From the NCBI RefSeq assembly GCF_036226405.1, contig NZ_CP108464.1, forward strand, positions 6,200,001-6,264,000: a DNA stretch of 64,000 nucleotides, written 5' to 3'. Shown in pieces: positions 1 to 64,000 of the stretch (position 1 is the stretch's first letter; the number at the start of each line of letters is the position of its first letter). A model generated the notes under the pieces. The model saw only the letters and a list, made by a program, of their open reading frames with translations. It was not told the DNA's origin and ran no database searches. Origin of the DNA: Streptomyces sp. NBC_01260 (lineage in GTDB: Bacteria > Actinomycetota > Actinomycetes > Streptomycetales > Streptomycetaceae). Both the position numbers and the translations under genes were made by a program.

Positions 1-110
1 ACCGACCAGCCGGCGCCGGTCAGGGCGAGGGCCACCGCACGGCCGATCCCGGAGCCCGCGCCCGTGACCACGGCCGTCTTCGTCTCGGAGTTCAACAGTT
101 TGTTGCTCAT
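1..110 (-). CDS. SDR family oxidoreductase, N-terminal fragment
   Basis: Only the first 36 codons are inside the window; the rest lies before position 1. The translation has the short-chain dehydrogenase/reductase opening, a beta strand followed by the glycine-rich NAD(P)-binding motif TGAGSGIGRAVA at about residues 16-27. The family are Rossmann-fold oxidoreductases; the substrate cannot be told from this piece. The ATG at 108-110 has no clear Shine-Dalgarno, but a -10-like TACGCT (complement of 119-124) lies 8 nt upstream, so the mRNA may be leaderless. It is divergent from phoD. Confidence 0.85.
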   Translation of the reverse strand, partial: MSNKLLNSETKTAVVTGAGSGIGRAVALALTGAGWS

Positions 111-188
111 GGTGCGGCAGCGTACGCCCGGGGTCCGGGCCGGGCGAAGGGTCCCGGCCGTCCTCCCTTCCGGCGGCCGTCCCCTCGT

Positions 189-221
189 CCGGCGGCCGTC
201 CGGCCGCCGGACGGCCGCCGG
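189..221. repeat. Perfect 15-bp inverted repeat in the SDR-phoD gap
   Basis: CCGGCGGCCGTCCGG at 189-203 and its exact reverse complement at 207-221 flank a 3-nt spacer. The sequence TCCGGCGGCCGTCC also occurs as a direct copy at about 169-182. Both neighbouring genes point away from it, so it is not an ordinary gene-end terminator. The rest of the 371-nt gap (111-481) shows no gene. I looked for the GTTCACC direct repeats of a PHO box before phoD and found none convincing. Confidence 0.6.
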
Positions 222-481
222 TGCGGTCCGGTCGAACGGTGCCTCCGGATGGCTGGTTCGCGCTCCCCGGAGTGATTCCGGCACGGGCACCGGCGATTCC
301 CCGGCCGTCCGGCCCGGAGTTAATGATCATGGTCCTGGGTGCATATGCGGAGTTTGCCCCCGGGGACCCATTCCTGCCGCATTCCTCATCCCGGCGACGC
401 CCGCACGACGCGAGCACGACAACCGCTGGATGTGCTGGGCCGGTGGACTTCCCCTCACATCACCAGTCAGGGGAGGGACAG

Positions 482-2116
482 ATGACGCACTCATCGCACC
501 AGCAGGAGCAGGAGCTGCGCGACGCCGCCCGGCACACGGGCCGCCGTCGTTTTCTCACCGTCACCGGTGCCGCCGCCGCGCTCGCCTTCTCGGTCGGGCT
601 GCCGACCGCGGGGGCCGCGGGCGCCGCCGAGCTGGACGCCCGGCAGATCGGCGAGGACCCGTTCACCCTCGGCGTCGCCTCCGGCGACCCGCTGCCCGAC
701 TCCGTCCTGCTGTGGACGAGGCTCGCCCCCCGACCGTACGAGCCCGACAGCGGACTGCCCCGCGCCCGCGTCGAGGTGCGCTGGGAGCTGGCCCGCGACG
801 AGCGCTTCACCCGTGTCGTCCGGCGCGGTTCCGCCACCGCCCACCCGGAGTTCCACCACAGTGTCCACGTGGCGGTCAGGGGCCTGGACGCCGACCGCGT
901 GCTCTACTACCGCTTCCGCGCCGGCAAGTGGACCAGCCCGGTGGGCCGGACCCGCACCGCGCCCGCCCACGGGGCCCGCAACAGCGAACTGCGCCTGGCC
1001 GCCGTGTCCTGCCAGGCCTACCACGACGGCTACTTCACCGCCTACAAGCACCTCGCCCAGGAGGACGTCGACGTCGTCTTCCACCTCGGTGACTACCTCT
1101 ACGAGTACGCCGTGACCGCGACCGGCGGGGCCCGCAACTACACCGACCGCACGCTGCCCGCCCTCTTCAACCGGGAGACGGCCACGCTGGAGGACTACCG
1201 GCTGCGGTACGCCCTCTACAAGTCCGACCCCGATCTGCGCGCCGCCCACGCCGCGCACCCCTTCGTCGTCACCTGGGACGACCACGAGACCGAGAACAAC
1301 TACGCCGGGGACATCCCCGAGAACGACGTGCCGCCGGAGGAGTTCCTGATCCGCCGGGCCGCCGCCTACCGCGCGTACTGGGAGAACCAGCCGCTGCGCG
1401 CCCCGCAGCGGCCGACCGGCCCGGACATGAGGCTCTACCGGCGCCTGCAGTTCGGCAGGCTCGCCCAGTTCGACATCCTCGACACCCGCCAGTACCGCAG
1501 CGACCAGGCGTACGGCGACGGCTGGCAGACCCCCGGACCCGAGTCCGAGGACCCGGCGCGCACCCTGACCGGCGCCGCCCAGGAACGCTGGCTGATCGAC
1601 GGCTGGCGCCACTCGCGGGCCACCTGGAACGTCGTGCCGCAGCAGGTCACCTTCGCCCAGCGGCGCGACGTACCGACCGACGCCTACAAGCTCTCGATGG
1701 ACTCCTGGGACGGATACCCGGCGTCCCGGGACCGGATTCTCAAGGGCGCCGAGTCCGCCGGGGTGGACAACCTGATGGTGCTGACCGGCGATGTCCACGT
1801 CGGCTACGCCTTCGACCTGAAGCGGGACTTCGACGACCCCTCGTCCCGCACCGTCGGCACCGAGATCGTCGCCACGTCCATCACCAGCGGCAAGGACGGC
1901 TCGGAGAAGCCGGCCAACTGGAACAACCTGACGCAGGCCAACCCGCACCTGAAGTTCTACAACGGACGCCGCGGGTACGCCGTCGTCACGCTCCAGGAGC
2001 GGCAGGCGCGGGCCGACTACCGCACGGTGGCCGCCGTCACCAAGCCCGGTTCCCCCGTCACGACGGCCGCCTCCCTCGTCACGGAGGTCGGGAACCAGGG
2101 CCTCACCCCGGCCTGA
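482..2116 (+). CDS. phoD: Alkaline phosphatase, PhoD family, Tat-exported
   Basis: 544-residue secreted phosphomonoesterase/diesterase that releases phosphate from organic phosphorus outside the cell. A twin-arginine signal starts with RRRFL at residues 21-25 and is followed by a hydrophobic stretch. The PhoD N-terminal domain follows (FTLGVASGDPLPDSVLLWTRL-like segment near residue 60). The metallophosphatase core shows HLGDYLYEY, WDDHETENN and LTGDVHVGY, which carry the Ca/Fe ligands of this family. The start at 482 is preceded by GGGGAGGGA; an in-frame upstream start at 221 would put the Tat motif too deep. Transcribed alone. Streptomyces carries several PhoD-type enzymes, so the exact orthologue is uncertain. 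Confidence 0.92.
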   Translation: MTHSSHQQEQELRDAARHTGRRRFLTVTGAAAALAFSVGLPTAGAAGAAELDARQIGEDPFTLGVASGDPLPDSVLLWTRLAPRPYEPDSGLPRARVEVRWELARDERFTRVVRRGSATAHPEFHHSVHVAVRGLDADRVLYYRFRAGKWTSPVGRTRTAPAHGARNSELRLAAVSCQAYHDGYFTAYKHLAQEDVDVVFHLGDYLYEYAVTATGGARNYTDRTLPALFNRETATLEDYRLRYALYKSDPDLRAAHAAHPFVVTWDDHETENNYAGDIPENDVPPEEFLIRRAAAYRAYWENQPLRAPQRPTGPDMRLYRRLQFGRLAQFDILDTRQYRSDQAYGDGWQTPGPESEDPARTLTGAAQERWLIDGWRHSRATWNVVPQQVTFAQRRDVPTDAYKLSMDSWDGYPASRDRILKGAESAGVDNLMVLTGDVHVGYAFDLKRDFDDPSSRTVGTEIVATSITSGKDGSEKPANWNNLTQANPHLKFYNGRRGYAVVTLQERQARADYRTVAAVTKPGSPVTTAASLVTEVGNQGLTPA

Positions 2117-2162
2117 TCCGCACGAGCGGCCCTGGAGCGCGACCGCCGCCCAGGGCCTCTCG

Positions 2163-3161
2163 TCAGAGCGCGTCCACCGGGTAGCGGACGCCGATGCGCT
2201 CACGTACCGCATCGAGCGTCCGCATCACCGCGAGCGACCCGTCCAGCGGTACCAGCGGGGACTCCGTCTCGCCCGCCCGGATCGCCCGCATCACCTCGGC
2301 CGCCTCGAACTGCATCCCCGACAGGCCCTGCGGGCCCGGCCCGGAGGTGATCTCCTCGGGCTCGCGGTCCGCCCGGTGCAGCACGAAACGCTGCGGGTAG
2401 AAGAAGCTGTCCGGGAAGTCGATCCGCCCGGCCGTCCCGATGACCGTGGCGGCCGTCGGGTGGTGCCCGACGATCGAGCAGGCGAGCAGGGCGGTGGCGC
2501 CCGAGTCCCAGCCCAGCAGCATCCCGGTGTTCAGGTCGACGCCCTCCGGCGACAGCAGCGCGTCCGCCTGCACCCGGTCCGGCTCACCCAGCAGCAGCTG
2601 CGCGAACGACACCGGGTAGACCCCGAGGTCCAGCAGCGCACCGCCGCCCAGCGCGGGATCGCGCAGCCGGTGCCCGGCGCCGAAGTCACCGGTGAAGCCG
2701 AAGTCGGCCTGCACGGTACGGATCTCGCCGATCGCCCCGTCCCGCACCAGCTCGGTCATCCGCCGGATGACCGGGTTGCAGTACGTCCACATGGCCTCCA
2801 TCAGGAAGAGGCCGCGGTCCCGGGCGAGCTTCACCAGGTCCAGCGCCTCGGACTCGTTGAGCGTGAACGCCTTCTCGCACAGCACGTGCTTCCCGGCCTC
2901 CAGCGCGAGCGTGGCCGCCTCCCGGTGCGCCGAGTGCGGCGTGGCCACGTACACCACGTCGACCTCGTCGTCGGCGACGAGTCCGGCCCAGCTTCCGTAC
3001 GCCCTGGGTATCGCGAACCGCTCGGCGAACGCCTTCGCCGAGGTGTCCGTACGGGAGGCGACGGCCACCACCTCCGCATCGGGCATCGCCAGCAGGTCAG
3101 CGGTGAAAGCCGCCGCGATGCCACCGGTCGCCAGCACGCCCCAACGGACAGTCCTGCTCAT
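2163..3161 (-). CDS. Gfo/Idh/MocA family oxidoreductase
   Basis: 332-residue NAD(P)-dependent dehydrogenase of the glucose-fructose oxidoreductase/inositol dehydrogenase family. The N-terminal Rossmann segment reads GVLATGGIAAAFTADL, and the typical ATPHSAH and CEKAF motifs follow near residues 85-105. Such enzymes oxidise sugars, inositols or trans-dihydrodiols; the substrate is not predictable here. I chose the ATG at 3161 because GGGAGC lies just upstream. An alternative ATG at 3188 adds nine residues. It is convergent with phoD (46-nt gap) and divergent from the exporter at 3228. Confidence 0.88.
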   Translation of the reverse strand: MSRTVRWGVLATGGIAAAFTADLLAMPDAEVVAVASRTDTSAKAFAERFAIPRAYGSWAGLVADDEVDVVYVATPHSAHREAATLALEAGKHVLCEKAFTLNESEALDLVKLARDRGLFLMEAMWTYCNPVIRRMTELVRDGAIGEIRTVQADFGFTGDFGAGHRLRDPALGGGALLDLGVYPVSFAQLLLGEPDRVQADALLSPEGVDLNTGMLLGWDSGATALLACSIVGHHPTAATVIGTAGRIDFPDSFFYPQRFVLHRADREPEEITSGPGPQGLSGMQFEAAEVMRAIRAGETESPLVPLDGSLAVMRTLDAVRERIGVRYPVDAL

Positions 3162-3227
3162 GCACGCTCCCAAAAAGGTATCGACCATTCCCGCTGAGCT
3201 GAGAGCATAGAGGCGGATTCAACAACA

Positions 3228-4565
3228 ATGGAGATGAGAATGCCGGAGAGCGGCGTCAGCCGGGCCCAGCACGCACACATAGCCGACACCGGCGCCGGGA
3301 CCGGACTTCCCGGCGGGCCCGTCACCTCTCCATCCCGGCAGGCCGCCACGGCGGCGGCCCGGCGCACCGGACTTCTCGTCACCCTGGTCCTCGGCGGTCT
3401 GACCGCGCTGCCGCCGCTGTCCATGGACATGTACCTCCCGGCGCTGCCCGCCGTCACCGACGCGCTGCACGCACCCGCCTCGACCGTCCAGCTCACCCTC
3501 ACCGCCTGCCTCACCGGGATGGCGCTCGGCCAGGTCGTCGTCGGACCGATGAGCGACCGCTGGGGCAGGCGCCGTCCGCTGCTCATCGGCATGATCGTCT
3601 ACGTCTTCGCCACCGCGATCTGTGTCTTCGCCCCGACCGTCGAACTCCTCATCGGCTTCCGGCTGCTCCAGGGCCTCGCGGGCGCGGCCGGTATCGTCAT
3701 CGCCCGTGCGGTGGTGCGTGACATGTACGACGGCATGGAGATGGCCAGGTTCTTCTCCACACTCATGCTGATCTCCGGCGTCGCCCCGGTCATCGCCCCC
3801 GTCATCGGCGGACAGGTCCTGCGGATCACCGACTGGCGGGGCATCTTCGCCGTCCTCACCGTGATCGGCATCCTCCTCACCCTGGTCGTCTGGAAGTGGC
3901 TGCAGGAGACCCTGCCGGCCGGGGAACGGCACACCGGCGGCATCGGCGACGCGCTGCGCACCATGCGCGGGCTGCTCGCCGACCGCGTCTTCACCGGCTA
4001 CATGATCGCGGGCAGCCTGGCCTTCGCCGCCCTCTTCGCGTACGTGAGCGCCTCGCCGTTCGTCGTGCAGGAGATCTATGGCGCCTCGCCGCAGACCTTC
4101 AGCCTGCTCTTCGGCGTCAACTCGGTCGGCCTGATCGTCGTGGGCCAGATCAACGGCAAGATCCTCGTCGGGCGGATCAGCCTCGACAAGGCACTCGGCT
4201 TCGGGCTCGGTGTCATCGTGCTGGCCGCGACGGCGCTGCTGCTGATGACGTCCGGGGTCTTCGGCGACGTCGGACTCCTCCCGGTGGCGTCCGCACTCTT
4301 CGTCCTGATGTCCGCGATGGGTCTCGCGATGCCGAACACCAACGCGCAGGCCCTGATGCGCACCAAGCACGCCGCCGGGTCCGCCTCCGCGCTGCTCGGT
4401 ACGTCGTCGTTCCTGATCGGCGCCATCGCCTCGCCGCTCGTCGGGATCGCGGGGGAGGCGACGGCCGTACCGATGGCCGTCGTGCAGCTCGTGTGCGCGG
4501 TGGGCGCGATGACGTGCTTCCTGGTGCTGTGCCGGCCCTGGCAGCAGGTGGCCGCGAGGCCGTGA
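3228..4565 (+). CDS. Bcr/CflA family multidrug MFS transporter
   Basis: 445-residue inner-membrane drug:proton antiporter of the Bcr/CflA (DHA1) group. After a hydrophilic N-terminus of about 45 residues come 12 predicted membrane segments. The first carries the PLSMDMYLPALP signature of this family, and the loop 2-3 motif appears as DRWGRRRPL. Homologues export bicyclomycin, sulfonamides or chloramphenicol. The short 66-nt divergent gap with the oxidoreductase may hold shared promoter elements. No dedicated regulator is adjacent. Confidence 0.9.
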   Translation: MEMRMPESGVSRAQHAHIADTGAGTGLPGGPVTSPSRQAATAAARRTGLLVTLVLGGLTALPPLSMDMYLPALPAVTDALHAPASTVQLTLTACLTGMALGQVVVGPMSDRWGRRRPLLIGMIVYVFATAICVFAPTVELLIGFRLLQGLAGAAGIVIARAVVRDMYDGMEMARFFSTLMLISGVAPVIAPVIGGQVLRITDWRGIFAVLTVIGILLTLVVWKWLQETLPAGERHTGGIGDALRTMRGLLADRVFTGYMIAGSLAFAALFAYVSASPFVVQEIYGASPQTFSLLFGVNSVGLIVVGQINGKILVGRISLDKALGFGLGVIVLAATALLLMTSGVFGDVGLLPVASALFVLMSAMGLAMPNTNAQALMRTKHAAGSASALLGTSSFLIGAIASPLVGIAGEATAVPMAVVQLVCAVGAMTCFLVLCRPWQQVAARP

Positions 4566-4578
4566 CGGGCAGCGGGCC

Positions 4579-4606
4579 GGGCCGTGGCGCGTGAGGCGTA
4601 CGGCCC
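4579..4606. terminator. Bidirectional terminator hairpin
   Basis: GGGCCGT at 4579-4585 pairs with ACGGCCC at 4600-4606 in the 57-nt gap between two convergent genes. There is no T tract, as is usual for GC-rich actinobacterial terminators. Confidence 0.5.
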
Positions 4607-4622
4607 ACCCGCGGGCCGGCCG

Positions 4623-5948
4623 TCAGTCCGCCGGGACCGACTCCGCCCGCGGATAGCCGATCAGGTGGAGCCGCTCCTTCTCGTCCGTCCAGCGGAACAG
4701 GCCGACCCCCTGTGCCCCCTCCGCGGAGGGCACCCGCACATTCGAGGACAGCGCGTCCGTCGTGCCGGCGGTGACCTCGACCTTGACCGGGAAGCCGACA
4801 CCGGCCAGTACGTCCGCCGCGTTGCGCACGCTCGTCGCCCCGTACGCCGTGCCGTCGTCGGTCACCGACGCCAGCGTCAGCGCCTTCGCGCCCGCGCCGT
4901 TCTCGAAGCAGTAGCCCTTCCTGGCGCTCAGGTCGAACGCGAGGTTCCCGGCCACCAGATAGCTGCCCGAGGGCGAGACGACGGCCTGCGGGTACTGGCC
5001 CGGCTCTATCGCCGGTTTGTGGCACTCCACCGAGACCAGCGGCCTGCCCGTCTCCGAGTTGTGCACCGTCCACAGATCATGGGTCGCGGCGCTCTTCGAC
5101 TTCTTGTCCAGCTGCCACTTCGCCAGCACCACGCCGCGGGCCACCGATGTCGGGATGCCGCTCTGCCGGTCGGTGCCCTTGGGCGCGACGTTCCGGCTGA
5201 ACCAGCCGTTCTGCACCCAGAACTCCCGCGCACCGCTCACCAGCAGGCCCTTCGAGGTGAGCCCGCGCACCTCGGTGAGCTGCTTGCAGGACCCGCAGCC
5301 CTTCGGGTACTTCAGCGACTGGGCCGGGACCTTGCTGATCCTGCCGGTCTTCGGGGACACCACCACGCTGTTGCTCCGGCCGTCGGTGATCAGGATGCCG
5401 GGACCGGTCGCGGTGATGGTCGGAACCGTGTTCCACGGCACCTCGACGCGCTGCCGGGCGCCGTCCTCCACGCTGTACACATCGAGGGAGACGATCGTGT
5501 CGGGCGGGGTGAGCGCGTTCTCGCCGATCTCCCCGTACGCCCAGGTCACGAAGTACTCGTGATCGTCCGCGGTGACCGTGAGCAGCTTCGGGAAGTGGTT
5601 CGCGGCCGGCGGCCGCCACTTCTCGCCGCTCCAGCCGGCCCGCCCGGTATCCGCGTCGATGGTCCGTATCCGGTACTGGCCCCCGGCGGCCCGCACCAGG
5701 TACGCCAGCCGCCCCGTCGTCCTGGAGAGCGCGTAGTCGGGTGAGGTGCCGACGAGCTCCCAGCCGCGCTGTGTCGTGTACGCGGACGGGACGGGCAGCC
5801 GCGTCGCCGGACCGGTGCTCTTCTTCACCGGCTTCTTCGCCTTGCCGTCGTCCTTGCCGCCACCGCCACCGCAGGTGGCCAGCAGAAGCAGCAGAGCGAG
5901 CACCAGCACTCCGGCGACCAGGGTCAGGCGCACGATCTTCTGTCTCAT
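4623..5948 (-). CDS. Membrane-anchored or secreted beta-propeller-like protein
   Basis: 441 residues. A hydrophobic N-terminal segment (about residues 6-28) ends in LLATCGGGGG. This resembles a lipobox but has Thr at -1, so lipidation is uncertain. The mature part repeats short blade-like motifs with Asp-Thr-Gly or Lys-Thr-Gly-Arg turns (for example DADTGRAGW and SPKTGRIS), typical of PQQ/WD-like propellers. It has a few Cys pairs (GCGSCK). No enzymatic motif was recognised; function unknown. ATG at 5948 has GGGGGGA upstream. Divergent from the methyltransferase at 6101. Confidence 0.75.
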   Translation of the reverse strand: MRQKIVRLTLVAGVLVLALLLLLATCGGGGGKDDGKAKKPVKKSTGPATRLPVPSAYTTQRGWELVGTSPDYALSRTTGRLAYLVRAAGGQYRIRTIDADTGRAGWSGEKWRPPAANHFPKLLTVTADDHEYFVTWAYGEIGENALTPPDTIVSLDVYSVEDGARQRVEVPWNTVPTITATGPGILITDGRSNSVVVSPKTGRISKVPAQSLKYPKGCGSCKQLTEVRGLTSKGLLVSGAREFWVQNGWFSRNVAPKGTDRQSGIPTSVARGVVLAKWQLDKKSKSAATHDLWTVHNSETGRPLVSVECHKPAIEPGQYPQAVVSPSGSYLVAGNLAFDLSARKGYCFENGAGAKALTLASVTDDGTAYGATSVRNAADVLAGVGFPVKVEVTAGTTDALSSNVRVPSAEGAQGVGLFRWTDEKERLHLIGYPRAESVPAD

Positions 5949-6100
5949 GGTCCCCCCGATGAGCAATTCCCGACGTCGCGCCGGTCAGCGTAGCAACTGG
6001 CCGGTGACTGTCCGAAGTTCGGTTCTGCGGACGTTCTGTCCCCGTTCTCACGGAGTACGGGAGTGGGTGGAGCCCGGCCCGCTCCACCTACAATTCGTCG

Positions 6101-7102
6101 GTGAACGTCACCCTCCCCACCGCGGACGCCCTGCGTGCGGCACTGGCCGGACTCCTCGACGGGCTGCCGCCCAAGCAGGCCGCCCAGGCCGTCGACCGGC
6201 TCATCGCCAGCTACCGGGGGACCACTCCCACCGACGCCCCGGTGCTCCGCGACCGCTCGGATGTCGCCGCGTACGCCGCCTACCGGATGCCCGCCACCTT
6301 CGAGGCGGTCCGGTCCGCCCTCCACGCCCTGCGCGAGGCCGCCCCGGACTGGGTGCCCGCCACCCACACCGACGTCGGCGGCGGCACCGGAGCGGCGAGC
6401 TGGGCGGTCGCCGGGGCCTGGGAGGGGCCGCGGACCACCGTCCTGGACTGGGCCGAACCCGCGCTCGCGCTCGGCCGCGAACTGGCCGGCGCCTCCGGCG
6501 TCCCGGCGCTGGACTCCGTCGAGTGGCAGCGGGCCCGGATCGGCGAGGACCTCGATCTCGCCGTCACGGACCTGGTGACCGTCTCCTACGTACTCAACGA
6601 GCTGACGCCGCAGGCCCGCACCGCACTCGTCGACGCCGCGGGCCGGGCGGCGCAGGCCGTGGTGATCGTCGAGCCCGGCACCCCCGACGGCTACGCCCGC
6701 GTCATCGAGGCCCGGGACCGGCTGATCGCCGCCGGGTTCACCGTCGCCGCGCCCTGCCCGCACAGCGACGCCTGCCCCATCGTGCCGGGCACGGACTGGT
6801 GCCACTTCTCGGCCCGGGTGAGCCGCTCCTCGCTGCACCGGAAGGTGAAGGGCGGCTCACTGCCGTACGAGGACGAGAAGTTCAGCTACGTGGCGGCCAC
6901 CCGCTTCACCACGTCGCCGGTGGAAGCCCGGGTCACCCGCAGACCGCAGATCCGCAAGGGCCAGGTGCTGCTGGAGCTGTGCACCCGGGACGAGGCCCTC
7001 CAGCGGGCCACGGTCACCAAGCGGCACGGCGAGCTGTACCGGGCCGCCCGGGACACCGACTGGGGCGACGCCTGGCCGCCCCCCGCGCAGGATGCCGGCT
7101 AG
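6101..7102 (+). CDS. Rsm22/METTL17-family small-subunit rRNA methyltransferase-like protein
   Basis: 333 residues of the Rsm22 family, Rossmann-fold SAM-dependent methyltransferase-like proteins linked to the small ribosomal subunit. The SAM motif DVGGGTGAASWA lies at about residues 90-101. Downstream are cysteines 219, 225 and 234 (CPHSDACP...DWCHF) and 294 (LELCTRDE). This matches the four-cysteine layout known to bind a [4Fe-4S] cluster in the mitochondrial relatives. The GTG start has TACAAT at 6089-6094, only 6 nt before it, and no Shine-Dalgarno, so the mRNA is probably leaderless. It overlaps the ddaH end by 4 nt, convergently. Confidence 0.85.
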   Translation: MNVTLPTADALRAALAGLLDGLPPKQAAQAVDRLIASYRGTTPTDAPVLRDRSDVAAYAAYRMPATFEAVRSALHALREAAPDWVPATHTDVGGGTGAASWAVAGAWEGPRTTVLDWAEPALALGRELAGASGVPALDSVEWQRARIGEDLDLAVTDLVTVSYVLNELTPQARTALVDAAGRAAQAVVIVEPGTPDGYARVIEARDRLIAAGFTVAAPCPHSDACPIVPGTDWCHFSARVSRSSLHRKVKGGSLPYEDEKFSYVAATRFTTSPVEARVTRRPQIRKGQVLLELCTRDEALQRATVTKRHGELYRAARDTDWGDAWPPPAQDAG

Positions 7103-7914
7103 CCGCGCAACTCCTGGGTGCAGCACTTCACGCTGCCGCCGCCCTTGAGCAGCTCGCTCAGGTCCATCGGCACCGGCTCGAAACCGCGCGCCCGCAGCGG
7201 GTCGAACAGGCCGCCGGCGGCCTGCGGCAGCAGCACGTGGCGCCCGTCGCTCACCGCGTTCAGCCCGAGCGCGGCGGCGTCCGCCTCGTCCGCGATCAGC
7301 GCGTCGGGGAAGAGCCGGGCCAGCACCGCGAGGCTGCCCGGTGAGAAGGCGGCCGGGTAGTACATGATCTCGTCGGTCGCGTCGTCGAGCACGCTCAGTG
7401 CCGTATCCAGGTGGTAGTAGCGCGGATCGACCAGGTCCAGGCCGATCACCGGCCGCCCGAAGAACTCCTGGGCCTCGTTGTGCGAGAGCGGGCTCGACCG
7501 GAAGCCGCGCCCGGCCAGCAGATACGAGGAGGTCACCGCGAAGTCGCCCTCGCCCTCGTTGACATGGGCCGGCTCGTGGATCTCGGTGAATCCGTTGTCG
7601 CGGAACCAGTCGCGGTGGGCGGCCGCCTCGGCGAACCGCTCCTGGTACGCGAACCGGGCGCCCAGCACCCGGCCGTCGACCACGGTGGCCCCGTTGGCGG
7701 CGAAGACCATGTCGGGCAGCTCGGGGTGGGGGGCGAGCAGTTCGACGGTGTGGCCCAGCGCGCGGTAGCGGTCGCGCAGATCCTCCCACTGGGTCTGCGC
7801 CAGCGGGAGGTCCACGGGTTTGGTGGGGTCCATCCACGGGTTGATGGAATACGTCACCCTGAAATGTGCCGGGGCGCACATCAGGTAGCGGCGGGGTGTG
7901 GCTTCACGAGGCAA
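7099..7914 (-). CDS. ddaH: Dimethylargininase (DDAH)
   Basis: 271-residue guanidino-modifying enzyme that hydrolyses N-omega-methylated arginines to citrulline and methylamines. The fold shows the family's MVFAANGA segment, the catalytic-histidine region YYHLDTALSVL and the C-terminal nucleophile region GGGSVKCCTQE with Cys264/265. The only start that fits is TTG at 7914, preceded by GAGGAG with good spacing; the next in-frame ATG is 11 codons in. It is divergent from the TetR gene at 8098 with the palindrome at 8059-8070 between them, so that TetR may control it. Citrullinating relatives such as ornithine-producing enzymes are less likely. Confidence 0.88.
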   Translation of the reverse strand: MPREATPRRYLMCAPAHFRVTYSINPWMDPTKPVDLPLAQTQWEDLRDRYRALGHTVELLAPHPELPDMVFAANGATVVDGRVLGARFAYQERFAEAAAHRDWFRDNGFTEIHEPAHVNEGEGDFAVTSSYLLAGRGFRSSPLSHNEAQEFFGRPVIGLDLVDPRYYHLDTALSVLDDATDEIMYYPAAFSPGSLAVLARLFPDALIADEADAAALGLNAVSDGRHVLLPQAAGGLFDPLRARGFEPVPMDLSELLKGGGSVKCCTQELRG

Positions 7915-8058
7915 CTAGGGCTCCTCACGAATCGTCGCGGCGGCATTGGTGGCCGCTGCGGCCGGTGCGTCGCACGGGTGTGTGCGTGAGCCCATGGTGC
8001 GCCGTCCGGGGCCCGGCGCACAGTGAACCGATCGGGTTGTTCCCGAGGAGTAATGAGA

Positions 8059-8070
8059 CGATACGTATCG
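8059..8070. promoter_or_regulatory. Perfect 12-bp palindrome, likely TetR operator
   Basis: CGATACGTATCG sits upstream of the TetR gene, overlapping the expected -35 zone of its promoter (-10 TAGATT at 8085-8090, 7 nt before the ATG). It lies in the ddaH-tetR divergent gap. The placement suggests autorepression and possibly control of ddaH. Confidence 0.6.
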
Positions 8071-8097
8071 GCTCGTACCGCTGTTAGATTGGCCGGC

Positions 8098-8712
8098 ATG
8101 GCAGAGAACCGGCCCCCCGACTCCAGTCGCCGCAGCGAGCGGTCCCGCCGAGCGATCCACGACGCGGCGCTCGGCCTGGTCGGCGAGGTGGGGTACGGGC
8201 GGACGACCATCGAGGCCATCGCCGCCCGCGCGGGTGTCGGGAAGCAGACGATCTACCGCTGGTGGCCCTCCAAGGCGGCCGTGCTCCTGGAGGCGTTCAT
8301 CGACCTCGGGAACCGGGCGGCGCAGGACGCGGGGGAGCAGGCCGCCGGATTCCCCGACACCGGGGACCTCGCGGCCGACCTCAAGCTCGTCCTGCGGGCC
8401 ACCGTGGACGAGCTGAACGAGCCGGCCTTCGAGGCGCCGACACGGGCCCTCGCCGCCGCCGGAATCGTCGATCCGCAGCTGGGCGCCGAATTCGTGCAGA
8501 AGCTGCTGGACCCCGGGCTCCAGCTCTACGCCACCCGGCTGCGGGCCGCGCAGGAGGCGGGGCGGGTACGGGCCGACATCGACCCGCGGATCGCCCTGGA
8601 GCTCCTCGTCGGCCCACTCACCCACCGCTGGCTGCTGCGGACCCTGCCGCTCACCCACGCGTACACGGACGCCGTCGTCGACTACGCCCTGCACGGACTC
8701 GCGACCCCCTGA
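8098..8712 (+). CDS. TetR/AcrR family transcriptional regulator
   Basis: 204 residues. The N-terminal helix-turn-helix is clear: an arginine-rich start, then TTIEAIAARAGVGKQTIYRWW at about residues 38-58. The C-terminal half matches the TetR C-terminal ligand/dimer domain type with HRWLLRTLPL near the end. TetR proteins repress from palindromic operators, here probably CGATACGTATCG just upstream. Start at 8098 is chosen because the -10-like TAGATT lies 7 nt upstream (leaderless). The inducer is unknown; candidates for control are itself and ddaH. Confidence 0.88.
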   Translation: MAENRPPDSSRRSERSRRAIHDAALGLVGEVGYGRTTIEAIAARAGVGKQTIYRWWPSKAAVLLEAFIDLGNRAAQDAGEQAAGFPDTGDLAADLKLVLRATVDELNEPAFEAPTRALAAAGIVDPQLGAEFVQKLLDPGLQLYATRLRAAQEAGRVRADIDPRIALELLVGPLTHRWLLRTLPLTHAYTDAVVDYALHGLATP

Positions 8713-8720
8713 ACCGCATC

Positions 8721-8758
8721 CGTCATTTCATGACAAGAGGTGTGATAGTGCTCACCTC
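8721..8758 (+). promoter_or_regulatory. Promoter with two inverted repeats before the prim-pol gene
   Basis: A putative -35 CGTCAT (8721-8726) and -10 GATAGT (8744-8749) are 17 nt apart. GTCAT-N3-ATGAC (8722-8734) covers the -35. GAGGTG-N10-CACCTC (8737-8758) encloses the -10. Such symmetry suggests a repressor or dimeric regulator. A leader of about 100 nt would follow before the ATG at 8856. Confidence 0.45.
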
Positions 8759-8855
8759 ATGCCGTCGATCTCCGCACCTCGCTTCGGGACTCTGGCCACC
8801 CGAGGCGCAGGATGGTGGGACCATGGGCAGGAGCAACGCTGAGGTAAGGGGATAG

Positions 8856-9602
8856 ATGGGCGCCGATTTCGGCCGTGGTCGCGGCTCAGAGAGCAAGTTT
8901 TCCCACTGGCTGCGCCGACGACCCAAACCGCAGCAGAGCGAGGTCGACGGCACCGCACGGGAGGCACTGCTCCTGGCTGTCGCCGAGGCCGGAATGCCGA
9001 TTGCGCCCGCCGCCCATCCGGTCGGCTACCGGTGTTCGTGCGAACGCATGGGCTGTCCCACTCCCGCCAGGCATCCGATCTCGTTCGCCTGGCAGACGCA
9101 GTCCACCACCGACCGGTCCCAGATCGAGCGCTGGGCCGGCAGCCAGCCGCAGGCCAACTTCATCACGGCGACCGGCATGATCCACGATGTTCTCGACGTC
9201 CCGCTGTCGGCCGGTGCGCAGGCGCTGGAACGGCTGCTCGCCGCCGGTATCGAGGTGGGCCCGGTGGCCCGGTCCGGCGACGACCGGATGCTCTTCTTCA
9301 CGGCGACGCGGGGTACGCCGGAGGACGAGGACGAGTGGTGGCCGTGCGAGCTGGACTGCCACCCCGAGACGATGGACGAGCACCCCGGGCTGCGATGGCA
9401 CTGCCGTGGCAGCTATGTGCTGCTGCCGCCCGCGCGGCTTCCGGGTGAGCTGGATGTGCGGTGGCTGCGGGGGCCGGAGAATCCGCTGCCGGATCCGCTC
9501 ACGCTGCTGGAGACGCTGACCGATGCGTGTGCGCGGTTCGTCGGCTCCGCGGAGCAGAGTGATGTCGACCATGAGTCGGTGGCCTGGCCGCTGAGCCGGT
9601 AG
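8856..9602 (+). CDS. Bifunctional DNA primase/polymerase N-terminal domain protein
   Basis: 248 residues related to the prim-pol (archaeo-eukaryotic primase-like) N-terminal domain. It shows the family's cysteine cluster CSCERMGCPTPARHP at about residues 56-70 and a conserved FITATGMIHDVLDVP segment. The protein is only this domain: no helicase or zinc-binding C-terminal partner follows. Replicative activity is therefore doubtful, and a conserved non-replicative role in Streptomyces is more likely. ATG has AAGGGG upstream. It shares a direction with the TetR gene but has its own promoter-like region. Confidence 0.75.
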   Translation: MGADFGRGRGSESKFSHWLRRRPKPQQSEVDGTAREALLLAVAEAGMPIAPAAHPVGYRCSCERMGCPTPARHPISFAWQTQSTTDRSQIERWAGSQPQANFITATGMIHDVLDVPLSAGAQALERLLAAGIEVGPVARSGDDRMLFFTATRGTPEDEDEWWPCELDCHPETMDEHPGLRWHCRGSYVLLPPARLPGELDVRWLRGPENPLPDPLTLLETLTDACARFVGSAEQSDVDHESVAWPLSR

Positions 9603-9652
9603 GCGGTGGCCTGGGCGGGGACCGGGTGCCGGGCGTCCGGCGGTCGGCTTCG

Positions 9653-9702
9653 TCCTCAATCGCCGGACGGGCTGACGGATGCCCTCAATCGCCGGGTGGG
9701 CT
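9653..9702. repeat. Two tandem copies of a CCTCAATCGCCGG intergenic repeat
   Basis: Copies CCTCAATCGCCGGACGGGCT (ending at 9673) and CCTCAATCGCCGGGTGGGCT (9683-9702) are about 30 nt apart. A further relative occurs in inverse orientation at 39231-39250. Both sites lie between convergent genes, which points to a dispersed repeat acting near transcription ends. Confidence 0.6.
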
Positions 9703-9735
9703 TGGTTTGCCGGTGGGCTCGGTTTGGTTCGGGGG

Positions 9736-10728
9736 TTATGAGCCCTTGGCCGATGTCAGGCCCGGCAGGCGGTTCAGGACGGTCACCTTGCCCGTTTTCG
9801 CACCCTTCTTCGGGACGTACACCAGCTGGCCGGAGACCCGCTCCTTCGTGAGGGTGCTCTTCACCTCGCCGGACAGCAGCGCCCGCACGTCCGGGGTGAC
9901 CGCCGGGCGCAGCCCCTTCGCCGCGGTCTGCCGTTCGAAGTGCTTGCTGCTGAAGAAGACCAGCGCCCCGCCGTCTTCCGTCTTCAGGCCGAGCGGGCCG
10001 AACGCGCCGCTGTCCAGCGGCTGGTCGATGTACTGGTACGAGAACCCCGCCCGCCGGGTGTTCTGGCGTGTGGTGCGCCACAGCGAGGTGGACGGCCCGG
10101 GGGCGAACACATCGGGCGTGCCCTTTTGCAGGTAGCCCGTGTACTGCTCGCTCAGCTTCTCCGGGGCCACCGCCAGCTCGGCGCTGTCCGCCTTCACCGG
10201 CTCGGCCCGGCCGTCGCCGTCCTTCGCGAATCCGGGCAGCTGCGACGGGGCGACGACCGACAGATAGACGGCCTTCCACCCGGCGCCGGGACCGGACTTG
10301 ACGAAGACGATCAGCCAGCGGGTGTCCTGCTTGCCGTTGTCCTGATCCCGGTTGGAGTCGGTGTCCGCGACGAACCACCGCGGCCAGCCCGCCTTCTTGG
10401 GGATGACGTAGGTCGCGTCGGTCAGCTCCAGCGTCCGGTGGTTCGCATTGCCGTTCGGGCTGTTCTTCTGCCGGGCCGTCAGACCCGCCTGATTGATCGC
10501 ACCGAGCGAGCCGCCGACCTGGTCCTCGTCCAGCGCCGGATCGTAGGCCTTGTCCGCCGCGTTGTAGGCGGCGGTGAACTCCTTCAGGGCCTGCCCGGCC
10601 TCAGATCTCGTCGCCGCCGGCACGACTTCCAGCTCGCCGTGCACCGTCACGCACCCGCTCGCCGTCATGCTCAGGACCGTCGCCGCCGCGAGTCCCGTCG
10701 CCAGCCGAACCGGCCTCAGACTTCTCAT
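9736..10728 (-). CDS. Conserved actinobacterial lipoprotein of unknown function
   Basis: 330 residues with a signal peptide ending in the lipobox-like SMTASGC (Cys26), so it should be a membrane-anchored extracellular lipoprotein. The mature part is hydrophilic with no recognised catalytic motif. I recall similar Streptomyces hypothetical proteins only. The start cannot be moved far downstream without losing the signal peptide. The gene therefore truly overlaps the 3' end of efeU by 128 nt in another frame, and is probably cotranscribed with the efe operon. Confidence 0.75.
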   Translation of the reverse strand: MRSLRPVRLATGLAAATVLSMTASGCVTVHGELEVVPAATRSEAGQALKEFTAAYNAADKAYDPALDEDQVGGSLGAINQAGLTARQKNSPNGNANHRTLELTDATYVIPKKAGWPRWFVADTDSNRDQDNGKQDTRWLIVFVKSGPGAGWKAVYLSVVAPSQLPGFAKDGDGRAEPVKADSAELAVAPEKLSEQYTGYLQKGTPDVFAPGPSTSLWRTTRQNTRRAGFSYQYIDQPLDSGAFGPLGLKTEDGGALVFFSSKHFERQTAAKGLRPAVTPDVRALLSGEVKSTLTKERVSGQLVYVPKKGAKTGKVTVLNRLPGLTSAKGS

Positions 10729-11572
10729 CCGTTGCTTTCTGCGCCTTCTGATCCGTCGCCCCCACTGACCGTGCGAACCCTACCGGGGCGAGGAACAGTG
10801 CGAGTGTGGGGATCAGATACAGCGCCCACACCGTGATCTGAAGAACAGTCGGATCGGGCTGGAAGTTGAAGGTGCCCTTCAGCAGCGTGCCGTACCAGCT
10901 GTCCGGCGGAATCGTGGCGCTGATGTCGAACGCCCGGTTCTGCAGACCGCCGAGGAACTCGGCCTCCTGGAGATCGTGCACACCGTAGGCGAGCACACCC
11001 GCCGCGACGACCACCAGCATGCCGCCGGTCCAGGTGAAGAACTTCGCCAGGTTGATCTTCAGCGCACCGCGGTAGAACAGCCAGCCCAGCACCACCGCGG
11101 CGGCGATGCCCAGCACCGCACCGATCATCGGATGCCAGCCGTCGTCCGCCGCGTGCACCGCGCGCCACACGAACAGCGAGGTCTCCAGGCCCTCCCGGCC
11201 CACCGCGAGGAGCGCCGTGGCGACGAGTGCGCCGGTACCCATCGCGAGCGCCGCGTCGAGCTTGCCGTGCAGCTCCGACTTCAGGTGCCGGGCGGTGCGC
11301 CGCATCCAGAAGACCATCCAGGTGACCAGGCCGACCGAGAGGATCGACAGCGAACCGCCGAGCGCCTCCTGCGCCTTGAACGTCATCTCCTGGGAGCCGA
11401 ATTCGAGCCCCGCGCCGAACGCCAGGCTGACGACGATCGCGATGCCGACACCGACCCAGATCGGCAGCAGCTTGTTCCGGTTGCCCGTCTTCACCAGATA
11501 CGCGATGAGAATGCAGACGACCAGGCTGGCCTCAAGGCCCTCGCGCAGGCCGATCAGGAAGTTACTGAACAC
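10601..11572 (-). CDS. efeU: FTR1-family iron permease EfeU
   Basis: 323-residue membrane permease that takes up iron after oxidation by the EfeB/EfeO partners. Two REGLE motifs, the iron-binding signature of this family, are visible: REGLEASL at about residues 9-16 and REGLETSL in the middle. About seven membrane segments are predicted. The C-terminal tail of about 50 residues is charged and glycine-rich, and its last 42 codons are read out of frame within the lipoprotein gene. Most homologues end near residue 280. It is third in efeO-efeB-efeU. Confidence 0.93.
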   Translation of the reverse strand: MFSNFLIGLREGLEASLVVCILIAYLVKTGNRNKLLPIWVGVGIAIVVSLAFGAGLEFGSQEMTFKAQEALGGSLSILSVGLVTWMVFWMRRTARHLKSELHGKLDAALAMGTGALVATALLAVGREGLETSLFVWRAVHAADDGWHPMIGAVLGIAAAVVLGWLFYRGALKINLAKFFTWTGGMLVVVAAGVLAYGVHDLQEAEFLGGLQNRAFDISATIPPDSWYGTLLKGTFNFQPDPTVLQITVWALYLIPTLALFLAPVGFARSVGATDQKAQKATDEKSEAGSAGDGTRGGDGPEHDGERVRDGARRAGSRAGGDEI

Positions 11573-11611
11573 GATTCGGATCCCTTTCCGCTTCGGGGTA
11601 CTTGAGAACGA

Positions 11612-12916
11612 CTACGAGAACAGCGCACGGCCCCACCAGTCGTCCTTGTCGCGGACGCCCGGCGGGACGGCGAAGTGCGCCGAACCCACGTGCTGGATGT
11701 ACTCGTTGAGCGCGTCGTGTGCCGCCAGCCGCCGCTGGAGCGGTACGAACGCTTTTCGGGTGTCGCGCTGGTAGGCGAGGAAGAACAGCCCGGCGTCGAG
11801 GCGGCCCAGGCCGTCCGTGCCGTCGGTGAAGGAGTAGCCGCGCCGCAGGATCGTCGCCCCGGCGTTGCTGTCCGGGTGCGCGAGCCGTACGTGGGCGGTC
11901 GGCAGCATCGCCTTCAGGAACGGCTCGTCGCGCTCCTTGGCCTTGCCGACCGGGGCGCCCTCGCCCTTGTCGCGGCCGAAGACGTCCTCCTGCTCCTGGA
12001 GCGGGGCGCGGTCCCAGGTCTCGATGTGCATCCGGATGCGCCGGGCCACCAGGTAGGAGCCCCCGGTCATCCACCCCGCCCGGTCCTTCCCGCCGACCCA
12101 GACGTGCTCGTCCAGGGCCGCGGTGTCGGTGCCGGCGATGTTCCGGGTGCCGTCCTTGAAGCCCATCATGTTGCGGGGGGTCTGTGCGCCGGGCGTCGTC
12201 GAGGACGTCTTGCCGAAGCCCAGCTGCGACCAGCGGATCGCGGTGCGGCCCATGCCGATCCTGGCCAGGTTGCGGATGGCGTGCACCGCCACCTGCGGGT
12301 CGTCCGCGCAGGCCTGGACGCACAGGTCGCCGCCGCTGCGGGCCGCGTCCAGGTTGTCGCCGGGGAACCTGGGCAGATCGACGAGCGCGTCGGGCCGCTT
12401 GTCCTCCAGGCCGAACCGCCCCTTGGCGAACAGCGAGGGACCGAAGCCGATCGTCAGCGTCAGCCGGGACGGTTTGAGACCCAGCGCCTCGCCCGTGTCG
12501 TCCGGCGGGGCCTCGGCCAGGCCGCCGTACGCCCCGTCGCCGACCGCGTGACCGGCCGTCATCCGCTCGGCGGCCCGGGTCCACTCCTTGAGCAGCGCGA
12601 CGAGTTCGGCCCGGTCCTTCGTGGTCACGTCGAACGCGGCGAAGTGCAGCCGGTCCTGGACGGCGGTGGCGATTCCGGCCTGGTGCGCACCGTGGAACGG
12701 CACCGCCGCGCCACTGTCCGCGGCCGGGACCTGTGTGTCGTCGGAACGGACCGCGGCGACGGCACCTCCGGCCGCCACCGCGCCCAGTGCGAGTCCGGCG
12801 CCGCCCCAGCCGAGCAGCGCCCGCCTGGAGGGTGCGCCGCCGGGGCCCTGCGCCGCCGGGGCCCCGGAATCCGGGCCCTCGGCGTCGGCGGCCGTGTTCT
12901 GCGTCTCCTCGGACAT
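11612..12916 (-). CDS. efeB: Dye-decolorizing (Dyp) peroxidase EfeB, Tat-exported
   Basis: 434-residue heme peroxidase of the EfeUOB ferrous-iron system, also reported to free iron from heme. A Tat signal SRRALLGWGG lies at about residues 29-38. The Dyp signature GFKDGTRNI and the proximal-histidine segment HVRLAHPDSN are present, with GYSFTDGTD near the C-terminus. ATG at 12916 is chosen because GAGGGGAT precedes it and the Tat motif then sits correctly. It follows efeO by 23 nt and precedes efeU by 39 nt, so the three form an operon. Confidence 0.93.
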   Translation of the reverse strand: MSEETQNTAADAEGPDSGAPAAQGPGGAPSRRALLGWGGAGLALGAVAAGGAVAAVRSDDTQVPAADSGAAVPFHGAHQAGIATAVQDRLHFAAFDVTTKDRAELVALLKEWTRAAERMTAGHAVGDGAYGGLAEAPPDDTGEALGLKPSRLTLTIGFGPSLFAKGRFGLEDKRPDALVDLPRFPGDNLDAARSGGDLCVQACADDPQVAVHAIRNLARIGMGRTAIRWSQLGFGKTSSTTPGAQTPRNMMGFKDGTRNIAGTDTAALDEHVWVGGKDRAGWMTGGSYLVARRIRMHIETWDRAPLQEQEDVFGRDKGEGAPVGKAKERDEPFLKAMLPTAHVRLAHPDSNAGATILRRGYSFTDGTDGLGRLDAGLFFLAYQRDTRKAFVPLQRRLAAHDALNEYIQHVGSAHFAVPPGVRDKDDWWGRALFS

Positions 12917-12939
12917 GCCCGGATCCCCTCGCCGACTCG

Positions 12940-14076
12940 TTACTTGGTCACCGCGGCGGCGAGCCGGGACAGCGGCTCGGCCAGTGCGTTGACCGCGTCC
13001 GACAGTTCCTTGCGGTCCGCCTTGCCGACCTTCTCGTACGAGGTGAACTCGTAGGAGGTCTTGTCCTTGCGGTACGTGTCCAGCAGCTTGTTCAGCTCCG
13101 CGAACCGCTTGTCCAGGGTGGCCGACAGCGCCGCGTCGTTCTTCGAGGCGATCGGCTTCAGCAGCTCGTAGGACTTCTCGGCGCCCTCGACGTTGCCCTT
13201 GAAGTCGATCAGGTCGGTATGGCTGTAGCGCTCTTCCTCGCCGGTGACCTTGCCGGTCGCGACCTCGTCGAGGAGCTCCTTGGCGCCGTTGGCCATCGAG
13301 GTCGGGGTGATCTCCGCCGTGCCGACCCGCTTCTGCCAGTCGAGCAGGTCCTTGTAGAGGGTCGGCGCGAGGGCCTTCTCCTCGGCACCCAGCTTCTTGT
13401 CCTGCCACAGCGCCTTCTCCAGGCGGTGCCAGCCGGTCCACTTCTGGCCGTCCTCCAGGCCGTCCTCGCGGACATCGACCTTCGGGTCGATGTCACCGAA
13501 GGACTCGGCGACGGGCTCGGTCCGCTCCCAGCCGAGCCGCGAGTCGGCGTAGATCTTCTTGGCGGCCTCGACGTCCCCGGCGGCGACGGCGTCCGTGAAG
13601 AGCTTGGCCTTCGGCAGCGTCTCGTCGGCCTGGTCCTGGACGTAGGTGCGGTAGGCGGCGACGGCCTTGTCCATCTCGGGGCTGCGCTTGGCCGCGGTGC
13701 CTCCGCTGACCTCCAGCTTCTGCCGGATGCCGTGGCCCTTCATACCGGGCTTGCAGGCGATCTCGTACGAACCGGCCTTGATCTCCGCCGTGATGGTGGC
13801 CTTGGTGCCGGGGCCGATGTTCTCGCGCTCGGCGACGATGCGGTCGTCCGGGAACAGGACGTAGACCTCGGTGACCTTGGAACCCTTGTTCTGCACGGCC
13901 AGTTCGACGTGCCCGGCCGGCAGCTTCTTCTTCGACACCTCGCAGGCGTCGTCCTTCGCGACGACCTGGACGGCGCCGTCACCCTTGCCGTCGCTCTTCT
14001 CGGCGCAGCCCGTGACGGCGGTCAGAGCGGCCACGGTGGCGGCAGCGGTGACGACGGAGAAACGAACGGCTCGCAT
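12940..14076 (-). CDS. efeO: Iron-uptake lipoprotein EfeO (cupredoxin plus M75/imelysin domain)
   Basis: 378-residue lipoprotein, lipobox LTAVTGC with Cys24. An N-terminal cupredoxin-like domain (about residues 35-125) precedes the peptidase M75/imelysin domain. That domain shows the HxxE metal motif in GWHRLEKALW. The family captures and oxidises ferrous iron for EfeU. It is first in its operon, with an iron box upstream at 14131-14149, so iron repression by a DtxR/DmdR protein is likely. Confidence 0.92.
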   Translation of the reverse strand: MRAVRFSVVTAAATVAALTAVTGCAEKSDGKGDGAVQVVAKDDACEVSKKKLPAGHVELAVQNKGSKVTEVYVLFPDDRIVAERENIGPGTKATITAEIKAGSYEIACKPGMKGHGIRQKLEVSGGTAAKRSPEMDKAVAAYRTYVQDQADETLPKAKLFTDAVAAGDVEAAKKIYADSRLGWERTEPVAESFGDIDPKVDVREDGLEDGQKWTGWHRLEKALWQDKKLGAEEKALAPTLYKDLLDWQKRVGTAEITPTSMANGAKELLDEVATGKVTGEEERYSHTDLIDFKGNVEGAEKSYELLKPIASKNDAALSATLDKRFAELNKLLDTYRKDKTSYEFTSYEKVGKADRKELSDAVNALAEPLSRLAAAVTK

Positions 14077-14130
14077 ACGGGCTCCACGTGAGGACGAAGG
14101 AGAAGAAGGGAAAGGCTGGACAAAAGCAGG

Positions 14131-14149
14131 TGAGGCGGACCTAACTTAA
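14131..14149 (-). promoter_or_regulatory. DtxR/DmdR-type iron box upstream of efeO
   Basis: On the minus strand TTAAGTTAGGTCCGCCTCA matches 14 of 19 positions of the actinobacterial iron box TTAGGTTAGGCTCACCTAA. It lies 55 nt before the efeO start. A second partial half-site is present just upstream (AGGTAAGGCT). Confidence 0.65.
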
Positions 14150-14173
14150 CCGAGCCTTACCTGACCGATACCC

Positions 14174-14207
14174 ACCTGTGCAGTGATTCAGCTCTCACTG
14201 CACGGGT
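14174..14207 (-). terminator. Terminator hairpin after hmuV
   Basis: GTGCAGTG (14178-14185) pairs with CACTGCAC (14196-14203); the stem extends outward through one G-T wobble to about 12 bp. It lies between the hmuV stop and the efeO promoter. Confidence 0.55.
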
Positions 14208-14266
14208 GCGGGAACGGAGTGATCACGACCGACCCATGAGCGAGCCAGGCAATGGCAAAGCAATGG

Positions 14267-15106
14267 TCAAGAGCTCCGGTCCGGTATGACGAGCGGCACT
14301 CCGGTCCGCGGATGCGGGAACACCTCGACCGGCTGCCGGTAGACCTCGCCGAGCAACGCACTCGTGAACACCTCGGCGGGCGGCCCCGCGACCGCGATCC
14401 GCCCGTCGTGCAGCACGGCGGCCCGGTCCGCGTACGCGGCGGCCAGCCCCAGATCGTGCAGTACCACGACGACCGCGTCACCGGCGGCGGCCCGCTCCCG
14501 GCAGATCCGCAGCACCAGTTCCTGATGGCGCAGGTCGAGCGCGGCGGTCGGCTCGTCGAGCAGCAGCAGCGGGGCGCGCTGCGCGAGCACCCGGGCCAGG
14601 GCGACCCGGGCCCGCTCGCCGCCGGAGAGTGCGGAGAACGGGCGCGCGGCGAATCCGGTCACCTCGGTGGCCGCCATCGCCGCGCGGACCGCCGGATCGT
14701 CCTCGTCCTCGCGTTCCGTACCGGCCCAGGGCGCACGCCCCATCCGTACGACGTCCTCCACCGGGAACGGGAAGGAGAGCGCCGCGGACTGCGGCAGCAC
14801 GGCCCGGCGCAGGGCGAGTTCGGGCGCCGACCAGTCGGTGACGGGCCGCCCGTCGATCCGCACCGCACCGCTCCCGGCGGGCAGATCGGCGGCGAGCGCG
14901 GCCAGCAGCGTCGACTTCCCGGCCCCGTTCGGGCCGACGAGCGCCAGCACCTCGCCCGCGTGCACCGTCAGCTCGATGGAGTCGAGTACCTGGCGCCCGC
15001 CCAGCCGGACCCGCAGCCCGCGCACCTCGGCGATCGGGGCGCCGGGGGCGACCGGTGCCGGGAGCCGCCGGTCGCGTACCGCGAAGAGATTCCGCAGCGT
15101 CCTCAT
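14267..15106 (-). CDS. hmuV: Heme ABC transporter ATP-binding protein
   Basis: 279 residues. Walker A is GPNGAGKST, the ABC signature LSGGERARVALAR, Walker B LLLLDEPTAALD, and the H-loop histidine sits in VVLHDLG. The spacing PQSAALSFPFPVEDVVRMGR is typical of FecE/HmuV importers. It energises heme (or ferric siderophore) import by the HmuU permease. ATG at 15106 overlaps the hmuU stop as ATGA. It is third in hmuT-hmuU-hmuV. The heme assignment rests on the adjacent HtaA proteins and heme oxygenase. Confidence 0.9.
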   Translation of the reverse strand: MRTLRNLFAVRDRRLPAPVAPGAPIAEVRGLRVRLGGRQVLDSIELTVHAGEVLALVGPNGAGKSTLLAALAADLPAGSGAVRIDGRPVTDWSAPELALRRAVLPQSAALSFPFPVEDVVRMGRAPWAGTEREDEDDPAVRAAMAATEVTGFAARPFSALSGGERARVALARVLAQRAPLLLLDEPTAALDLRHQELVLRICRERAAAGDAVVVVLHDLGLAAAYADRAAVLHDGRIAVAGPPAEVFTSALLGEVYRQPVEVFPHPRTGVPLVIPDRSS

Positions 15107-16203
15107 GCCCAACCACCTTGCTTGCGACGGGTCCTGCGCAGCAGCCAGAAGAAGAACGGGCTGCCGAAGAGTGCGGTCAGTACGCCGAGCGGCAGTTCGG
15201 CCGGATCGGCGACGGTACGGGCCGCGAGATCGCCCGCGACCAGCACCAGCGCACCGCCGAGCGCACTGCCGGGGACGAGGAAGCGGTGTCCGGGACCGTT
15301 CGCCATCCGCAGCAGGTGCGGCACCAGCAGCCCCACGAACGAGATGATCCCGGCGACCGCCACCGCGGCGGCGGTCAGCAGCGCCACGACGAGCACCAGC
15401 ACGACGCGGAGCCGCTCCACATCGACGCCCAGGTGCCGGGCGGGCCGTTCGCCGAGCGCGAGCAGGTCCAGCTTCCGTGCGTAGAACGGCGCGAGGACGA
15501 GCCCGAGCACCGCGCACGGCAGCACGGCCAGCACCTTGGGCCAGGTGGCCTGGGCCAGCGAACCGAGTTGCCAGAAGGTGATCTGGGTGATCTGCGCGTT
15601 GTCGGCGAAGAAGATGAACAGCCCGATCAGCGCGCCCGCGAAGGCGTTGACGGCGATGCCGGTGAGGATCAGCGTCACCACCTCCGTCCGGCCGCCCGAC
15701 CGCGACAACGCGTAGACGAGCAGCACGGTCAGCAGGCCTGCGGCGAACGCGCAGACGGTGATGGTCCAGTTGCCGAAGAAGCTCAGCCCGAGGGCGATCG
15801 AGGCGACCGCGCCGACCGCCGCGCCCGCCGAGATCCCGATGACGCCCGGCTCCGCGAGCGGATTGCCGAACACCCCCTGCATCAGGGCGCCCGCGCAGCC
15901 GAGGGACGCCCCGACCAGAACCGCCAGGACGACCCTCGGCAGCCGTACGTTCCACAGGACGCTCTCGCCGACCCGGTCCAGGGCGTGCCCGCCGAGTCCG
16001 ATCCGGTGCTGCACGGAGGTCAGTACGTCGCCCAGCGGAATGCGGTAGGCGCCCAGTCCGGCGGAGAGCAGACAGCAGACGACCAGGGCCGCGACCAGCC
16101 CGACGGTCAGGGTGACGGCGGTGGAGCGCCGGGCGGGGGGCGCGCTCGCTTCCGGGGCCTCTGCCCCGGCCGGCCGGGTGCGTTCGTCGTACGGGGCGGT
16201 CAC
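15103..16203 (-). CDS. hmuU: FecCD-family permease, heme import
   Basis: 366-residue permease with about ten membrane segments. It has the FecCD hallmarks ALMQGVFGNPLAEPGVIGISAGAA-type segment (about residues 105-130) and FVGLLVPHLLR near residue 290. Its N-terminal 30 residues are hydrophilic. GTG start overlaps the hmuT stop as GTGA, and its own stop overlaps hmuV as ATGA, so translational coupling of all three genes is expected. The likely cargo is heme. Confidence 0.92.
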   Translation of the reverse strand: MTAPYDERTRPAGAEAPEASAPPARRSTAVTLTVGLVAALVVCCLLSAGLGAYRIPLGDVLTSVQHRIGLGGHALDRVGESVLWNVRLPRVVLAVLVGASLGCAGALMQGVFGNPLAEPGVIGISAGAAVGAVASIALGLSFFGNWTITVCAFAAGLLTVLLVYALSRSGGRTEVVTLILTGIAVNAFAGALIGLFIFFADNAQITQITFWQLGSLAQATWPKVLAVLPCAVLGLVLAPFYARKLDLLALGERPARHLGVDVERLRVVLVLVVALLTAAAVAVAGIISFVGLLVPHLLRMANGPGHRFLVPGSALGGALVLVAGDLAARTVADPAELPLGVLTALFGSPFFFWLLRRTRRKQGGWA

Positions 16204-17279
16204 TTGGCCGCTCCGTCCTTCGGGTGGAGCTGGGCCACCAGATCGCTCAGCACCCGGTCGGTGCGCGGCCCGTAGTTCAGCAGCACCCCGTCGTCGATGG
16301 AGAGGATCCGGCGGTCCATGCCGGCCGGGGTCTCGGCGACGCCCGGGATCTTCACCAGGCCGTCGACACCGCCGACCGAGTCGAGCCCCTTGGACATCAC
16401 CAGGATCGCGTCGGGGGCCGCCTTGGCCAGCGCCTCGCTGGTGATGGCGGTGAAGTCCCGCTTCAGCCCGGATGCCTTGCCGGCGTCGACGGCGCCCGCC
16501 GCTTCGAGCAGTGAACTCGCTCCCGACTCACGGCCGCCCAGCAGATAGACGGAGGCGGATCCGCGCAGATAGAGGAAGGCGACCCGCGGCTTCTTCGCCC
16601 CGTCGGCCGGTGCGGGCACGGACGTGCGGACGGCGTCGATGCGGTCCTGGGTGCGCTGTGCGAGCTCGCTGCCGGACTTCGGTACGCCCAGGGCGGCCGC
16701 CACCGTCTCGATCCGGCGGCCGACGTCGGCGAGTTCCGTGGCCGGTTCGACGACGACGAGCGGAATCCCGGCGTCACGGATCTGGCCGATGGCCTCGGCC
16801 GGGCCGGTCGTGGTGTCCGCGAGGACGACGGTGGGCCTCAGGGACAGGACGCTCTCGGCCGACACGTCGTGGGCGCGGGTCACCACGGGGAGCTTTTCGG
16901 CCTGCTCGAAGGTGGCGGTGATGTCGCGGGCCACCACCTGCTTGCCGAGGCCGAGGGTGAAGACGATCTCGCTCAGGCTGCCGGTCAGCGGCACGATCCG
17001 GTCGGCCGAGGTGATCGTGGTCCGCTCGCCGTCCGTCGACTTCACGGTGACGGGCAACTTCGTTACGGGCACGGTGGCCAGCGGTTCGATCCGGTCGGCG
17101 GCCGCGGCGGCGGTGGCCCCGGTGCCCGCCTCCTTCGCAGCGGGAGCCCCCGTACCTCCGCAGCCGGCCAGCAGCAGAGCCGTCGTCAGGGATATCGCGG
17201 CCGTCGCGACACCGGTGCGCCTGCGCCTCGGTTGCCCGGTGTCCCGGCCCGGCCGGGCGAAGTCCTGCGAGAAGCGCAC
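16200..17279 (-). CDS. hmuT: Heme ABC transporter substrate-binding lipoprotein
   Basis: About 359 residues from the GTG at 17279. The signal peptide ends in the lipobox LLLAGCG, and a periplasmic-binding-protein type 2 (BtuF/HmuT) domain follows. Visible features are DRIVPLTGSLSEIVFTLGLG, the ARDITATFEQAEKLP linker and the C-terminal LLNYGPRTDRVL. I prefer GTG 17279 (AGGACGG upstream) to the ATG at 17369, which would leave almost no leader next to the iron box and a very long n-region. It captures heme handed over by surface HtaA proteins. Confidence 0.88.
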   Translation of the reverse strand: MRFSQDFARPGRDTGQPRRRRTGVATAAISLTTALLLAGCGGTGAPAAKEAGTGATAAAAADRIEPLATVPVTKLPVTVKSTDGERTTITSADRIVPLTGSLSEIVFTLGLGKQVVARDITATFEQAEKLPVVTRAHDVSAESVLSLRPTVVLADTTTGPAEAIGQIRDAGIPLVVVEPATELADVGRRIETVAAALGVPKSGSELAQRTQDRIDAVRTSVPAPADGAKKPRVAFLYLRGSASVYLLGGRESGASSLLEAAGAVDAGKASGLKRDFTAITSEALAKAAPDAILVMSKGLDSVGGVDGLVKIPGVAETPAGMDRRILSIDDGVLLNYGPRTDRVLSDLVAQLHPKDGAAK

Positions 17280-17372
17280 TGGGGCACCGTCCTGTCGTTC
17301 TGCGGCGTGCAGTTGGGAGTGGATTGCGAGGAATGTGACGGAAGGGGGGTACCGACACAAGATGTGCATATC

Positions 17373-17391
17373 TTAGGTTAGCCTTACCTCA
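17373..17391. promoter_or_regulatory. Strong iron box in the hmuT-htaA divergent promoter
   Basis: TTAGGTTAGCCTTACCTCA matches the iron-box consensus TTAGGTTAGSCTNACCTAA at all but one base. On the minus strand it overlaps a -10-like TAAGAT (17370-17375). On the plus strand it lies 24 nt before the htaA start. One DtxR/DmdR site could repress both directions. Confidence 0.85.
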
Positions 17392-17414
17392 TCTTCTAGG
17401 CCTCGGAGGGGTCC

Positions 17415-18836
17415 ATGCCGCCGTTCAGACCTGCCCGCGCGCTCGCCGTCGCGCTTCTCGCGGTACTGCTGGGAGCCCTGCTCCCGGCCACCGCCGCGCA
17501 AGCGGCGGACCGAACGGTGCGGGGTGGCCGGCTGGACTGGGGCATCAAGTCCTCCTTCCAGAGCTATGTCACGGGCCCCATCGCCCAGGGCAGCTGGAGC
17601 CTGACCGGCGGCGCGGCCACGGTCGGCGGCAGCCAGTTCCGCTTCCACTCCGCCTCCGGTTCCTACGACCCGGCGAGCGGCGCGTTCAGCTCCGGCTTCT
17701 CGGGCGGTGTCCGCTTCACCGGTCACAAGAAGTCCGACGGCTCCAACGAGCTGGACCTCACGATCAGCCGCCCGGCCGTCCGCATCCAGGGCGGCAGCGG
17801 GACCTTGTACGCGGACATGGTCAGCAAGGACCGGGGGACCGGCCGGGTCACGTCCGCCTCCCGGGTGCCGCTGGCCACGCTCGGTCTGTCCGGGATCGAC
17901 ATGAGGGGCGGTTCCACCCCCATCGCCCTCAACAACGTCCCGGCGACGCTGACTTCACAGGGTGCGAAGTCCTTCGCCGGCTACTACACGGCCGGTACGC
18001 CACTGGACCCGGTCAGCCTCTCCGTGGACACCTCCGCCCCGGCGGGGAAGCCCGCCGCGTCCAAGTCCCCCGAGCGGCCCGGCAGCAGCGCGAAGCCGAA
18101 GGGGGCAGCGGGCCGCTTCGAGGACGCCGCCGTGGACTGGGGCGTGCGCCGCACCTTCCGGGAGTACGTCACCGGCTCGATCGGCCAGGGGAAGTGGACC
18201 CTGGCCGGCGGCGCCCAGGACGGCGGTGCGCTCTTCCGCTTCCCGAAGGGGCAGGGCACGTACGACGCGAAGAAGCAGGCCCTGGCCGCCTCCTTCGCGG
18301 GCAGCGTCCGATTCACCGGGGCCCATGACCTCGATCTGACGCTCTCCCGGTTCGCGGTGGGGCTGAAGTCGGGCAAGGGCACGCTCAGCGCCGACGTCCG
18401 GACCGGGGGCCACACCCGCGAGGCCGTGCCGCTCATCACCTTCACCGCGGAGGACTTCGTACCGAAGGACGGCCTCGCGGTCCTCACGGAGGCCCCCGCG
18501 AAGCTGACCGCCGGCGGCGCCAAGGCCTTCGGATCGCTCTACAAGGCGGGCACCGCGATGGACCCGGTCTCGCTCGCCGTGGCCGTCGACGCGAAGGCGA
18601 AGCTGCCCGCGCTCCCCGACCTGGGCAGCGAGCCCGCGCCCTCCGCGCAGCCGTCGGACACCCCTGGGCCGAAGGCCACCGAGGCCGCCACGCAGTCCGC
18701 TGCGTCCGTGGCGGACAAGGGCTCCTCGACCGGGCTCCACCTGGCCCTCGGCGGCGCCGGTGTGCTCGCCGCGGCCGCGGTCGGCGTGCTGTTCCTCGTA
18801 CGCCGCAACCGCTCGACGCCGGGCACCCCTTCCTGA
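17415..18836 (+). CDS. HtaA-domain heme-binding surface protein, membrane-anchored
   Basis: 473 residues. A signal peptide (about 1-33, ending AAQAAD) is followed by two HtaA/CR heme-binding domains: about residues 35-200 (LDWGIKSSFQSYVTG) and 235-395 (VDWGVRRTFREYVTG). The YVTG tyrosine corresponds to the heme-ligand tyrosine in corynebacterial HtaA. A Pro/Ser/Thr-rich spacer then leads to one membrane helix (about 445-463) and a short RRNR tail. I see no LPxTG-type motif, so it should be a membrane anchor. Start has GGAGGGG upstream. It takes heme from the exterior for HmuT. Confidence 0.9.
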   Translation: MPPFRPARALAVALLAVLLGALLPATAAQAADRTVRGGRLDWGIKSSFQSYVTGPIAQGSWSLTGGAATVGGSQFRFHSASGSYDPASGAFSSGFSGGVRFTGHKKSDGSNELDLTISRPAVRIQGGSGTLYADMVSKDRGTGRVTSASRVPLATLGLSGIDMRGGSTPIALNNVPATLTSQGAKSFAGYYTAGTPLDPVSLSVDTSAPAGKPAASKSPERPGSSAKPKGAAGRFEDAAVDWGVRRTFREYVTGSIGQGKWTLAGGAQDGGALFRFPKGQGTYDAKKQALAASFAGSVRFTGAHDLDLTLSRFAVGLKSGKGTLSADVRTGGHTREAVPLITFTAEDFVPKDGLAVLTEAPAKLTAGGAKAFGSLYKAGTAMDPVSLAVAVDAKAKLPALPDLGSEPAPSAQPSDTPGPKATEAATQSAASVADKGSSTGLHLALGGAGVLAAAAVGVLFLVRRNRSTPGTPS

Positions 18837-18932
18837 CCCGGGCTGCTCCCTGCCCCCTGCATCCCCCCGCTTCACCCCCCCGCATCACCCCACCCCCGTT
18901 GATCCTGTTCATCCCTGAGGAGACCACCGACC

Positions 18933-20528
18933 ATGGCAGCCACCCGCCGCCCCATAGCCCTCGCCGCAGCCGTCGCCACCGCAGCCGCCCTCGGGGCCGC
19001 CTTCGCCCTCCCGGCTTTCGCGGCCGGCCAGTCCACCCGGGACGGTGCCACCGCGGCCGCCCCGGCCATGGAGCTGAAGGACGGCACGCTGGACTGGGGC
19101 TTCAAGGAGTCCTTCCGCAAGTACATCGGCGCCGCGGGCAGGATCACGGTCAAGGACGGCGCCACCCAGGCCGCGGGCAACGGTGTGTTCACCTTTGTCA
19201 ACGGCAAGGGCACGTACGACATGACCACCCACGGCACCGACACCGCCTTCGAGGGCGGCGTCAACTTCTCGGCCCACGGCGGCGTCCTCGACATCACACT
19301 CTCGGACGTCAAGCTGTCCACCGCCGGTACGGGCGGTGCGATCACCGCCGACGTGGCGACCCCGCAGGGCACGCAGAACGACGTGGCGGTCGCGGACCTC
19401 GACCTGTCGGCCGTGAAGCCCGGTCAGGGCGCGGGCGGGGCGATGGTCTTCAAGGACATCCCCGCGAAGCTGACGAAGGCGGGCTCCGACGCCTTCAACG
19501 GCCAGTACCAGGCGGGCGAGGTCCTCGACCCGGCCACGCTCACGGTGAAGGCGGCCGCGGCCCCGACGGAGAAGCCGACCGATCCGGGCGAACCGACCGA
19601 GAAGCCGACCGAGAAGCCGACCGATCCGGCCGAGCCGACGGAGAAGCCGACCGACAAGCCCACCACCCAGCCCACGCAGCCGACGCCGAAGCCCTCCCCG
19701 AGCGTCACGGCCACCGACAAGCCGGCCGCCGACCCGGGCGCCATCGTCGACGGCACCCTGAACTGGGGCGTCAAGGCCTCCTTCCGTGCGTACGTCACCG
19801 GCCCCATCGCCCACGGCAAGGTCGAGACGACGGGCGGCGCGACCGCGTCCGGCGACGGCTACCGCTTCCCCGACGCCACCGGCCACTTCGACGCCGGCAA
19901 GCAGACCCTGAACGCCGAGTTCGACGGCAGGGTCCGCTTCCTGGGTCACCGGGAGGACGGCGCGTACACGCTCGACCTCTCCCTGAGCAATCTGGAGATC
20001 CAGGCCGACGGGACCAAGGGCAAGCTCATCGCCGACGTGTCCACCAAGGACCGCGAGACGAAGAAGGTCACCGCCTACACCGGCCTCGCCGTCGCCGACC
20101 TCAAGCTGCCCGCCGGCGGACTCACCGCCAAGGACGGCGTGGTGACCCTCGCGGCCGTGCCGGCCACCCTCACCTCCGACGGCACCAAGGCCTTCGGCGG
20201 GCTGTACCGGGCGGGTGAGCAGCTCGACGCGCTGACCGTCTCGGTCGCCCTGGACAAGGACGCCGAACTCCCGTCCGGCGAGAGCTCGACCGGCGGCTCG
20301 TCCACCATGGGCGGCTCGTCCACCACGGGCGGTTCGTCCACCACGGGCGGTACGGGCGGTTCGACCACCGCCGGCACGGTGGGCGGCGGCGGTACGGTCG
20401 GCGGCTCGGGCGCCCTCGCCTCCACCGGCTCCGACATCCCGTCCGGCGCGCTGTTCGCCGCCTCGGGCCTCATCGTGGCGGCCGGCGCCGGAGCGGTCGT
20501 CGTGGCCCGTCGTCGCCGCACCGTCTGA
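18933..20528 (+). CDS. HtaA-domain heme-binding protein with sortase LAxTG anchor
   Basis: 531 residues. Signal peptide about 1-32; HtaA domain 1 about 45-205 (LDWGFKESFRKYIG); a PTEKPTDP-type repeat linker about 208-265; HtaA domain 2 about 268-430 (LNWGVKASFRAYVTG). A Gly/Ser/Thr-rich stretch then precedes LASTG at 495-499, a hydrophobic helix and RRRRTV. LAxTG is the Streptomyces class E sortase signal, so the protein should be wall-linked. Domain 1 has YIGAAG instead of YVTG. GAGGAG precedes the ATG. Probably cotranscribed with the upstream htaA gene (96-nt gap). Confidence 0.9.
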   Translation: MAATRRPIALAAAVATAAALGAAFALPAFAAGQSTRDGATAAAPAMELKDGTLDWGFKESFRKYIGAAGRITVKDGATQAAGNGVFTFVNGKGTYDMTTHGTDTAFEGGVNFSAHGGVLDITLSDVKLSTAGTGGAITADVATPQGTQNDVAVADLDLSAVKPGQGAGGAMVFKDIPAKLTKAGSDAFNGQYQAGEVLDPATLTVKAAAAPTEKPTDPGEPTEKPTEKPTDPAEPTEKPTDKPTTQPTQPTPKPSPSVTATDKPAADPGAIVDGTLNWGVKASFRAYVTGPIAHGKVETTGGATASGDGYRFPDATGHFDAGKQTLNAEFDGRVRFLGHREDGAYTLDLSLSNLEIQADGTKGKLIADVSTKDRETKKVTAYTGLAVADLKLPAGGLTAKDGVVTLAAVPATLTSDGTKAFGGLYRAGEQLDALTVSVALDKDAELPSGESSTGGSSTMGGSSTTGGSSTTGGTGGSTTAGTVGGGGTVGGSGALASTGSDIPSGALFAASGLIVAAGAGAVVVARRRRTV

Positions 20529-20549
20529 TCCCGCCGCACCGCGCGACAC

Positions 20550-20595
20550 CACCGCCCGGGTACCGGCCCTCTTGGGGGCAGGCACCCGGGCGGTG
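20550..20595 (+). terminator. Terminator after the second htaA gene
   Basis: CACCGCCCGGGT (20550-20561) and ACCCGGGCGGTG (20584-20595) form a perfect 12-bp stem. A smaller GCCC/GGGC pairing lies in the 22-nt loop. Confidence 0.75.
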
Positions 20596-20608
20596 CTTGA
20601 ATGCGCGG

Positions 20609-21280
20609 GTGAGCGACTACGACGTACCCGCCGGCATCGACGTACTGCGCGTGTTCTGCGGCCCCGACGGCCGGCACGGCAACGCGCTCGGCGTCGTACG
20701 CGACGGGCGCGACCACCCCGACGTGGCCTCCCGGCAGGAACTCGCCCGGCGGCTCGGATTCAGCGAGACCGTGTTCGTGGACGATCCGGAACGCGGACAC
20801 CTGGACATCTACACGCCCGGAGTCCGGCTGCCGTTCGCCGGGCACCCGCTGGTCGGCGCCGCGTGGCTGCTCGACCTGGAGGTCCTGGAGCTGGGGGTGG
20901 GGGAGGTCTTCGCCCGTCAGGACGGCGAGTTCAGCTGGATCACCGCCCGCCCCGAGTGGGCCCCGCCGCGCACGCTGGAGCGGTACGGCTCGGCAGCCGA
21001 GGTCGAGGCGCTGACCGGCCCGCCGCCCGGTGAGGGCCGGCTCTACGTATGGGCCTGGGAGGACGAGGCGGCCGGCCGGGTCAGGGCGCGGGCGTTTCCC
21101 CGGCGGGGCGACAGCATCGATGAGGACGAGGCGACGGGGGCGGCCGCGCTGCTGCTCAGCGCCCAGCTGAACCGCGCCCTGAACATCAGGCAGGGCCGCG
21201 GCTCCCAGATCCTCACGGCCCCCGCACCGGACGGCACGGTGGAGATCGGCGGCCGAGTCCTGCTCGCGGTCCAGGGGTAG
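20609..21280 (+). CDS. PhzF-family isomerase-like protein
   Basis: 223 residues from the GTG at 20609; a TTG at 20597 would add four residues. It matches the PhzF/diaminopimelate-epimerase-fold family: FCGPDGRHGNALGVV near the start, ETVFVDDP with the family's catalytic-glutamate position, and the LPFAGHPLVGAAWLL segment. At about 223 residues it is shorter than the usual 260-300. Substrate unknown. It sits between the heme genes and heme oxygenase without an obvious link. A weak -10-like TTGAAT lies 6 nt before the GTG. Confidence 0.8.
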   Translation: MSDYDVPAGIDVLRVFCGPDGRHGNALGVVRDGRDHPDVASRQELARRLGFSETVFVDDPERGHLDIYTPGVRLPFAGHPLVGAAWLLDLEVLELGVGEVFARQDGEFSWITARPEWAPPRTLERYGSAAEVEALTGPPPGEGRLYVWAWEDEAAGRVRARAFPRRGDSIDEDEATGAAALLLSAQLNRALNIRQGRGSQILTAPAPDGTVEIGGRVLLAVQG

Positions 21281-21384
21281 CGCGTCGGCACATCGAGCCC
21301 GTCCGGCGGTTGCGGACAGAACGAAGCGGCGGAGCGGCCCCGGCCGACAACTCCGGTCACCGCCCCGCCGCCGAGCGCCAAGCG

Positions 21385-22050
21385 CTACGCGCTGAGCGGG
21401 AAGGCCTCCCCCAGCTCCCGGAACACCGCGGTGTTCAGCGCGAACGCCCGCTTGCACTCGTCCACGATCCGCTGCTTCTCCAGATCGTCCGCGTTCACCG
21501 CGTCCAGCAGCTCGCGGTATCCCCGCTTGAACGAGGCGAGGTTGGAGATCCCCTCGAAGACGTAGAACCGCACCCCGTCGCCCTTGCGCTCGAAGCCCCA
21601 GGTCCGCTCCGCCTTGTCGCGGATGATCTGGCCGCCCGAGAGGTCACCCAGGTAACGGGTGTAGTGGTGCGCTATGTATCCCGCGGGCCAGGTGCGGGCG
21701 CACTCGGCGACCCGGTCGGCGTACGCGGCCGTGGCCGGCAGCGGCTCCAGGCCCTCGCGCCAGTCCGCACCCCGCAGATGGGCCAGATCGCGCTCCAGCT
21801 CGGCGGTGCGCATCAGCTCGGGCTGGATGAACGGACCGGCGACCGGGTCGTTGCGCAGCGCCTCGGCGCCGTCCTCCAGGGCCTTGTACACGAACCACAG
21901 CTGCTCGGTGTAGCGCGTGTACGCGTCCACGCCGAGGCGTCCGCCGAGCAGGTCGCTCATGAAGGTCGAGGTCTCCGCCTCGGTGTGCTGCTCGTGCGAC
22001 GCGGTGCGGATCAGCGTGGAGAAGGGCGTGGCGGTGACGGTTGCGTCCAA
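21385..22050 (-). CDS. Heme oxygenase (biliverdin-producing)
   Basis: 221 residues of the HmuO/HO-1 family. It opens heme to biliverdin, CO and Fe2+, completing heme-iron use in the cytoplasm. The proximal heme ligand is His22 (HEQHTEAETSTFM). The distal helix glycine motif is GDLSGGQIIRDKAE in the C-terminal half. The start is TTG at 22050 with GGAGG seven nt upstream; no better ATG is available. The promoter upstream contains an iron-box-like palindrome. It is convergent with the PhzF gene and completes the heme-uptake set of 14.3-20.5 kb. Confidence 0.93.
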   Translation of the reverse strand: MDATVTATPFSTLIRTASHEQHTEAETSTFMSDLLGGRLGVDAYTRYTEQLWFVYKALEDGAEALRNDPVAGPFIQPELMRTAELERDLAHLRGADWREGLEPLPATAAYADRVAECARTWPAGYIAHHYTRYLGDLSGGQIIRDKAERTWGFERKGDGVRFYVFEGISNLASFKRGYRELLDAVNADDLEKQRIVDECKRAFALNTAVFRELGEAFPLSA

Positions 22051-22147
22051 GGCGGGCCTCCGGGGACCAAAGGGGACGGGAAGTCCAGAAAGAGACGGAG
22101 ATATCGGCCTGCCGCGGCTGTGTACCGCAGCGCCGGACGATGTGCCG

Positions 22148-22176
22148 ATCTTCCTACTTAGGTTTACCTAAGTCAA
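22148..22176 (-). promoter_or_regulatory. Heme oxygenase promoter with an 18-bp palindromic iron box
   Basis: On the minus strand TTGACT (22171-22176) and GAAGAT (22148-22153) are 17 nt apart. The spacer is filled by ACTTAGGTTTACCTAAGT (22156-22173), a perfect 8+2+8 palindrome made of iron-box half-sites. Binding there should block RNA polymerase. Confidence 0.75.
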
Positions 22177-22258
22177 CTGCTTCCCGACGCTCTGTCGGTA
22201 AAAATGTACCCCGGTCCGGCCCGGACGCACGGATAACCGGAGGAGCGGACGCACGAAA

Positions 22259-22284
22259 AACGGCCGCCCGAGGGGGCGGCCGTT
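22259..22284 (-). terminator. Intrinsic terminator of map
   Basis: A perfect 11-bp stem, AACGGCCGCCC with GGGCGGCCGTT and a 4-nt loop. In the minus direction it is followed by TTTTT, a rare T tract for this genome. Confidence 0.85.
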
Positions 22285-22304
22285 CCGGGCGGGGGACGAT
22301 CCGG

Positions 22305-23162
22305 CTACGGGAGCGTGAGGATCTCGGCCCCCGTCTCCGTCACCACCAGGGTGTGCTCGAACTGCGCGGTGCGCTTGCGGTCCTTCGTGACCACGGTCCA
22401 GCCGTCGTCCCACATGTCGTAGTCATGGGTCCCGAGCGTCAGCATCGGCTCGATGGTGAACGTCATACCGGGCTTCATCACGGTGGTGGCGTGCTCACTG
22501 TCGTAGTGCGGAATGATCAGGCCGGAATGGAACGAGGAATTGATCCCGTGCCCGGTGAAGTCCCGCACCACCCCGTACCCGAAGCGCTTGGCGTACGACT
22601 CGATGACCCGCCCGATCACATTCACCTGGCGGCCCGGCCGGACCGCCTTGATCGCCCGCTTCAGTGACTCCTCGGTGCGCTCCACGAGGAGCCGCGACTC
22701 CTCGTCCACGTCGCCGCAGAGGTAGGTGGCGTTGTTGTCGCCGTGCACCCCGTTGATGTACGCCGTCACATCGAGGTTCACGATGTCGCCGTCGCGCAGC
22801 ACCGTCGAGTCCGGGATGCCGTGGCAGATCACCTCGTTGAGCGAGGCGCAGAGCGACTTGGGGAAGCCCCGGTAGCCCAGCGTCGACGGATAGGCGCCGT
22901 GGTCGCACATGAACTCATGGGCGACCCGGTCGAGTTCGTCCGTCGTGACGCCCGGGGCGATGAGCTTCGCGGCCTCACCCATCGCCTGCGCGGCGATCCG
23001 CCCCGCGACGCGCATGCGCTCCACGGTATCGGCGTCCTGGATCTCCGGGCCGGTGTACGGCGTCGGAGCGGGCTTGCCCACATACTCGGGGCGCCGGATT
23101 TTTCCGGGCACGGAACGGACGGGAGTGAGCTCCCCTGGTACAAGCAGTGACTGGCCAGACAT
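22305..23162 (-). CDS. map: Methionine aminopeptidase, type I
   Basis: 285-residue cytosolic metallopeptidase that removes the initiator methionine. All five metal ligands of the family are visible: Asp and Asp in [19 protein letters not shown], His in DFTGHGI, Glu in FTIEPM and Glu in QFEHT. The N-terminal 40 residues form the extension seen in the longer actinobacterial paralogue. I start at ATG 23162, where the -10-like TAAACT lies 7 nt upstream, suggesting a leaderless mRNA. The longer reading from 23222 begins inside the inverted repeat. It ends at a strong terminator. Confidence 0.95.
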
Positions 23163-23172
23163 GCCAGCGAGT

Positions 23173-23268
23173 TTAGGGCCTGTCGTTTGGATCATGCGGG
23201 GCTCACGGGGTCCGGCACGCACCAGGCCCCGCTCCGTGGTCCGGCCTGGTCCGAACGACAGCCCCTAA
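23173..23268. repeat. 96-bp imperfect inverted repeat, MITE-like
   Basis: TTAGGGCCTGTCGTTTGGATCA begins at 23173. Its imperfect reverse complement (18 of 22 matches) ends at 23268 with CGAACGACAGCCCCTAA. An inner GCGGGGC/GCCCCGC pair makes the whole unit a long cruciform. There is no coding capacity. The left end runs into the map promoter (its TTA overlaps the -10). Confidence 0.6.
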
Positions 23269-23312
23269 CCAGCGTGTCTGGGGCACCATGGCAGCGAGGA
23301 AAGGAGCCGACG

Positions 23313-23546
23313 ATGGCCCTGTTCAAGAAGCGCACGGTCGGCAAGCCCGGCGAGTGGTACTACTGCCTGGAGCACAAAAAGGTCGAGGAGGGCCCCGAGT
23401 GCCCCGCCAAGGACCGCTTCGGCCCGTACACCTCCCGTGAGGAGGCCCAGCACGCCATGGAGACCGCGCAGGAGCGGAACCTGGAGTGGGAGACCGATCC
23501 CAAATGGCACGACCGCCAGGGGCCGGACGAGAACACGAGCGGCTGA
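23313..23546 (+). CDS. Conserved small hypothetical protein
   Basis: 77 residues with a strong AAAGGAG Shine-Dalgarno 7 nt before the ATG. Sequence MALFKKRTVGKPGEWYYCLEH, then an acidic, charged C-terminal half with EWETDPKWHD. A central GPYTSREEAQHAMETAQER segment resembles a small helix preceded by the aromatic turn found in SPOR-like or DUF modules. I know similar proteins only as uncharacterised in Streptomyces. Codon use (GC-rich third positions) supports real coding. Confidence 0.75.
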   Translation: MALFKKRTVGKPGEWYYCLEHKKVEEGPECPAKDRFGPYTSREEAQHAMETAQERNLEWETDPKWHDRQGPDENTSG

Positions 23547-23585
23547 GAGGCTGTCGGGCGAGGGGCCTGGGCCCGCGCCCCGGGC

Positions 23586-24896
23586 TCAGCCCGCGGGCGC
23601 CGCCTCCAGGCCCTCCTCGCGCTGTGCGCGCCTGCGCAGCGCGTCCGCGTCCGTCTCGGAGTCGTAGGTGAGGAGCTTCGGCAGGGCCGCCGCCAGCAGC
23701 GCCACCGAGGCGATGCAGGCCACGCCCCCGCTCCAGACCGCTGTGCGGGTCCCCGTCCACCCCGCCATACCGCCGGCCCGCACCTGGCCCAGCTGCGGGC
23801 CCACGCTGTACGAGAGCACCTCGATGCCCGCCAGCCGGCCCCGCAGCTCCTCCGGGATCGTCTGGTTCCAGATGGTCGAACGGCCGAGCCCGCTGAGCAT
23901 GTCGCCCGCACCGGCCACCGCCAGGCAGACCAGCACCAGCCACACGTTGCCGAACCAGCCGGCCGCCGCGATGGCCAGCCCCCAGACGGCCGCGCCGAAC
24001 ACCACGAACAGCCCGTGCCTGCGCACCCGTGAGGTCCAGCCGCTGGTCAGGCCCAGCAGGAGGGAGCCGACCGAGCCCGCCGCATACATCAGCCCCAGCG
24101 ACCACTCGGCATCCAGCTCGTCGCTGAGGAACGGGAAGATCGTGTTCGGGAAGGCGAAGAACATCGCCGCCATGTCGATCGCGTACGTCCCCAGCAGCAC
24201 CGGCCGGCTCCAGGCGTAGCGCGCGCCCTCCGCGATACCGCGCAGCGACGGCTTCTGCCCCTTCTCGGCGGGCGGCGCGGGCGCGAGCCGGCGGCACAGG
24301 AGCACGGACACGGCGAACGTGACCACGGTGACCGCGTACGCCGTGGCGTGCCCGGCATAGGCCACCACCAGGCCCGCCAGCGCCGGGCCCATGATCGCGC
24401 CGGCCTGCCAGCGCAGCGAGTTCAGCGCGGCCGCCGCGGTGAGCTGGTCGTGCGGCACGATCCGGGCCATCAGCGAGTCCAGTGCGGGCCGCTGGAGCCC
24501 CGCGAGCGCGGAGACGCCCCCGGCCACCACATAGAGCGGCCACAGCATCGGGCCGGGCAGGGCCGCGTTCACCAGGAGGACGAGGGCGAGCAGCCCGAGC
24601 CCCGCCTCGGTGGTCAGGATGACCTTGCGGCGGTCGGCGGAGTCGGCGAGCGCACCGCCGTAGAGGCCGAACACGACCAGCGGCACGAGCTCGACCGCGC
24701 CCATGGCGCCGACGGCGAGCGGGGAGCCGGTGAGGTGCTTGATCTGGAGGGGCAGCGCGATCAGCGCCATGGAACTGCCGAAGAAGGTGACGAGCCCCTG
24801 CACCCACAGCAGCCGGAAGTCCGCCGAGGACCGCCAGGGCGAGAGGTCGGGAAGAAGCGCGGCAAGCCTGGCGGCGAGCTGGGGACGAGAGGTCAC
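23586..24896 (-). CDS. MFS transporter, EntS/multidrug type
   Basis: 436 residues with about 12 membrane segments. The N-terminus RSSADFRLLWVQGLVTFFGSS and the loop GGALADSADRRKVI are typical of the MFS_3/EntS-like group that exports siderophores or drugs. The start is GTG at 24896 without a good Shine-Dalgarno; an in-frame alternative was not better. It is convergent with the small gene at 23313. Substrate unknown. A siderophore role is possible given the nearby iron island but unproven. Confidence 0.85.
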   Translation of the reverse strand: MTSRPQLAARLAALLPDLSPWRSSADFRLLWVQGLVTFFGSSMALIALPLQIKHLTGSPLAVGAMGAVELVPLVVFGLYGGALADSADRRKVILTTEAGLGLLALVLLVNAALPGPMLWPLYVVAGGVSALAGLQRPALDSLMARIVPHDQLTAAAALNSLRWQAGAIMGPALAGLVVAYAGHATAYAVTVVTFAVSVLLCRRLAPAPPAEKGQKPSLRGIAEGARYAWSRPVLLGTYAIDMAAMFFAFPNTIFPFLSDELDAEWSLGLMYAAGSVGSLLLGLTSGWTSRVRRHGLFVVFGAAVWGLAIAAAGWFGNVWLVLVCLAVAGAGDMLSGLGRSTIWNQTIPEELRGRLAGIEVLSYSVGPQLGQVRAGGMAGWTGTRTAVWSGGVACIASVALLAAALPKLLTYDSETDADALRRRAQREEGLEAAPAG

Positions 24897-24996
24897 GAGG
24901 GGTCATGGTCCGCCCGGACGCGCGCCCGGTGCAAGTGCATTTGTGGGCCGCACGAGGTCCTGGGCACCGCCCGCGCCAGGGCGCCGCCCGCCCCCC

Positions 24997-25599
24997 TCAC
25001 CAGCGCGGTGGCGGGGGCGCCGTCAGCTGGTCGGCGAGCCGGGACAGCCGGTCGCGCAAGCGCCGCCGGCCACGCAGCACGGGTGCGCTGTTCTCCCCGG
25101 CCGCCGCGCTGACCAGGTGCTGGACGGTGTCCAGGTCCACATCGTCGCCGCCCGCCACGGACAGCGCCTCGTGGGCCAGGCCCCGGACCTCCGGATCGCC
25201 GTTGTCCAGCGAGAGCACCGTCGCGCCCGCCCGGCGCGCGTCGTGCACCCGCTCCAGCAGGCCCTCGCCCGGCGACTCCGGCACCACCACGAGCAGGGTC
25301 TCGCCCCGCCCGGCCGCCTCGATCCGGCCCAGGCCGACGGCCAGGTGGGCCGGATCCCCGGGCTCCACCCGGTGGCGGACCAGCGTGGGCGTCAGCTCGG
25401 GCAGCCCCGACCAGGTGGACTCGTCGACCAGATGCGCGGCCAGGTGCCACGGCTCGTACACCTCGGTCCCCACCAGCAGCAGCCCGCCGCCGTGCGGGAC
25501 GACGGACGAGCGCAGCGTCCCGGCGAACCGCCGGGCGGCGGCCGGCCACTCGGTCCCGGCGAGCACCTCACGCAGCAGCGCCACACGTACGGCATCCAT
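24997..25599 (-). CDS. Conserved hypothetical protein
   Basis: 200 residues, soluble, rich in Ala, Leu, Arg and Val, with no signal peptide. Segments HGGGLLLVGTEVYEPWHLAAHL and GETLLVVVPESPGEGLLERVHDARRAGATVLSLDNGD suggest an alpha/beta (Rossmann-like, possibly SIS-like) fold, but I cannot assign a family. ATG at 25599 was chosen because upstream codons run into the promoter of npdG. It is divergent from npdG, and 100 nt separate its end from the MFS gene on the same strand. Confidence 0.7.
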   Translation of the reverse strand: MDAVRVALLREVLAGTEWPAAARRFAGTLRSSVVPHGGGLLLVGTEVYEPWHLAAHLVDESTWSGLPELTPTLVRHRVEPGDPAHLAVGLGRIEAAGRGETLLVVVPESPGEGLLERVHDARRAGATVLSLDNGDPEVRGLAHEALSVAGGDDVDLDTVQHLVSAAAGENSAPVLRGRRRLRDRLSRLADQLTAPPPPRW

Positions 25600-25738
25600 G
25601 GCCCGGCATCCTGCACCACACGCCGGGTCCCCCGCGGGGGAACGGCCGCGGAACCATCCGAACGGGGCCGGGAACGTGATCCGGATCGCGGTCCGGCCGC
25701 GGGGCGTCCCTTCCCCGCCTGGAAGTACTGTCGGGGCC

Positions 25739-26449
25739 ATGACTACGAATGACAGCGGCAGCGCGCCCAAGCCCCCTGCCAAGGACCCCTGGGACCTCCC
25801 CGACGTGTCCGGCCTGACCATCGGCGTACTCGGCGGCACCGGCCCGCAGGGCCGCGGACTCGCCTACCGGTTCGCCCGCGCCGGACAGCAGGTCGTCATC
25901 GGCTCCCGCGCGGCCGATCGCGCGCAGGCCGCCGCCGAGGAGATCGGCCACGGTGTCCGGGGCGCGGACAACGCCGCGTGCGCCCGCGACAGCGACGTCG
26001 TGATCGTCGCCGTGCCGTGGGACGGGCACGCCAAGACCCTGGAGTCGCTGCGCGAGGAGCTCGCCGGGAAGCTCGTCATCGACTGCGTCAACCCGCTCGG
26101 CTTCGACAAGAAGGGCGCCTACGCCCTGAAGCCCGAGGAGGGCAGCGCCGCCGAGCAGGCCGCCGCCCTGCTGCCGGAGTCCCGGGTCACCGCCGCCTTC
26201 CACCATCTCTCGGCCGTGCTGCTCCAGGACGAGGCGATCGAGGAGATCGACACCGATGTGCTGGTGCTGGGCGAGGCCCGCGCCGACACCGACGTCGTCC
26301 AGGCGCTGGCCGGCCGCATCCCCGGAATGCGCGGCGTCTTCGCGGGACGGCTGCGGGGCGCCCACCAGGTCGAGTCGCTGGTCGCCAACCTGATCTCGGT
26401 CAACCGCCGCTACAAGGCACACGCGGGGCTGCGCGTCACCGACGTGTGA
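25739..26449 (+). CDS. npdG: NADPH-dependent F420 reductase (F420H2:NADP+ oxidoreductase)
   Basis: 236 residues. It transfers hydride between coenzyme F420 and NADP. The N-terminal Rossmann motif is TIGVLGGTGPQGRGLAYR (about residues 26-43), followed by VVIGSR, which reads NADP phosphate. Further family marks are VIVAVPWDGH, VIDCVNPLGFD and AFHHLSAVLL. ATG at 25739 has TACTGT 7 nt before it and no Shine-Dalgarno, so it is probably leaderless. It feeds F420H2-dependent reductases of the cell. Confidence 0.92.
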   Translation: MTTNDSGSAPKPPAKDPWDLPDVSGLTIGVLGGTGPQGRGLAYRFARAGQQVVIGSRAADRAQAAAEEIGHGVRGADNAACARDSDVVIVAVPWDGHAKTLESLREELAGKLVIDCVNPLGFDKKGAYALKPEEGSAAEQAAALLPESRVTAAFHHLSAVLLQDEAIEEIDTDVLVLGEARADTDVVQALAGRIPGMRGVFAGRLRGAHQVESLVANLISVNRRYKAHAGLRVTDV

Positions 26450-26530
26450 GCCGCACCCCGCTCGGAGCGGCCGGGGGCATGGGGGACACTGGACGGGACC
26501 GCGCACCATCCCCCGACAGGAGCCGTCCCC

Positions 26531-26722
26531 ATGCCCCGCCTCGCTCTCTACGCCGTCGTCGTCTGCGTCCTCGCCGTCGCCGCGGCTGTGCTCTCCTTCG
26601 TGCAGGGCAGCTGGCTCCTCGGGATCATCTGGGTGCTTCTGGTCGGGCTCTCGTCCAACATGGCCTGGTACTACCTGCGCCGCCGGCGCGCCACTGCCCA
26701 GGCCGCGCAGAGCGCCTCCTAG
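26531..26722 (+). CDS. Small membrane protein with two helices
   Basis: 63 residues. Two hydrophobic segments (about 5-24 and 29-47) are joined by a short GSW turn. The C-terminus is RRRRATAQAAQ and should be cytoplasmic. ACAGGAG lies upstream of the ATG. No family known to me; high GC at third positions supports coding. It is 81 nt after npdG, so cotranscription is possible. Confidence 0.7.
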   Translation: MPRLALYAVVVCVLAVAAAVLSFVQGSWLLGIIWVLLVGLSSNMAWYYLRRRRATAQAAQSAS

Positions 26723-26739
26723 CCGCGTAAAGGGGCTTC

Positions 26740-27537
26740 CTAGCCGTTCAGCGAGCAGACCGCGTTCGGCGTCTGCCAGAACCGGTAGGCGTCGAGACCG
26801 CAGTACGTGTCGAAGTCGCTGACGCCGAGCGACCGCAGCAGCGCGTCGACCGCGCCGAAGAACGCCGCGTTCACCCCGGGAACCCACAGCAGGGCGAAGA
26901 CCGCGATCAGCCCGAACGGGGCGAACGGCTCCACCTGGCGGCGCACCGAGTGCGAGAGCCAGGGCTCGATCACCCCGTAGCCGTCCAGACCCGGCACCGG
27001 TACGGAGTTCAGGATCGCCGCCGTCACCTGGAGCAGCGCCAGGAAGCCCAGCGCGTACCGGAAGGCGGCCGGGACCCCGTCCAGCGCGTGCAGCCAGAAC
27101 GGCGCCGTGCACACGATCGCGAACAGCACATTGGTCAGCGGCCCCGCCGCCGAGATCAGGCTGTGCCGCCAGCGGCCGCGGATCCGGCCGCGCTCGATGA
27201 AGACGGCGCCACCCGGCAGCCCGATCCCGCCCATGATCACGAACAGCACCGGCAGCACGATGCTGAGCAGGGCGTGGGTGTAGCGAAGGGGATTGAGCGT
27301 GAGGTATCCCTTGGCGCCGATGGTGATGTCGCCGCTGTGCAGCGCGGTCCTGGCGTGGGCGTACTCGTGGAGGCAGAGCGACACGACCCAAGCAGCCGTG
27401 ACGAAGAGGAACGTGGCGAACCCCGGCTGATCGGCGAAGTCCGTCCACACCGCCCAGCCGGACACCGCCGCGACGGCGGCGATCCCGAGGAAGACCGGGC
27501 TGATCCGCCGGTCGCTGCGCGCTGTTGCGGTGGTCAT
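26740..27537 (-). CDS. Site-2 protease family (M50) membrane metalloprotease
   Basis: 265 residues with about six membrane segments. The zinc motif HEYAH (HExxH) lies at about residue 58, and the second M50 motif NSVPVPGLDGYG carries the third ligand. M50 proteases cut membrane-bound substrates such as anti-sigma factors; no anti-sigma gene is adjacent. The 24 C-terminal residues include Cys in TYCGLD and AVCSLNG. The start at 27537 is chosen over upstream alternatives, which lack hydrophobic or conserved sequence. Divergent from the AfsR-like gene. Confidence 0.88.
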   Translation of the reverse strand: MTTATARSDRRISPVFLGIAAVAAVSGWAVWTDFADQPGFATFLFVTAAWVVSLCLHEYAHARTALHSGDITIGAKGYLTLNPLRYTHALLSIVLPVLFVIMGGIGLPGGAVFIERGRIRGRWRHSLISAAGPLTNVLFAIVCTAPFWLHALDGVPAAFRYALGFLALLQVTAAILNSVPVPGLDGYGVIEPWLSHSVRRQVEPFAPFGLIAVFALLWVPGVNAAFFGAVDALLRSLGVSDFDTYCGLDAYRFWQTPNAVCSLNG

Positions 27538-27739
27538 CGGCGGCTCCAGGTGGCTGCGGGAGGAACGGGAGCGGGCGGGCGGCGAGCCCCGACCGTACAG
27601 GCGACACGGCCAAAACGTCTGGCATCCTGCCGGTGGTTCCGTAAAGGGTGGGGGCATGACAGGCAGTACGGCGGACGGCCCGCACGCATACGGCCGGGCT
27701 GCGGTCCCGCTCCCGGCCCCGGTCACGGAGAATGGGCGC

Positions 27740-30700
27740 GTGCGCTACAGCATCCTCGGTACCACCCAGGCACTCCGCGACGACGGCACGGCCGTCGCCG
27801 TCGGCGGGGCGCGGCTGCGCGCCCTGCTCACCGTTCTCGCGCTGCGGGCCGGCCGGGCGGTGCCGGCCGCCGTGCTCGTCGGCGAGGTGTGGGACGGGGA
27901 CCCGCCCGCCGACGCGCCGGGCGCCCTGCAGGCACTCGTGGGCCGGCTCCGGCGGGCGCTCGGCCACGCGGCGGTCGCCTCGACGGAGAGTGGCTACCGG
28001 CTGACCGCCGGACCGGACACCGTCGACCTGTTCCGCTTCGAGCGCCTCGCGGGGGAGGGGGCACGGGCCCTGGAGGAGGGTGATCCGGCGAAGGCCGTGA
28101 CCCTCCTCGATGACGCGCTGGGCCTGTGGCGCGGACCGGTCCTCGCCGATCTCCCCGACCGGCACGCCGAGGCCGCCCGCTGGACGGCCCGCCGGCTCGA
28201 CGCCCGGCGCACCCGCCTCACCGCCCTGCTCGCCCTCGGCCGGGCCGAGCAGGTGCTGCCGGAGCTGGCCGCGCTCTGCGGCGAGCACCCCATCGACGAA
28301 CCGCTCCAGGCGCTTCGGCTGCGGGCCCTGCGCGACGCCGGACGCACCGCCCAGGCGCTGGCCGCGTACGAGGAGGTGCGCACCGTGCTCGCCGACCGGC
28401 TCGGCGCCGACCCGGGCGCCGAACTGAGTGCGCTGCATGCCGAACTGCTCCGCCAGGAACCGGCGCGCCCGGCCGTACCCGCGCCCCCGGCCGGCCGCCC
28501 CGCCCCCGCCGCCCCTCCCGGCAACCTCCGGGTCAGGCTCACCAGCTTCGTCGGACGGGAGAGCGACATCGACACCCTGCGCGGCGACCTCTCCGGCGCC
28601 CGGCTCGTCACCCTGCTCGGCCCCGGCGGCGCGGGCAAGACCCGGCTCTCCCAGGAGGCCGCCGAATCCGTCGATCCCGCCACCTGGCCGGACGGGGTCT
28701 GGATGGCCGAACTCGCGCCGGTCGACGATCCCGAATCGGTGCCGGAGGCCGTCCTCACCGCCCTCGGCGGCCGCGAGACCGTGCTGCGCGGTGCGGGCGC
28801 CGAGGAGCTCCGGGCCGTCGAACGGAGCGGAGGAGGCGAACCGCTCGCCCGGCTCACCGAACACTGCTCCGGGCGCCGGATGCTGCTGCTCCTGGACAAC
28901 TGCGAGCACGTCATCGAGGCCGCCGCCGCCCTCGCCGACCACCTGCTGGCCCGCTGCCCGGAGCTCACCGTCCTGGCGACCAGCCGTGAACCCCTGGGCG
29001 TACCGGGCGAGTTCGTCCGGCCCGTCGACCCGCTGCCCGAGCCGATGGCGCTGCGCCTGTTCGCCGACCGGGGCGCCGCCGCGCTGTCCGGCTTCCGGGT
29101 CGACGCGGACGAGCGGACGGCGGCGGCCACCGCCGAGATCTGCCGCCGCCTGGACGGGCTGCCGCTCGCCATCGAACTCGCCGCCGCCCGGCTCCGGATG
29201 CTCACTCCGCGCCAGATCGCCGACCGGCTCGACGACCGGTTCCGCCTGCTGACCGGCGGCAGCCGCACCGTACTGCCGCGCCAGCAGACCCTGCGGGCGG
29301 TCGTCGACTGGTCCTGGGACCTCCTGGACGAGGACGAACGCACCGCCCTGCGGCGGCTGTCGGTCTTCTCCGGTGGCTGGAGCCTCGCCGCCGCCGAGGC
29401 GGTCTGCGCGGACCGGCCGCAGGACGCGCACGACGTCGCCGGAGTGCTCGGCTCGCTCGTCGACAAGTCACTCGTCGTCGCCGCGCCCGCCGCGGACGGC
29501 CGGATGCGCTACCGCCTCCTGGAGACCGTCGGTGAGTACGCCGCCGAACGGCTCGACGAGGCGGGGGAGCGGGAGTCCGTCGAACGGCAGCACCTGGTGT
29601 TCTTCCGGGAGCTGGCCCGTACCACCGACCCCGAACTCCGGGGCCCCGGACAGCTCGCCGCCATCGAACTGTTCCAGCGCGAGTACGAGAACCTGCGCAC
29701 CGCCCTGCGCCACGCCGTCGCCGCCCGCGACGAGCAGGAGGCCCTGTGCATGGTGATCTCGCTCTCCTGGTTCTGGCAGATACGGGATCTGCGCGCCGAC
29801 GCCCTGCAATGGGCCGAAGCGGCCGCAGCCCTCGGCCCCGATCCGTTCGCCCCGCCCGTCACCCCCGCGCCCTCCCTCCACGAACGCTGCACCGACGCGC
29901 CGCCGCCGATGGGCCCCGAACTGCTCCAGGAGGCGCGGCGCCAGGTCGCGCTGGTCCAGCTGGTCAGCATGGACCACGCGATGGACGAGTTGGTGAGCGG
30001 CCCCGGGATGGCGCGGCTGCGCATCATCGCCGCCACCTACCGGGTCGGCCAGCCGCAGACCTGCCGTACCCCGGCATCGCTGTGGTTCTTCGCGGTCCTG
30101 CTCACCGGGGACATCGCCGATCTGCGCACGATGCTGGACGAAACGGTCCTGGCCGCACGGGGGTTCGGCTACGAGTGGGAGCTGGCCGCGGCGCTCCAGA
30201 TGCGCGCCAACGTACTGGCCAACCGGCCCGACTGGTCGGGTGAGGCCCGGGGGGACGCCGACGAGAGCCTGGCGGTGTTCCGCCGCCTCGGCGACGACTG
30301 GGGCACGGCCGAGTCGCTCTCCTCGCGCGGCGAGGTCAACGAGAAGACGGGCGACTACACCCAGGCGGCCGAGGACTATCTGGCCGCGGTCGGTTACGCG
30401 GAGAAGCTCGGTGCCCACGCCCAGGTGTTGGTGCTCCGCACCCGGTACGCCTCCGTGCTGACCGAGCTCGGCCGCGGCGAGGAGGGCGAGGCGATCCTGC
30501 GGGAGGTGATCGAGGAGTCCCGGCACTCGCCTCACGGCGGGAGGTCGTTCGCCCAGCTCTTCCTGGCCATGTGGCTGGGCCGGTCCGGCCGGACCGCCGA
30601 GGCCCGCGAAAACTTCACCACCCTGCGCGAGGAGTTCCACTCGGAGACCCGGGCGGTCTTCGACGGATTCGTGCTGGGCGGTGTGGCCTGGCTGGACAAC

Positions 30701-31063
30701 CTGGACGGGCGGTACGCCGAAGCCCTGGCCGGGGGCCTTCAGTCGCTGGCACGCGCCGACGATCCGCTCGCGCAGATGGTGGCGCCGCAGATGGCCGTGA
30801 CCCATCTGGTCGGCGTCGCGCGGGCACTGGGCGGACTCGGCGGGGAGCGCCGGGCCGCGCTCGCGGGGCGGCTGCTGGGCGCCTGCCGGGGGCTGCTGCC
30901 CGCCGGGCATGTGCTGACGTCGATGGAGCGGGAGAACTGCACGGCGGCCGAGGAACTGGCCCGTGCCGCTCTCGGGGACACCGCCTTCGAGACCGCGTAC
31001 GCCGAGGGCGGCGGCCTCTCCGTGAAGGAGGCCACCGCCCTCGTCGAGGCGTACCGGGACTGA
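27740..31063 (+). CDS. AfsR/SARP-family regulator with BTAD, NTPase and TPR regions
   Basis: 1107 residues from GTG 27740; ATG 27656 is an alternative with GGGTGGGGG upstream. The N-terminal winged-helix DNA-binding domain (about 1-95) starts RYSILGTTQALRDDG. The bacterial transcriptional activation domain follows (about 100-245). The STAND/NB-ARC NTPase has Walker A GPGGAGKT at 294-301 and LLLLDNCEHV as Walker B. The C-terminal half is TPR-like. Such large regulators control secondary metabolism or stress genes, but no biosynthetic cluster is adjacent. GAGAAT 6 nt before the GTG fits leaderless transcription. Confidence 0.9.
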   Translation: MRYSILGTTQALRDDGTAVAVGGARLRALLTVLALRAGRAVPAAVLVGEVWDGDPPADAPGALQALVGRLRRALGHAAVASTESGYRLTAGPDTVDLFRFERLAGEGARALEEGDPAKAVTLLDDALGLWRGPVLADLPDRHAEAARWTARRLDARRTRLTALLALGRAEQVLPELAALCGEHPIDEPLQALRLRALRDAGRTAQALAAYEEVRTVLADRLGADPGAELSALHAELLRQEPARPAVPAPPAGRPAPAAPPGNLRVRLTSFVGRESDIDTLRGDLSGARLVTLLGPGGAGKTRLSQEAAESVDPATWPDGVWMAELAPVDDPESVPEAVLTALGGRETVLRGAGAEELRAVERSGGGEPLARLTEHCSGRRMLLLLDNCEHVIEAAAALADHLLARCPELTVLATSREPLGVPGEFVRPVDPLPEPMALRLFADRGAAALSGFRVDADERTAAATAEICRRLDGLPLAIELAAARLRMLTPRQIADRLDDRFRLLTGGSRTVLPRQQTLRAVVDWSWDLLDEDERTALRRLSVFSGGWSLAAAEAVCADRPQDAHDVAGVLGSLVDKSLVVAAPAADGRMRYRLLETVGEYAAERLDEAGERESVERQHLVFFRELARTTDPELRGPGQLAAIELFQREYENLRTALRHAVAARDEQEALCMVISLSWFWQIRDLRADALQWAEAAAALGPDPFAPPVTPAPSLHERCTDAPPPMGPELLQEARRQVALVQLVSMDHAMDELVSGPGMARLRIIAATYRVGQPQTCRTPASLWFFAVLLTGDIADLRTMLDETVLAARGFGYEWELAAALQMRANVLANRPDWSGEARGDADESLAVFRRLGDDWGTAESLSSRGEVNEKTGDYTQAAEDYLAAVGYAEKLGAHAQVLVLRTRYASVLTELGRGEEGEAILREVIEESRHSPHGGRSFAQLFLAMWLGRSGRTAEARENFTTLREEFHSETRAVFDGFVLGGVAWLDNLDGRYAEALAGGLQSLARADDPLAQMVAPQMAVTHLVGVARALGGLGGERRAALAGRLLGACRGLLPAGHVLTSMERENCTAAEELARAALGDTAFETAYAEGGGLSVKEATALVEAYRD

Positions 31064-31073
31064 GCCCCGGCCG

Positions 31074-31927
31074 TCAGGACTTCTTGCGGAACTTGGACAC
31101 CGCGATCGGGGCCATCACCGCGGTGATGACCACGGTCCAGCCGAGCGTCAGCCAGACCGAGTGGCCGACCGGGCCGCCCATCATCAGAGCGCGGGCCGAG
31201 TCGGCCAGGTTGGACAGCGGGTTGTAGTCGGTGAACGTCTGGAGCCAGCCGGGCATCGTCTGCGGCGGGGCGAAGATCGAGGAGCCGAACTGGAGCGGCA
31301 TCATCACGAGCATCCCCATTCCCTGGACGGCCTGGGTCGTCTTCAGGCTCAGTCCGAGCAGGATGAAGATCCACATGATGGCGGCGCCGAACGCGGCCGC
31401 CAGCCCGATCGCACCGATCAGCCCCAGCACCGAGCCGTGGAGCTCCATGCCGAGCGCGAAGCCCATGCCCAGCAGGATCAGCGTGGCGACCATCATCCGG
31501 CCGAGCTCGACCACGATCTTGGCGATGAGCACCGAGGAGCGGGCGATCGGCATGGTGCGGAACCGGTCCATGACCCCCTTGCGGAAGTCGTCGTTGACAC
31601 CGCTGCCGACGGCCATGGCGATGTTCATGCCCATCATCGCCATCAGGCCGGGGATCAGGTAGTTCAGGTACTCCTGCCGGCCGCCGCCCATGCTGCCGCC
31701 GACGGAGCCGCCGAAGACGTACACGAACAGCAGCACGAAGATGACCGGCATCAGGAGCGCGTCGAACATCGACTCCGGATCCTTCTTGATCTGGAGCAGA
31801 TTGCGCCGCACCAGCGCCCCGATGTGCCGCAGGTTGTTCCGGAGCCCTATCCCGCCCTCGTCGTGGACCTTCGTGGCCGGGGCGGCGGGCGTCGTGCCGG
31901 TGGGGGTGGGCGTCAGAGTCGTGGTGC

Positions 31928-31931
<4 letters not shown>
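31074..31931 (-). CDS. ABC-2 type permease, DrrB-like
   Basis: 285 residues with six predicted membrane segments of the ABC-2 transporter superfamily. The cytoplasmic N-terminus of about 40 residues is followed by RRNLLQIKKDPESMFDALLMP, typical of DrrB daunorubicin exporters. MDRFRTMPIARSSVL matches the conserved loop. ATG overlaps the upstream ATPase stop as ATGA. With its partner it exports a drug-like or lipid substrate. Ten nt separate it from the AfsR-like stop, convergently. Confidence 0.9.
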
Positions 31932-32938
<1,007 letters not shown>

Positions 32939-32983
32939 GCCCACTATCAGAACAGTCGCCACCGACAGTCCACCGACAGCGGG

Positions 32984-33022
32984 CCGACAGCCCGCCGATG
33001 GGGGAAGTCGGCGGGCTGTCGG
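32984..33022 (-). terminator. Terminator hairpin after panB
   Basis: A perfect 15-bp stem: CCGACAGCCCGCCGA at 32984-32998 and TCGGCGGGCTGTCGG at 33008-33022, with a 9-nt loop. It lies between the panB stop and the drrA promoter on the same strand. Confidence 0.85.
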
Positions 33023-33059
33023 TGGTGCCGGCAGTGGTCGTCCGGCTCGTGGGATCCGG

Positions 33060-33944
33060 TCAGTGGAAGGTGTGCTCCGGCGCCGGGAAGCTGCCGCCGA
33101 CGACCTCGTCCGCGTACGCCTTGGCGGCGTCGCCGAGGATCTGGCGCAGGTTGGCGTACTGCTTGGTGAAGCGCGGCACCTTGCCGCCGGTCAGACCGAC
33201 CATGTCGGTGTAGACCAGCACCTGGGCGTCGGTGTCCGGACCGGCGCCGATGCCGACGGTCGGGATGTGCAGGGTGCGGGTGACCTCGGCGGCCAGTTCG
33301 GCCGGTACGAGTTCCAGGACGACGGCGAACGCGCCCGCGTCCTGCACGGCCTTGGCGTCGCGCAGCATCTGCTGGGCGGCCTCCTCGCCGCGGCCCTGCA
33401 CCCGGTAGCCCATCGCGTTGACGGACTGCGGGGTCAGCCCGATGTGGGCCATGACCGGGATGCCGGCGTCGACCAGCAGCTTGATCTGCTCGTGGCTGCG
33501 CTCGCCGCCCTCCAGCTTGACCGCGCCGACCCCGGACTCCTTGATCAGCCGGGTGGCGTTGCGCAGGGCCTGGACGGGGCCCTCCTGGTAGGCCCCGAAG
33601 GGCAGGTCGGCGACGACGAGGGCGCGCTTGGTGCCCCGTACGACGGCGGCGGAGAGGATGGCGATCTCGTCCATCGTGACGGGCACGGTGGTCTCGTAGC
33701 CGAGGTGACAGTTGCCCATCGAGTCGCCGACGAGCATGACCGGGATGCCGGCCTCGTCGAAGACGGACGCGGTCATCGCGTCATAGGCGGTGAGCATGGG
33801 CCACTTCTCGCCGCGCTCGGTGGCGGCGGCGATGTCGTGGATGGTGATGCGGCGGTTGCTCTTGCCTCCGTACAGCGCCTTGCTGCTGTCGGTGCGGGCT
33901 CCCGCGGGAGGTGTGGACTGGTTTTGCGCAGCCTGAAGCGACAT
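33060..33944 (-). CDS. panB: 3-methyl-2-oxobutanoate hydroxymethyltransferase
   Basis: 294-residue first enzyme of pantothenate synthesis. It adds a hydroxymethyl group from methylene-tetrahydrofolate to ketoisovalerate. Family motifs are [49 protein letters not shown] and the catalytic-glutamate segment [11 protein letters not shown] start at ATG 33944 because AAGGAG lies nine nt upstream; ATG 33965 has no such site. It is monocistronic, ended by a strong hairpin, and divergent from the MFS gene at 34144. Confidence 0.95.
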
Positions 33945-34100
33945 GGCCAACGGCTCCTTCGTCATCTCGAGGCGCCCTGACGGCGTCCCCGGATCCCTTC
34001 CATGGTGGCATCCCGGAGCCGGTCACGGGAAGTGGGCCCGCACACGTCGCCCGGACGGCGGTACGGCGGCGGCGAGTTCCTGCCCGGTAAAGACTTTCCA

Positions 34101-34136
34101 ATACGAGACGGTCTCGTATCGAAATGAGGTTAGGCT
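34101..34136 (+). promoter_or_regulatory. 19-bp palindromic operator and leaderless promoter of the MFS gene
   Basis: ATACGAGACGGTCTCGTAT at 34101-34119 is a perfect 9+1+9 palindrome covering the -35 zone. The -10-like TAGGCT at 34131-34136 lies 7 nt before the ATG at 34144. The TetR gene two loci downstream (35878) is the natural candidate repressor. Confidence 0.75.
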
Positions 34137-34143
34137 CTTGCCC

Positions 34144-35760
34144 ATGTCCATACCGTCCGGCGCTCCCGCCGTCGTGCCCCAGGTCCCGGAGGCGGTCCAC
34201 CGCCGCCGCTGGGCGATCCTCGTTGTCCTGATGTTCAGCCTGCTCATCGTGGTGCTGGACAACTCGATCCTGAACGTCGCCGTCAAGACGATCGCATCCC
34301 CCGCACCCACCGGACTGGGGGCCACCCAGAGCGAGCTGGAGTGGGCGATCAACTCCTACACCCTCGTCTTCGCCGGGCTGCTCTTCACCGCGGGCCTGCT
34401 CGGCGACCGCATCGGGCGCAAGAAGGTGCTGCTCCTGGGCATCGTGCTCTTCGGCACCGGCTCGGCCTTCGCCGCCATGTCCGGCTCACCCGGCGAACTC
34501 ATCACCTGGCGTGCCGTGATGGGCCTCGGCGCCGCCTTCGTGATGCCGGCCACCCTCGCCGTCCTGATGAACGTCTTCGAGCGCGACGAGCAGCCCAAGG
34601 CCATCGGCATCTGGGCCGGCAGCGTCGGTCTCGGCATCGCGATCGGCCCGATCACCGGCGGGCTGCTCCTGGAACACTTCTGGTGGGGCTCGATCTTCCT
34701 GGTCAACGTGCCCGTGGTGGTCATCGCGCTGATCGCGATGGTGGTCCTCGTGCCGGACTCCAGGGACCCCAGGCCGGGCCGTCTCGACCCGATCGGTGTG
34801 GTGCTCTCCATCATCGGCCTGGTGCTGCTGGTGTACGGCATCATCCGCGGCGGCGAGCTGGCCGACTTCACCGATGTCTCCGTGCTCCTGCCGGCCATCG
34901 GCGGCCTCGCCGTCCTGGTGGTGTTCGTCCTCCACGAGAAGCGCAGCAGCAGCCCGGCCATCGACATCACGTACTTCAGGAAGCCGGCCTTCTCCGCCGC
35001 CGTCGCCGCCATCGCGCTGGTCTTCTTCGCGCTGATGGGCGTGACGTTCTTCTCCGCCTTCTACATGCAGAGCGTGCGGGGCTGGAGCGCCCTGCAGTCC
35101 GGGCTGCTGATCCTGCCGCTGGCCGTCGCCCAGATGGTCTTCGCGCCCAGGGCGCGGCTGGTGGTCGCACGGTTCGGCGCCCGCGCCGTGTGCACCGTCG
35201 GCATGCTGATGGTCGCGGTCGGACTGGCGGCGTTCGCGCTGTTCGACGCCGACACCCCCGTCTGGCTGATGTGTGTGGTCTTCTTCGTGCAGGGCACGGG
35301 CATGGCCCATGTGATGCCGCCGGTCACCGTCGCCGTGATGCAGGCGCTGCCGCGCGAGAAGGCCGGCTCCGGCTCGGCCGTCAACAACACGTTCCGGCAG
35401 GTCGGCGGCGCGCTCGGGATCGCCGTCCTCGGATCGGTGCTGTCCGCCGTCTACCGCGGTGACATCGAGGGGCACCTCGGTGCGCTCCCGGCCGCCGCCA
35501 GGGACACCGCGGCGGAGTCCATCGAGGCGACGCTCGGCATCGCGGAGAAGATGGGACCGGCGGGCGCCCCGCTGGTCGCCGCCGCGCACGACGCCTTCCT
35601 GGACGCCATGCACGTCACGGCCATCAGCTCGGCCGTCGTCGCCCTGCTCGGCGCGATCGTGGTCGCGCTGTTCCTGCCGGGCCGGACGCCCGCCGCGCAG
35701 TCGCCCACGCGGGACGACGCGCAGGACGAGCCCACGGCGTCCGCGCCCGCGGCCCGGTGA
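34144..35760 (+). CDS. MFS drug exporter, DHA2 family (14 helices)
   Basis: 538 residues with about 14 membrane segments. [15 protein letters not shown] in helix 1 and [14 protein letters not shown] in the first loop are DHA2/EmrB-QacA hallmarks. The motif C-like [23 protein letters not shown] is also clear. It exports cationic drugs or antibiotics. It begins leaderless at ATG 34144 behind a 19-bp palindrome and is followed 117 nt later by a TetR gene in the same direction, a typical autoregulated efflux pair. Confidence 0.92.
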
Positions 35761-35877
35761 CGCCGCGGGCCCCGCACGGCTGACGGCCCACGGCCCCGGC
35801 CGGTGGCCCCGATCCGGTGGAGGCGGCCGGGCGTCGTCCGTTCGGGGAGAATCGGGGGCGGCGAAAGGTGGTTTCAC

Positions 35878-36570
35878 GTGCAGGGTCAGGCATCGGACCG
35901 GGACGAGCAGGCTCCGGGCGAGCGCGAGCGCGACCGCGGCGACGATCAGGAGCCCCGCCGCGGCCGCCCGCGCAGTGCGGCGGCCGAGCGGGCCATCCTG
36001 GACGCCGTCGTCGAGCTGCTGGAGGCCGGCGAACCCCTCGCCGGCCTGTCCATCGAGCGGATCGCCCGCACCGCCGGGGTCGGCAAGGCCACCATCTACC
36101 GGCGCTGGACCGACAAGGAGGAGCTCTTCGTCGACGTCCTGCGTGACATCGAGCCCCCGGAACCCGATGTCTCCGGCACCGGCGGGCTCCGCGATCTGCG
36201 CGTACTGCTGGAGTCGATGCGCAGGCGCGGCCTGGCCCAGCGTTCCTCCGTACTGCTGCACAACGTCTTCGCCCAGATGAAGAGCCATCCCCGGCTCTGG
36301 TCCGAGTACCAGTGCACCGTGATAGCGCCGCGCCGCGTCGCCATGCTCGCGGCCGTCCGGCGAGCCGTCGAAGCCGGTGAACTGCGGGGCGACACGGACG
36401 TGGAGCTGATGGACGACCTGTTCCTCGGCCCCATGCTCGTACGCACCATTCACCGGCCGGACGCGCCGCTGCCCGAGGACCTCGCCGACCGCATCATCCA
36501 GCTGCTGGTCGAGGGCGTCGGGCCGCGGCCGCCGGGCGCCGGACCCGGCGAAGCCGCAGGCCACGGCTGA
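35878..36570 (+). CDS. TetR family regulator of the adjacent MFS exporter
   Basis: 230 residues from GTG 35878, with AAAGGTGG upstream. The first 40 residues are charged and disordered. The helix-turn-helix reads IERIARTAGVGKATIYRRWTDKEEL at about residues 60-84. The C-terminal part has the YQCTVIAPRR and LDDLFLGPM-type features of the TetR_C_11-like group. It probably represses the exporter through the palindrome at 34101-34119. Ligand unknown, likely a pump substrate. Confidence 0.88.
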   Translation: MQGQASDRDEQAPGERERDRGDDQEPRRGRPRSAAAERAILDAVVELLEAGEPLAGLSIERIARTAGVGKATIYRRWTDKEELFVDVLRDIEPPEPDVSGTGGLRDLRVLLESMRRRGLAQRSSVLLHNVFAQMKSHPRLWSEYQCTVIAPRRVAMLAAVRRAVEAGELRGDTDVELMDDLFLGPMLVRTIHRPDAPLPEDLADRIIQLLVEGVGPRPPGAGPGEAAGHG

Positions 36571-36760
36571 CGCGCCCGGACCCGCGCGAGTGTGATCGTT
36601 CTGTCACAAGCCACCGCAGACCGCCTCCGGCCGGAACTCACCGCACCACCTTGTTCGTCCTGGTGGCAGTACGGCCGTCGTCGGCGGCGGGAAACGCATC
36701 GTTCATCGCCTAGGGTCGTTGGCGCGGAGATGTGCACGGCAAGGCAGTGAGGACAGCGCG

Positions 36761-37783
36761 ATGGTGCAGGCGTACAGGGCGGACACCGGGAACGGCGGCG
36801 AGGGACCGCAGCCCTCCGGATCCCGCTTCCGGGACCTGCGCGACAGGCTGGCCCGGGACCGGGGCATCTGGCGGCGAGGGATCGTCCTGGCCGGCTGCTC
36901 GGTCCTGCTGACCCTCGTGATGCTCCTGCACGCCCACATCCCGAACACCATCGGCAACCTGGGCAGCCTCACCGAGACGTTCCTGCCCTGGATCGCCCTC
37001 TTCGTGCCGGTGCTGCTCGTGCTGGGCCTGGTGCGGCGCTCCGCGACCGCCCTGATCGCCCTGCTGCTCCCGGTCGTGGTCTGGTTCCACGTGTTCGGCG
37101 GTCTGCTCACCGACAAGTCGGGCGGGGGCGGCGATCTCACCGTCGCCACCCACAACGTCAACGCGGACAACGCCGACCCCTCGGGCACCGCCCAGCAGGT
37201 CGCGGGCTCCGGCGCCGATGTCATCGCCCTCCAGGAACTGCCCGCCGGGCAGGTGAAGACGTACGAATCGGCGCTCGCCGACCGCTTCCCGTACCACTCG
37301 GTCCAGGGGACCGTCGGCCTGTGGAGCAAGTACCCGATCAGCGACACCCGCCCGGTGGACATCAAGATGGGCTGGGTCCGGGCCATGCGGACCACCGTCG
37401 CCACGCCCGAGGGCAAGGTCGGCTTCGTCGTCGCGCATCTGCCCTCGGTACGGGTCAAGCTGCACGCCGGATTCACCGCGAACCAGCGCGACCAGAGCGC
37501 GGACGCACTCGGTGCGGCCATCGCGGACGAACGGCTCGACCGGGTCGTCCTGCTCGGCGACCTCAACGGCACCATGAACGACCGCTCGCTCAACGCGATC
37601 ACCTCCCAGATGCGCTCCACCCAGGGCGCGGCCGGTGACGGCTTCGGATTCAGCTGGCCCGCGTCGTTCCCGATGGCCCGGATCGACCAGATCATGGTGA
37701 AGGGCGTCGACCCGGTGTCGTCCTGGACGCTCCCCGCGACGGACAGCGACCACCTCCCGATCGCCGCGCGCGTCAAACTCTGA
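36761..37783 (+). CDS. Endonuclease/exonuclease/phosphatase-fold membrane protein
   Basis: 340 residues. A cytoplasmic N-terminus (1-40) is followed by three membrane helices (about 42-115), then an exposed EEP domain. The domain shows LTVATHNVNADN, VIALQELPAG, VVLLGDLNGTMNDRS and TDSDHLPIAARV, matching the metal and catalytic residues of DNase I/sphingomyelinase-type enzymes. The substrate could be nucleic acid or a phospholipid; not resolvable here. GAGGA precedes the ATG. A -10-like TAGGGT lies near 36712. Confidence 0.88.
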   Translation: MVQAYRADTGNGGEGPQPSGSRFRDLRDRLARDRGIWRRGIVLAGCSVLLTLVMLLHAHIPNTIGNLGSLTETFLPWIALFVPVLLVLGLVRRSATALIALLLPVVVWFHVFGGLLTDKSGGGGDLTVATHNVNADNADPSGTAQQVAGSGADVIALQELPAGQVKTYESALADRFPYHSVQGTVGLWSKYPISDTRPVDIKMGWVRAMRTTVATPEGKVGFVVAHLPSVRVKLHAGFTANQRDQSADALGAAIADERLDRVVLLGDLNGTMNDRSLNAITSQMRSTQGAAGDGFGFSWPASFPMARIDQIMVKGVDPVSSWTLPATDSDHLPIAARVKL

Positions 37784-37798
37784 CGTCACGGTCCGTTC

Positions 37799-37819
37799 AC
37801 GGCCGCTGCCGGCGGCCGT
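37799..37819 (+). terminator. Terminator after the EEP gene
   Basis: ACGGCCGC and GCGGCCGT form a perfect 8-bp stem with a 5-nt loop, 16 nt after the stop codon. Confidence 0.65.
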
Positions 37820-38019
37820 TACCTCCCGGCATAAACCGTCTGAGAGTATTTGCTCCGATCAGGGACCGAGGCCGGCCGGCGACGGAGCCGGTCCGCCGCT
37901 GTGCGCTCCGGCCCCCGCGTCCGGCAGCGTCGCCATGCCCCGGCTCCCTCCTGCGCCTCGTGCCGCGCCCGGCCTCGCCCGCCGCGGTGGACGAGCCCCC
38001 TGCGGAAAGGTCTCTCCTC

Positions 38020-39225
38020 ATGCCTCTGGCTCTGCTCGCACTCGCGGTGAGCGCCTTCGGCATCGGTACCACGGAGTTCGTGATGATGGGCCTGCTGCCC
38101 GAGGTCGCGGACGATCTCGGCACCTCCGTCCCCACAGCGGGCTATCTCGTCTCGGCCTATGCGATCGGTGTGGTGCTCGGCGCCCCGCTGCTCACCGCCC
38201 TCGGCTCCCGTATCCCGCGCAAACGGATGCTCCTGCTGCTGATGGCGCTGTTCACCGTCGGCAACCTCGCCTCCGCGCTCGCCCCCGGCTTCGGCTGGCT
38301 GCTCGCCGCACGGGTGCTGGCCGGGCTGCCGCACGGCGCGTTCTTCGGCGTCGGCGCGGTCGTCGCCGCCCGGCTGGTCGCCGACGGGCGCCAGGCGCGG
38401 GCCGTGGCGACGATGTTCCTCGGCCTGACCGTCGCCAACATCGTCGGCGTGCCCGCCGCCACCCTGCTCGGCCAGCACCTCGGCTGGCGGGCCACGTTCC
38501 TGGTGGTCGCGGTGATCGGGCTGTGCGCGATGGCCGCGCTCGCCCGGCTCGTCCCGCGGATCCCGGCCGAGGCGCACACCGACGTCCGCCACGAGGTGCG
38601 TGCCCTGGGCAACCGGCAGGTGCTGCTCGGACTGCTCACCGCCGTCCTCGGCTTCGCCGGGGTCTTCGCCGTGTACTCCTACCTCTCGGCGATGACGACC
38701 GAGGTGATGGGCTTCGGCGAATCCTCGGTGACGCCGGTGCTGGCACTCTTCGGTATCGGCATGACCCTGGGGGCGCTCGCCGCGGGCCCGCTCACGGACC
38801 GGGCGCTGCGTCCCACGCTGTACGGATCGCTGGGCGCGCTCGCGGTCGTCCTGGCCGTCTTCCCGTTCGCCGCCCAGGTGCAGTGGGCCGCGCTGGTGAT
38901 GGTGGTGCTGCTGGGAGGGGTCGGCTTCATGACGACCACGCCGTTGCAGATGCTCGTCATGAACAAGGCCAAGCACGCCCCGACCCTGGCGTCCGCCTCC
39001 AACCACTCCGCGTTCAACCTGGCCAACGCGGGCGGCGCGTGGCTGGGCGGGGTGGCCATCGCGGCAGGCTGGGGCTGGACGTCCCCGGCCCTGGTCGGCG
39101 CGGTCCTGGCCGTGGCGGGCCTCGCGGTGGCGGTCACGGCGGGCGTACTGGACCGCGACCGCGCACCGTCCAGGGTGGTGGCCGGCGCCCGGCCCGTGCG
39201 GCAGGAGTCCGGAGCGGACGTGTGA
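38020..39225 (+). CDS. MFS transporter, arabinose-efflux/Cmx type (12 helices)
   Basis: 401 residues. It starts MPLALLALAVSAFGIGTTEFVMMG, the typical opening of the AraJ/Cmx/chloramphenicol exporter group (DHA1). About 12 membrane segments; loop motif GSRIPRKRMLL. ATG 38020 has AAAGG about 10 nt upstream. A GTG at 37960 would add a hydrophilic 20-residue extension and is less likely. No regulator is adjacent. The 236-nt gap before it holds a terminator and an AT-richer patch near 37830 that may be its promoter. Confidence 0.88.
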   Translation: MPLALLALAVSAFGIGTTEFVMMGLLPEVADDLGTSVPTAGYLVSAYAIGVVLGAPLLTALGSRIPRKRMLLLLMALFTVGNLASALAPGFGWLLAARVLAGLPHGAFFGVGAVVAARLVADGRQARAVATMFLGLTVANIVGVPAATLLGQHLGWRATFLVVAVIGLCAMAALARLVPRIPAEAHTDVRHEVRALGNRQVLLGLLTAVLGFAGVFAVYSYLSAMTTEVMGFGESSVTPVLALFGIGMTLGALAAGPLTDRALRPTLYGSLGALAVVLAVFPFAAQVQWAALVMVVLLGGVGFMTTTPLQMLVMNKAKHAPTLASASNHSAFNLANAGGAWLGGVAIAAGWGWTSPALVGAVLAVAGLAVAVTAGVLDRDRAPSRVVAGARPVRQESGADV

Positions 39226-39230
39226 CTCGA

Positions 39231-39271
39231 GCCCGCCCGGCGATTGAGGACAACCCCTCAGCCGGACGGGC
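39231..39271. terminator. Bidirectional terminator built on the CAATCGCCGG intergenic repeat
   Basis: GCCC(31-34), CCGGC(37-41) and TGAGG(45-49) of the 39,2xx stretch pair with CCTCA, GCCGG and GGGC ending at 39271, about 14 bp with two small bulges. The left arm is an inverse copy of the repeat at 9653-9702. It separates the convergent MFS and nadE genes. Confidence 0.65.
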
Positions 39272-39306
39272 CCGCCGTCACATCCGCAACACCCGTCCCC
39301 CCGGCG

Positions 39307-41061
39307 TCAGCCGGACTCGCGCCAGCGGTTCGTGATCGGCAGTCGCCGGTCCTTGCCGAAGCCCTTGGGCGAGATCTTCGTGCCCGGCGGATACTGCCGC
39401 CGCTTGTACTCCGCCGTGTCCACCATCCGCAGGGTCTTCGCGACCAGCGCCTGGTCGAACCCGGCCGCCACGATCGTGTCGATCCCCTGGTCCCGGTCGA
39501 CGTACATCTCCAGGATCCGGTCCAGCACGTCGTAGTCGGGCAGCGAGTCCGTGTCGACCTGCCCAGGACGCAGCTCCGCGCTGGGCGGCTTGGTGATGGA
39601 GGCCTCCGGGATCGGCGGGGTCTGCCCGCGCTCCTCGGCGGCCCGGTTGCGCCACTTCGCCAGCCGGAAGATCGACGTCTTGTAGACGTCCTTGATCGGC
39701 CCGTACGCGCCGACGGAGTCGCCGTACAGCGTCGAGTAACCGACCGCCAGCTCCGACTTGTTGCCCGGCGCCAGGACGATCTGCCCCTCCTGGTTGGAGA
39801 CGGCCATCAGCATCGTGCCGCGCAGCCGCGACTGGAGGTTCTCCTCGGCGAGACCGGTGAGCCCCAGCGACCCCATGTACGCGTCGAACATCGGCTCGAT
39901 CGGTACGGTCCGGAAGTTCAGCCCGGTACGCCGCGCCAGCTCGGCCGCGTCGCCCTTGGAGTGGTCCGAGGAGTACTTCGACGGCATCGAGATGCCGTAG
40001 ACGTTCTGCGCCCCCAGCGCGTCGCAGGCGATCGCCGCGACCAGCGCCGAGTCGATCCCGCCGGAGAGCCCGATGAGCACGCTGCCGAAGCCGTTCTTCG
40101 CCGCGTACGCCCGCAGGCCCACGACGAGCGCCGAGTACAGCTCCTCGTCGTCGTCGAGCCGGTCCGCGTACCCTCCGGCCAGCTCCGCCTCGTACGCGGG
40201 CAGCGGCTTCTCGGAGAGGACCACGTGGTCGATGCGCAGCCCGTCGTTCACCACACCCGACGGCGCGTCGGGCGCGGCGGCCGGCAGGTCGAGGTCGATG
40301 ATCACGCTGCCCTCGGCGAACTGGGGGGCGCGGGCGATCACTTCGCCGTGCTTGTCGACGACGATCGAGTCGCCGTCGAAGACCAGCTCGTCCTGGCCGC
40401 CGATCATCGCCAGATAGGCCGTCGTGCAGTCGGCCTCCTCGGCCCGCTTGCGGACCAGTTCCAGCCGGGTGTCGTCCTTGTCCCGCTCGTAGGGCGAGGC
40501 GTTGATCGAGAGGAGCAGTCCGGCCCCGGCGGCCCGCGCGGCCGGCACCCGGCCGCCGTCCTGCCAGAGGTCCTCGCAGATCGCGAGCGCGACATCGATC
40601 CCGTGCACCCGCACGACGGGCATCGAGTCGCCCGGCACGAAGTACCGGAACTCGTCGAAGACGCCGTAGTTGGGCAGGTGGTGCTTGGCGAAGTTCAGCG
40701 CGACCCCGCCGCGGTGCAGCACCGCGGCGGCGTTGCGCGGGGACCCGGCGGGCTGGCCGTAGCGCGGCGCCGGGAAATCGGAGCGGTCGAGGTATCCGAC
40801 GACGACCGGCAGTTCCCCGAAGCCCTCCTCGTCGAGACGGGCGGCGAGCGCGCGCAGCGCGTCCCGCGACGCCTCGACGAAGGACGACCGCAGGGCCAGG
40901 TCCTCGACGGGGTAACCGGTCAGCACCATCTCGGGGAACGCCACCAGGTGGGCGCCCTGCTCGGCGGAGTGCCGGGTCCAGTGGAGGATCGCCTCGGCGT
41001 TGCCGGCGAGGTCACCGACGGTCGAGTCGATCTGATTCAGTGCGAGGCGTAGTTGAGGCAC
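39307..41061 (-). CDS. nadE: Glutamine-dependent NAD+ synthetase
   Basis: 584 residues; makes NAD+ from nicotinic acid adenine dinucleotide using glutamine nitrogen. The N-terminal nitrilase-fold glutaminase (about 1-270) has Glu in VAFPEMVLTGYP, Lys in NFAKHHLPNYG and Cys in AICEDLWQDG. The synthetase domain has the PP-loop LSGGIDSALVAAIACD near residue 310 and NKSELAVGYSTLYGDS. GTG at 41061 has TACACT 7 nt before it, so the mRNA is probably leaderless. Essential housekeeping gene. Confidence 0.96.
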   Translation of the reverse strand: MPQLRLALNQIDSTVGDLAGNAEAILHWTRHSAEQGAHLVAFPEMVLTGYPVEDLALRSSFVEASRDALRALAARLDEEGFGELPVVVGYLDRSDFPAPRYGQPAGSPRNAAAVLHRGGVALNFAKHHLPNYGVFDEFRYFVPGDSMPVVRVHGIDVALAICEDLWQDGGRVPAARAAGAGLLLSINASPYERDKDDTRLELVRKRAEEADCTTAYLAMIGGQDELVFDGDSIVVDKHGEVIARAPQFAEGSVIIDLDLPAAAPDAPSGVVNDGLRIDHVVLSEKPLPAYEAELAGGYADRLDDDEELYSALVVGLRAYAAKNGFGSVLIGLSGGIDSALVAAIACDALGAQNVYGISMPSKYSSDHSKGDAAELARRTGLNFRTVPIEPMFDAYMGSLGLTGLAEENLQSRLRGTMLMAVSNQEGQIVLAPGNKSELAVGYSTLYGDSVGAYGPIKDVYKTSIFRLAKWRNRAAEERGQTPPIPEASITKPPSAELRPGQVDTDSLPDYDVLDRILEMYVDRDQGIDTIVAAGFDQALVAKTLRMVDTAEYKRRQYPPGTKISPKGFGKDRRLPITNRWRESG

Positions 41062-41095
41062 GCCGCCCAGTGTAATCGTCTGATTGACGCGATGT

Positions 41096-41133
41096 CCTGG
41101 CGGGCCGCGCGAAGGACCGTGCGGCCCGCCAGG
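41096..41133 (-). terminator. Terminator after the multicopper oxidase gene
   Basis: CCTGGCGGGCCGC (41096-41108) pairs perfectly with GCGGCCCGCCAGG (41121-41133), 13 bp with a 12-nt loop, just after the oxidase stop and before the nadE promoter. Confidence 0.85.
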
Positions 41134-41140
41134 GGGCCGG

Positions 41141-42712
41141 TCAGCTGCGGTAGCCGACGACCGTCATCATGCCCGCCTCCGCGTGGTACAGGTTGTGGCA
41201 GTGGAGCATCCACAACCCCGGGTTGTCGGCGTCGAAGTCCACCGTCAGCGACTGCCGGGGCAGCACGATCGCGGTGTCCTTACGGGCCCCGGACGCGTTC
41301 CCGGCCAGCGCGAACGTGTGCCCGTGCAGATGGACCGGGTGCCACATCGCGGTCGGGTTCCGCAACTCCAGCCGGACCCGCTCCCCGGCCCGCACCGGAT
41401 GGCGCTGGTCGGCGCTGTACGGCTTCCCGTCGAAGGCCCAGTCGTACGCCGCCATGGAACCGGTCAGCCTCAACCGCACCGTGCGGTCGGGCTCACGGCC
41501 GGGCAACGCCACGGACGCGTCCGGGGCCAGCCGGTCGGCCGTCACCAGCTGACCGGTCAGCTCCTTCGGCCGCACGGAGGCGCCGGGCGCCGCGCCCGTG
41601 CCGGTACGGAGCAGCGCCATCGCGGAGGCCTTCTTCCCCTCGGCCAGCGCGGTCAGCGGGAACACCCCGTCCCCGGCGGTCACCAGCACGTCGTACCGCT
41701 CGCCCATGCCGAGCAGCAGGGCGTCCGTCGTGGTGTGCCGGACCGGGAAGCCGTCCGTGTGCGTGATCGTCATCCGGTGGCCGCCGAGTGCGACGCGGAA
41801 CGCGGTGTCACCGCCCGCGTTGATGATCCGCAGCCGGATCCGGTCACCGGGCCGGGCGCCGAAGGCGGACGGGTCCTGCGGAGTGCGGCCGTTGATCAGG
41901 TAGTACGGGTAGGCGACATCGCCCGCGTCACCGCCCAGCAATGTGCTGGTGGCGCCCATGAGCATGCGCGAGGGCCCGGTTCCGGTACCGGCCGAGGGGG
42001 CGGCCTCCATGGCGTGCCCGCTGTGACCGCTGCCCTTGGTGAGCTCCTGGAGCACCGCGTCGGGGGTGGAGCCGTCCACCCCGTCGAGCCAGTCGTCCAG
42101 GACGACGACCCACTCCTTGTCGTACGACAGCGGCTCCTTCGGGTCCTCGACGATCAGCGGCGCGTACAGCCCGCGGTCCAGCTGGACGCCCGAGTGCGGG
42201 TGGAACCAGTACGTGCCCGGATTCGGCACCGCGAACCGGTAGGTGAAGTCCTTGCCCGGCTCGATGGCCCGCTGGGTCAGCCCGGGGACACCGTCCATGT
42301 CGTTGCGCAGGGCGAGCCCGTGCCAGTGCAGCGAGGTCGACTGCGGAAGGTGGTTGGCGAGGGTGAGGTCGAGCGTGTCGCCCGCGGTGACCCGCACCTC
42401 CTGGCCGGGCAGCCGGTCCCCGTACGCCCAGGTGCTGACGGTGTGCCCGCCGCCCAGGTCGAACCGGGACGGGGTGGCGGTCAGGGAGACCTTGCGTACG
42501 GGACCGGAGCCCCGGCGCTCCTCGGCCGCCGCGACCTCGGGGCCGTCGGGGGCCACGTATCCCTTGGGGACCGTCGTGCCGGACGGACCGGAGTGGTCCA
42601 TGCCGGAGTGGTCGGTGGACGCGGCGCTGTCGGAGCAGGCGGCGAGAACTCCGGTACCGGCAAGGGCGATCGATGCGCCGAGTACGGCGCGTCGGGTGTG
42701 CTGAGCGGACAT
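41141..42712 (-). CDS. Multicopper oxidase, Tat-exported lipoprotein-like
   Basis: 523-residue three-domain (CueO/laccase-like) oxidase. All copper motifs are present: HWHG, WFHPHS, HPVHLHGH and HCHNLYHAEAGMM. The signal has both a Tat motif (TRRAVLGAS) and a lipobox-like VLAACS, so the mature protein may be a lipid-anchored Tat substrate. His/Met-rich stretches (HSGMDHSG near the N-terminus and GHSGHAMEA mid-protein) suit copper handling. It probably oxidises Cu(I) and protects the envelope. Start 42712 has GAGGTG upstream. It follows the DUF6153 gene in an operon. Confidence 0.93.
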   Translation of the reverse strand: MSAQHTRRAVLGASIALAGTGVLAACSDSAASTDHSGMDHSGPSGTTVPKGYVAPDGPEVAAAEERRGSGPVRKVSLTATPSRFDLGGGHTVSTWAYGDRLPGQEVRVTAGDTLDLTLANHLPQSTSLHWHGLALRNDMDGVPGLTQRAIEPGKDFTYRFAVPNPGTYWFHPHSGVQLDRGLYAPLIVEDPKEPLSYDKEWVVVLDDWLDGVDGSTPDAVLQELTKGSGHSGHAMEAAPSAGTGTGPSRMLMGATSTLLGGDAGDVAYPYYLINGRTPQDPSAFGARPGDRIRLRIINAGGDTAFRVALGGHRMTITHTDGFPVRHTTTDALLLGMGERYDVLVTAGDGVFPLTALAEGKKASAMALLRTGTGAAPGASVRPKELTGQLVTADRLAPDASVALPGREPDRTVRLRLTGSMAAYDWAFDGKPYSADQRHPVRAGERVRLELRNPTAMWHPVHLHGHTFALAGNASGARKDTAIVLPRQSLTVDFDADNPGLWMLHCHNLYHAEAGMMTVVGYRS

Positions 42713-42795
42713 GGCTGAGTGCACCTCAAAGATGTTGTCGGTGTGCTGAAAGGCGGACGGGGGCGCGGTGCGCCCCGGACGGGGGCGCGGTGCGC

Positions 42796-43197
42796 CTATA
42801 TCCGCAGTACCGACAGGTCAGTGAGAACGGCCTTGCGCGGCCGTGGCGGGGGAGGGGGCCGCGGCCTCCACGACGTACGGGTCCCGGCGCCTCCCGCCAC
42901 GCTGTCCGCGGGCCGCCGCGCCACCATGAGCACGGTGAGCAGGGCGAGGCCCCAGACGGAGAGCACGGCGAGGCAGACGGCCATCGGGTCCATGCCCCGC
43001 ATGGGCGCCGGACGGGCGGGGCGCCGGGCGTCCGGGTGCACGGTCCCCGCGGCCGTCGCGTGCGAAGCGGTCATCGCGGCGGCACCCTGCCCGCTGTGCT
43101 CCGCCGGGTGGCCGACGGTGTGCATGGTGACGATCCCGAAGAGCAGCGCGGCGAACAGCAGCAGCTGCCCGTACCTCGCACCCCTCATTCCGAACAT
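42796..43197 (-). CDS. Small His/Met-containing membrane protein, DUF6153-like
   Basis: 133 residues. Two hydrophobic segments (about 8-25 and 70-92) enclose an external loop with HTVGHPAEHSGQG and MTASHATA, His-rich as in copper-linked proteins. The C-terminus is a proline/arginine-rich tail. It resembles the actinobacterial DUF6153 family; assignment is from memory. It lies directly behind a CsoR-like operator and 83 nt before the multicopper oxidase, so both are probably copper-induced. ATG 43197 preferred; GTG 43206 also possible. Confidence 0.75.
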   Translation of the reverse strand: MFGMRGARYGQLLLFAALLFGIVTMHTVGHPAEHSGQGAAAMTASHATAAGTVHPDARRPARPAPMRGMDPMAVCLAVLSVWGLALLTVLMVARRPADSVAGGAGTRTSWRPRPPPPPRPRKAVLTDLSVLRI

Positions 43198-43208
43198 GCC
43201 GGCCACCC

Positions 43209-43223
43209 TACCCCCACCGGGTA
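43209..43223 (-). promoter_or_regulatory. CsoR-like copper operator
   Basis: TACCCCCACCGGGTA is symmetric (TACCC-N5-GGGTA) and resembles the GC-rich pseudo-palindromes bound by actinobacterial CsoR. It is 12 nt before the ATG of the DUF6153 gene and touches a -10-like TATACC. Copper would relieve repression. Confidence 0.65.
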
Positions 43224-43299
43224 TACGAACGGGGACGGCCCGCTGCCCCGCGCGCGGCGGGAGGGCGGGCCGTCGGGTCGTGGGCGGGCGCGGTGCCGG

Positions 43300-43725
43300 T
43301 CAGCTGTGGGCGTAGACCTTCTCGGCCCAGCCGGCGATCTGGTCGTCGGAGAGGTGCTGCGCCAGGTCGGCTTCGCTGATCATGCCGATCAGCTTCTTGT
43401 TCTCGACCACGGGAAGCCGGCGGATGCGATGGTTCTGCATCTCCTGAAGCACATCCTCCACCTCCGCGCCCGCGTCGATCCAGCGCGGCGTGCCGTGGGC
43501 GAGGTCGCCCGCGGTCACCTTCGACGGGTCGCGACCCATCGCTACGCAGTCGACCACGATGTCGCGGTCCGTGAGGATGCCGATCATCCGGTCCTGCTCG
43601 CCGTTGGCCGAGATGGGCAGCGCCCCGACTTTGTGCTCACGCATCAGCTGGGCGGCGCGGTCGAGGGTCTCGTGCGCCGGGATCCAGGTGGCGCCGGTGT
43701 GCATGATGTCCTTGGCGATGGTCAT
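43300..43725 (-). CDS. CBS-domain pair protein
   Basis: 141 residues made of two CBS motifs (about 8-62 and 73-130). They show GALPISANGEQDRMIGILTDRDIV and RIRRLPVVENKKLIGMISEADL, which form a Bateman module binding adenylates. Such stand-alone proteins are common in Streptomyces and are often linked to stress or dormancy; the partner is unknown. GGAGG lies upstream of ATG 43725. It is the last gene in a minus-strand series after the DUF3105 and DUF305 genes, 138 nt downstream. Confidence 0.9.
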   Translation of the reverse strand: MTIAKDIMHTGATWIPAHETLDRAAQLMREHKVGALPISANGEQDRMIGILTDRDIVVDCVAMGRDPSKVTAGDLAHGTPRWIDAGAEVEDVLQEMQNHRIRRLPVVENKKLIGMISEADLAQHLSDDQIAGWAEKVYAHS

Positions 43726-43863
43726 GGGATACCTACCTCCTGCGTGCCGGTGGGCACTGCCGTACGACCCCGAGCGAACCCATCGTGAGGGGCCCGTTCG
43801 GGGTACGCGACCGCTTGCACCCATTCGGGTGCACTTGCGGCGGGAGGGAACCTTCGAGGCCCG

Positions 43864-44616
43864 TCAGGCGCGGGGCGCCGAGCCGCGCTTCGCCAGCATC
43901 CCGGCCATCGCGTCCAGCTCGGACTGCTGGGCCTCGACCATGCCCCGGGCCAGCCGCTTCTCCGCCTTCACGGTGCACAGGCTCGCGCAGCCGCGGGCCA
44001 TGTCGATCCCGCCCTTGTGGTGGTCGGTCATCAGCTGGAGATACAGGATCTCGGCCTGCCTGCCGTCGGCCTTGCGGAGCCGGCCGAGCTCGGTGCGGGT
44101 GGCCATGCCGGGCATGAGGGACCCGTCGTGGGCCTGGTAACCGCCCCCATGCCCCGGCATCCCGCCCATCCCGTCCATATCGCCCATGTCGTGGCCGTCG
44201 TGCCCACCGGCACCGGCACCGGACCCGTCGGCCATCCAGGCCATCGGCTCCTGTCCGGTGGCCACCTTGGGCAGCTCCCACAGATCCAGCCAGCCGAGCA
44301 ACATGCCCCGCTGGTTGGCCTGTGTGTTGGCGATGTCGTACGCGAAACGGCGCACGTCCTCGTCCCGCGTGCGGTCCCGCACGATGAAGGACATCTCCAC
44401 GGCCTGCTGGTGGTGGACCGCCATGTCCTGGGCGAACCCGGCGTCCGCCGAGTCCGCCGCGGGCGTGCGCGGGGCGGACTCGGACCCGGTCGCCTGGAGG
44501 TCCGCCCCGTCGTCCCGCGCGGAGGCCACCGTCGCCGCCCCCGCGAACAGCACCGCGAGCGCGACGGCGGAACCCGCCACCCACCGGGTGCGCCGGGTGC
44601 GCTCCGTAACCGTCAC
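43864..44616 (-). CDS. DUF305 family secreted metal-linked protein
   Basis: 250 residues. One N-terminal hydrophobic signal/anchor (about 14-34) precedes two ferritin-like DUF305 helical repeats. The first has DMAVHHQQAVEMSFIV, the second MTDHHKGGIDMARGCASLC. A Met/His/Gly linker (HDGHDMGDMDGMGGMPGHGGG) lies between. The family is repeatedly found beside copper genes and is thought to bind metal through the paired His. GTG 44616 overlaps the upstream stop as GTGA, so it is cotranslated with the DUF3105 protein. Confidence 0.9.
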   Translation of the reverse strand: MTVTERTRRTRWVAGSAVALAVLFAGAATVASARDDGADLQATGSESAPRTPAADSADAGFAQDMAVHHQQAVEMSFIVRDRTRDEDVRRFAYDIANTQANQRGMLLGWLDLWELPKVATGQEPMAWMADGSGAGAGGHDGHDMGDMDGMGGMPGHGGGYQAHDGSLMPGMATRTELGRLRKADGRQAEILYLQLMTDHHKGGIDMARGCASLCTVKAEKRLARGMVEAQQSELDAMAGMLAKRGSAPRA

Positions 44617-45299
44617 TGGGCCCCCAGTCCGCCGGTGCACGCCGCGCCCGGCTCGGGCGTCTGCGGCCCCTGCACGTACTTGGAGAAGAACTGCGCCACC
44701 CGGGGGTCGTCGGCGCCGTCCACCGTGACCTGCTTGCCCCAGGCGCTCAGCATGATCGTGCCGGCCTGGCCCTCGTACGGGCTCATCAGCGAGTACGGGG
44801 TCTTCCCGACCCGCTCGGCGAGCTTGTCCAGGTCCGCGACCGGGGCCTTGTCCGTGTACGTCACCCACACCGAACCGTGCTCCAGCGAGTGCACGGCGTT
44901 CATGTCGGGGATCGCCTTCTTGTACACCTCGCCGTCGCAGTTCATCCAGACGGGGTTGTGGTCACCGCCGACCGGGGGCTTCATCGGGTACGTCACGGTC
45001 TTGGTGACGTGGTTGCGGGTCAGCTTCTTCGCGTCCCACGTCTTCTCGCCCTCGATCGCGCCGTCGGCCGCGTCCTTCCCGTCCGCCCCGTGCTGCTCCG
45101 ACACCTTCGCGTCGGCGGACTTCTGGTCCGCGGAGGCCTCGGACCTGTCGAGCAGTGTGTAGCTGCCGAAGGCGACGAGACCTGCGACGACGACGGCGCT
45201 GAGGCTTATGGCCAGCACACGGTTGCGGCGGTCCCGCACGCGGTCGGCGTTGCGCATCTGCTCTATGCGGGTCCTGCGGTCGTGGCTCTCGTGGCTCAT
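44613..45299 (-). CDS. DUF3105 family membrane-anchored protein
   Basis: 228 residues. A charged cytoplasmic N-terminus (1-27) is followed by one membrane helix (about 28-48) and an external DUF3105 domain. The domain has HVTKTVTYPMKPPVGGDHNPVWMNCDGEVY and the conserved AVHSLEHGSVWVTY, whose His/Cys residues suggest metal binding. Function undetermined; the family is often next to DUF305. AGAAGGAC precedes ATG 45299. It is first in the operon. Confidence 0.9.
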   Translation of the reverse strand: MSHESHDRRTRIEQMRNADRVRDRRNRVLAISLSAVVVAGLVAFGSYTLLDRSEASADQKSADAKVSEQHGADGKDAADGAIEGEKTWDAKKLTRNHVTKTVTYPMKPPVGGDHNPVWMNCDGEVYKKAIPDMNAVHSLEHGSVWVTYTDKAPVADLDKLAERVGKTPYSLMSPYEGQAGTIMLSAWGKQVTVDGADDPRVAQFFSKYVQGPQTPEPGAACTGGLGAQ

Positions 45300-45448
45300 G
45301 TCGTGGGTCCTTCTGCGAAGGGGCGATGAGGGTCTGGGCAGGTCGGAAATCCGGTGTGCGCAGGGCGGTTGCGAGGCCGCCGCATCCCTTGCACACCATG
45401 GCCGACGATCGTAGTGGGTGGCCGAGTGCTCCATCTCACGTCGTGTGC

Positions 45449-45480
45449 GTAATCTGGGTGAAATCCCGGGTCGTGATACT
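45449..45480 (+). promoter_or_regulatory. glnA2 promoter with a GlnR-like site
   Basis: GATACT at 45475-45480 is a likely -10. GTAAT-N6-GAAAT at 45449-45464 resembles the actinobacterial GlnR a/b-box pair (gTnAc-n6-GaAAc) with the final base differing in each half. It overlaps the -35 zone. The leader to the ATG is about 55 nt. Confidence 0.4.
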
Positions 45481-45541
45481 GGAGTTTCCCCCCTATCCCG
45501 GGCGGTGGTGCACGGACCGTCTGAACTGCAAGGATGTGGCT

Positions 45542-46903
45542 ATGGACAAGCAGCAGGAATTCGTCCTCAGGACACTTGAGGAGCGCGACATCCGGTTCGT
45601 ACGGCTGTGGTTCACCGACGTGCTCGGTTACCTCAAGTCCGTGGCCGTGGCCCCTGCCGAGCTGGAGCAGGCGTTCGACGAGGGGATCGGCTTCGACGGC
45701 TCGGCCATCGAGGGCTTCGCCCGGGTCTACGAGTCGGACATGATCGCCAAGCCGGACCCGGGCACGTTCCAGATCCTGCCCTGGCGCGCCGAGGCCCCCG
45801 GCACGGCCCGGATGTTCTGCGACATCCTGATGCCGGACGGCTCGCCGTCCTTCGCCGACCCGCGCTACGTGCTCAAGCGCATCCTGGCCAAGACCTCCGA
45901 CCTGGGTTTCACCTTCTACACCCACCCGGAGATCGAGTTCTTCCTGCTGAAGGACAAGCCGGTCGACGGCAGCCGCCCCACCCCCGCGGACAGCTCCGGC
46001 TACTTCGACCACACCCCGCAGAACGTCGGGATGGACTTCCGCCGTCAGGCGATCACGATGCTCGAATCGATGGGCATCTCGGTCGAGTTCAGCCACCACG
46101 AGGGAGCCCCCGGCCAGCAGGAGATCGACCTGCGGTACGCGGACGCGCTGTCCACCGCCGACAACATCATGACGTTCCGCCTGGTCATGAAGCAGGTCGC
46201 GCTGGAGCAGGGCGTGCAGGCGACGTTCATGCCGAAGCCGTTCTCGGAGTACCCCGGCTCGGGCATGCACACCCACCTCTCCCTCTTCGAGGGCGACCGC
46301 AACGCGTTCTACGAGTCCGGCGCCGAGTACCAGCTCTCCAAGGTCGGCCGCTCCTTCATCGCGGGCCTGCTCACGCACGCCGCGGAGATCTCCGCCGTGA
46401 CCAACCAGTGGGTCAACTCCTACAAGCGCATCTGGGGCGGCTCCTCCCGCGCCGCGGGCGCCGGCGGCGAGGCTCCCTCGTACATCTGCTGGGGCCACAA
46501 CAACCGCTCCGCGCTGATCCGGGTCCCGATGTACAAGCCCGGCAAGACCGGCTCGGCCCGCGTCGAGGTCCGCTCCATCGACTCCGGCGCCAACCCGTAC
46601 CTGACGTACGCGGTCCTGCTGGCCGCCGGCCTCAAGGGCGTCGAGGAGGGCTACGAACTCCCGGCCGGCGCCGACGACGACGTATGGGCCCTGTCCGACG
46701 CCGAGCGCCGCGCGATGGGCATCGAGCCCCTCCCGCAGAACCTGGGCGAGGCCATCTCCCTGATGGAGAAGAGCGAACTGGTCGCCGAGACGCTGGGCGA
46801 GCACGTCTTCGACTTCTTCCTGCGCAACAAGAAGCAGGAGTGGGAGGAGTACCGCAGCGAGGTCACGGCCTTCGAGCTGAAGAACCTGCTGCCGGTGCTG
46901 TAA
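45542..46903 (+). CDS. glnA2: Glutamine synthetase-like enzyme GlnA2
   Basis: 453 residues of the GS type I fold. Metal and ATP motifs are present: YTHPEIEFFLLKD, GAPGQQEIDLRYADAL, GSGMHTHLSL, NNRSALIRVP and RVEVRSIDSGANPYL. The adenylylation segment of true GSI-beta (tyrosine in NLYDLP) is absent; the region reads MGIEPLPQNLGEAI. In S. coelicolor this paralogue is reported to act as a gamma-glutamylpolyamine synthetase rather than in ammonium assimilation. AAGGA precedes ATG 45542. It is 6 kb from glnE but probably not its substrate. Confidence 0.92.
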   Translation: MDKQQEFVLRTLEERDIRFVRLWFTDVLGYLKSVAVAPAELEQAFDEGIGFDGSAIEGFARVYESDMIAKPDPGTFQILPWRAEAPGTARMFCDILMPDGSPSFADPRYVLKRILAKTSDLGFTFYTHPEIEFFLLKDKPVDGSRPTPADSSGYFDHTPQNVGMDFRRQAITMLESMGISVEFSHHEGAPGQQEIDLRYADALSTADNIMTFRLVMKQVALEQGVQATFMPKPFSEYPGSGMHTHLSLFEGDRNAFYESGAEYQLSKVGRSFIAGLLTHAAEISAVTNQWVNSYKRIWGGSSRAAGAGGEAPSYICWGHNNRSALIRVPMYKPGKTGSARVEVRSIDSGANPYLTYAVLLAAGLKGVEEGYELPAGADDDVWALSDAERRAMGIEPLPQNLGEAISLMEKSELVAETLGEHVFDFFLRNKKQEWEEYRSEVTAFELKNLLPVL

Positions 46904-46944
46904 CCGCGGTTCAGCGCTGACTGAGCCCGCTCGTACGTGACTTC

Positions 46945-46971
46945 GGGCCGACGGTGCGACACCGTCGGCCC
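46945..46971 (+). terminator. Terminator of glnA2
   Basis: GGGCCGACGGTG and CACCGTCGGCCC form a perfect 12-bp stem with the 3-nt loop CGA, 41 nt after the stop codon. Confidence 0.85.
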
Positions 46972-47070
46972 CAAGCTGTTTCGGGTACCCCGGCCGTCCG
47001 CGGGCCGGGACGGAAACCCGCAGCCGCCCCGGTGCTGACTATTCGTCAGTTCTCTGCGGTGCTGCGCGCC

Positions 47071-48294
47071 ATGCTGGACGATGCGGAAGCGGCGGGAGCA
47101 GCGGGTTCGGCGTCCGACGGTGCGCCTGACGTACTGGCACCGGCCCGGCTGGGGCCGCTGAGGCTGCGCAACCGGGTGATCAAGGCCGCGACCTTCGAGG
47201 GCGCCACCCCCGAGGCACTGGTCACCGACGCGCTCATCGACTACCACCTGCGCCCTGCGGCGGGCGGTGTCGCCATGACCACCGTGGCCTACTGCGCGGT
47301 GTCCCCGGAGGGCCGCACCGAGCGCCGCCAGCTGTGGATGCGCCCCGAGGCGCTGCCGGGGCTGCGCGGGCTGACGCGGGCGGTGCACGACACCGGGGCC
47401 GCGGTCTGCGCCCAGTTGGGCCACGCCGGACCGGTGGCCGACGGCCGCTCCAACGGGCTGCCCGCCCTCGCCCCGATGGCCGGCTTCAACCCGCTCAGTA
47501 TGCGGCGCAACAAGGCGGCCACCGCCGACGACATCGCCCGTGTCATCGAGGCCCATGCCGAGGCGGCGTTACTGGCGGCCGAGGCCGGCTTCGACGCCGT
47601 GGAGATCCACCTCGGCCACAACTACCTGGCCAGCGCCTTCCTCAGCCCCCGGCTGAACCGCCGCACCGACGCCTTCGGCGGCTCCCTGCGCGCCCGCGCG
47701 GCCGTGGCGCTGGGCATCACCCGGGCGGTACGCGACGCGCTGGGCGACCGCCTCGCCATCACCGCCAAGCTGAACATGAAGGACGGCGCGCCGGGCGGGC
47801 TCACCCTGGACGACAGCCTCCAGGTCGCACGCTGGCTGGAGGCGGACGGCTCGGTGGACGCTCTGGAGCTGACGGCGGGCAGTTCCCTGCTGAACCCGAT
47901 GTACCTGTTCCGCGGCGACGCCCCTGTCGCCGAGTTCGCGGCGAATTTCCCACTCCCGCAGCGCCTCGCGATCCGGGCGCTGGGCCGCACCTTCTTCCGC
48001 ACCTACCCGTATCAGCCGCTGTACCTGCTGGACGCCGCCCGGCAGTTCCGCGCCGCGCTCGGGCTGCCGCTGATCCTCCTGGGCGGGATCACCGACCGGC
48101 AGGGTATGGACCGCGCCATGGCGGAGGGGTTCGACTTCGTCGCCATGGCCCGCGCCCTGCTCCGCGAGCCCGACCTGCTGCACCGCATCGAGCGCGACAC
48201 CGCCACCCGCTCGGAGTGCATCCACTGCAACCGCTGCATGCCCACGATCTACACGGGGACGCACTGCCCGCTGATCGGCGAACGGGGGCGCTGA
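47071..48294 (+). CDS. NADH:flavin oxidoreductase, old yellow enzyme family
   Basis: 407 residues of the OYE TIM barrel. FMN-binding motifs are RLRNRVIKAATFEG, AQLGHAG and FDAVEIHLGHNYLASAFLSPRLNRR. The C-terminal segment SECIHCNRCMPTIYTGTHC has a Cys set like the [4Fe-4S] site of the 2,4-dienoyl-CoA reductase branch, but without the second flavin domain. It reduces activated alkenes with NAD(P)H. ATG 47071 is tentative; its Shine-Dalgarno is poor, and a GTG at 47059 is possible. Confidence 0.87.
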   Translation: MLDDAEAAGAAGSASDGAPDVLAPARLGPLRLRNRVIKAATFEGATPEALVTDALIDYHLRPAAGGVAMTTVAYCAVSPEGRTERRQLWMRPEALPGLRGLTRAVHDTGAAVCAQLGHAGPVADGRSNGLPALAPMAGFNPLSMRRNKAATADDIARVIEAHAEAALLAAEAGFDAVEIHLGHNYLASAFLSPRLNRRTDAFGGSLRARAAVALGITRAVRDALGDRLAITAKLNMKDGAPGGLTLDDSLQVARWLEADGSVDALELTAGSSLLNPMYLFRGDAPVAEFAANFPLPQRLAIRALGRTFFRTYPYQPLYLLDAARQFRAALGLPLILLGGITDRQGMDRAMAEGFDFVAMARALLREPDLLHRIERDTATRSECIHCNRCMPTIYTGTHCPLIGERGR

Positions 48295-48324
48295 GCGGCA
48301 CGCGGGGGACCGGCGCCAGGGGCC

Positions 48325-48915
48325 TCAGCCGAAGCTCCGCCCCATCTCGTCCAGGATCTCTTCGATCACCTCGGCCGGCTCCCGCGCCAGGTCCTCCTCG
48401 ATCCACACCCGCATCGCGATCCGCATCGACGAGAGGAACGCCGCCGCGAGGACCAGGGGGCGGACCGGGCCCGCCGAGTGGTCCTGGCGGGCGGTCACCG
48501 CTTCGGCCAAGTCGCGTTCCAGTGCTGCGTGGTTGGCGAGCTGGCGGGCGAGCAGGGAGGGGTGGCGCATGGCCAGTCGGGTGCGGACGGCCCATTCGCG
48601 TTCCGGAGGTGCCAGCCGTTCGGCGAACGGGGCCACCGCTGCCCGCAGCGCCGTCCAGGCGCTCTCCTCGGCGGGGCGTTCACGCACCGCGCGGACGAGG
48701 TCTCCTATCTGCTGCTCCTCGCCGTACAGGAGGGCGTCCTCCTTGCCGGTGAAGTAGTTGGAGAACGTTCTGCGGGAGATTCCGGCCGCGTCCGCCACGG
48801 CCTCCACCGTGACCTGGTCGAAGCCGTGCTCGACGGTCAGCCTCAGTGCCGCTTCGTGCACTGCCTGCCGGGTGGCTTCCTTCTTGCGTTCCCGCAGTCC
48901 CACTGAGCGCTCCAT
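48325..48915 (-). CDS. TetR family regulator, divergent from an MFS exporter
   Basis: 196 residues. The helix-turn-helix VTVEAVADAAGISRRTFSNYFTGKEDAL lies at about residues 35-62. The 30-residue C-terminus SMRIAMRVWIEEDLAREPAE is typical of the TetR_C_17-like ligand domain. ATG 48915 is preceded by the -10-like GATAAT at 7 nt, so it is probably leaderless. It should bind TGGGCAA-N2-TTGCCCA between itself and the exporter, repressing both. Confidence 0.88.
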   Translation of the reverse strand: MERSVGLRERKKEATRQAVHEAALRLTVEHGFDQVTVEAVADAAGISRRTFSNYFTGKEDALLYGEEQQIGDLVRAVRERPAEESAWTALRAAVAPFAERLAPPEREWAVRTRLAMRHPSLLARQLANHAALERDLAEAVTARQDHSAGPVRPLVLAAAFLSSMRIAMRVWIEEDLAREPAEVIEEILDEMGRSFG

Positions 48916-48953
48916 GGGCGCCATTATCCACCCGCCCGGTTATTATTGCGCAG

Positions 48954-48969
48954 TGGGCAAAATTGCCCA
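48954..48969. promoter_or_regulatory. TetR operator in the tetR-MFS divergent region
   Basis: TGGGCAAAATTGCCCA is a 7+2+7 perfect palindrome. It lies just upstream of a TATGGT -10-like element (48979-48984) for the MFS gene. On the other side it is about 39 nt from the TetR start. Confidence 0.75.
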
Positions 48970-49035
48970 TCGGGCATGTATGGTGAACCCTTGTTTTCTT
49001 CGTTCCCTTGTTCGAACACCTCCTGGAGGTTGCGC

Positions 49036-50574
49036 GTGAGCGCTCAAACGGCCGCGCCGACCGAGGTCGCGCCCATGGACCACCGCCATATCCTGCGCGC
49101 CCTGAGCGGTCTGCTCATCGTGCTGTTCGTGGCGATGACCAGCAGTACGGTGGTCTCCGTCGCGCTCCCGCAGATCATCGGGTCGCTCAACGGGACGCAG
49201 TCGCAGTACACCTGGGTCGTCACCGCGATGCTGCTCGCCTCCACGGCCTCCACGCCGATCTGGGGCAAGCTCGCCGACCTGTTCAGCAAGAAGCTGCTGC
49301 TCCAGATAGCCATCGGCATCTTCGTCGTCTCGTCGATCGCCTGCGGATTCGCCCAGTCCACCGAGCAGTTGATCGCCTTCCGTGCCCTCCAGGGCCTCGG
49401 GATGGGCGCGCTCCAGGTGCTCGTGCAGGTCATCATCGCGGCGATGATCAGCCCCAAGGAGCGCGGCCGCTACAACGGTTACCTCGGCGGCGTCATGGCC
49501 GTCGCCACCGTCGGCGGCCCGCTGCTGGGCGGTTTCATCACCGACACGTCGTGGCTCGGCTGGCGTTGGTGCTTCTTCATCGCCGTACCGTTCACGCTGC
49601 TCGCCCTCGTGATGCTCACCCGCACCCTGCACCTCACCGAGATCCGCCGCCCCGACACCAAGGTCGACTACCTGGGCGCCTCGCTCATCGCCGTCGGCGT
49701 CAGCGTGCTGCTCCTCTGGGTCACCTTCGTCGGCAACGACTTCGACTGGCTGTCCTGGCAGACGGCCGCCATGGTCGGTGCGAGCGTCGTGATCCTCGGC
49801 GGAGCCGTGGCCGTCGAGGCGCGGGTCAAGGAGCCCGTGGTGCCGCTCCATGTCGTACGCCGCCGGGACCCCGCCCTCGCCATCGCCGCGAGCCTCGCGG
49901 TCGGAATGGCGATGTTCGGCGGGGCGGTCTTCCTCGGCCAGTACTTCCAGATCGGACGCGGCTACTCGCCGACCGAGGCCGGACTGCTCACCATTCCGCT
50001 GATGTTCGGCGTGCTGGTCTCCTCGACCGTGGCCGGCCGGCTGGTGTCGAAGACCGGCAAGGTGAAGCCGTACATCATCACCGGCGTCGTCGTCCTCACC
50101 CTCGGATTCCTGGGGCTGTCCACCATCGACCACGAGACATCGCTCGTCCTCGTCTCGATCGGCATGCTCGCGGTCGGAGTCGGTGTCGGCATGTCGATGC
50201 AGAACCTCGTCCTCGTCCTCCAGAACACCGTCCCGCTCAGCGAACTCGGCGCGGCCAGCGGCGCGATCACCTTCTTCCGCTCGCTCGGCGGCACCATCGG
50301 CGTCTCGGTCCTGGGCGCGGTGCTCGCCAACCAGGTCGCCACGAAGATCACGGCCGGGCTGACGAAGCTCGGCGTCGACCCGGCGGCCTCGTCCTCCGGC
50401 GGCTCCACGCTGAACGTGGCCGCCATGCCGCCGGAGATCCGGGAGATCGTGCGGGCCGCGTACGGCGACGCGACGGGGCACATCTTCCTGATCTCGGCGG
50501 CCATTTCGGTCGTCGGCGTGATTGCCGCCCTGTTCCTCACCCCGACCAAGCTGCGCGACAGCGTGGACCTGTAG
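49036..50574 (+). CDS. MFS drug exporter, DHA2 family (14 helices)
   Basis: 512 residues with about 14 helices. TSSTVVSVALPQIIGSLNGTQSQYTWVVTAMLLASTAS and the loop GKLADLFSKKLLL are DHA2 (EmrB/QacA/LfrA-type) features. GTG 49036 has TGGAGG 7 nt upstream. The regulator and palindrome next to it suggest inducible efflux. It ends in a strong hairpin. The substrate is unknown. Confidence 0.92.
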   Translation: MSAQTAAPTEVAPMDHRHILRALSGLLIVLFVAMTSSTVVSVALPQIIGSLNGTQSQYTWVVTAMLLASTASTPIWGKLADLFSKKLLLQIAIGIFVVSSIACGFAQSTEQLIAFRALQGLGMGALQVLVQVIIAAMISPKERGRYNGYLGGVMAVATVGGPLLGGFITDTSWLGWRWCFFIAVPFTLLALVMLTRTLHLTEIRRPDTKVDYLGASLIAVGVSVLLLWVTFVGNDFDWLSWQTAAMVGASVVILGGAVAVEARVKEPVVPLHVVRRRDPALAIAASLAVGMAMFGGAVFLGQYFQIGRGYSPTEAGLLTIPLMFGVLVSSTVAGRLVSKTGKVKPYIITGVVVLTLGFLGLSTIDHETSLVLVSIGMLAVGVGVGMSMQNLVLVLQNTVPLSELGAASGAITFFRSLGGTIGVSVLGAVLANQVATKITAGLTKLGVDPAASSSGGSTLNVAAMPPEIREIVRAAYGDATGHIFLISAAISVVGVIAALFLTPTKLRDSVDL

Positions 50575-50591
50575 CCGGCGCGGGCGGGGGC

Positions 50592-50624
50592 GGGCTCCGG
50601 GGGCGGCGTCCGCCCCCGGAGCCC
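50592..50624 (+). terminator. Terminator after the MFS gene
   Basis: GGGCTCCGGGGGCGG and CCGCCCCCGGAGCCC form a perfect 15-bp stem with a 3-nt loop, 17 nt after the stop. Confidence 0.9.
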
Positions 50625-50699
50625 GTGGTCCGGTGGACTGCACCTGTCTGATCACTGACAATGGCAGCAGCAGGGACCGCAGTTGACGACGGGGGAGTC

Positions 50700-50927
50700 A
50701 TGACCGAGATCTTCGTGCTGCTCGGCGTGCTGTTGAGCGTGATCGTCTTCCTGATCGTGAAGCTGGTACTCAAGGAACGACGCCGCCCCACGGACAACTT
50801 CGACGGCCAGCAGATCGAGCGGGAGCACAGTGCGGAGGCGCGGCACGTCAGGGCGGCCAACACCTCGATCGCCGTCCACAACCGTTTCCTCGACGGAGGC
50901 AACGACTGGCGGCCCCGGAAGCGATGA
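50700..50927 (+). CDS. Small single-helix membrane protein
   Basis: 75 residues. One membrane helix (about residues 4-22, EIFVLLGVLLSVIVFLIVK-like) is followed by a basic RRR stop-transfer region and a charged cytoplasmic tail. No family recognised. GGGGGAG lies just before ATG 50700. Codon use fits a real gene. Its function is unknown. Confidence 0.65.
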   Translation: MTEIFVLLGVLLSVIVFLIVKLVLKERRRPTDNFDGQQIEREHSAEARHVRAANTSIAVHNRFLDGGNDWRPRKR

Positions 50928-50977
50928 CTCGCGCCGACACCCGGCGGTACGGCGGAAGGGCCCGAGCCCCGCTGGGG

Positions 50978-51189
50978 TAGGGTGACGCTTCCCCGCAAGG
51001 GGCGTACCGAAGAAGAATGAGTCCCCGCACGGGGACCCAGCGAAGATCCCCGCACGGGGACGTACCGAAGGAGGTGGGACCCATTACCGCTGTATCAGGC
51101 TGGGTGCTCACCCCTCGTCAACGCGTGGCCGACCGGACATAACCGGCCCGCGGAGCACCCATCGGCATTTTCCCGAAAGGCTCCGCTTC
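50978..51189 (+). promoter_or_regulatory. Structured attenuator-like leader of the PrmC-related gene
   Basis: A -10-like TAGGGT (50978-50983) would start a leader of about 200 nt. First come three tandem hairpins: CCCC-GCAA-GGGG (50991), GTCCCC-GCAC-GGGGAC (51021) and TCCCC-GCAC-GGGGA (51047), each followed by an SD-like CGAAG element. Then comes the perfect AAGGAGGT (51068-51075). Hairpin A pairs 51101-51109 with 51153-51161 and adds inner stems 51122-51131/51144-51152. Hairpin B pairs GCGGAGC (51150-51156) with GCTCCGC (51180-51186), next to the prmC-like ATG. A and B share bases and exclude each other. Confidence 0.65.
51017..51142 (+). CDS. Possible leader peptide in the attenuator
   Basis: An open frame runs from ATG 51017 to TAA 51140. 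The same frame from ATT 51083 would start 7 nt after the perfect SD AAGGAGGT and give 19 residues ending GWVLTPRQRVADRT; GTG 51074 is another choice. Third-position GC is not high, so ordinary protein coding is unlikely. A regulatory peptide read by the ribosome is the more plausible role. The Trp-Val-Leu codons lie exactly on the first arm of hairpin A. Confidence 0.35.
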   Translation: MSPRTGTQRRSPHGDVPKEVGPITAVSGWVLTPRQRVADRT

Positions 51190-51984
51190 ATGCCGGTCCC
51201 GTTGTCACCGCTTGCCCTCTCCCGCCTCGTCACCACACTCCGCACCGCCGGCTGCGTATTCGCCGAGGACGAGGCGGAGCTGATCGCCTCCACCGCCGCC
51301 GGCCCCGCCGCGCTCACCGCCATGGTGGAGCGCCGCGTCGCCGGTCATCCCCTGGAACACGTCCTGGGCTGGGCCGAGTTCAGCGGGCTGCGGATCGCCG
51401 TGGACCCCGGGGTCTTCGTCCCACGCCGCCGCACCGAGTTCCTGATCCGGCAAGCCGTCGAACTGGCCTCGGGGCCGGCCGTCGTGGTCGACCTCTGCTG
51501 CGGTACCGGCGCGCTCGGCGCCGCGCTCGCCGCAGCCCTGGACGGGGTCGAACTCCACGCCTCCGACGTCGAACCCGCCGCCGTGCGCTGCGCCCGGCGC
51601 AACATCGGTGAGCTGGGCCGGGTCTACGAGGGCGACCTCTTCGCACCGCTTCCCGGCTCGCTGCGCGGGCGCGTGGACGTCCTGCTCGCCAACGTGCCGT
51701 ACGTACCGACCGGCGATGTCGCACTGCTCCCCGCGGAGGCGCGCGTGCATGAGCCGCTGGTGGCGCTCGACGGAGGCGGCGACGGACTCGACGTGATGCG
51801 GCGGGTGGCCGCCGAGGCGCCGCGGTGGCTGGCACCGGGTGGCAGCCTGCTGGTCGAGACGAGCGAACGGCAGGCGGCCCGTGCCGAGGAGACCGTGGGC
51901 GGCAGCGGGCTGATTCCGCGGGTGGTCTCCTCCGACGAGCTGTACGCCACTGTCGTGATCGGAACCATGCCCGCCGCCCCCTGA
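51190..51984 (+). CDS. PrmC-related protein (glutamine-N5) methyltransferase, unknown substrate
   Basis: 264 residues related to HemK/PrmC. The N-terminal helical domain (about 1-70) contains RRVAGHPLEHVLGWAEFSG. The SAM domain has PGVFVPRRRTEFLI and VVDLCCGTGALGAAL. The substrate motif reads NVPYVP instead of NPPY. This marks the actinobacterial PrmC-related family rather than true PrmC, which methylates release factors. ATG 51190 has GAAAGG at nine nt, but that site is overlapped by leader hairpin B, so expression is probably regulated at translation or attenuation. Confidence 0.88.
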   Translation: MPVPLSPLALSRLVTTLRTAGCVFAEDEAELIASTAAGPAALTAMVERRVAGHPLEHVLGWAEFSGLRIAVDPGVFVPRRRTEFLIRQAVELASGPAVVVDLCCGTGALGAALAAALDGVELHASDVEPAAVRCARRNIGELGRVYEGDLFAPLPGSLRGRVDVLLANVPYVPTGDVALLPAEARVHEPLVALDGGGDGLDVMRRVAAEAPRWLAPGGSLLVETSERQAARAEETVGGSGLIPRVVSSDELYATVVIGTMPAAP

Positions 51985-52019
51985 TCAAGGAGCGGGCGGG
52001 GTCGGCCGGTCCGGGCGGC

Positions 52020-52559
52020 TCAGGCGAAGCGCCACCGGGTCTGGGTGAACGGGTCGCCCTTGCCGAAGCCGAAGACCGTGCGCGGGGACACCGCGAAGAC
52101 CTGGGCCCGGTTGCCCTGGGCACCCACGAACACGCCGTCGGCGACATCGAAGTGCCAGACCGATCCGTACTTCGCCTCCCAGGCCTCGGCCAGAGCGGTC
52201 AGCCGGGCCTCATCCGTCACCCGGTCCGCCCGGCCCTCCACCACCACGTCGAAGCCCTCCGCCCAGGTGTTGGTGCCGGTCGTGAGGACCACTTCGGCGC
52301 TCGCCGCGAGATTACGGGCCTTGCGCTCCTCGGCGCCGGTGCAGAAGTGCAGCGCGCCCTGCCACCAGACCCCGATCAGCGGGGTGACGTGCGGGCGGCC
52401 GTCCGGGCGCACCGTCGTCAACCAGTACAGCTCGGCGCCGGACAGCAGTCTCTGCGCGTCGGCCCAGCGGGCGGGCCCTGCGCCGGGGCTGCTGTAGCGA
52501 GGGTCCAGCTCGGTGTCCGGGCCGGTGCTCTGTTCAGTGCGCTGTTCGGGTGCGGACAT
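52020..52559 (-). CDS. Pyridoxamine 5'-phosphate oxidase-fold protein
   Basis: 179 residues, split beta-barrel flavin/F420-binding fold. Features are YWLTTVRPDGRPHVTPLIGVWWQGALHFCTGAEERKARNL, a common PNPOx-like general stress or F420 deazaflavin oxidoreductase pattern, and GFGKGDPFTQTRWRF at the end. The cofactor cannot be decided: FMN or F420 both fit. GGGAGG lies upstream of ATG 52559. Convergent with the PrmC-like gene and divergent from glnE. Confidence 0.85.
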   Translation of the reverse strand: MSAPEQRTEQSTGPDTELDPRYSSPGAGPARWADAQRLLSGAELYWLTTVRPDGRPHVTPLIGVWWQGALHFCTGAEERKARNLAASAEVVLTTGTNTWAEGFDVVVEGRADRVTDEARLTALAEAWEAKYGSVWHFDVADGVFVGAQGNRAQVFAVSPRTVFGFGKGDPFTQTRWRFA

Positions 52560-52670
52560 GGTCGGGGCCTCCCGGCGGGCGGAACGAGACGTGCCTGTGG
52601 AGTGGAGACTGTGCAGCCGTCCCGAATTCATCGGTGCGGCACCAGGGCCCGTCCGGCGGATCATGGCCGG

Positions 52671-52778
52671 GGGCGCGGCGTCCGGCACGGCACCACGCCG
52701 CGTTGCCGAAACGACCGGACAGCTCCGCCGGCAGGACGCTCCGGCGCCTTGCGACGCATCGCACCGGACGCCGCGCCC
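52671..52778. repeat. Long-range perfect 15-bp inverted repeat upstream of glnE
   Basis: GGGCGCGGCGTCCGG (52671-52685) and CCGGACGCCGCGCCC (52764-52778) are exact complements 78 nt apart in the 300-nt divergent gap. The rest of the gap has no gene. A -10-like TAGGCT at 52808-52813 probably starts the glnE transcript. Confidence 0.5.
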
Positions 52779-52859
52779 TTTCCGACCCTGATTCGCCGGA
52801 CAGGCCCTAGGCTCGTAGAGCTGGAACGTGATCGGGCGGCGAGCAGGAGAGAGCACGGA

Positions 52860-55850
52860 ATGACGACGTTGCCGGGGCGCAGAAGCAGTACGTTCACCCG
52901 ACTGCTGCGGCACGGATTCACCGACCCGTCCGCCGCCGAGCAGCTGCTCGACCTGCCGGACCTGTCCTCCGTACGCTCCGATCCCGTCCTGCTCGAAGCA
53001 CTCGGGGCCACCGCCGACCCGGATCTGGCACTGCGCGGCGTCGTACGGCTCGTGGAGGCGGAGGAGGCCGACGAGCGGCAGATCCTGCTGGACACACTCG
53101 TGACCGCCAAGCCGCTGCGGGACCGGCTGCTCGGGGTGCTCGGGGCGTCCGAGGCGCTCGGTGACCACCTGGCCCGCCACCCGCGCGACTGGCAGGCCCT
53201 CGTCACGTACGAGGCCGCCGATCTGCACCCCGGAGTGCCCGAGTTCGAGCACGAGCTGGCCGGGGCCGACGATCCGGACGCGCTGCGCGTCGCCTACCGC
53301 CGGTGCCTGCTGTCGATAGCGGCCCGAGACGTGTGCGGCACGACGGATGTCGCCGAGACCGCCGCCGAGCTGGCCGACCTGGCCACGGCGACGCTGCGGT
53401 CCGCGCTCGCCATCGCCCGCACGGCCACGCCCGAGGACGCCGCGCAGTGCCGCCTCGCCGTCATCGCGATGGGCAAGTGCGGCGGCCACGAACTGAACTA
53501 CGTCTCCGACGTCGACGTCATCTTCGTGGCGGAACCCGCCGACGGCGCCGAGGAGAGCGCGGCCATCCCCGCCGCCACCCGGCTGGCCGCACACATGATG
53601 CGGATCTGCTCCGACACGACCGTCGAGGGCACCATCTGGCCCGTCGACGCCAATCTCCGCCCGGAGGGCCGCAACGGGCCCCTGGTGCGCACGCTGTCCT
53701 CGCACCTCGCCTACTACCAGCGCTGGGCCAAGACCTGGGAGTTCCAGGCGCTCCTCAAGGCCCGGCCGGTGGCCGGCGACCCCTCGCTGGGCGCCGATTA
53801 CATGGAGGCCGTCTCGCCGCTCGTCTGGCAGGCCGCCGACCGCGAGAACTTCGTCCCCGACGTGCAGAAGATGCGCCGCCGCGTCATCGACACCATCCCC
53901 GTCGACCGGGTCGACCGCGAGATCAAGCTCGGCCCCGGCGGACTGCGGGACGTCGAGTTCGCCGTACAGCTGCTCCAGCTGGTGCACGGCCGCAACGACG
54001 CCACCCTGCGCAGCGGCTCGACCCTGGACGCCCTCGGCGCGCTCGCCCGGGGCGGCTACGTGGGGCGGGTGGACGCCGCACAGCTGGACGACGCCTACCG
54101 CTTCCTGCGCGCCATGGAGCACCGCATCCAGCTCTACCGGCTGCGCCGCACCCATCTGGTCCCGGAGGACGAGCCGGATCTGCGGCGGCTCGGCCGCTCC
54201 CTCGGCCTGCGTACCGACCCCATCGCCGAGCTCAACCAGGCCTGGAAGCGGCACGCCTCCGTGGTGCGCCGGCTGCACGAGAAGCTGTTCTACCGGCCGC
54301 TGCTCGACGCCGTCGCCCAGCTCGCCCCCGGCGAGTCCCGGCTCAGCGCGAAGGCCGCCGCGCACCGGCTCGAAGCCCTCGGCTACGAGGACCCGGCGGC
54401 GGCGCTGCGGCACCTGGAGGCGCTGTCGTCCGGTGTCTCGCGCAAGGCCGCCATCCAGCGCACGCTGCTGCCGGTGCTGCTCGGCTGGTTCGCGGACTCC
54501 GCCGACCCGGACGCCGGACTGCTCGGATTCCGCAAGGTGTCCGACGCGCTCGGCAAGACCCCGTGGTACCTGCGGCTGCTGCGGGACGAGGGCGCGGCGG
54601 CCGAGAACCTCGCCCGGGTGCTGTCGGCCGGCCGACTCGCCCCCGATCTGCTGCTGCGCGCCCCCGAGGCGGTGGCGATCCTCGGCGACCCGCAGGGGCT
54701 CAAGCCCCGCAGCCGGGACGCCCTGGAGCAGGAGGTGCTGGCCGCGGTGGGGCGGGCCGAGGACGCCGAATCGGCGGTGGCGGTGGTGCGCGGGGTGCGG
54801 CGGCGCGAACTGTTCCGGACGACGTCCGCGGACCTCATCGGCTCCTACGGCACCGAGGAGAGCCCCGCCGAACCGGACCCGGGCGCGCTCGTCGACCGGG
54901 TCGGCAGCGCGGTCACCGATCTGAACGCCGTCACGATCGCCGGGGCGCTGCGTGCCGCGGTGCGCGCCGAATGGGGCGACACACTCCCCACGCGGTTCGC
55001 CGTGATCGGCATGGGCCGCTTCGGCGGCCAGGAGCTCGGATACGGCTCCGACGCGGACGTCCTGTTCGTCCACGCGCCGCGCGAGGGCGTCGACGAGCAG
55101 GAGGCGAGCCGGGCCGCGAACCGGGTGGTGGCCGAGGTGCGCAGGCTGCTCCAGCTGCCCACCGCGGACCCGCCGCTGATCATCGACGCCGATCTGCGCC
55201 CCGAGGGCAAGAGCGGACCGCTGGTCCGCACGCTGAAGTCGTACGAGGCGTACTACCGGCGCTGGTCGCTGGTCTGGGAGAGCCAGGCGCTGCTGCGCGC
55301 CCAGCCGATGGCCGGCGACGCGGATCTGGGCCGCGCGTTCATCGAGCTGATCGATCCGCTGCGCTACCCGGCGGAGGGGCTGGGGGAGGACGCGGTCCGT
55401 GAGATCCGGCGGCTGAAGGCCCGGATGGAGTCCGAGCGGATGCCGCGCGGCGCGGACCCGACGCTCCACACCAAGCTGGGCCGGGGCGGGCTGAGCGACG
55501 TCGAGTGGACGGTCCAGCTGATGCAGATGCAGCACGGCTGGGCCGAGCCGGGGCTGCGGACCACCCGGACCCGTGAGGCGCTGGCCGCCGCCTGTGCGGC
55601 GGAGCTGATCTCCGGCGAGGACGCGCAGACGCTGGACGAGGCGTGGGTGCTGGCGACCCGGGTCCGCAACGCGGTGATGCTGGTGCGGGGGAGGCCGGCC
55701 GACACGTTTCCGTCCGGGCCGCGGGAGCTGACGGCGGTGGGGCGTTACCTGGGGTACGAGCCCGGGCATGTCGGGGACATGCTGGACGACTACCGGCGGA
55801 TTACGCGGCGGGCGCGGGCGGTGGTGGACGAGCGGTTCTACGGGGCCTGA
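52860..55850 (+). CDS. glnE: Glutamine synthetase adenylyltransferase/deadenylylase
   Basis: 996-residue bifunctional enzyme that adenylylates GSI when nitrogen is plentiful and removes AMP when it is scarce. Two nucleotidyltransferase domains are visible: IAMGKCGGHELNYVSDVDVIFV at about residues 203-224 and IGMGRFGGQELGYGSDADVLFV at about 718-739. Each is followed by an alpha-helical GlnD-like partner with LRDVEF and LSDVEW. AGGAGA precedes ATG 52860. Its expected target, GlnA (GSI-beta), is not in this window; GlnA2 here lacks the modified tyrosine. Confidence 0.96.
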   Translation: MTTLPGRRSSTFTRLLRHGFTDPSAAEQLLDLPDLSSVRSDPVLLEALGATADPDLALRGVVRLVEAEEADERQILLDTLVTAKPLRDRLLGVLGASEALGDHLARHPRDWQALVTYEAADLHPGVPEFEHELAGADDPDALRVAYRRCLLSIAARDVCGTTDVAETAAELADLATATLRSALAIARTATPEDAAQCRLAVIAMGKCGGHELNYVSDVDVIFVAEPADGAEESAAIPAATRLAAHMMRICSDTTVEGTIWPVDANLRPEGRNGPLVRTLSSHLAYYQRWAKTWEFQALLKARPVAGDPSLGADYMEAVSPLVWQAADRENFVPDVQKMRRRVIDTIPVDRVDREIKLGPGGLRDVEFAVQLLQLVHGRNDATLRSGSTLDALGALARGGYVGRVDAAQLDDAYRFLRAMEHRIQLYRLRRTHLVPEDEPDLRRLGRSLGLRTDPIAELNQAWKRHASVVRRLHEKLFYRPLLDAVAQLAPGESRLSAKAAAHRLEALGYEDPAAALRHLEALSSGVSRKAAIQRTLLPVLLGWFADSADPDAGLLGFRKVSDALGKTPWYLRLLRDEGAAAENLARVLSAGRLAPDLLLRAPEAVAILGDPQGLKPRSRDALEQEVLAAVGRAEDAESAVAVVRGVRRRELFRTTSADLIGSYGTEESPAEPDPGALVDRVGSAVTDLNAVTIAGALRAAVRAEWGDTLPTRFAVIGMGRFGGQELGYGSDADVLFVHAPREGVDEQEASRAANRVVAEVRRLLQLPTADPPLIIDADLRPEGKSGPLVRTLKSYEAYYRRWSLVWESQALLRAQPMAGDADLGRAFIELIDPLRYPAEGLGEDAVREIRRLKARMESERMPRGADPTLHTKLGRGGLSDVEWTVQLMQMQHGWAEPGLRTTRTREALAAACAAELISGEDAQTLDEAWVLATRVRNAVMLVRGRPADTFPSGPRELTAVGRYLGYEPGHVGDMLDDYRRITRRARAVVDERFYGA

Positions 55851-55917
55851 GGGCGCGGTGGGCCGGTGGGGCGCGACGCCCTCGTGCGGGTGGCGGCGCT
55901 GGTGCGCCTGGGTGCTT

Positions 55918-55933
55918 CGGGGCTGCCGCCCCG
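55918..55933. terminator. Hairpin between convergent glnE and PAP2 genes
   Basis: CGGGGC-TGCC-GCCCCG, 6-bp stem and 4-nt loop, embedded in GGGGCTGCCGCCCC-type sequence that is common in Streptomyces gene ends. Confidence 0.5.
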
Positions 55934-55981
55934 GACCCCGCTCACTCTCGCCGGAGAGGCTTGGTTTGCGCGGGCTCGAAC

Positions 55982-56938
55982 TCAGTTCCTGCCCGCCGCC
56001 GCCTTCGCCCGGTGGACCGCGAGCGCGGACAGGCGGGGGCGGCGGGCTGCTCCGCGGGGAATCTGTTTCGGCAGGTGGTGCGGCAGCGCTCCGTACCAGG
56101 AGTACGACACCGCGTAGCCGAAGGCCAGGCAGGCCATGCCGCCCAGCGCGTCCAGCCAGAAATGGTTCGCGGTCGACACGATGACGATCAGGGTGACCGC
56201 CGGGTAGAGCAGGCCCAGGACGCGCGCCCAGGGCGCGGAGGCCAGCGCGAAGACGGTCAGGCCGCACCACAGTGACCAGCCGATGTGCATCGACGGCATC
56301 GCCGCGTACTGGTTCGACATGTTCTTGAAGTTGCCCGAAGCCATCGAACCCCAGGTCTGGTGGACCATGACCGTGTCGATGAACCGGCTGCCGTTCATCA
56401 GCCGGGGCGGGGCCAACGGGTAGAGGTAGTAACCGGCCAGCGCTCCCGCCGTGGTCGCGAACAGGGCCAGGCGGGCTGCCGCGTAGCGACCAGGGTGGCG
56501 GCGGAACAGCCATACGAGCACGCCGATGGTGACGATGAAGTGCAGTGTCGCGTAGTAGTAGTTCATCGACACGATCAGCCATGTCACCGAGTTGACCGCG
56601 TGGTTGACCGACTGCTCGACGGCGATGCCCAGGAACCGCTCGGCCGACCAGATCCAGTCGGCGTTGGCCAGGGCAGCCGCCTTCTGCTCAGGGACGGCGT
56701 TGCGCACCATCGAGTACAGCCAGTAACTGACCGCGATCAGCAGGATTTCGAACCAGAGGCGCGGCCGCCGGGGGGAGCGCGGCGAACGCAACCCGGCAAG
56801 GCTGTGGTCACGCAGCCTGCGCATCCGGTCCATGGTGCCGGGTTGCTTCGCGTTCGCCTCCGGAGCCGCCTCGTTCACGATGGGTGACGGGGTGGCCTCC
56901 GCGGGGCCTTCCTGTGATTTCACGCTCAATTCACCCAT
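55982..56938 (-). CDS. PAP2-family membrane phosphatase, AUR1-like
   Basis: 318 residues. A hydrophilic N-terminus (about 1-55) is followed by six membrane segments. The lipid-phosphatase motifs are AAMPSMHIGWSLW (C2, His) and STANHFWLDALGG (C3, His), as in the AUR1/PAP2_3 group acting on lipid phosphates. GYYLYPLAPPRLM is also conserved in this group. ATG 56938 lacks a clear Shine-Dalgarno. It is convergent with glnE and divergently arranged from nothing obvious (75 nt after malR). Confidence 0.88.
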   Translation of the reverse strand: MGELSVKSQEGPAEATPSPIVNEAAPEANAKQPGTMDRMRRLRDHSLAGLRSPRSPRRPRLWFEILLIAVSYWLYSMVRNAVPEQKAAALANADWIWSAERFLGIAVEQSVNHAVNSVTWLIVSMNYYYATLHFIVTIGVLVWLFRRHPGRYAAARLALFATTAGALAGYYLYPLAPPRLMNGSRFIDTVMVHQTWGSMASGNFKNMSNQYAAMPSMHIGWSLWCGLTVFALASAPWARVLGLLYPAVTLIVIVSTANHFWLDALGGMACLAFGYAVSYSWYGALPHHLPKQIPRGAARRPRLSALAVHRAKAAAGRN

Positions 56939-57013
56939 AGGCACAGAGTCTGCCAGATTCAACCGCTTCGCCTGATGATCCTCCGGCCGGGAGCGGGCTG
57001 TACGTCCTGCGGA

Positions 57014-58081
57014 CTACGGGTGCGCGTGGGATCCTTGGACCGGCGGGGCGGCAGAAGCCGCGTCGGGACCGGGACCCGCGGCCGTCGAGCCGCGCACGAC
57101 CAGCTCGGGCATGAAGACGAACTCGCTGTGCGGGGCGGGTGTGCCGCCGATCTCCTCAAGGAGCGTGCGCACCGCGGCCTGGCCCATCGCCGTCACCGGC
57201 TGCCGGATGGTGGTCAGGGGCGGATCGGTGAACGCTATGAGCGGGGAGTCGTCGTAGCCGACCACCGACAGATCGCGCGGCACGTCCTTGGACAGCCTGC
57301 GGGCGGCCCGGATCGCACCGAGCGCCATCATGTCGCTCGCGCACACCACCGCCGTGCAGCCCCGCTCCATCAGCGCTGACGCGGCCGCCTGGCCGCCCTC
57401 CAGCGTGTAGAGGGAGTGCTGGATCAGGCCCTCCACCTCGTCCGAGGTGAGGTTCAACTGCTCCTGCATCGTGGCGTGGAAGCCCTCGATCTTGCGGACC
57501 ACCGGGACGAACCGCTTGGGGCCGACCGCCAGTCCGATCCGGGTGTGGCCCAGCGATACCAGGTGCGTCACCGCCAGCCGCATCGCGGCCCGGTCGTCCG
57601 GTGAGATGAACGGCGCCTGCACCTTGGGCGAGAAACCGTTAACCAGTACGAAGGGGACTCCCTGGGCGCGCAGTTGCTCGTAGCGCTGCATATCGGCCGA
57701 GGTGTCGGCATGCAGTCCGGAGACGAAGATGATGCCCGAGACGCCGCGGTCGACCAGCATCTCCGTCAGCTCGTCCTCGGTGGAGCCGCCGGGGGTCTGG
57801 GTCGCCAGCACCGGGGTGTAGCCCTGCCGGGTCAGCGCCTGCCCGATGACCTGGGCGAGCGCCGGGAAGATGGGGTTCTCCAGCTCGGGCGTGATCAGGC
57901 CGACCAGACCCGCGCTGCGCCTGCGCAACCGTACGGGCCGTTCGTAACCCAGGACGTCGAGCGCGGCAAGGACGGATTCGCGGGTGGCAGCGGCAACACC
58001 GGGCTTGCCGTTCAGTACACGGCTGACCGTAGCTTCGCTGACCCCCGCCTGAGTTGCGATATCGGCAAGCCGTGCGGTCAT
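57014..58081 (-). CDS. malR: LacI family maltose repressor MalR
   Basis: 355 residues. The helix-turn-helix LADIATQAGVSEATVSRVLNG at about residues 5-25 is followed by a hinge and a periplasmic-binding-protein-like sensor domain. GVSGIIFVSGLHADTSADMQ and VVGYDDSPLIAFTDPPLTT are LacI-family landmarks. It faces malE and should repress malEFG and aglA, relieved by maltose or maltodextrin. Likely operators are the CTTGCAG-type repeats in the gap. ATG 58081 is the only sensible start. Confidence 0.93.
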   Translation of the reverse strand: MTARLADIATQAGVSEATVSRVLNGKPGVAAATRESVLAALDVLGYERPVRLRRRSAGLVGLITPELENPIFPALAQVIGQALTRQGYTPVLATQTPGGSTEDELTEMLVDRGVSGIIFVSGLHADTSADMQRYEQLRAQGVPFVLVNGFSPKVQAPFISPDDRAAMRLAVTHLVSLGHTRIGLAVGPKRFVPVVRKIEGFHATMQEQLNLTSDEVEGLIQHSLYTLEGGQAAASALMERGCTAVVCASDMMALGAIRAARRLSKDVPRDLSVVGYDDSPLIAFTDPPLTTIRQPVTAMGQAAVRTLLEEIGGTPAPHSEFVFMPELVVRGSTAAGPGPDAASAAPPVQGSHAHP

Positions 58082-58193
58082 GGGACTGGACTGTACCGGG
58101 AGTGGGTCGGATTGCCCACCATGCGCAGGAATCGGACGGCGGTGGGCGCACGGCCGGGCGGCAGGGCGGCCCCGCGGGTCGGTTCAGCAACAT

Positions 58194-58369
58194 CTTGCAA
58201 GGTCTTGCGGAGTCGGCCTGCGGGCTGCGGTCAGATCGTCGCACTGCGGAATCAGGGGCCGTGGCCTGCTCCTGTCAGGGTTCGGGGGCCCGCGTCAAGA
58301 GGCTTGACGGCAACCGTGAGGACACGCGAATGTAACGATCGTCGAAGCTTGCAGAAATCTTCCGCAAAC
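58194..58369. promoter_or_regulatory. MalR-type CTTGCA(G/A) operator repeats in the malR-malE gap
   Basis: CTTGCAAG (58194-58201) and CTTGCGG (58204-58210) are direct repeats with a 10-bp phase near malR. CTTGCAG (58348-58354) with a facing CCGCAAA arm (58362-58368) lies 60 nt upstream of the malE promoter. CTTGCAG heptamers are known in Streptomyces mal and amylase promoters. A tentative malE -10 is TACGTT (58396-58401). The remaining 370-nt gap shows no gene. Confidence 0.65.
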
Positions 58370-58451
58370 TCTTTCGGCCTTCTTTCATCCTTGTTACGTT
58401 CACGTCGACCCGGCGCCGCGACGGAGCGGTACGGCAGTTGAAGGAGTTCAG

Positions 58452-59729
58452 ATGCGACGTGGCATAACGGCCACCGCCCTGGTCGCGGCCCTGGCGCTCG
58501 CGGCGACCGCCTGCGGCAGCGATGACGACGATTCCAACGGCACCTCCAAGAGCTCGGGCGAGCTCTCCGGCACCGTGACGTGGTGGGACACCTCCACGGT
58601 GGGCAGCGAGGACAAGGTCTTCAAGAAGATCGCCGAGGGCTTCGAGAAGGAGCACCCGAAGGTCGACGTCAAGTACGTCAACGTCCCCTTCGGTGACGCG
58701 CAGAACAAGTTCAAGAACGCCGCGCAGTCCGGCTCCGGTGCCCCCGACGTGATCCGCTCCGAGGTCGCCTGGACGCCCGAGTTCGCCGACCTCGGCTACC
58801 TCGCCCCGCTGGACGGCACCCCCGCCCTCCAGAAGGCGGACGACTTCCTGAAGCAGGCCGCCGCGTCCACCAAGTACAAGGACAAGACGTACGCGGTGCC
58901 GCAGGTCATCGACTCCATGGGCATCTTCTACAACAAGAAGATCTTCAAGGACGCCGGCGTCGAGGTCCCCAAGACCGTCGGTGAGCTGAAGACCGTCTCC
59001 AAGAAGATCAAGGACAAGACCGGCAAGACCGGCCTCTACCTGCGCGGCGACGACGCGTACTGGTTCCTGTCCTTCCTGTACGGCGAGGGCGGCGACATGG
59101 TCGACGCCTCCAACCAGTCCATCACCATCGACAACCCGGCCGGCGTCAAGGCGATGAAGGTCGTCAAGGACCTCGTCGACTCCGGCGCCGCCAAGACCGA
59201 CGCGACGGACGGCTGGGAGAACATGCAGTCGTCCTTCAAGGACGGCAAGGTCGCGATGATGATCAACGGCCCCTGGGCCGTCGCCGACACCTACACCGGC
59301 AAGGAGTTCAAGGACAAGGCCAACCTGGGAGTCGCCCCCGTCCCGGCCGGCTCCGCCGCGCAGGGCGCCCCGCAGGGCGGTCACAACCTCGCTGTCTACG
59401 CCGGTTCCAAGAACCTTGACGCCTCCTACGCCTTCGTCGACTACATGACCTCCGTCAAGACCCAGGCCCAGGTCACCAAGGAGCTCAACCTCCTGCCGAC
59501 CCGCACCTCGGCCTACGGCCAGGAGAGCGTCGTCGACAACGAGATCGTCGGCTTCTTCAAGCCGGTCGTCGAGAGTGCCGTCGAGCGCCCCTGGATCCCC
59601 GAGACCGGCAGCCTCTTCGCGCCGCTCGTCACCGAGTACACCAAGGTCCTCACCGGACAGACCTCCCCGGAGAAGGCCGTCAAGACGACCGGCGACTCCT
59701 ACCGCAAGCTCCTCAAGGGCTGGAAGTAA
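58452..59729 (+). CDS. malE: Maltose/maltodextrin ABC transporter substrate-binding lipoprotein
   Basis: 425-residue solute-binding lipoprotein (lipobox LALAATACG, Cys21). The mature sequence is lysine-rich and shows the extracellular-binding-protein family 1 pattern GSGAPDVIRSEVAWTPEFADLGYLAPLD and WENMQSSFKDGKVAMMINGPWA. It binds maltose or maltodextrins outside the membrane and passes them to MalF/MalG. GAAGGAG precedes ATG 58452. It is first in malE-malF-malG-aglA. The ATPase (typically MsiK, shared) is not in this window. Confidence 0.94.
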   Translation: MRRGITATALVAALALAATACGSDDDDSNGTSKSSGELSGTVTWWDTSTVGSEDKVFKKIAEGFEKEHPKVDVKYVNVPFGDAQNKFKNAAQSGSGAPDVIRSEVAWTPEFADLGYLAPLDGTPALQKADDFLKQAAASTKYKDKTYAVPQVIDSMGIFYNKKIFKDAGVEVPKTVGELKTVSKKIKDKTGKTGLYLRGDDAYWFLSFLYGEGGDMVDASNQSITIDNPAGVKAMKVVKDLVDSGAAKTDATDGWENMQSSFKDGKVAMMINGPWAVADTYTGKEFKDKANLGVAPVPAGSAAQGAPQGGHNLAVYAGSKNLDASYAFVDYMTSVKTQAQVTKELNLLPTRTSAYGQESVVDNEIVGFFKPVVESAVERPWIPETGSLFAPLVTEYTKVLTGQTSPEKAVKTTGDSYRKLLKGWK

Positions 59730-59750
59730 CCCAGGAAGGCAGGCCGGCTG

Positions 59751-60770
59751 ATGGCTGTCCACACCAGCCAGTCGGTGGCGAAGGCCGCGGGCGACGACGT
59801 CGTCGCCCGCGGCCGGAGCCGCGGTACTGGTAACCCTCCGCCCCCGGGCAGGCTCCGGCGGGCGCTGTCGACCCACTGGTACGCCTGGACCATGGTCGCC
59901 CCGGTCGTCATCGTGATCGGCGTGATCATCGGGTATCCGCTGGTCCGCGGCATCTACCTGTCGCTGACCGACGCCAACGAGCGCAACGTCGAGCGGTCCA
60001 TCGGTGTCAACCACATCCCCGCGACGTACAAGTTCGTGGGTCTGGACAACTACACCGACGTGATCTCGGGCAACGAGTTCCTCGGCACGCTCGGCTGGAC
60101 CCTGGTGTGGACGGTCTCCTGTGTGGCCATCACCTTCGCCCTCGGCATGGGGCTCGCCAACATCCTCAACCGCCGGATCGCCGGTCGTTCCGCGTACCGG
60201 ATGGCGCTCATCCTGCCCTGGGCCATCCCCGGCTTCGTCTCCGTCTTCGCCTGGCGCTTCCTCTACAACGAGGACCGCGGGCTGCTCAACAAGATCCTCT
60301 CGGGGAACGGCTTCGATGGCATCCCGTGGCTCAACGACCCCACCTGGGCCAAGTTCTCCGTCATCGCCGTCAACGTGTGGCTCGGCGTGCCGTTCATGAT
60401 GGTCGCCCTCCTCGGCGGGCTCCAGTCCATCCCCAGCGAGCACTACGAGGCCGCCGAGATGGACGGCGCCACCGCCTGGCAGCGCTTCCGCCACATCACG
60501 CTGCCCGGACTGCGCCCGGTCTCCACGACGGTGATCCTGCTCTCCACCATCTGGACCTTCAACATGTTCCCGGTGATCTTCCTGCTGACCAGCGGCGGAC
60601 CCGGAGACGCCACCCAGATCCTGGTGACGCAGGCGTACAAGTTCTCGTTCGAGATCAGCCCGCGCGACTTCGCGCTCTCCTCCACGTGGGGTGTGCTGAT
60701 CCTCGTACTCCTGATGCTCTTCGCCGCTGTGTACCGGCGAGTCCTCCGCACACAGGGAGATGACTGGTGA
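59751..60770 (+). CDS. malF: Maltose ABC transporter permease MalF
   Basis: 339 residues with six membrane helices after an approximately 40-residue cytoplasmic N-terminus. The EAA loop is EHYEAAEMDGATAWQRFRHITLPGLRP, which contacts the ATPase. Short for MalF: it lacks the large periplasmic P2 domain of enteric MalF, as usual in Gram-positives. Its stop overlaps malG as GTGA, so coupled translation is expected. Confidence 0.94.
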   Translation: MAVHTSQSVAKAAGDDVVARGRSRGTGNPPPPGRLRRALSTHWYAWTMVAPVVIVIGVIIGYPLVRGIYLSLTDANERNVERSIGVNHIPATYKFVGLDNYTDVISGNEFLGTLGWTLVWTVSCVAITFALGMGLANILNRRIAGRSAYRMALILPWAIPGFVSVFAWRFLYNEDRGLLNKILSGNGFDGIPWLNDPTWAKFSVIAVNVWLGVPFMMVALLGGLQSIPSEHYEAAEMDGATAWQRFRHITLPGLRPVSTTVILLSTIWTFNMFPVIFLLTSGGPGDATQILVTQAYKFSFEISPRDFALSSTWGVLILVLLMLFAAVYRRVLRTQGDDW

Positions 60771-61645
60771 CCACGGCCCCCGCGCCCTCCGCGCGGCACT
60801 CCGCGCCCAAGGTCCGGCTGCGCGGCGAGCGTTCGCCGCTGGCCTCCACCGCACTGCACCTGACGCTCGTCGTCGCGTCCGTGATCGCCGTCTTTCCCGT
60901 GCTGTGGGTCCTGCTCACCTCGCTGAAGCCCGCCGAGTTCGCCACCACCACGGACTTCTTCAAAGAGACGACGATCGAGAACTACACGAACCTGCTCCAG
61001 AACACGAAGTTCCTGACCTGGTTCGGCAACTCGGTGGTCGTCGCCGGCCTCACCACGCTCGTCGGCGTGATCGTCTCCGCCTCCACCGGCTACGCCGTCA
61101 GCCGCTTCCGCTTCCCCGGCAAGCGCGGGCTGATGTGGACGCTGCTGATCACCCAGATGTTCCCGGTCGCCGTCCTCATCGTGCCGATCTACAACATCAT
61201 GGCGGGCATGGGGCTGCTCAATAAGCCCGCCGGTCTGGTCATCACCTACCTCACCATCTCGGTGCCCTTCTGCGCCTGGATGATGAAGGGCTTCTTCGAC
61301 ACCATCCCGCGCGAGATCGACGAGTCGGGGCAGGTCGACGGCCTCACCCCGTTCGGCACGTTCTGGCGGCTCATCCTGCCGCTGGCCAAGCCCGGTCTCG
61401 CCGTCACCGCGTTCTACTCCTTCATCACCGCATGGGGTGAAGTGGCGTACGCCTCCGCCTTCATGGTCGGCGAGGACAACCTCACGCTCGCGGGCGGACT
61501 CCAGCTGTTCGTCAACCGGTACGGGGCCCAGTGGGGTCCGATGACCGCCGCGTCCGTGCTCATCGCGATACCCGCGGCCCTGGTCTTCTTGTTCGCGCAG
61601 AAGCACCTGGTCACCGGCATGTCCGCCGGAGCCGTCAAGGGCTGA
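60767..61645 (+). CDS. malG: Maltose ABC transporter permease MalG
   Basis: 292 residues, six membrane helices. The EAA loop is PREIDESGQVDGLTPFGTFWRLILPLAKPG. It partners with MalF to form the channel. GTG start overlaps the malF stop by 4 nt. A GC-rich 105-nt gap with a hairpin separates it from aglA, which might lower aglA expression relative to the transporter. Confidence 0.94.
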   Translation: MTTAPAPSARHSAPKVRLRGERSPLASTALHLTLVVASVIAVFPVLWVLLTSLKPAEFATTTDFFKETTIENYTNLLQNTKFLTWFGNSVVVAGLTTLVGVIVSASTGYAVSRFRFPGKRGLMWTLLITQMFPVAVLIVPIYNIMAGMGLLNKPAGLVITYLTISVPFCAWMMKGFFDTIPREIDESGQVDGLTPFGTFWRLILPLAKPGLAVTAFYSFITAWGEVAYASAFMVGEDNLTLAGGLQLFVNRYGAQWGPMTAASVLIAIPAALVFLFAQKHLVTGMSAGAVKG

Positions 61646-61690
61646 CGTCCGCGCAGCACGACCGTACGACCCGCACGCACCAGTCACGGT

Positions 61691-61721
61691 GGCGCCGGCA
61701 TCCCGACCCGGTCCCGGCGCC
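61691..61721 (+). terminator. Possible attenuating hairpin between malG and aglA
   Basis: GGCGCCGG (61691-61698) and CCGGCGCC (61714-61721) can form an 8-bp stem with a 15-nt loop in the malG-aglA gap. It may act as a partial terminator or RNA processing point; the arms are self-complementary, so confidence is low. Confidence 0.35.
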
Positions 61722-61750
61722 GCTCCCCACCCAGACACCCCAGGGACGAC

Positions 61751-63433
61751 ATGACCCAGCACCTCGCTGCCCCCTCCACCGGCACGTCCACCGACGCCCC
61801 GGGCCACCGCACCGGCTGGTGGCAGGACGCGGTGATCTACCAGGTCTATCCGCGCAGCTTCGCCGACGGCAACGGCGACGGCATGGGCGATCTCGCAGGC
61901 GTACGCGGCAGGCTCCCGTACCTCAGGGACCTCGGCGTCGACGCGGTGTGGCTCAGCCCCTTCTACGCCTCCCCGCAGGCCGACGCCGGGTATGACGTCG
62001 CCGACTACCGGGCCATCGACCCGATGTTCGGCACCCTGCTGGACGCCGACGCCCTGATCCGCGACGCCCACGACCTGGGCCTGCGGATCATCGTCGACCT
62101 GGTGCCCAACCACTCCTCCGACCAGCACGAGTGGTTCAAGCGCGCGCTCGCCGAGGGCCCCCGCTCCGCCCTGCGCGACCGCTACCACTTCCGCCCCGGC
62201 AAGGGCGCCGACGGCGAACTCCCGCCCAACGACTGGGAGTCCATCTTCGGCGGACCGGCCTGGACCCGGACCACCGACCCGGACGGCACGCCCGGCGACT
62301 GGTACCTCCACCTCTTCGCGCCCGAGCAGCCCGACTTCAACTGGGAACACCCGGCCGTCGCCGACGAGTTCCGCTCGATCCTGCGCTTCTGGCTCGACAT
62401 GGGCGTCGACGGCTTCCGGGTCGACGTCGCGCACGGCCTCGTCAAGGCCGAGGGCCTGCCCGACCTGGGCTCGCACGACCAGCTGAAGCTGCTCGGAACC
62501 AGTGACGGCGTACTGCCGTTCTTCGACCAGGACGGTGTGCACGAGATCTACCGCAGCTGGCGCACCATCCTCGACGAGTACCCCGGCGACCGGATCGCGG
62601 TGGCCGAGGCCTGGACCCCGACCGTCGAGCGCACCGCCAACTACGTGCGCCCCGACGAGATGCACCAGGCCTTCAACTTCCAGTACCTGGCCACCGCCTG
62701 GGACGCGAAGGCGCTGCGCGAGGTCATCGACACCTCGCTGAACGCGATGCGCCCCGTCGGCGCCCCCACCACCTGGGTGCTCTCCAACCACGACGTCACC
62801 CGGCACGCCACCCGGTTCGCCAACCCGCCCGGCCTCGGCACCCAGATCCGTACCGCGGGCGACCGCGAGCTGGGCCTGCGGCGGGCCCGTGCGGCCACGC
62901 TGCTGATGCTGGCGCTGCCCGGCTCCGCCTACGTCTACCAGGGCGAGGAGCTCGGCCTGCCCGACGTCACCGACCTGCCCGACGAGGCCCGCCAGGACCC
63001 GTCGTTCTTCCGGGCCGAGGGCCAGGACGGCTTCCGCGACGGCTGCCGGGTGCCGATCCCGTGGACCCGCGAGGGCAGCTCGTACGGCTTCGGCGAGGGC
63101 GGCAGTTGGCTGCCGCAGCCCGTCGGCTGGGGCGAGCTCAGCGTCGAGGCCCAGACCGGTGCGGCCGGCTCCACCCTGGAGCTGTACCGGGCCGCGATCG
63201 CCGCCCGCCGGGTGCACCCCGGACTCGGCGCGGGCACCGCGGTGGAGTGGCTGGACGCCCCCGAGGGACTGCTGATCCTCGCCCGCCCCGGCTTCGTCTG
63301 CACCGTCAACACGACGGGCTCCGCCGTCCGCATCCCCGTACGCGGCACCGTCCTGCTGTCCAGCGCCCCGGTCACCACCGACGGCGCCGAGATCGAGCTC
63401 CCGGCCGACACCACGGTGTGGTGGACGGTGTGA
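61751..63433 (+). CDS. aglA: Alpha-glucosidase, GH13
   Basis: 560-residue cytoplasmic glycoside hydrolase that cleaves maltose and maltodextrins to glucose. GH13 regions are DLVPNHSSDQH, GFRVDVAHGL with the nucleophile Asp, VAEAW with the acid/base Glu, and LSNHDVTRH. The opening WWQDAVIYQVYPRSFADGNGDGMGDL is the oligo-1,6/alpha-glucosidase type. No signal peptide, so it uses imported sugar. AGGGACG precedes ATG 61751. It is last in the mal operon and overlaps the next LacI gene by 4 nt. Confidence 0.94.
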   Translation: MTQHLAAPSTGTSTDAPGHRTGWWQDAVIYQVYPRSFADGNGDGMGDLAGVRGRLPYLRDLGVDAVWLSPFYASPQADAGYDVADYRAIDPMFGTLLDADALIRDAHDLGLRIIVDLVPNHSSDQHEWFKRALAEGPRSALRDRYHFRPGKGADGELPPNDWESIFGGPAWTRTTDPDGTPGDWYLHLFAPEQPDFNWEHPAVADEFRSILRFWLDMGVDGFRVDVAHGLVKAEGLPDLGSHDQLKLLGTSDGVLPFFDQDGVHEIYRSWRTILDEYPGDRIAVAEAWTPTVERTANYVRPDEMHQAFNFQYLATAWDAKALREVIDTSLNAMRPVGAPTTWVLSNHDVTRHATRFANPPGLGTQIRTAGDRELGLRRARAATLLMLALPGSAYVYQGEELGLPDVTDLPDEARQDPSFFRAEGQDGFRDGCRVPIPWTREGSSYGFGEGGSWLPQPVGWGELSVEAQTGAAGSTLELYRAAIAARRVHPGLGAGTAVEWLDAPEGLLILARPGFVCTVNTTGSAVRIPVRGTVLLSSAPVTTDGAEIELPADTTVWWTV

Positions 63434-64000
63434 CCGTCCCCCCGCCCAGGACCGGCAGCTCGCTGAGGCTCTCCGACATCGCCGGACAGGCCTCGGTCAG
63501 CGAGGCGACCGTCAGCCGGGTGCTCAACGGCAAGCCGGGCGTCGCGGACACCACGCGTCAGCGGGTGCTCGCGGCGCTCGACATCCTGGGCTACGAGCGC
63601 CCGGTACGGCTGCGGCAGCGCAGCGCCGGACTGATCGGACTGGTGACGCCCGAACTCACCAACCCGATCTTCCCGGCGTTCGCGCAGTCCGTCGAACAGG
63701 TCCTGGCGGGCCACGGCTACACACCGGTGCTCTGCACCCAGCTGCCCGGCGGCGCCACCGAGGACGAACTCGTCGAGCAGCTCGTCGAACGCGGCGTCGG
63801 CGGCATCGTCTTCCTCTCCGGGCTGCACGCCGACACCTCGGCCGACCCGGCGCGCTACGCCGCGCTGACCGACCGCGGCGTGCCCTTCGTCCTGATCAAC
63901 GGCTACAACGAGCGGATCAGCGCCCCGTTCGTCTCGCCCGACGACACCGCCGCCGTGCGGATGGCCGTGGGGCACCTCGCCGAACTGGGCCACCGCCGGG
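63430..64000 (+). CDS. LacI family regulator, malR paralogue, 3'-truncated by the window
   Basis: 190 codons are visible from GTG 63430, which overlaps the aglA stop as GTGA. The helix-turn-helix reads LSDIAGQASVSEATVSRVLNG and the following GKPGVA is identical to MalR, including the recognition helix. The sensor part GIVFLSGLHADTSAD and LRQRSAGLIGLVTPELTNPIFPAF parallels MalR closely. It continues past 64000. It may control aglA or maltodextrin genes with overlapping operator specificity. Confidence 0.9.
   Translation, partial: MTVPPPRTGSSLRLSDIAGQASVSEATVSRVLNGKPGVADTTRQRVLAALDILGYERPVRLRQRSAGLIGLVTPELTNPIFPAFAQSVEQVLAGHGYTPVLCTQLPGGATEDELVEQLVERGVGGIVFLSGLHADTSADPARYAALTDRGVPFVLINGYNERISAPFVSPDDTAAVRMAVGHLAELGHRR

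Follow-up and report, generated by a model that had tools for sequence, protein, structure and literature searches.

The PrmC-related methyltransferase gene at positions 51190 to 51984 of the window (the whole 64,000-nt stretch of DNA analysed, part of the 9.28-Mb, three-contig genome of Streptomyces sp. NBC_01260) is preceded by a real, conserved leader switch. Its layout is most like that of erm-type translational attenuation, and it is apparently tuned to the start of its leader ORF. An earlier note on this DNA had proposed a pair of stems with a strand in common, of which one encloses the Shine-Dalgarno (SD) sequence of the methyltransferase, and this arrangement is borne out and is conserved over a sample of the genus. 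The leader switch probably turns genes on when ribosomes stick at the start of translation. In the methyltransferase branch the leader ORF has near-cognate start codons.

The protein encoded at 51190..51984 (+ strand) passes the curated cut-off of PrmC_rel_meth (TIGR03704; 406.9 bits versus 248.8) and does not reach that of PrmC (TIGR03534; 178.8 versus 199.1), which is passed by another gene of the same genome (241.7 bits). By sequence, its closest solved structures are HemK/PrmC proteins. PrmC itself has NPPY at the catalytic motif; here the motif is ANVPY, which is present in all 30 methyltransferase loci examined, the window's copy counted. Of 150 Streptomyces genomes searched at E 1e-40, 140 have the gene. 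Its SD sequence, GAAAGG (51175..51180, +), includes G106, A109, G110 and G111 (numbering of row L004, the window's copy), all of which are invariant in an alignment of 77 rows.

Upstream of this gene lies a short ORF with an SD of its own. The perfect AAGGAGGT that the earlier note had described is present at 51068..51075 (+), and the GGAGGTG within it is invariant or nearly so among the 77 rows. Beginning 7 nt behind this element is an ORF of 19 codons that runs from ATT to TAA (ITAVSGWVLTPRQRVADRT; 51083..51142, +). The earlier note was correct in that a leader ORF exists, and this ORF is conserved, but the note had placed its start at ATG 51017. The ORFs 51017-51142 and 51083-51142 are read in the same frame and have a common stop codon (51140-51142). 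The longer ORF contains AAGGAGGT, which is thus unable to feed it, and conservation sets in at the SD; the ATG was therefore rejected as the leader start.

From the 140 methyltransferase places, 138 upstream regions were fetched, and the leader is kept by a rule-based assignment in 114 of them, the window's own copy included; L018, L113 and L008 are among the 24 that failed the rule. A search at the DNA level found leader DNA in 94 of the 150 Streptomyces genomes. The start codon of the 114 leaders is ATT in 86 and ATC in 26, with a single ATA and a single CTG, and ATG, GTG and TTG do not occur. An infC-like start, that is AUU, AUC or AUA behind a strong SD, is hence found in 113 of 114. These near-cognate starts were not forced by the search, because an ATG at the position would have lost one of 40 points where the threshold was 22. 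One methyltransferase leader was also found outside Streptomyces, at locus L286, and it too starts with ATT.

The first codons of the ORF carry further information. Codon 3 specifies Ala in 108 of the 114 leaders, by way of GCT, GCA or GCC, and codon 4 specifies Val in 80 of 114, with several codons used; at the level of sequence comparison, such synonymous variation at codons 3-4 is a mark of translated codons, and translation would begin at AUU 51083. The reading frame is shifted before segment 2 of the structure described below in 11 of 107 leaders measured, and a peptide signal is therefore hardly to be expected outside the opening codons. At codon 7, 70 leaders have Arg, 19 Gly and 17 Trp, which does not agree with the previous suggestion that Trp-Val-Leu codons are sensed. 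The TTTT noted earlier at 51168-51171 is present, although its supposed terminator role is not upheld, for the tract is not conserved in the 77-row alignment as judged by eye. With Trp at codon 7 in 17 of 114, a shifted frame in 11 of 107 and no conserved U tract, an amino-acid attenuator of the trp type was rejected. Leader length ranges from 14 to 57 codons (19 codons in 56 of 114 and 20 codons in 24). Counted from the start codon's first base, segment 2 lies 19 nt away in 96 leaders, 18 nt in 10 and 20 nt in one of the 107 measured, seven of the 114 having been unmatched by the measuring pattern. This 18-20 nt from start codon to helix A is about one ribosome footprint.

The structural comparison used 77 leaders out of the first 86 of the 138 upstream regions (alignment A1); nine failed the rule, of which L018 and L113 look like shifted leaders and L008 is degenerate. 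Four segments can be defined in the window (all +). Segment 1 (51070..51083), which consists of the leader SD and ACCCA, pairs with parts of 51101-51116. Segment 2 (TGGGTGCTC; 51101..51109) is the 5′ strand of stem A and would be the anti-sequestering strand; its GGG lies 19 nt past the first base of the start codon. Segment 3 (GCGGAGCACCCA; 51150..51161) is the strand common to stem A (51153-51161) and stem B (51150-51156), and segment 4 (GCTCCGC; 51180..51186) is the 3′ strand of stem B. Between segments 2 and 3 is an inner hairpin, CCGG-ACATAA-CCGG (51133..51146), that carries the leader stop codon in its loop. The pairings that had been proposed for stem A (51101-51109 with 51153-51161; 9 bp, 100% complementary) and stem B (51150-51156 with 51180-51186; 7 bp) are both present as described.

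Covariation had been suggested as the check on these stems, and it gives a strong result for stem B, around the methyltransferase SD. RNAalifold, run unprompted on the 77 leaders, picked helix B (3:4) and helix 1:2 over the leader SD. Helix B is paired in 91.8% of cells, versus 25-57% (maximum 56.9%) in controls with slid strands, which gave at most 14 two-sided cells; the 42 two-sided cells of the true helix compare with 14.9 ± 6.0 in shuffled alignments, and none of 500 shuffles had as many. In helix A (2:3) the pairing is conserved (88.8% versus 42-62% slid), and both its percentage paired and its covariation score exceed 499 of 500 shuffles by a little, but its two-sided changes are not in excess (5 cells versus 4.3). 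Helix 1:2 is paired in 89.6% of cells (35-66% slid) and shows no two-sided changes, as expected because the SD fixes its letters. The inner hairpin of the relatives is 75.8% paired (21-45% slid), with 29 two-sided cells versus 16.7 ± 3.0 in shuffles. When 51070-51193 was shuffled 2000 times with dinucleotides preserved, three shuffles contained a 9-bp stem (loop of 20 nt or more) together with an overlapping 7-bp stem downstream. For 50978-51220 the folding energy (z -1.81; 11 of 200 shuffles equally good) is weak evidence alone; the fold is just mildly better than those of shuffled sequences, and the argument is therefore built on comparison. Parts of the leader outside the helices, CATTACCGCTG, are conserved beyond what pairing needs. 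Rfam returned no match at the gathering score, and the five sub-threshold hits (best E 0.14) were judged to be chance.

The 5′ part of the region is of a different nature. A putative -10 box, TAGGGT (50978..50983, +), has TANNNT at the corresponding place in 11 relatives (by eye), and transcription is expected to start near 50989-50991. Downstream are three CCCCGC-A-CGGGG hairpins with CGAAG tails (50990-51002, 51022-51034 and 51047-51059, +), spaced by 32 and 25 nt as the earlier note had it. Among the same 11 relatives, compared by eye, five (L005, L007, L010, L013 and L017) have a single copy, and in five no GC hairpin of the same form was noticed; L012, which is from another species, shows several copies of a 5′ hairpin upstream of its leader. 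The first and last copies in the window are placed, relative to the -10 box and the SD, like the single copy of the relatives. The three hairpins thus look like lineage-specific duplicates of one 5′ hairpin, an ordinary feature. They had been counted as part of the leader and are indeed present in the window, but we rejected them as a general part of the switch, since they are missing or single in most of the 11 relatives. A search of the genome itself with up to three mismatches returned two of the three copies and one outside place that does not form a hairpin. Their period of 25-32 nt also led us, by eye, to reject CRISPR-like repeats.

The DNA search also matched copies of the leader away from the methyltransferase. 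The genome under study has four copies at E below 0.001, namely that of the window and three before alpha/beta hydrolases (C1:8362604, 8663902 and 8896918, or L278, L276 and L277); the frame of L277 changes after codon 3 (MNAYRCGC...). Leader patterns were then run over 392 Streptomyces genomes and over named species (at least 118 stretches), and the leader was also found in Nocardia, Rhodococcus, Nonomuraea, Amycolatopsis, Micromonospora, Kribbella, Actinomadura, Pseudonocardia and others. Classified by loose motifs, 118 loci among the matches listed comprise 82 hydrolase, 22 monooxygenase and 4 GNAT loci, 2 that are unclear and 8 that were cut by the locus end and left unclassed; no erm gene was noticed among the genes examined behind the leader. 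One hydrolase matches the esterase 4ao6. The monooxygenase at L161, the single example scanned, is a rifampin monooxygenase both by NF033145 (831 bits versus a cut-off of 800) and by its match to 5vqb (E 8.7e-210). An IF-1-like ORF follows the GNAT gene under the leader at L064, L065 and L209, that is, at three of the 11 GNAT loci looked at, not all of which extend far enough to reveal one.

Before these other genes the leader peptide is mostly M/V-N-A-V-S-x-W-V-L-P, with an ATG or GTG start. All 89 copies that were retained (12 of 101 loci were left out for want of a recognised SD or for lying at the locus end) start with ATG or GTG, codons that the gathering patterns demanded or favoured, and Ala occupies codon 3 in 82 of the 89. 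In 47 of these rows, chosen to cut redundancy (alignment A2), 2:3 is 99.5% paired and 3:4 is 95.5% paired, with no covariation because the helices are almost invariant; the target SD lies just outside the 3:4 helix and abuts it. An AT-rich element with TTGG precedes 64 of 87 other-gene leaders versus 1 of 77 methyltransferase leaders, and we take it to resemble WhiB7/WblC promoters. A hydrolase subclass found with a covariance model (L312-L320) has an ATC start in all nine loci fetched, and its leader is shorter, such as INAVTGRGSLSRMA. At L166, L189, L207, L212 and L216 the rifampin-monooxygenase-type proteins have an N-terminal stretch that by eye resembles the hydrolase N terminus, as though one gene had replaced another behind the leader.

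We propose that the leader acts as an erm-like, four-segment translational attenuator that opens when ribosomes are held at its codons 1-2, and we rate the chance of this as marginally better than even. In the idle state, segments 1:2 and 3:4 would be paired, hiding both the leader SD and the methyltransferase SD. During normal translation of the leader, the ribosome would pass segment 2, 3:4 would close and the methyltransferase would be off. If a ribosome stopped with its P site on codon 1 or 2, segment 1 would be covered and segment 2 would stay intact; segment 2 could then pair with segment 3 and free segment 4 along with the methyltransferase SD. The footprint of a ribosome extends some 15 nt past the first base of its P-site codon, so that with a spacing of 18-20 nt a ribosome at codon 1-2 would spare segment 2. 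The AUU or AUC start would make initiation slow and the leader sensitive to initiation conditions, and the inducers would probably be drugs that arrest translation at an early step. The parts of the attenuator reading that we infer are translation from AUU, the holding of the ribosome, the inducer and the direction of the switch.

Folding models in which leader nucleotides are masked as by a ribosome, for example the first 29 nt for the start position, support the switch only modestly. With the first 29 nt masked, the methyltransferase SD region is cheaper to open than with a ribosome at codon 9 in 67 of 77 leaders (11.9 versus 19.2 kcal/mol for the window). In equilibrium folding, placing a ribosome at the start changes 2:3 from 0.20 to 0.34 and 3:4 from 0.23 to 0.18. 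On average the SD does not become more likely to be unpaired (0.33 when idle, 0.30 with a ribosome at the start, 0.32 with one at codon 9). For the other classes the start position has the advantage over codon 9 in 25 of 42 and 13 of 47 leaders only, and their 3:4 pairing is 0.91-0.94 wherever the ribosome stands ahead of the stop, so that those classes may work differently.

The same models are equally compatible with the idea that termination, or its coupling to the next gene, is what the leader senses. A ribosome paused on the leader's stop codon, 7 nt ahead of segment 3, would open 3:4 and expose the methyltransferase SD, and slow termination would then raise a release-factor-type methyltransferase. 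That the target gene is PrmC-related fits this scheme, as does the leader stop codon of the window, which falls within the loop of the inner hairpin. When a ribosome is modelled at the stop, 3:4 drops to 0.05 for the methyltransferase leaders and to 0.61 for the ATG/GTG class, and the opening cost is below that of the idle state in all three sets. The cost with the ribosome at the stop averages 11.4 versus 11.0 kcal/mol at the start (window 10.0 versus 11.9), and this opening of 3:4 has no role in the start-hold attenuator as we state it. However, the scheme leaves the conservation of stem A and the fixed spacing from start to segment 2 without a function, the leader varies in length from 14 to 57 codons, and genes unrelated to termination also carry it. 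On balance, we regard sensing at the stop codon as unlikely.

The start codon itself suggests a sensor of initiation fidelity, in which AUU or AUC would tie leader translation to IF3 and IF1 in the manner of infC, so that the switch would report how initiation is faring and not the presence of a drug. Near-cognate starts in 114 of 114 methyltransferase leaders and ATC in nine of nine loci of the hydrolase subclass L312-L320 speak for such a sensor, as do the IF-1-like ORFs after the GNAT gene (three of 11 loci, some short). Against this stand the ATG or GTG starts of 89 of 89 other-gene copies, even though the patterns demanded or favoured those codons, and we consider a pure fidelity sensor distinctly improbable. 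Least credible to us is a structured RNA that binds a protein or ligand, with the leader ORF incidental. The conservation of CATTACCGCTG beyond pairing needs would be explained by it, but the retained SD and start-codon position, the class-specific start codons and the synonymous changes at codons 3 and 4 would not, and there is no Rfam match.

Among described systems, the start-hold attenuator that we favour is closest to the erm/cat type, in which a leader ORF with its own SD precedes four mutually pairing segments, with the target SD in the last helix. All of these elements are shared: the short ORF and its SD are evident here from sequence and conservation, and in the methyltransferase class one of the mutually exclusive helices hides the target SD. 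In erm/cat leaders the ribosome is held deeper in the ORF, whereas the spacing here fits codons 1-2; in addition, the start here is AUU or AUC, and one leader family serves at least four unrelated gene types. In infC, an AUU start underlies the autoregulation of IF3; there the start belongs to IF3, and here it belongs to a leader peptide. A conserved near-cognate start behind a strong SD is common to both (infC is mentioned in PMC13009471), and according to that paper Staphylococcus aureus makes use of conserved AUU and AUA start codons that follow extended SDs.

In Streptomyces, other uORFs have ribosomes stopped at their start codons by lincosamides, streptogramin A and pleuromutilins, according to PMC12421871. 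The are5sc and tiaA attenuators of S. coelicolor described there likewise use uORFs and a drug-held start-codon ribosome, but they are transcriptional, with a terminator and anti-terminator, whereas the leader here has no conserved U-rich terminator; their peptides (MLV, MRS and MVGDDDISG) also differ from ours. The wblC/whiB7 uORF, mentioned in PMC12421871, is another case of ribosome-mediated attenuation in the same stress network, with wblC itself as the target, unlike here. The rifamycin-associated element (RAE) resembles the leader in residing in the 5′ UTR of actinomycete rifampin monooxygenase genes; as described in PMC10719064 and PMC12802891, it is a 19-bp palindrome and possibly a transcription-factor site. 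Going by that description, no such palindrome was noticed by eye in 10 rox leaders. The claim of the earlier note that no element with this layout had been described stands within the searches made, with the reservation that the layout works like erm-type attenuators; we found no description of the leader in the literature searched, a weak absence given that most subscription papers were outside reach.

The rifampin monooxygenase, alpha/beta hydrolase and GNAT genes behind the leader are likely to serve antibiotic defence or detoxification. A broader and quite tentative reading, which we think has a rather low probability as a whole, is that this is an actinomycete-wide family of leader switches reporting initiation-trapped ribosomes, common to the PrmC-like methyltransferase, rifampin monooxygenases, alpha/beta hydrolases and GNAT/IF-1 genes, with one branch fixed on AUU/AUC that would also read initiation fidelity. 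The methyltransferase would then be a translation-stress factor acting on the ribosome or its factors. If true, a leader common to resistance-type genes would link a PrmC-like methyltransferase to the antibiotic-stress response of Streptomyces, and the leaders would show AUU/AUC starts naturally conserved in regulatory peptides. The leader could also serve as a tag, marking the genes behind it as those under one early-translation sensor in actinomycetes.

Other genes of the window lie near the leader. A DHA2-type drug efflux MFS gene (48946-50574, +) is located just upstream, with Tcr3/OtrB as its best matches, far under their cut-offs, and it adjoins a gene for a TetR/MftR-like regulator (48325-48924, - strand). 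Immediately 5′ of the leader is a small ORF (50661-50927, +) that has a hydrophobic N-terminal part and no Pfam or NCBIfam match. An end resembling that of this small ORF (GGNDYRPRRR) is apparently also encoded 5′ of the L017 leader, as judged by eye.
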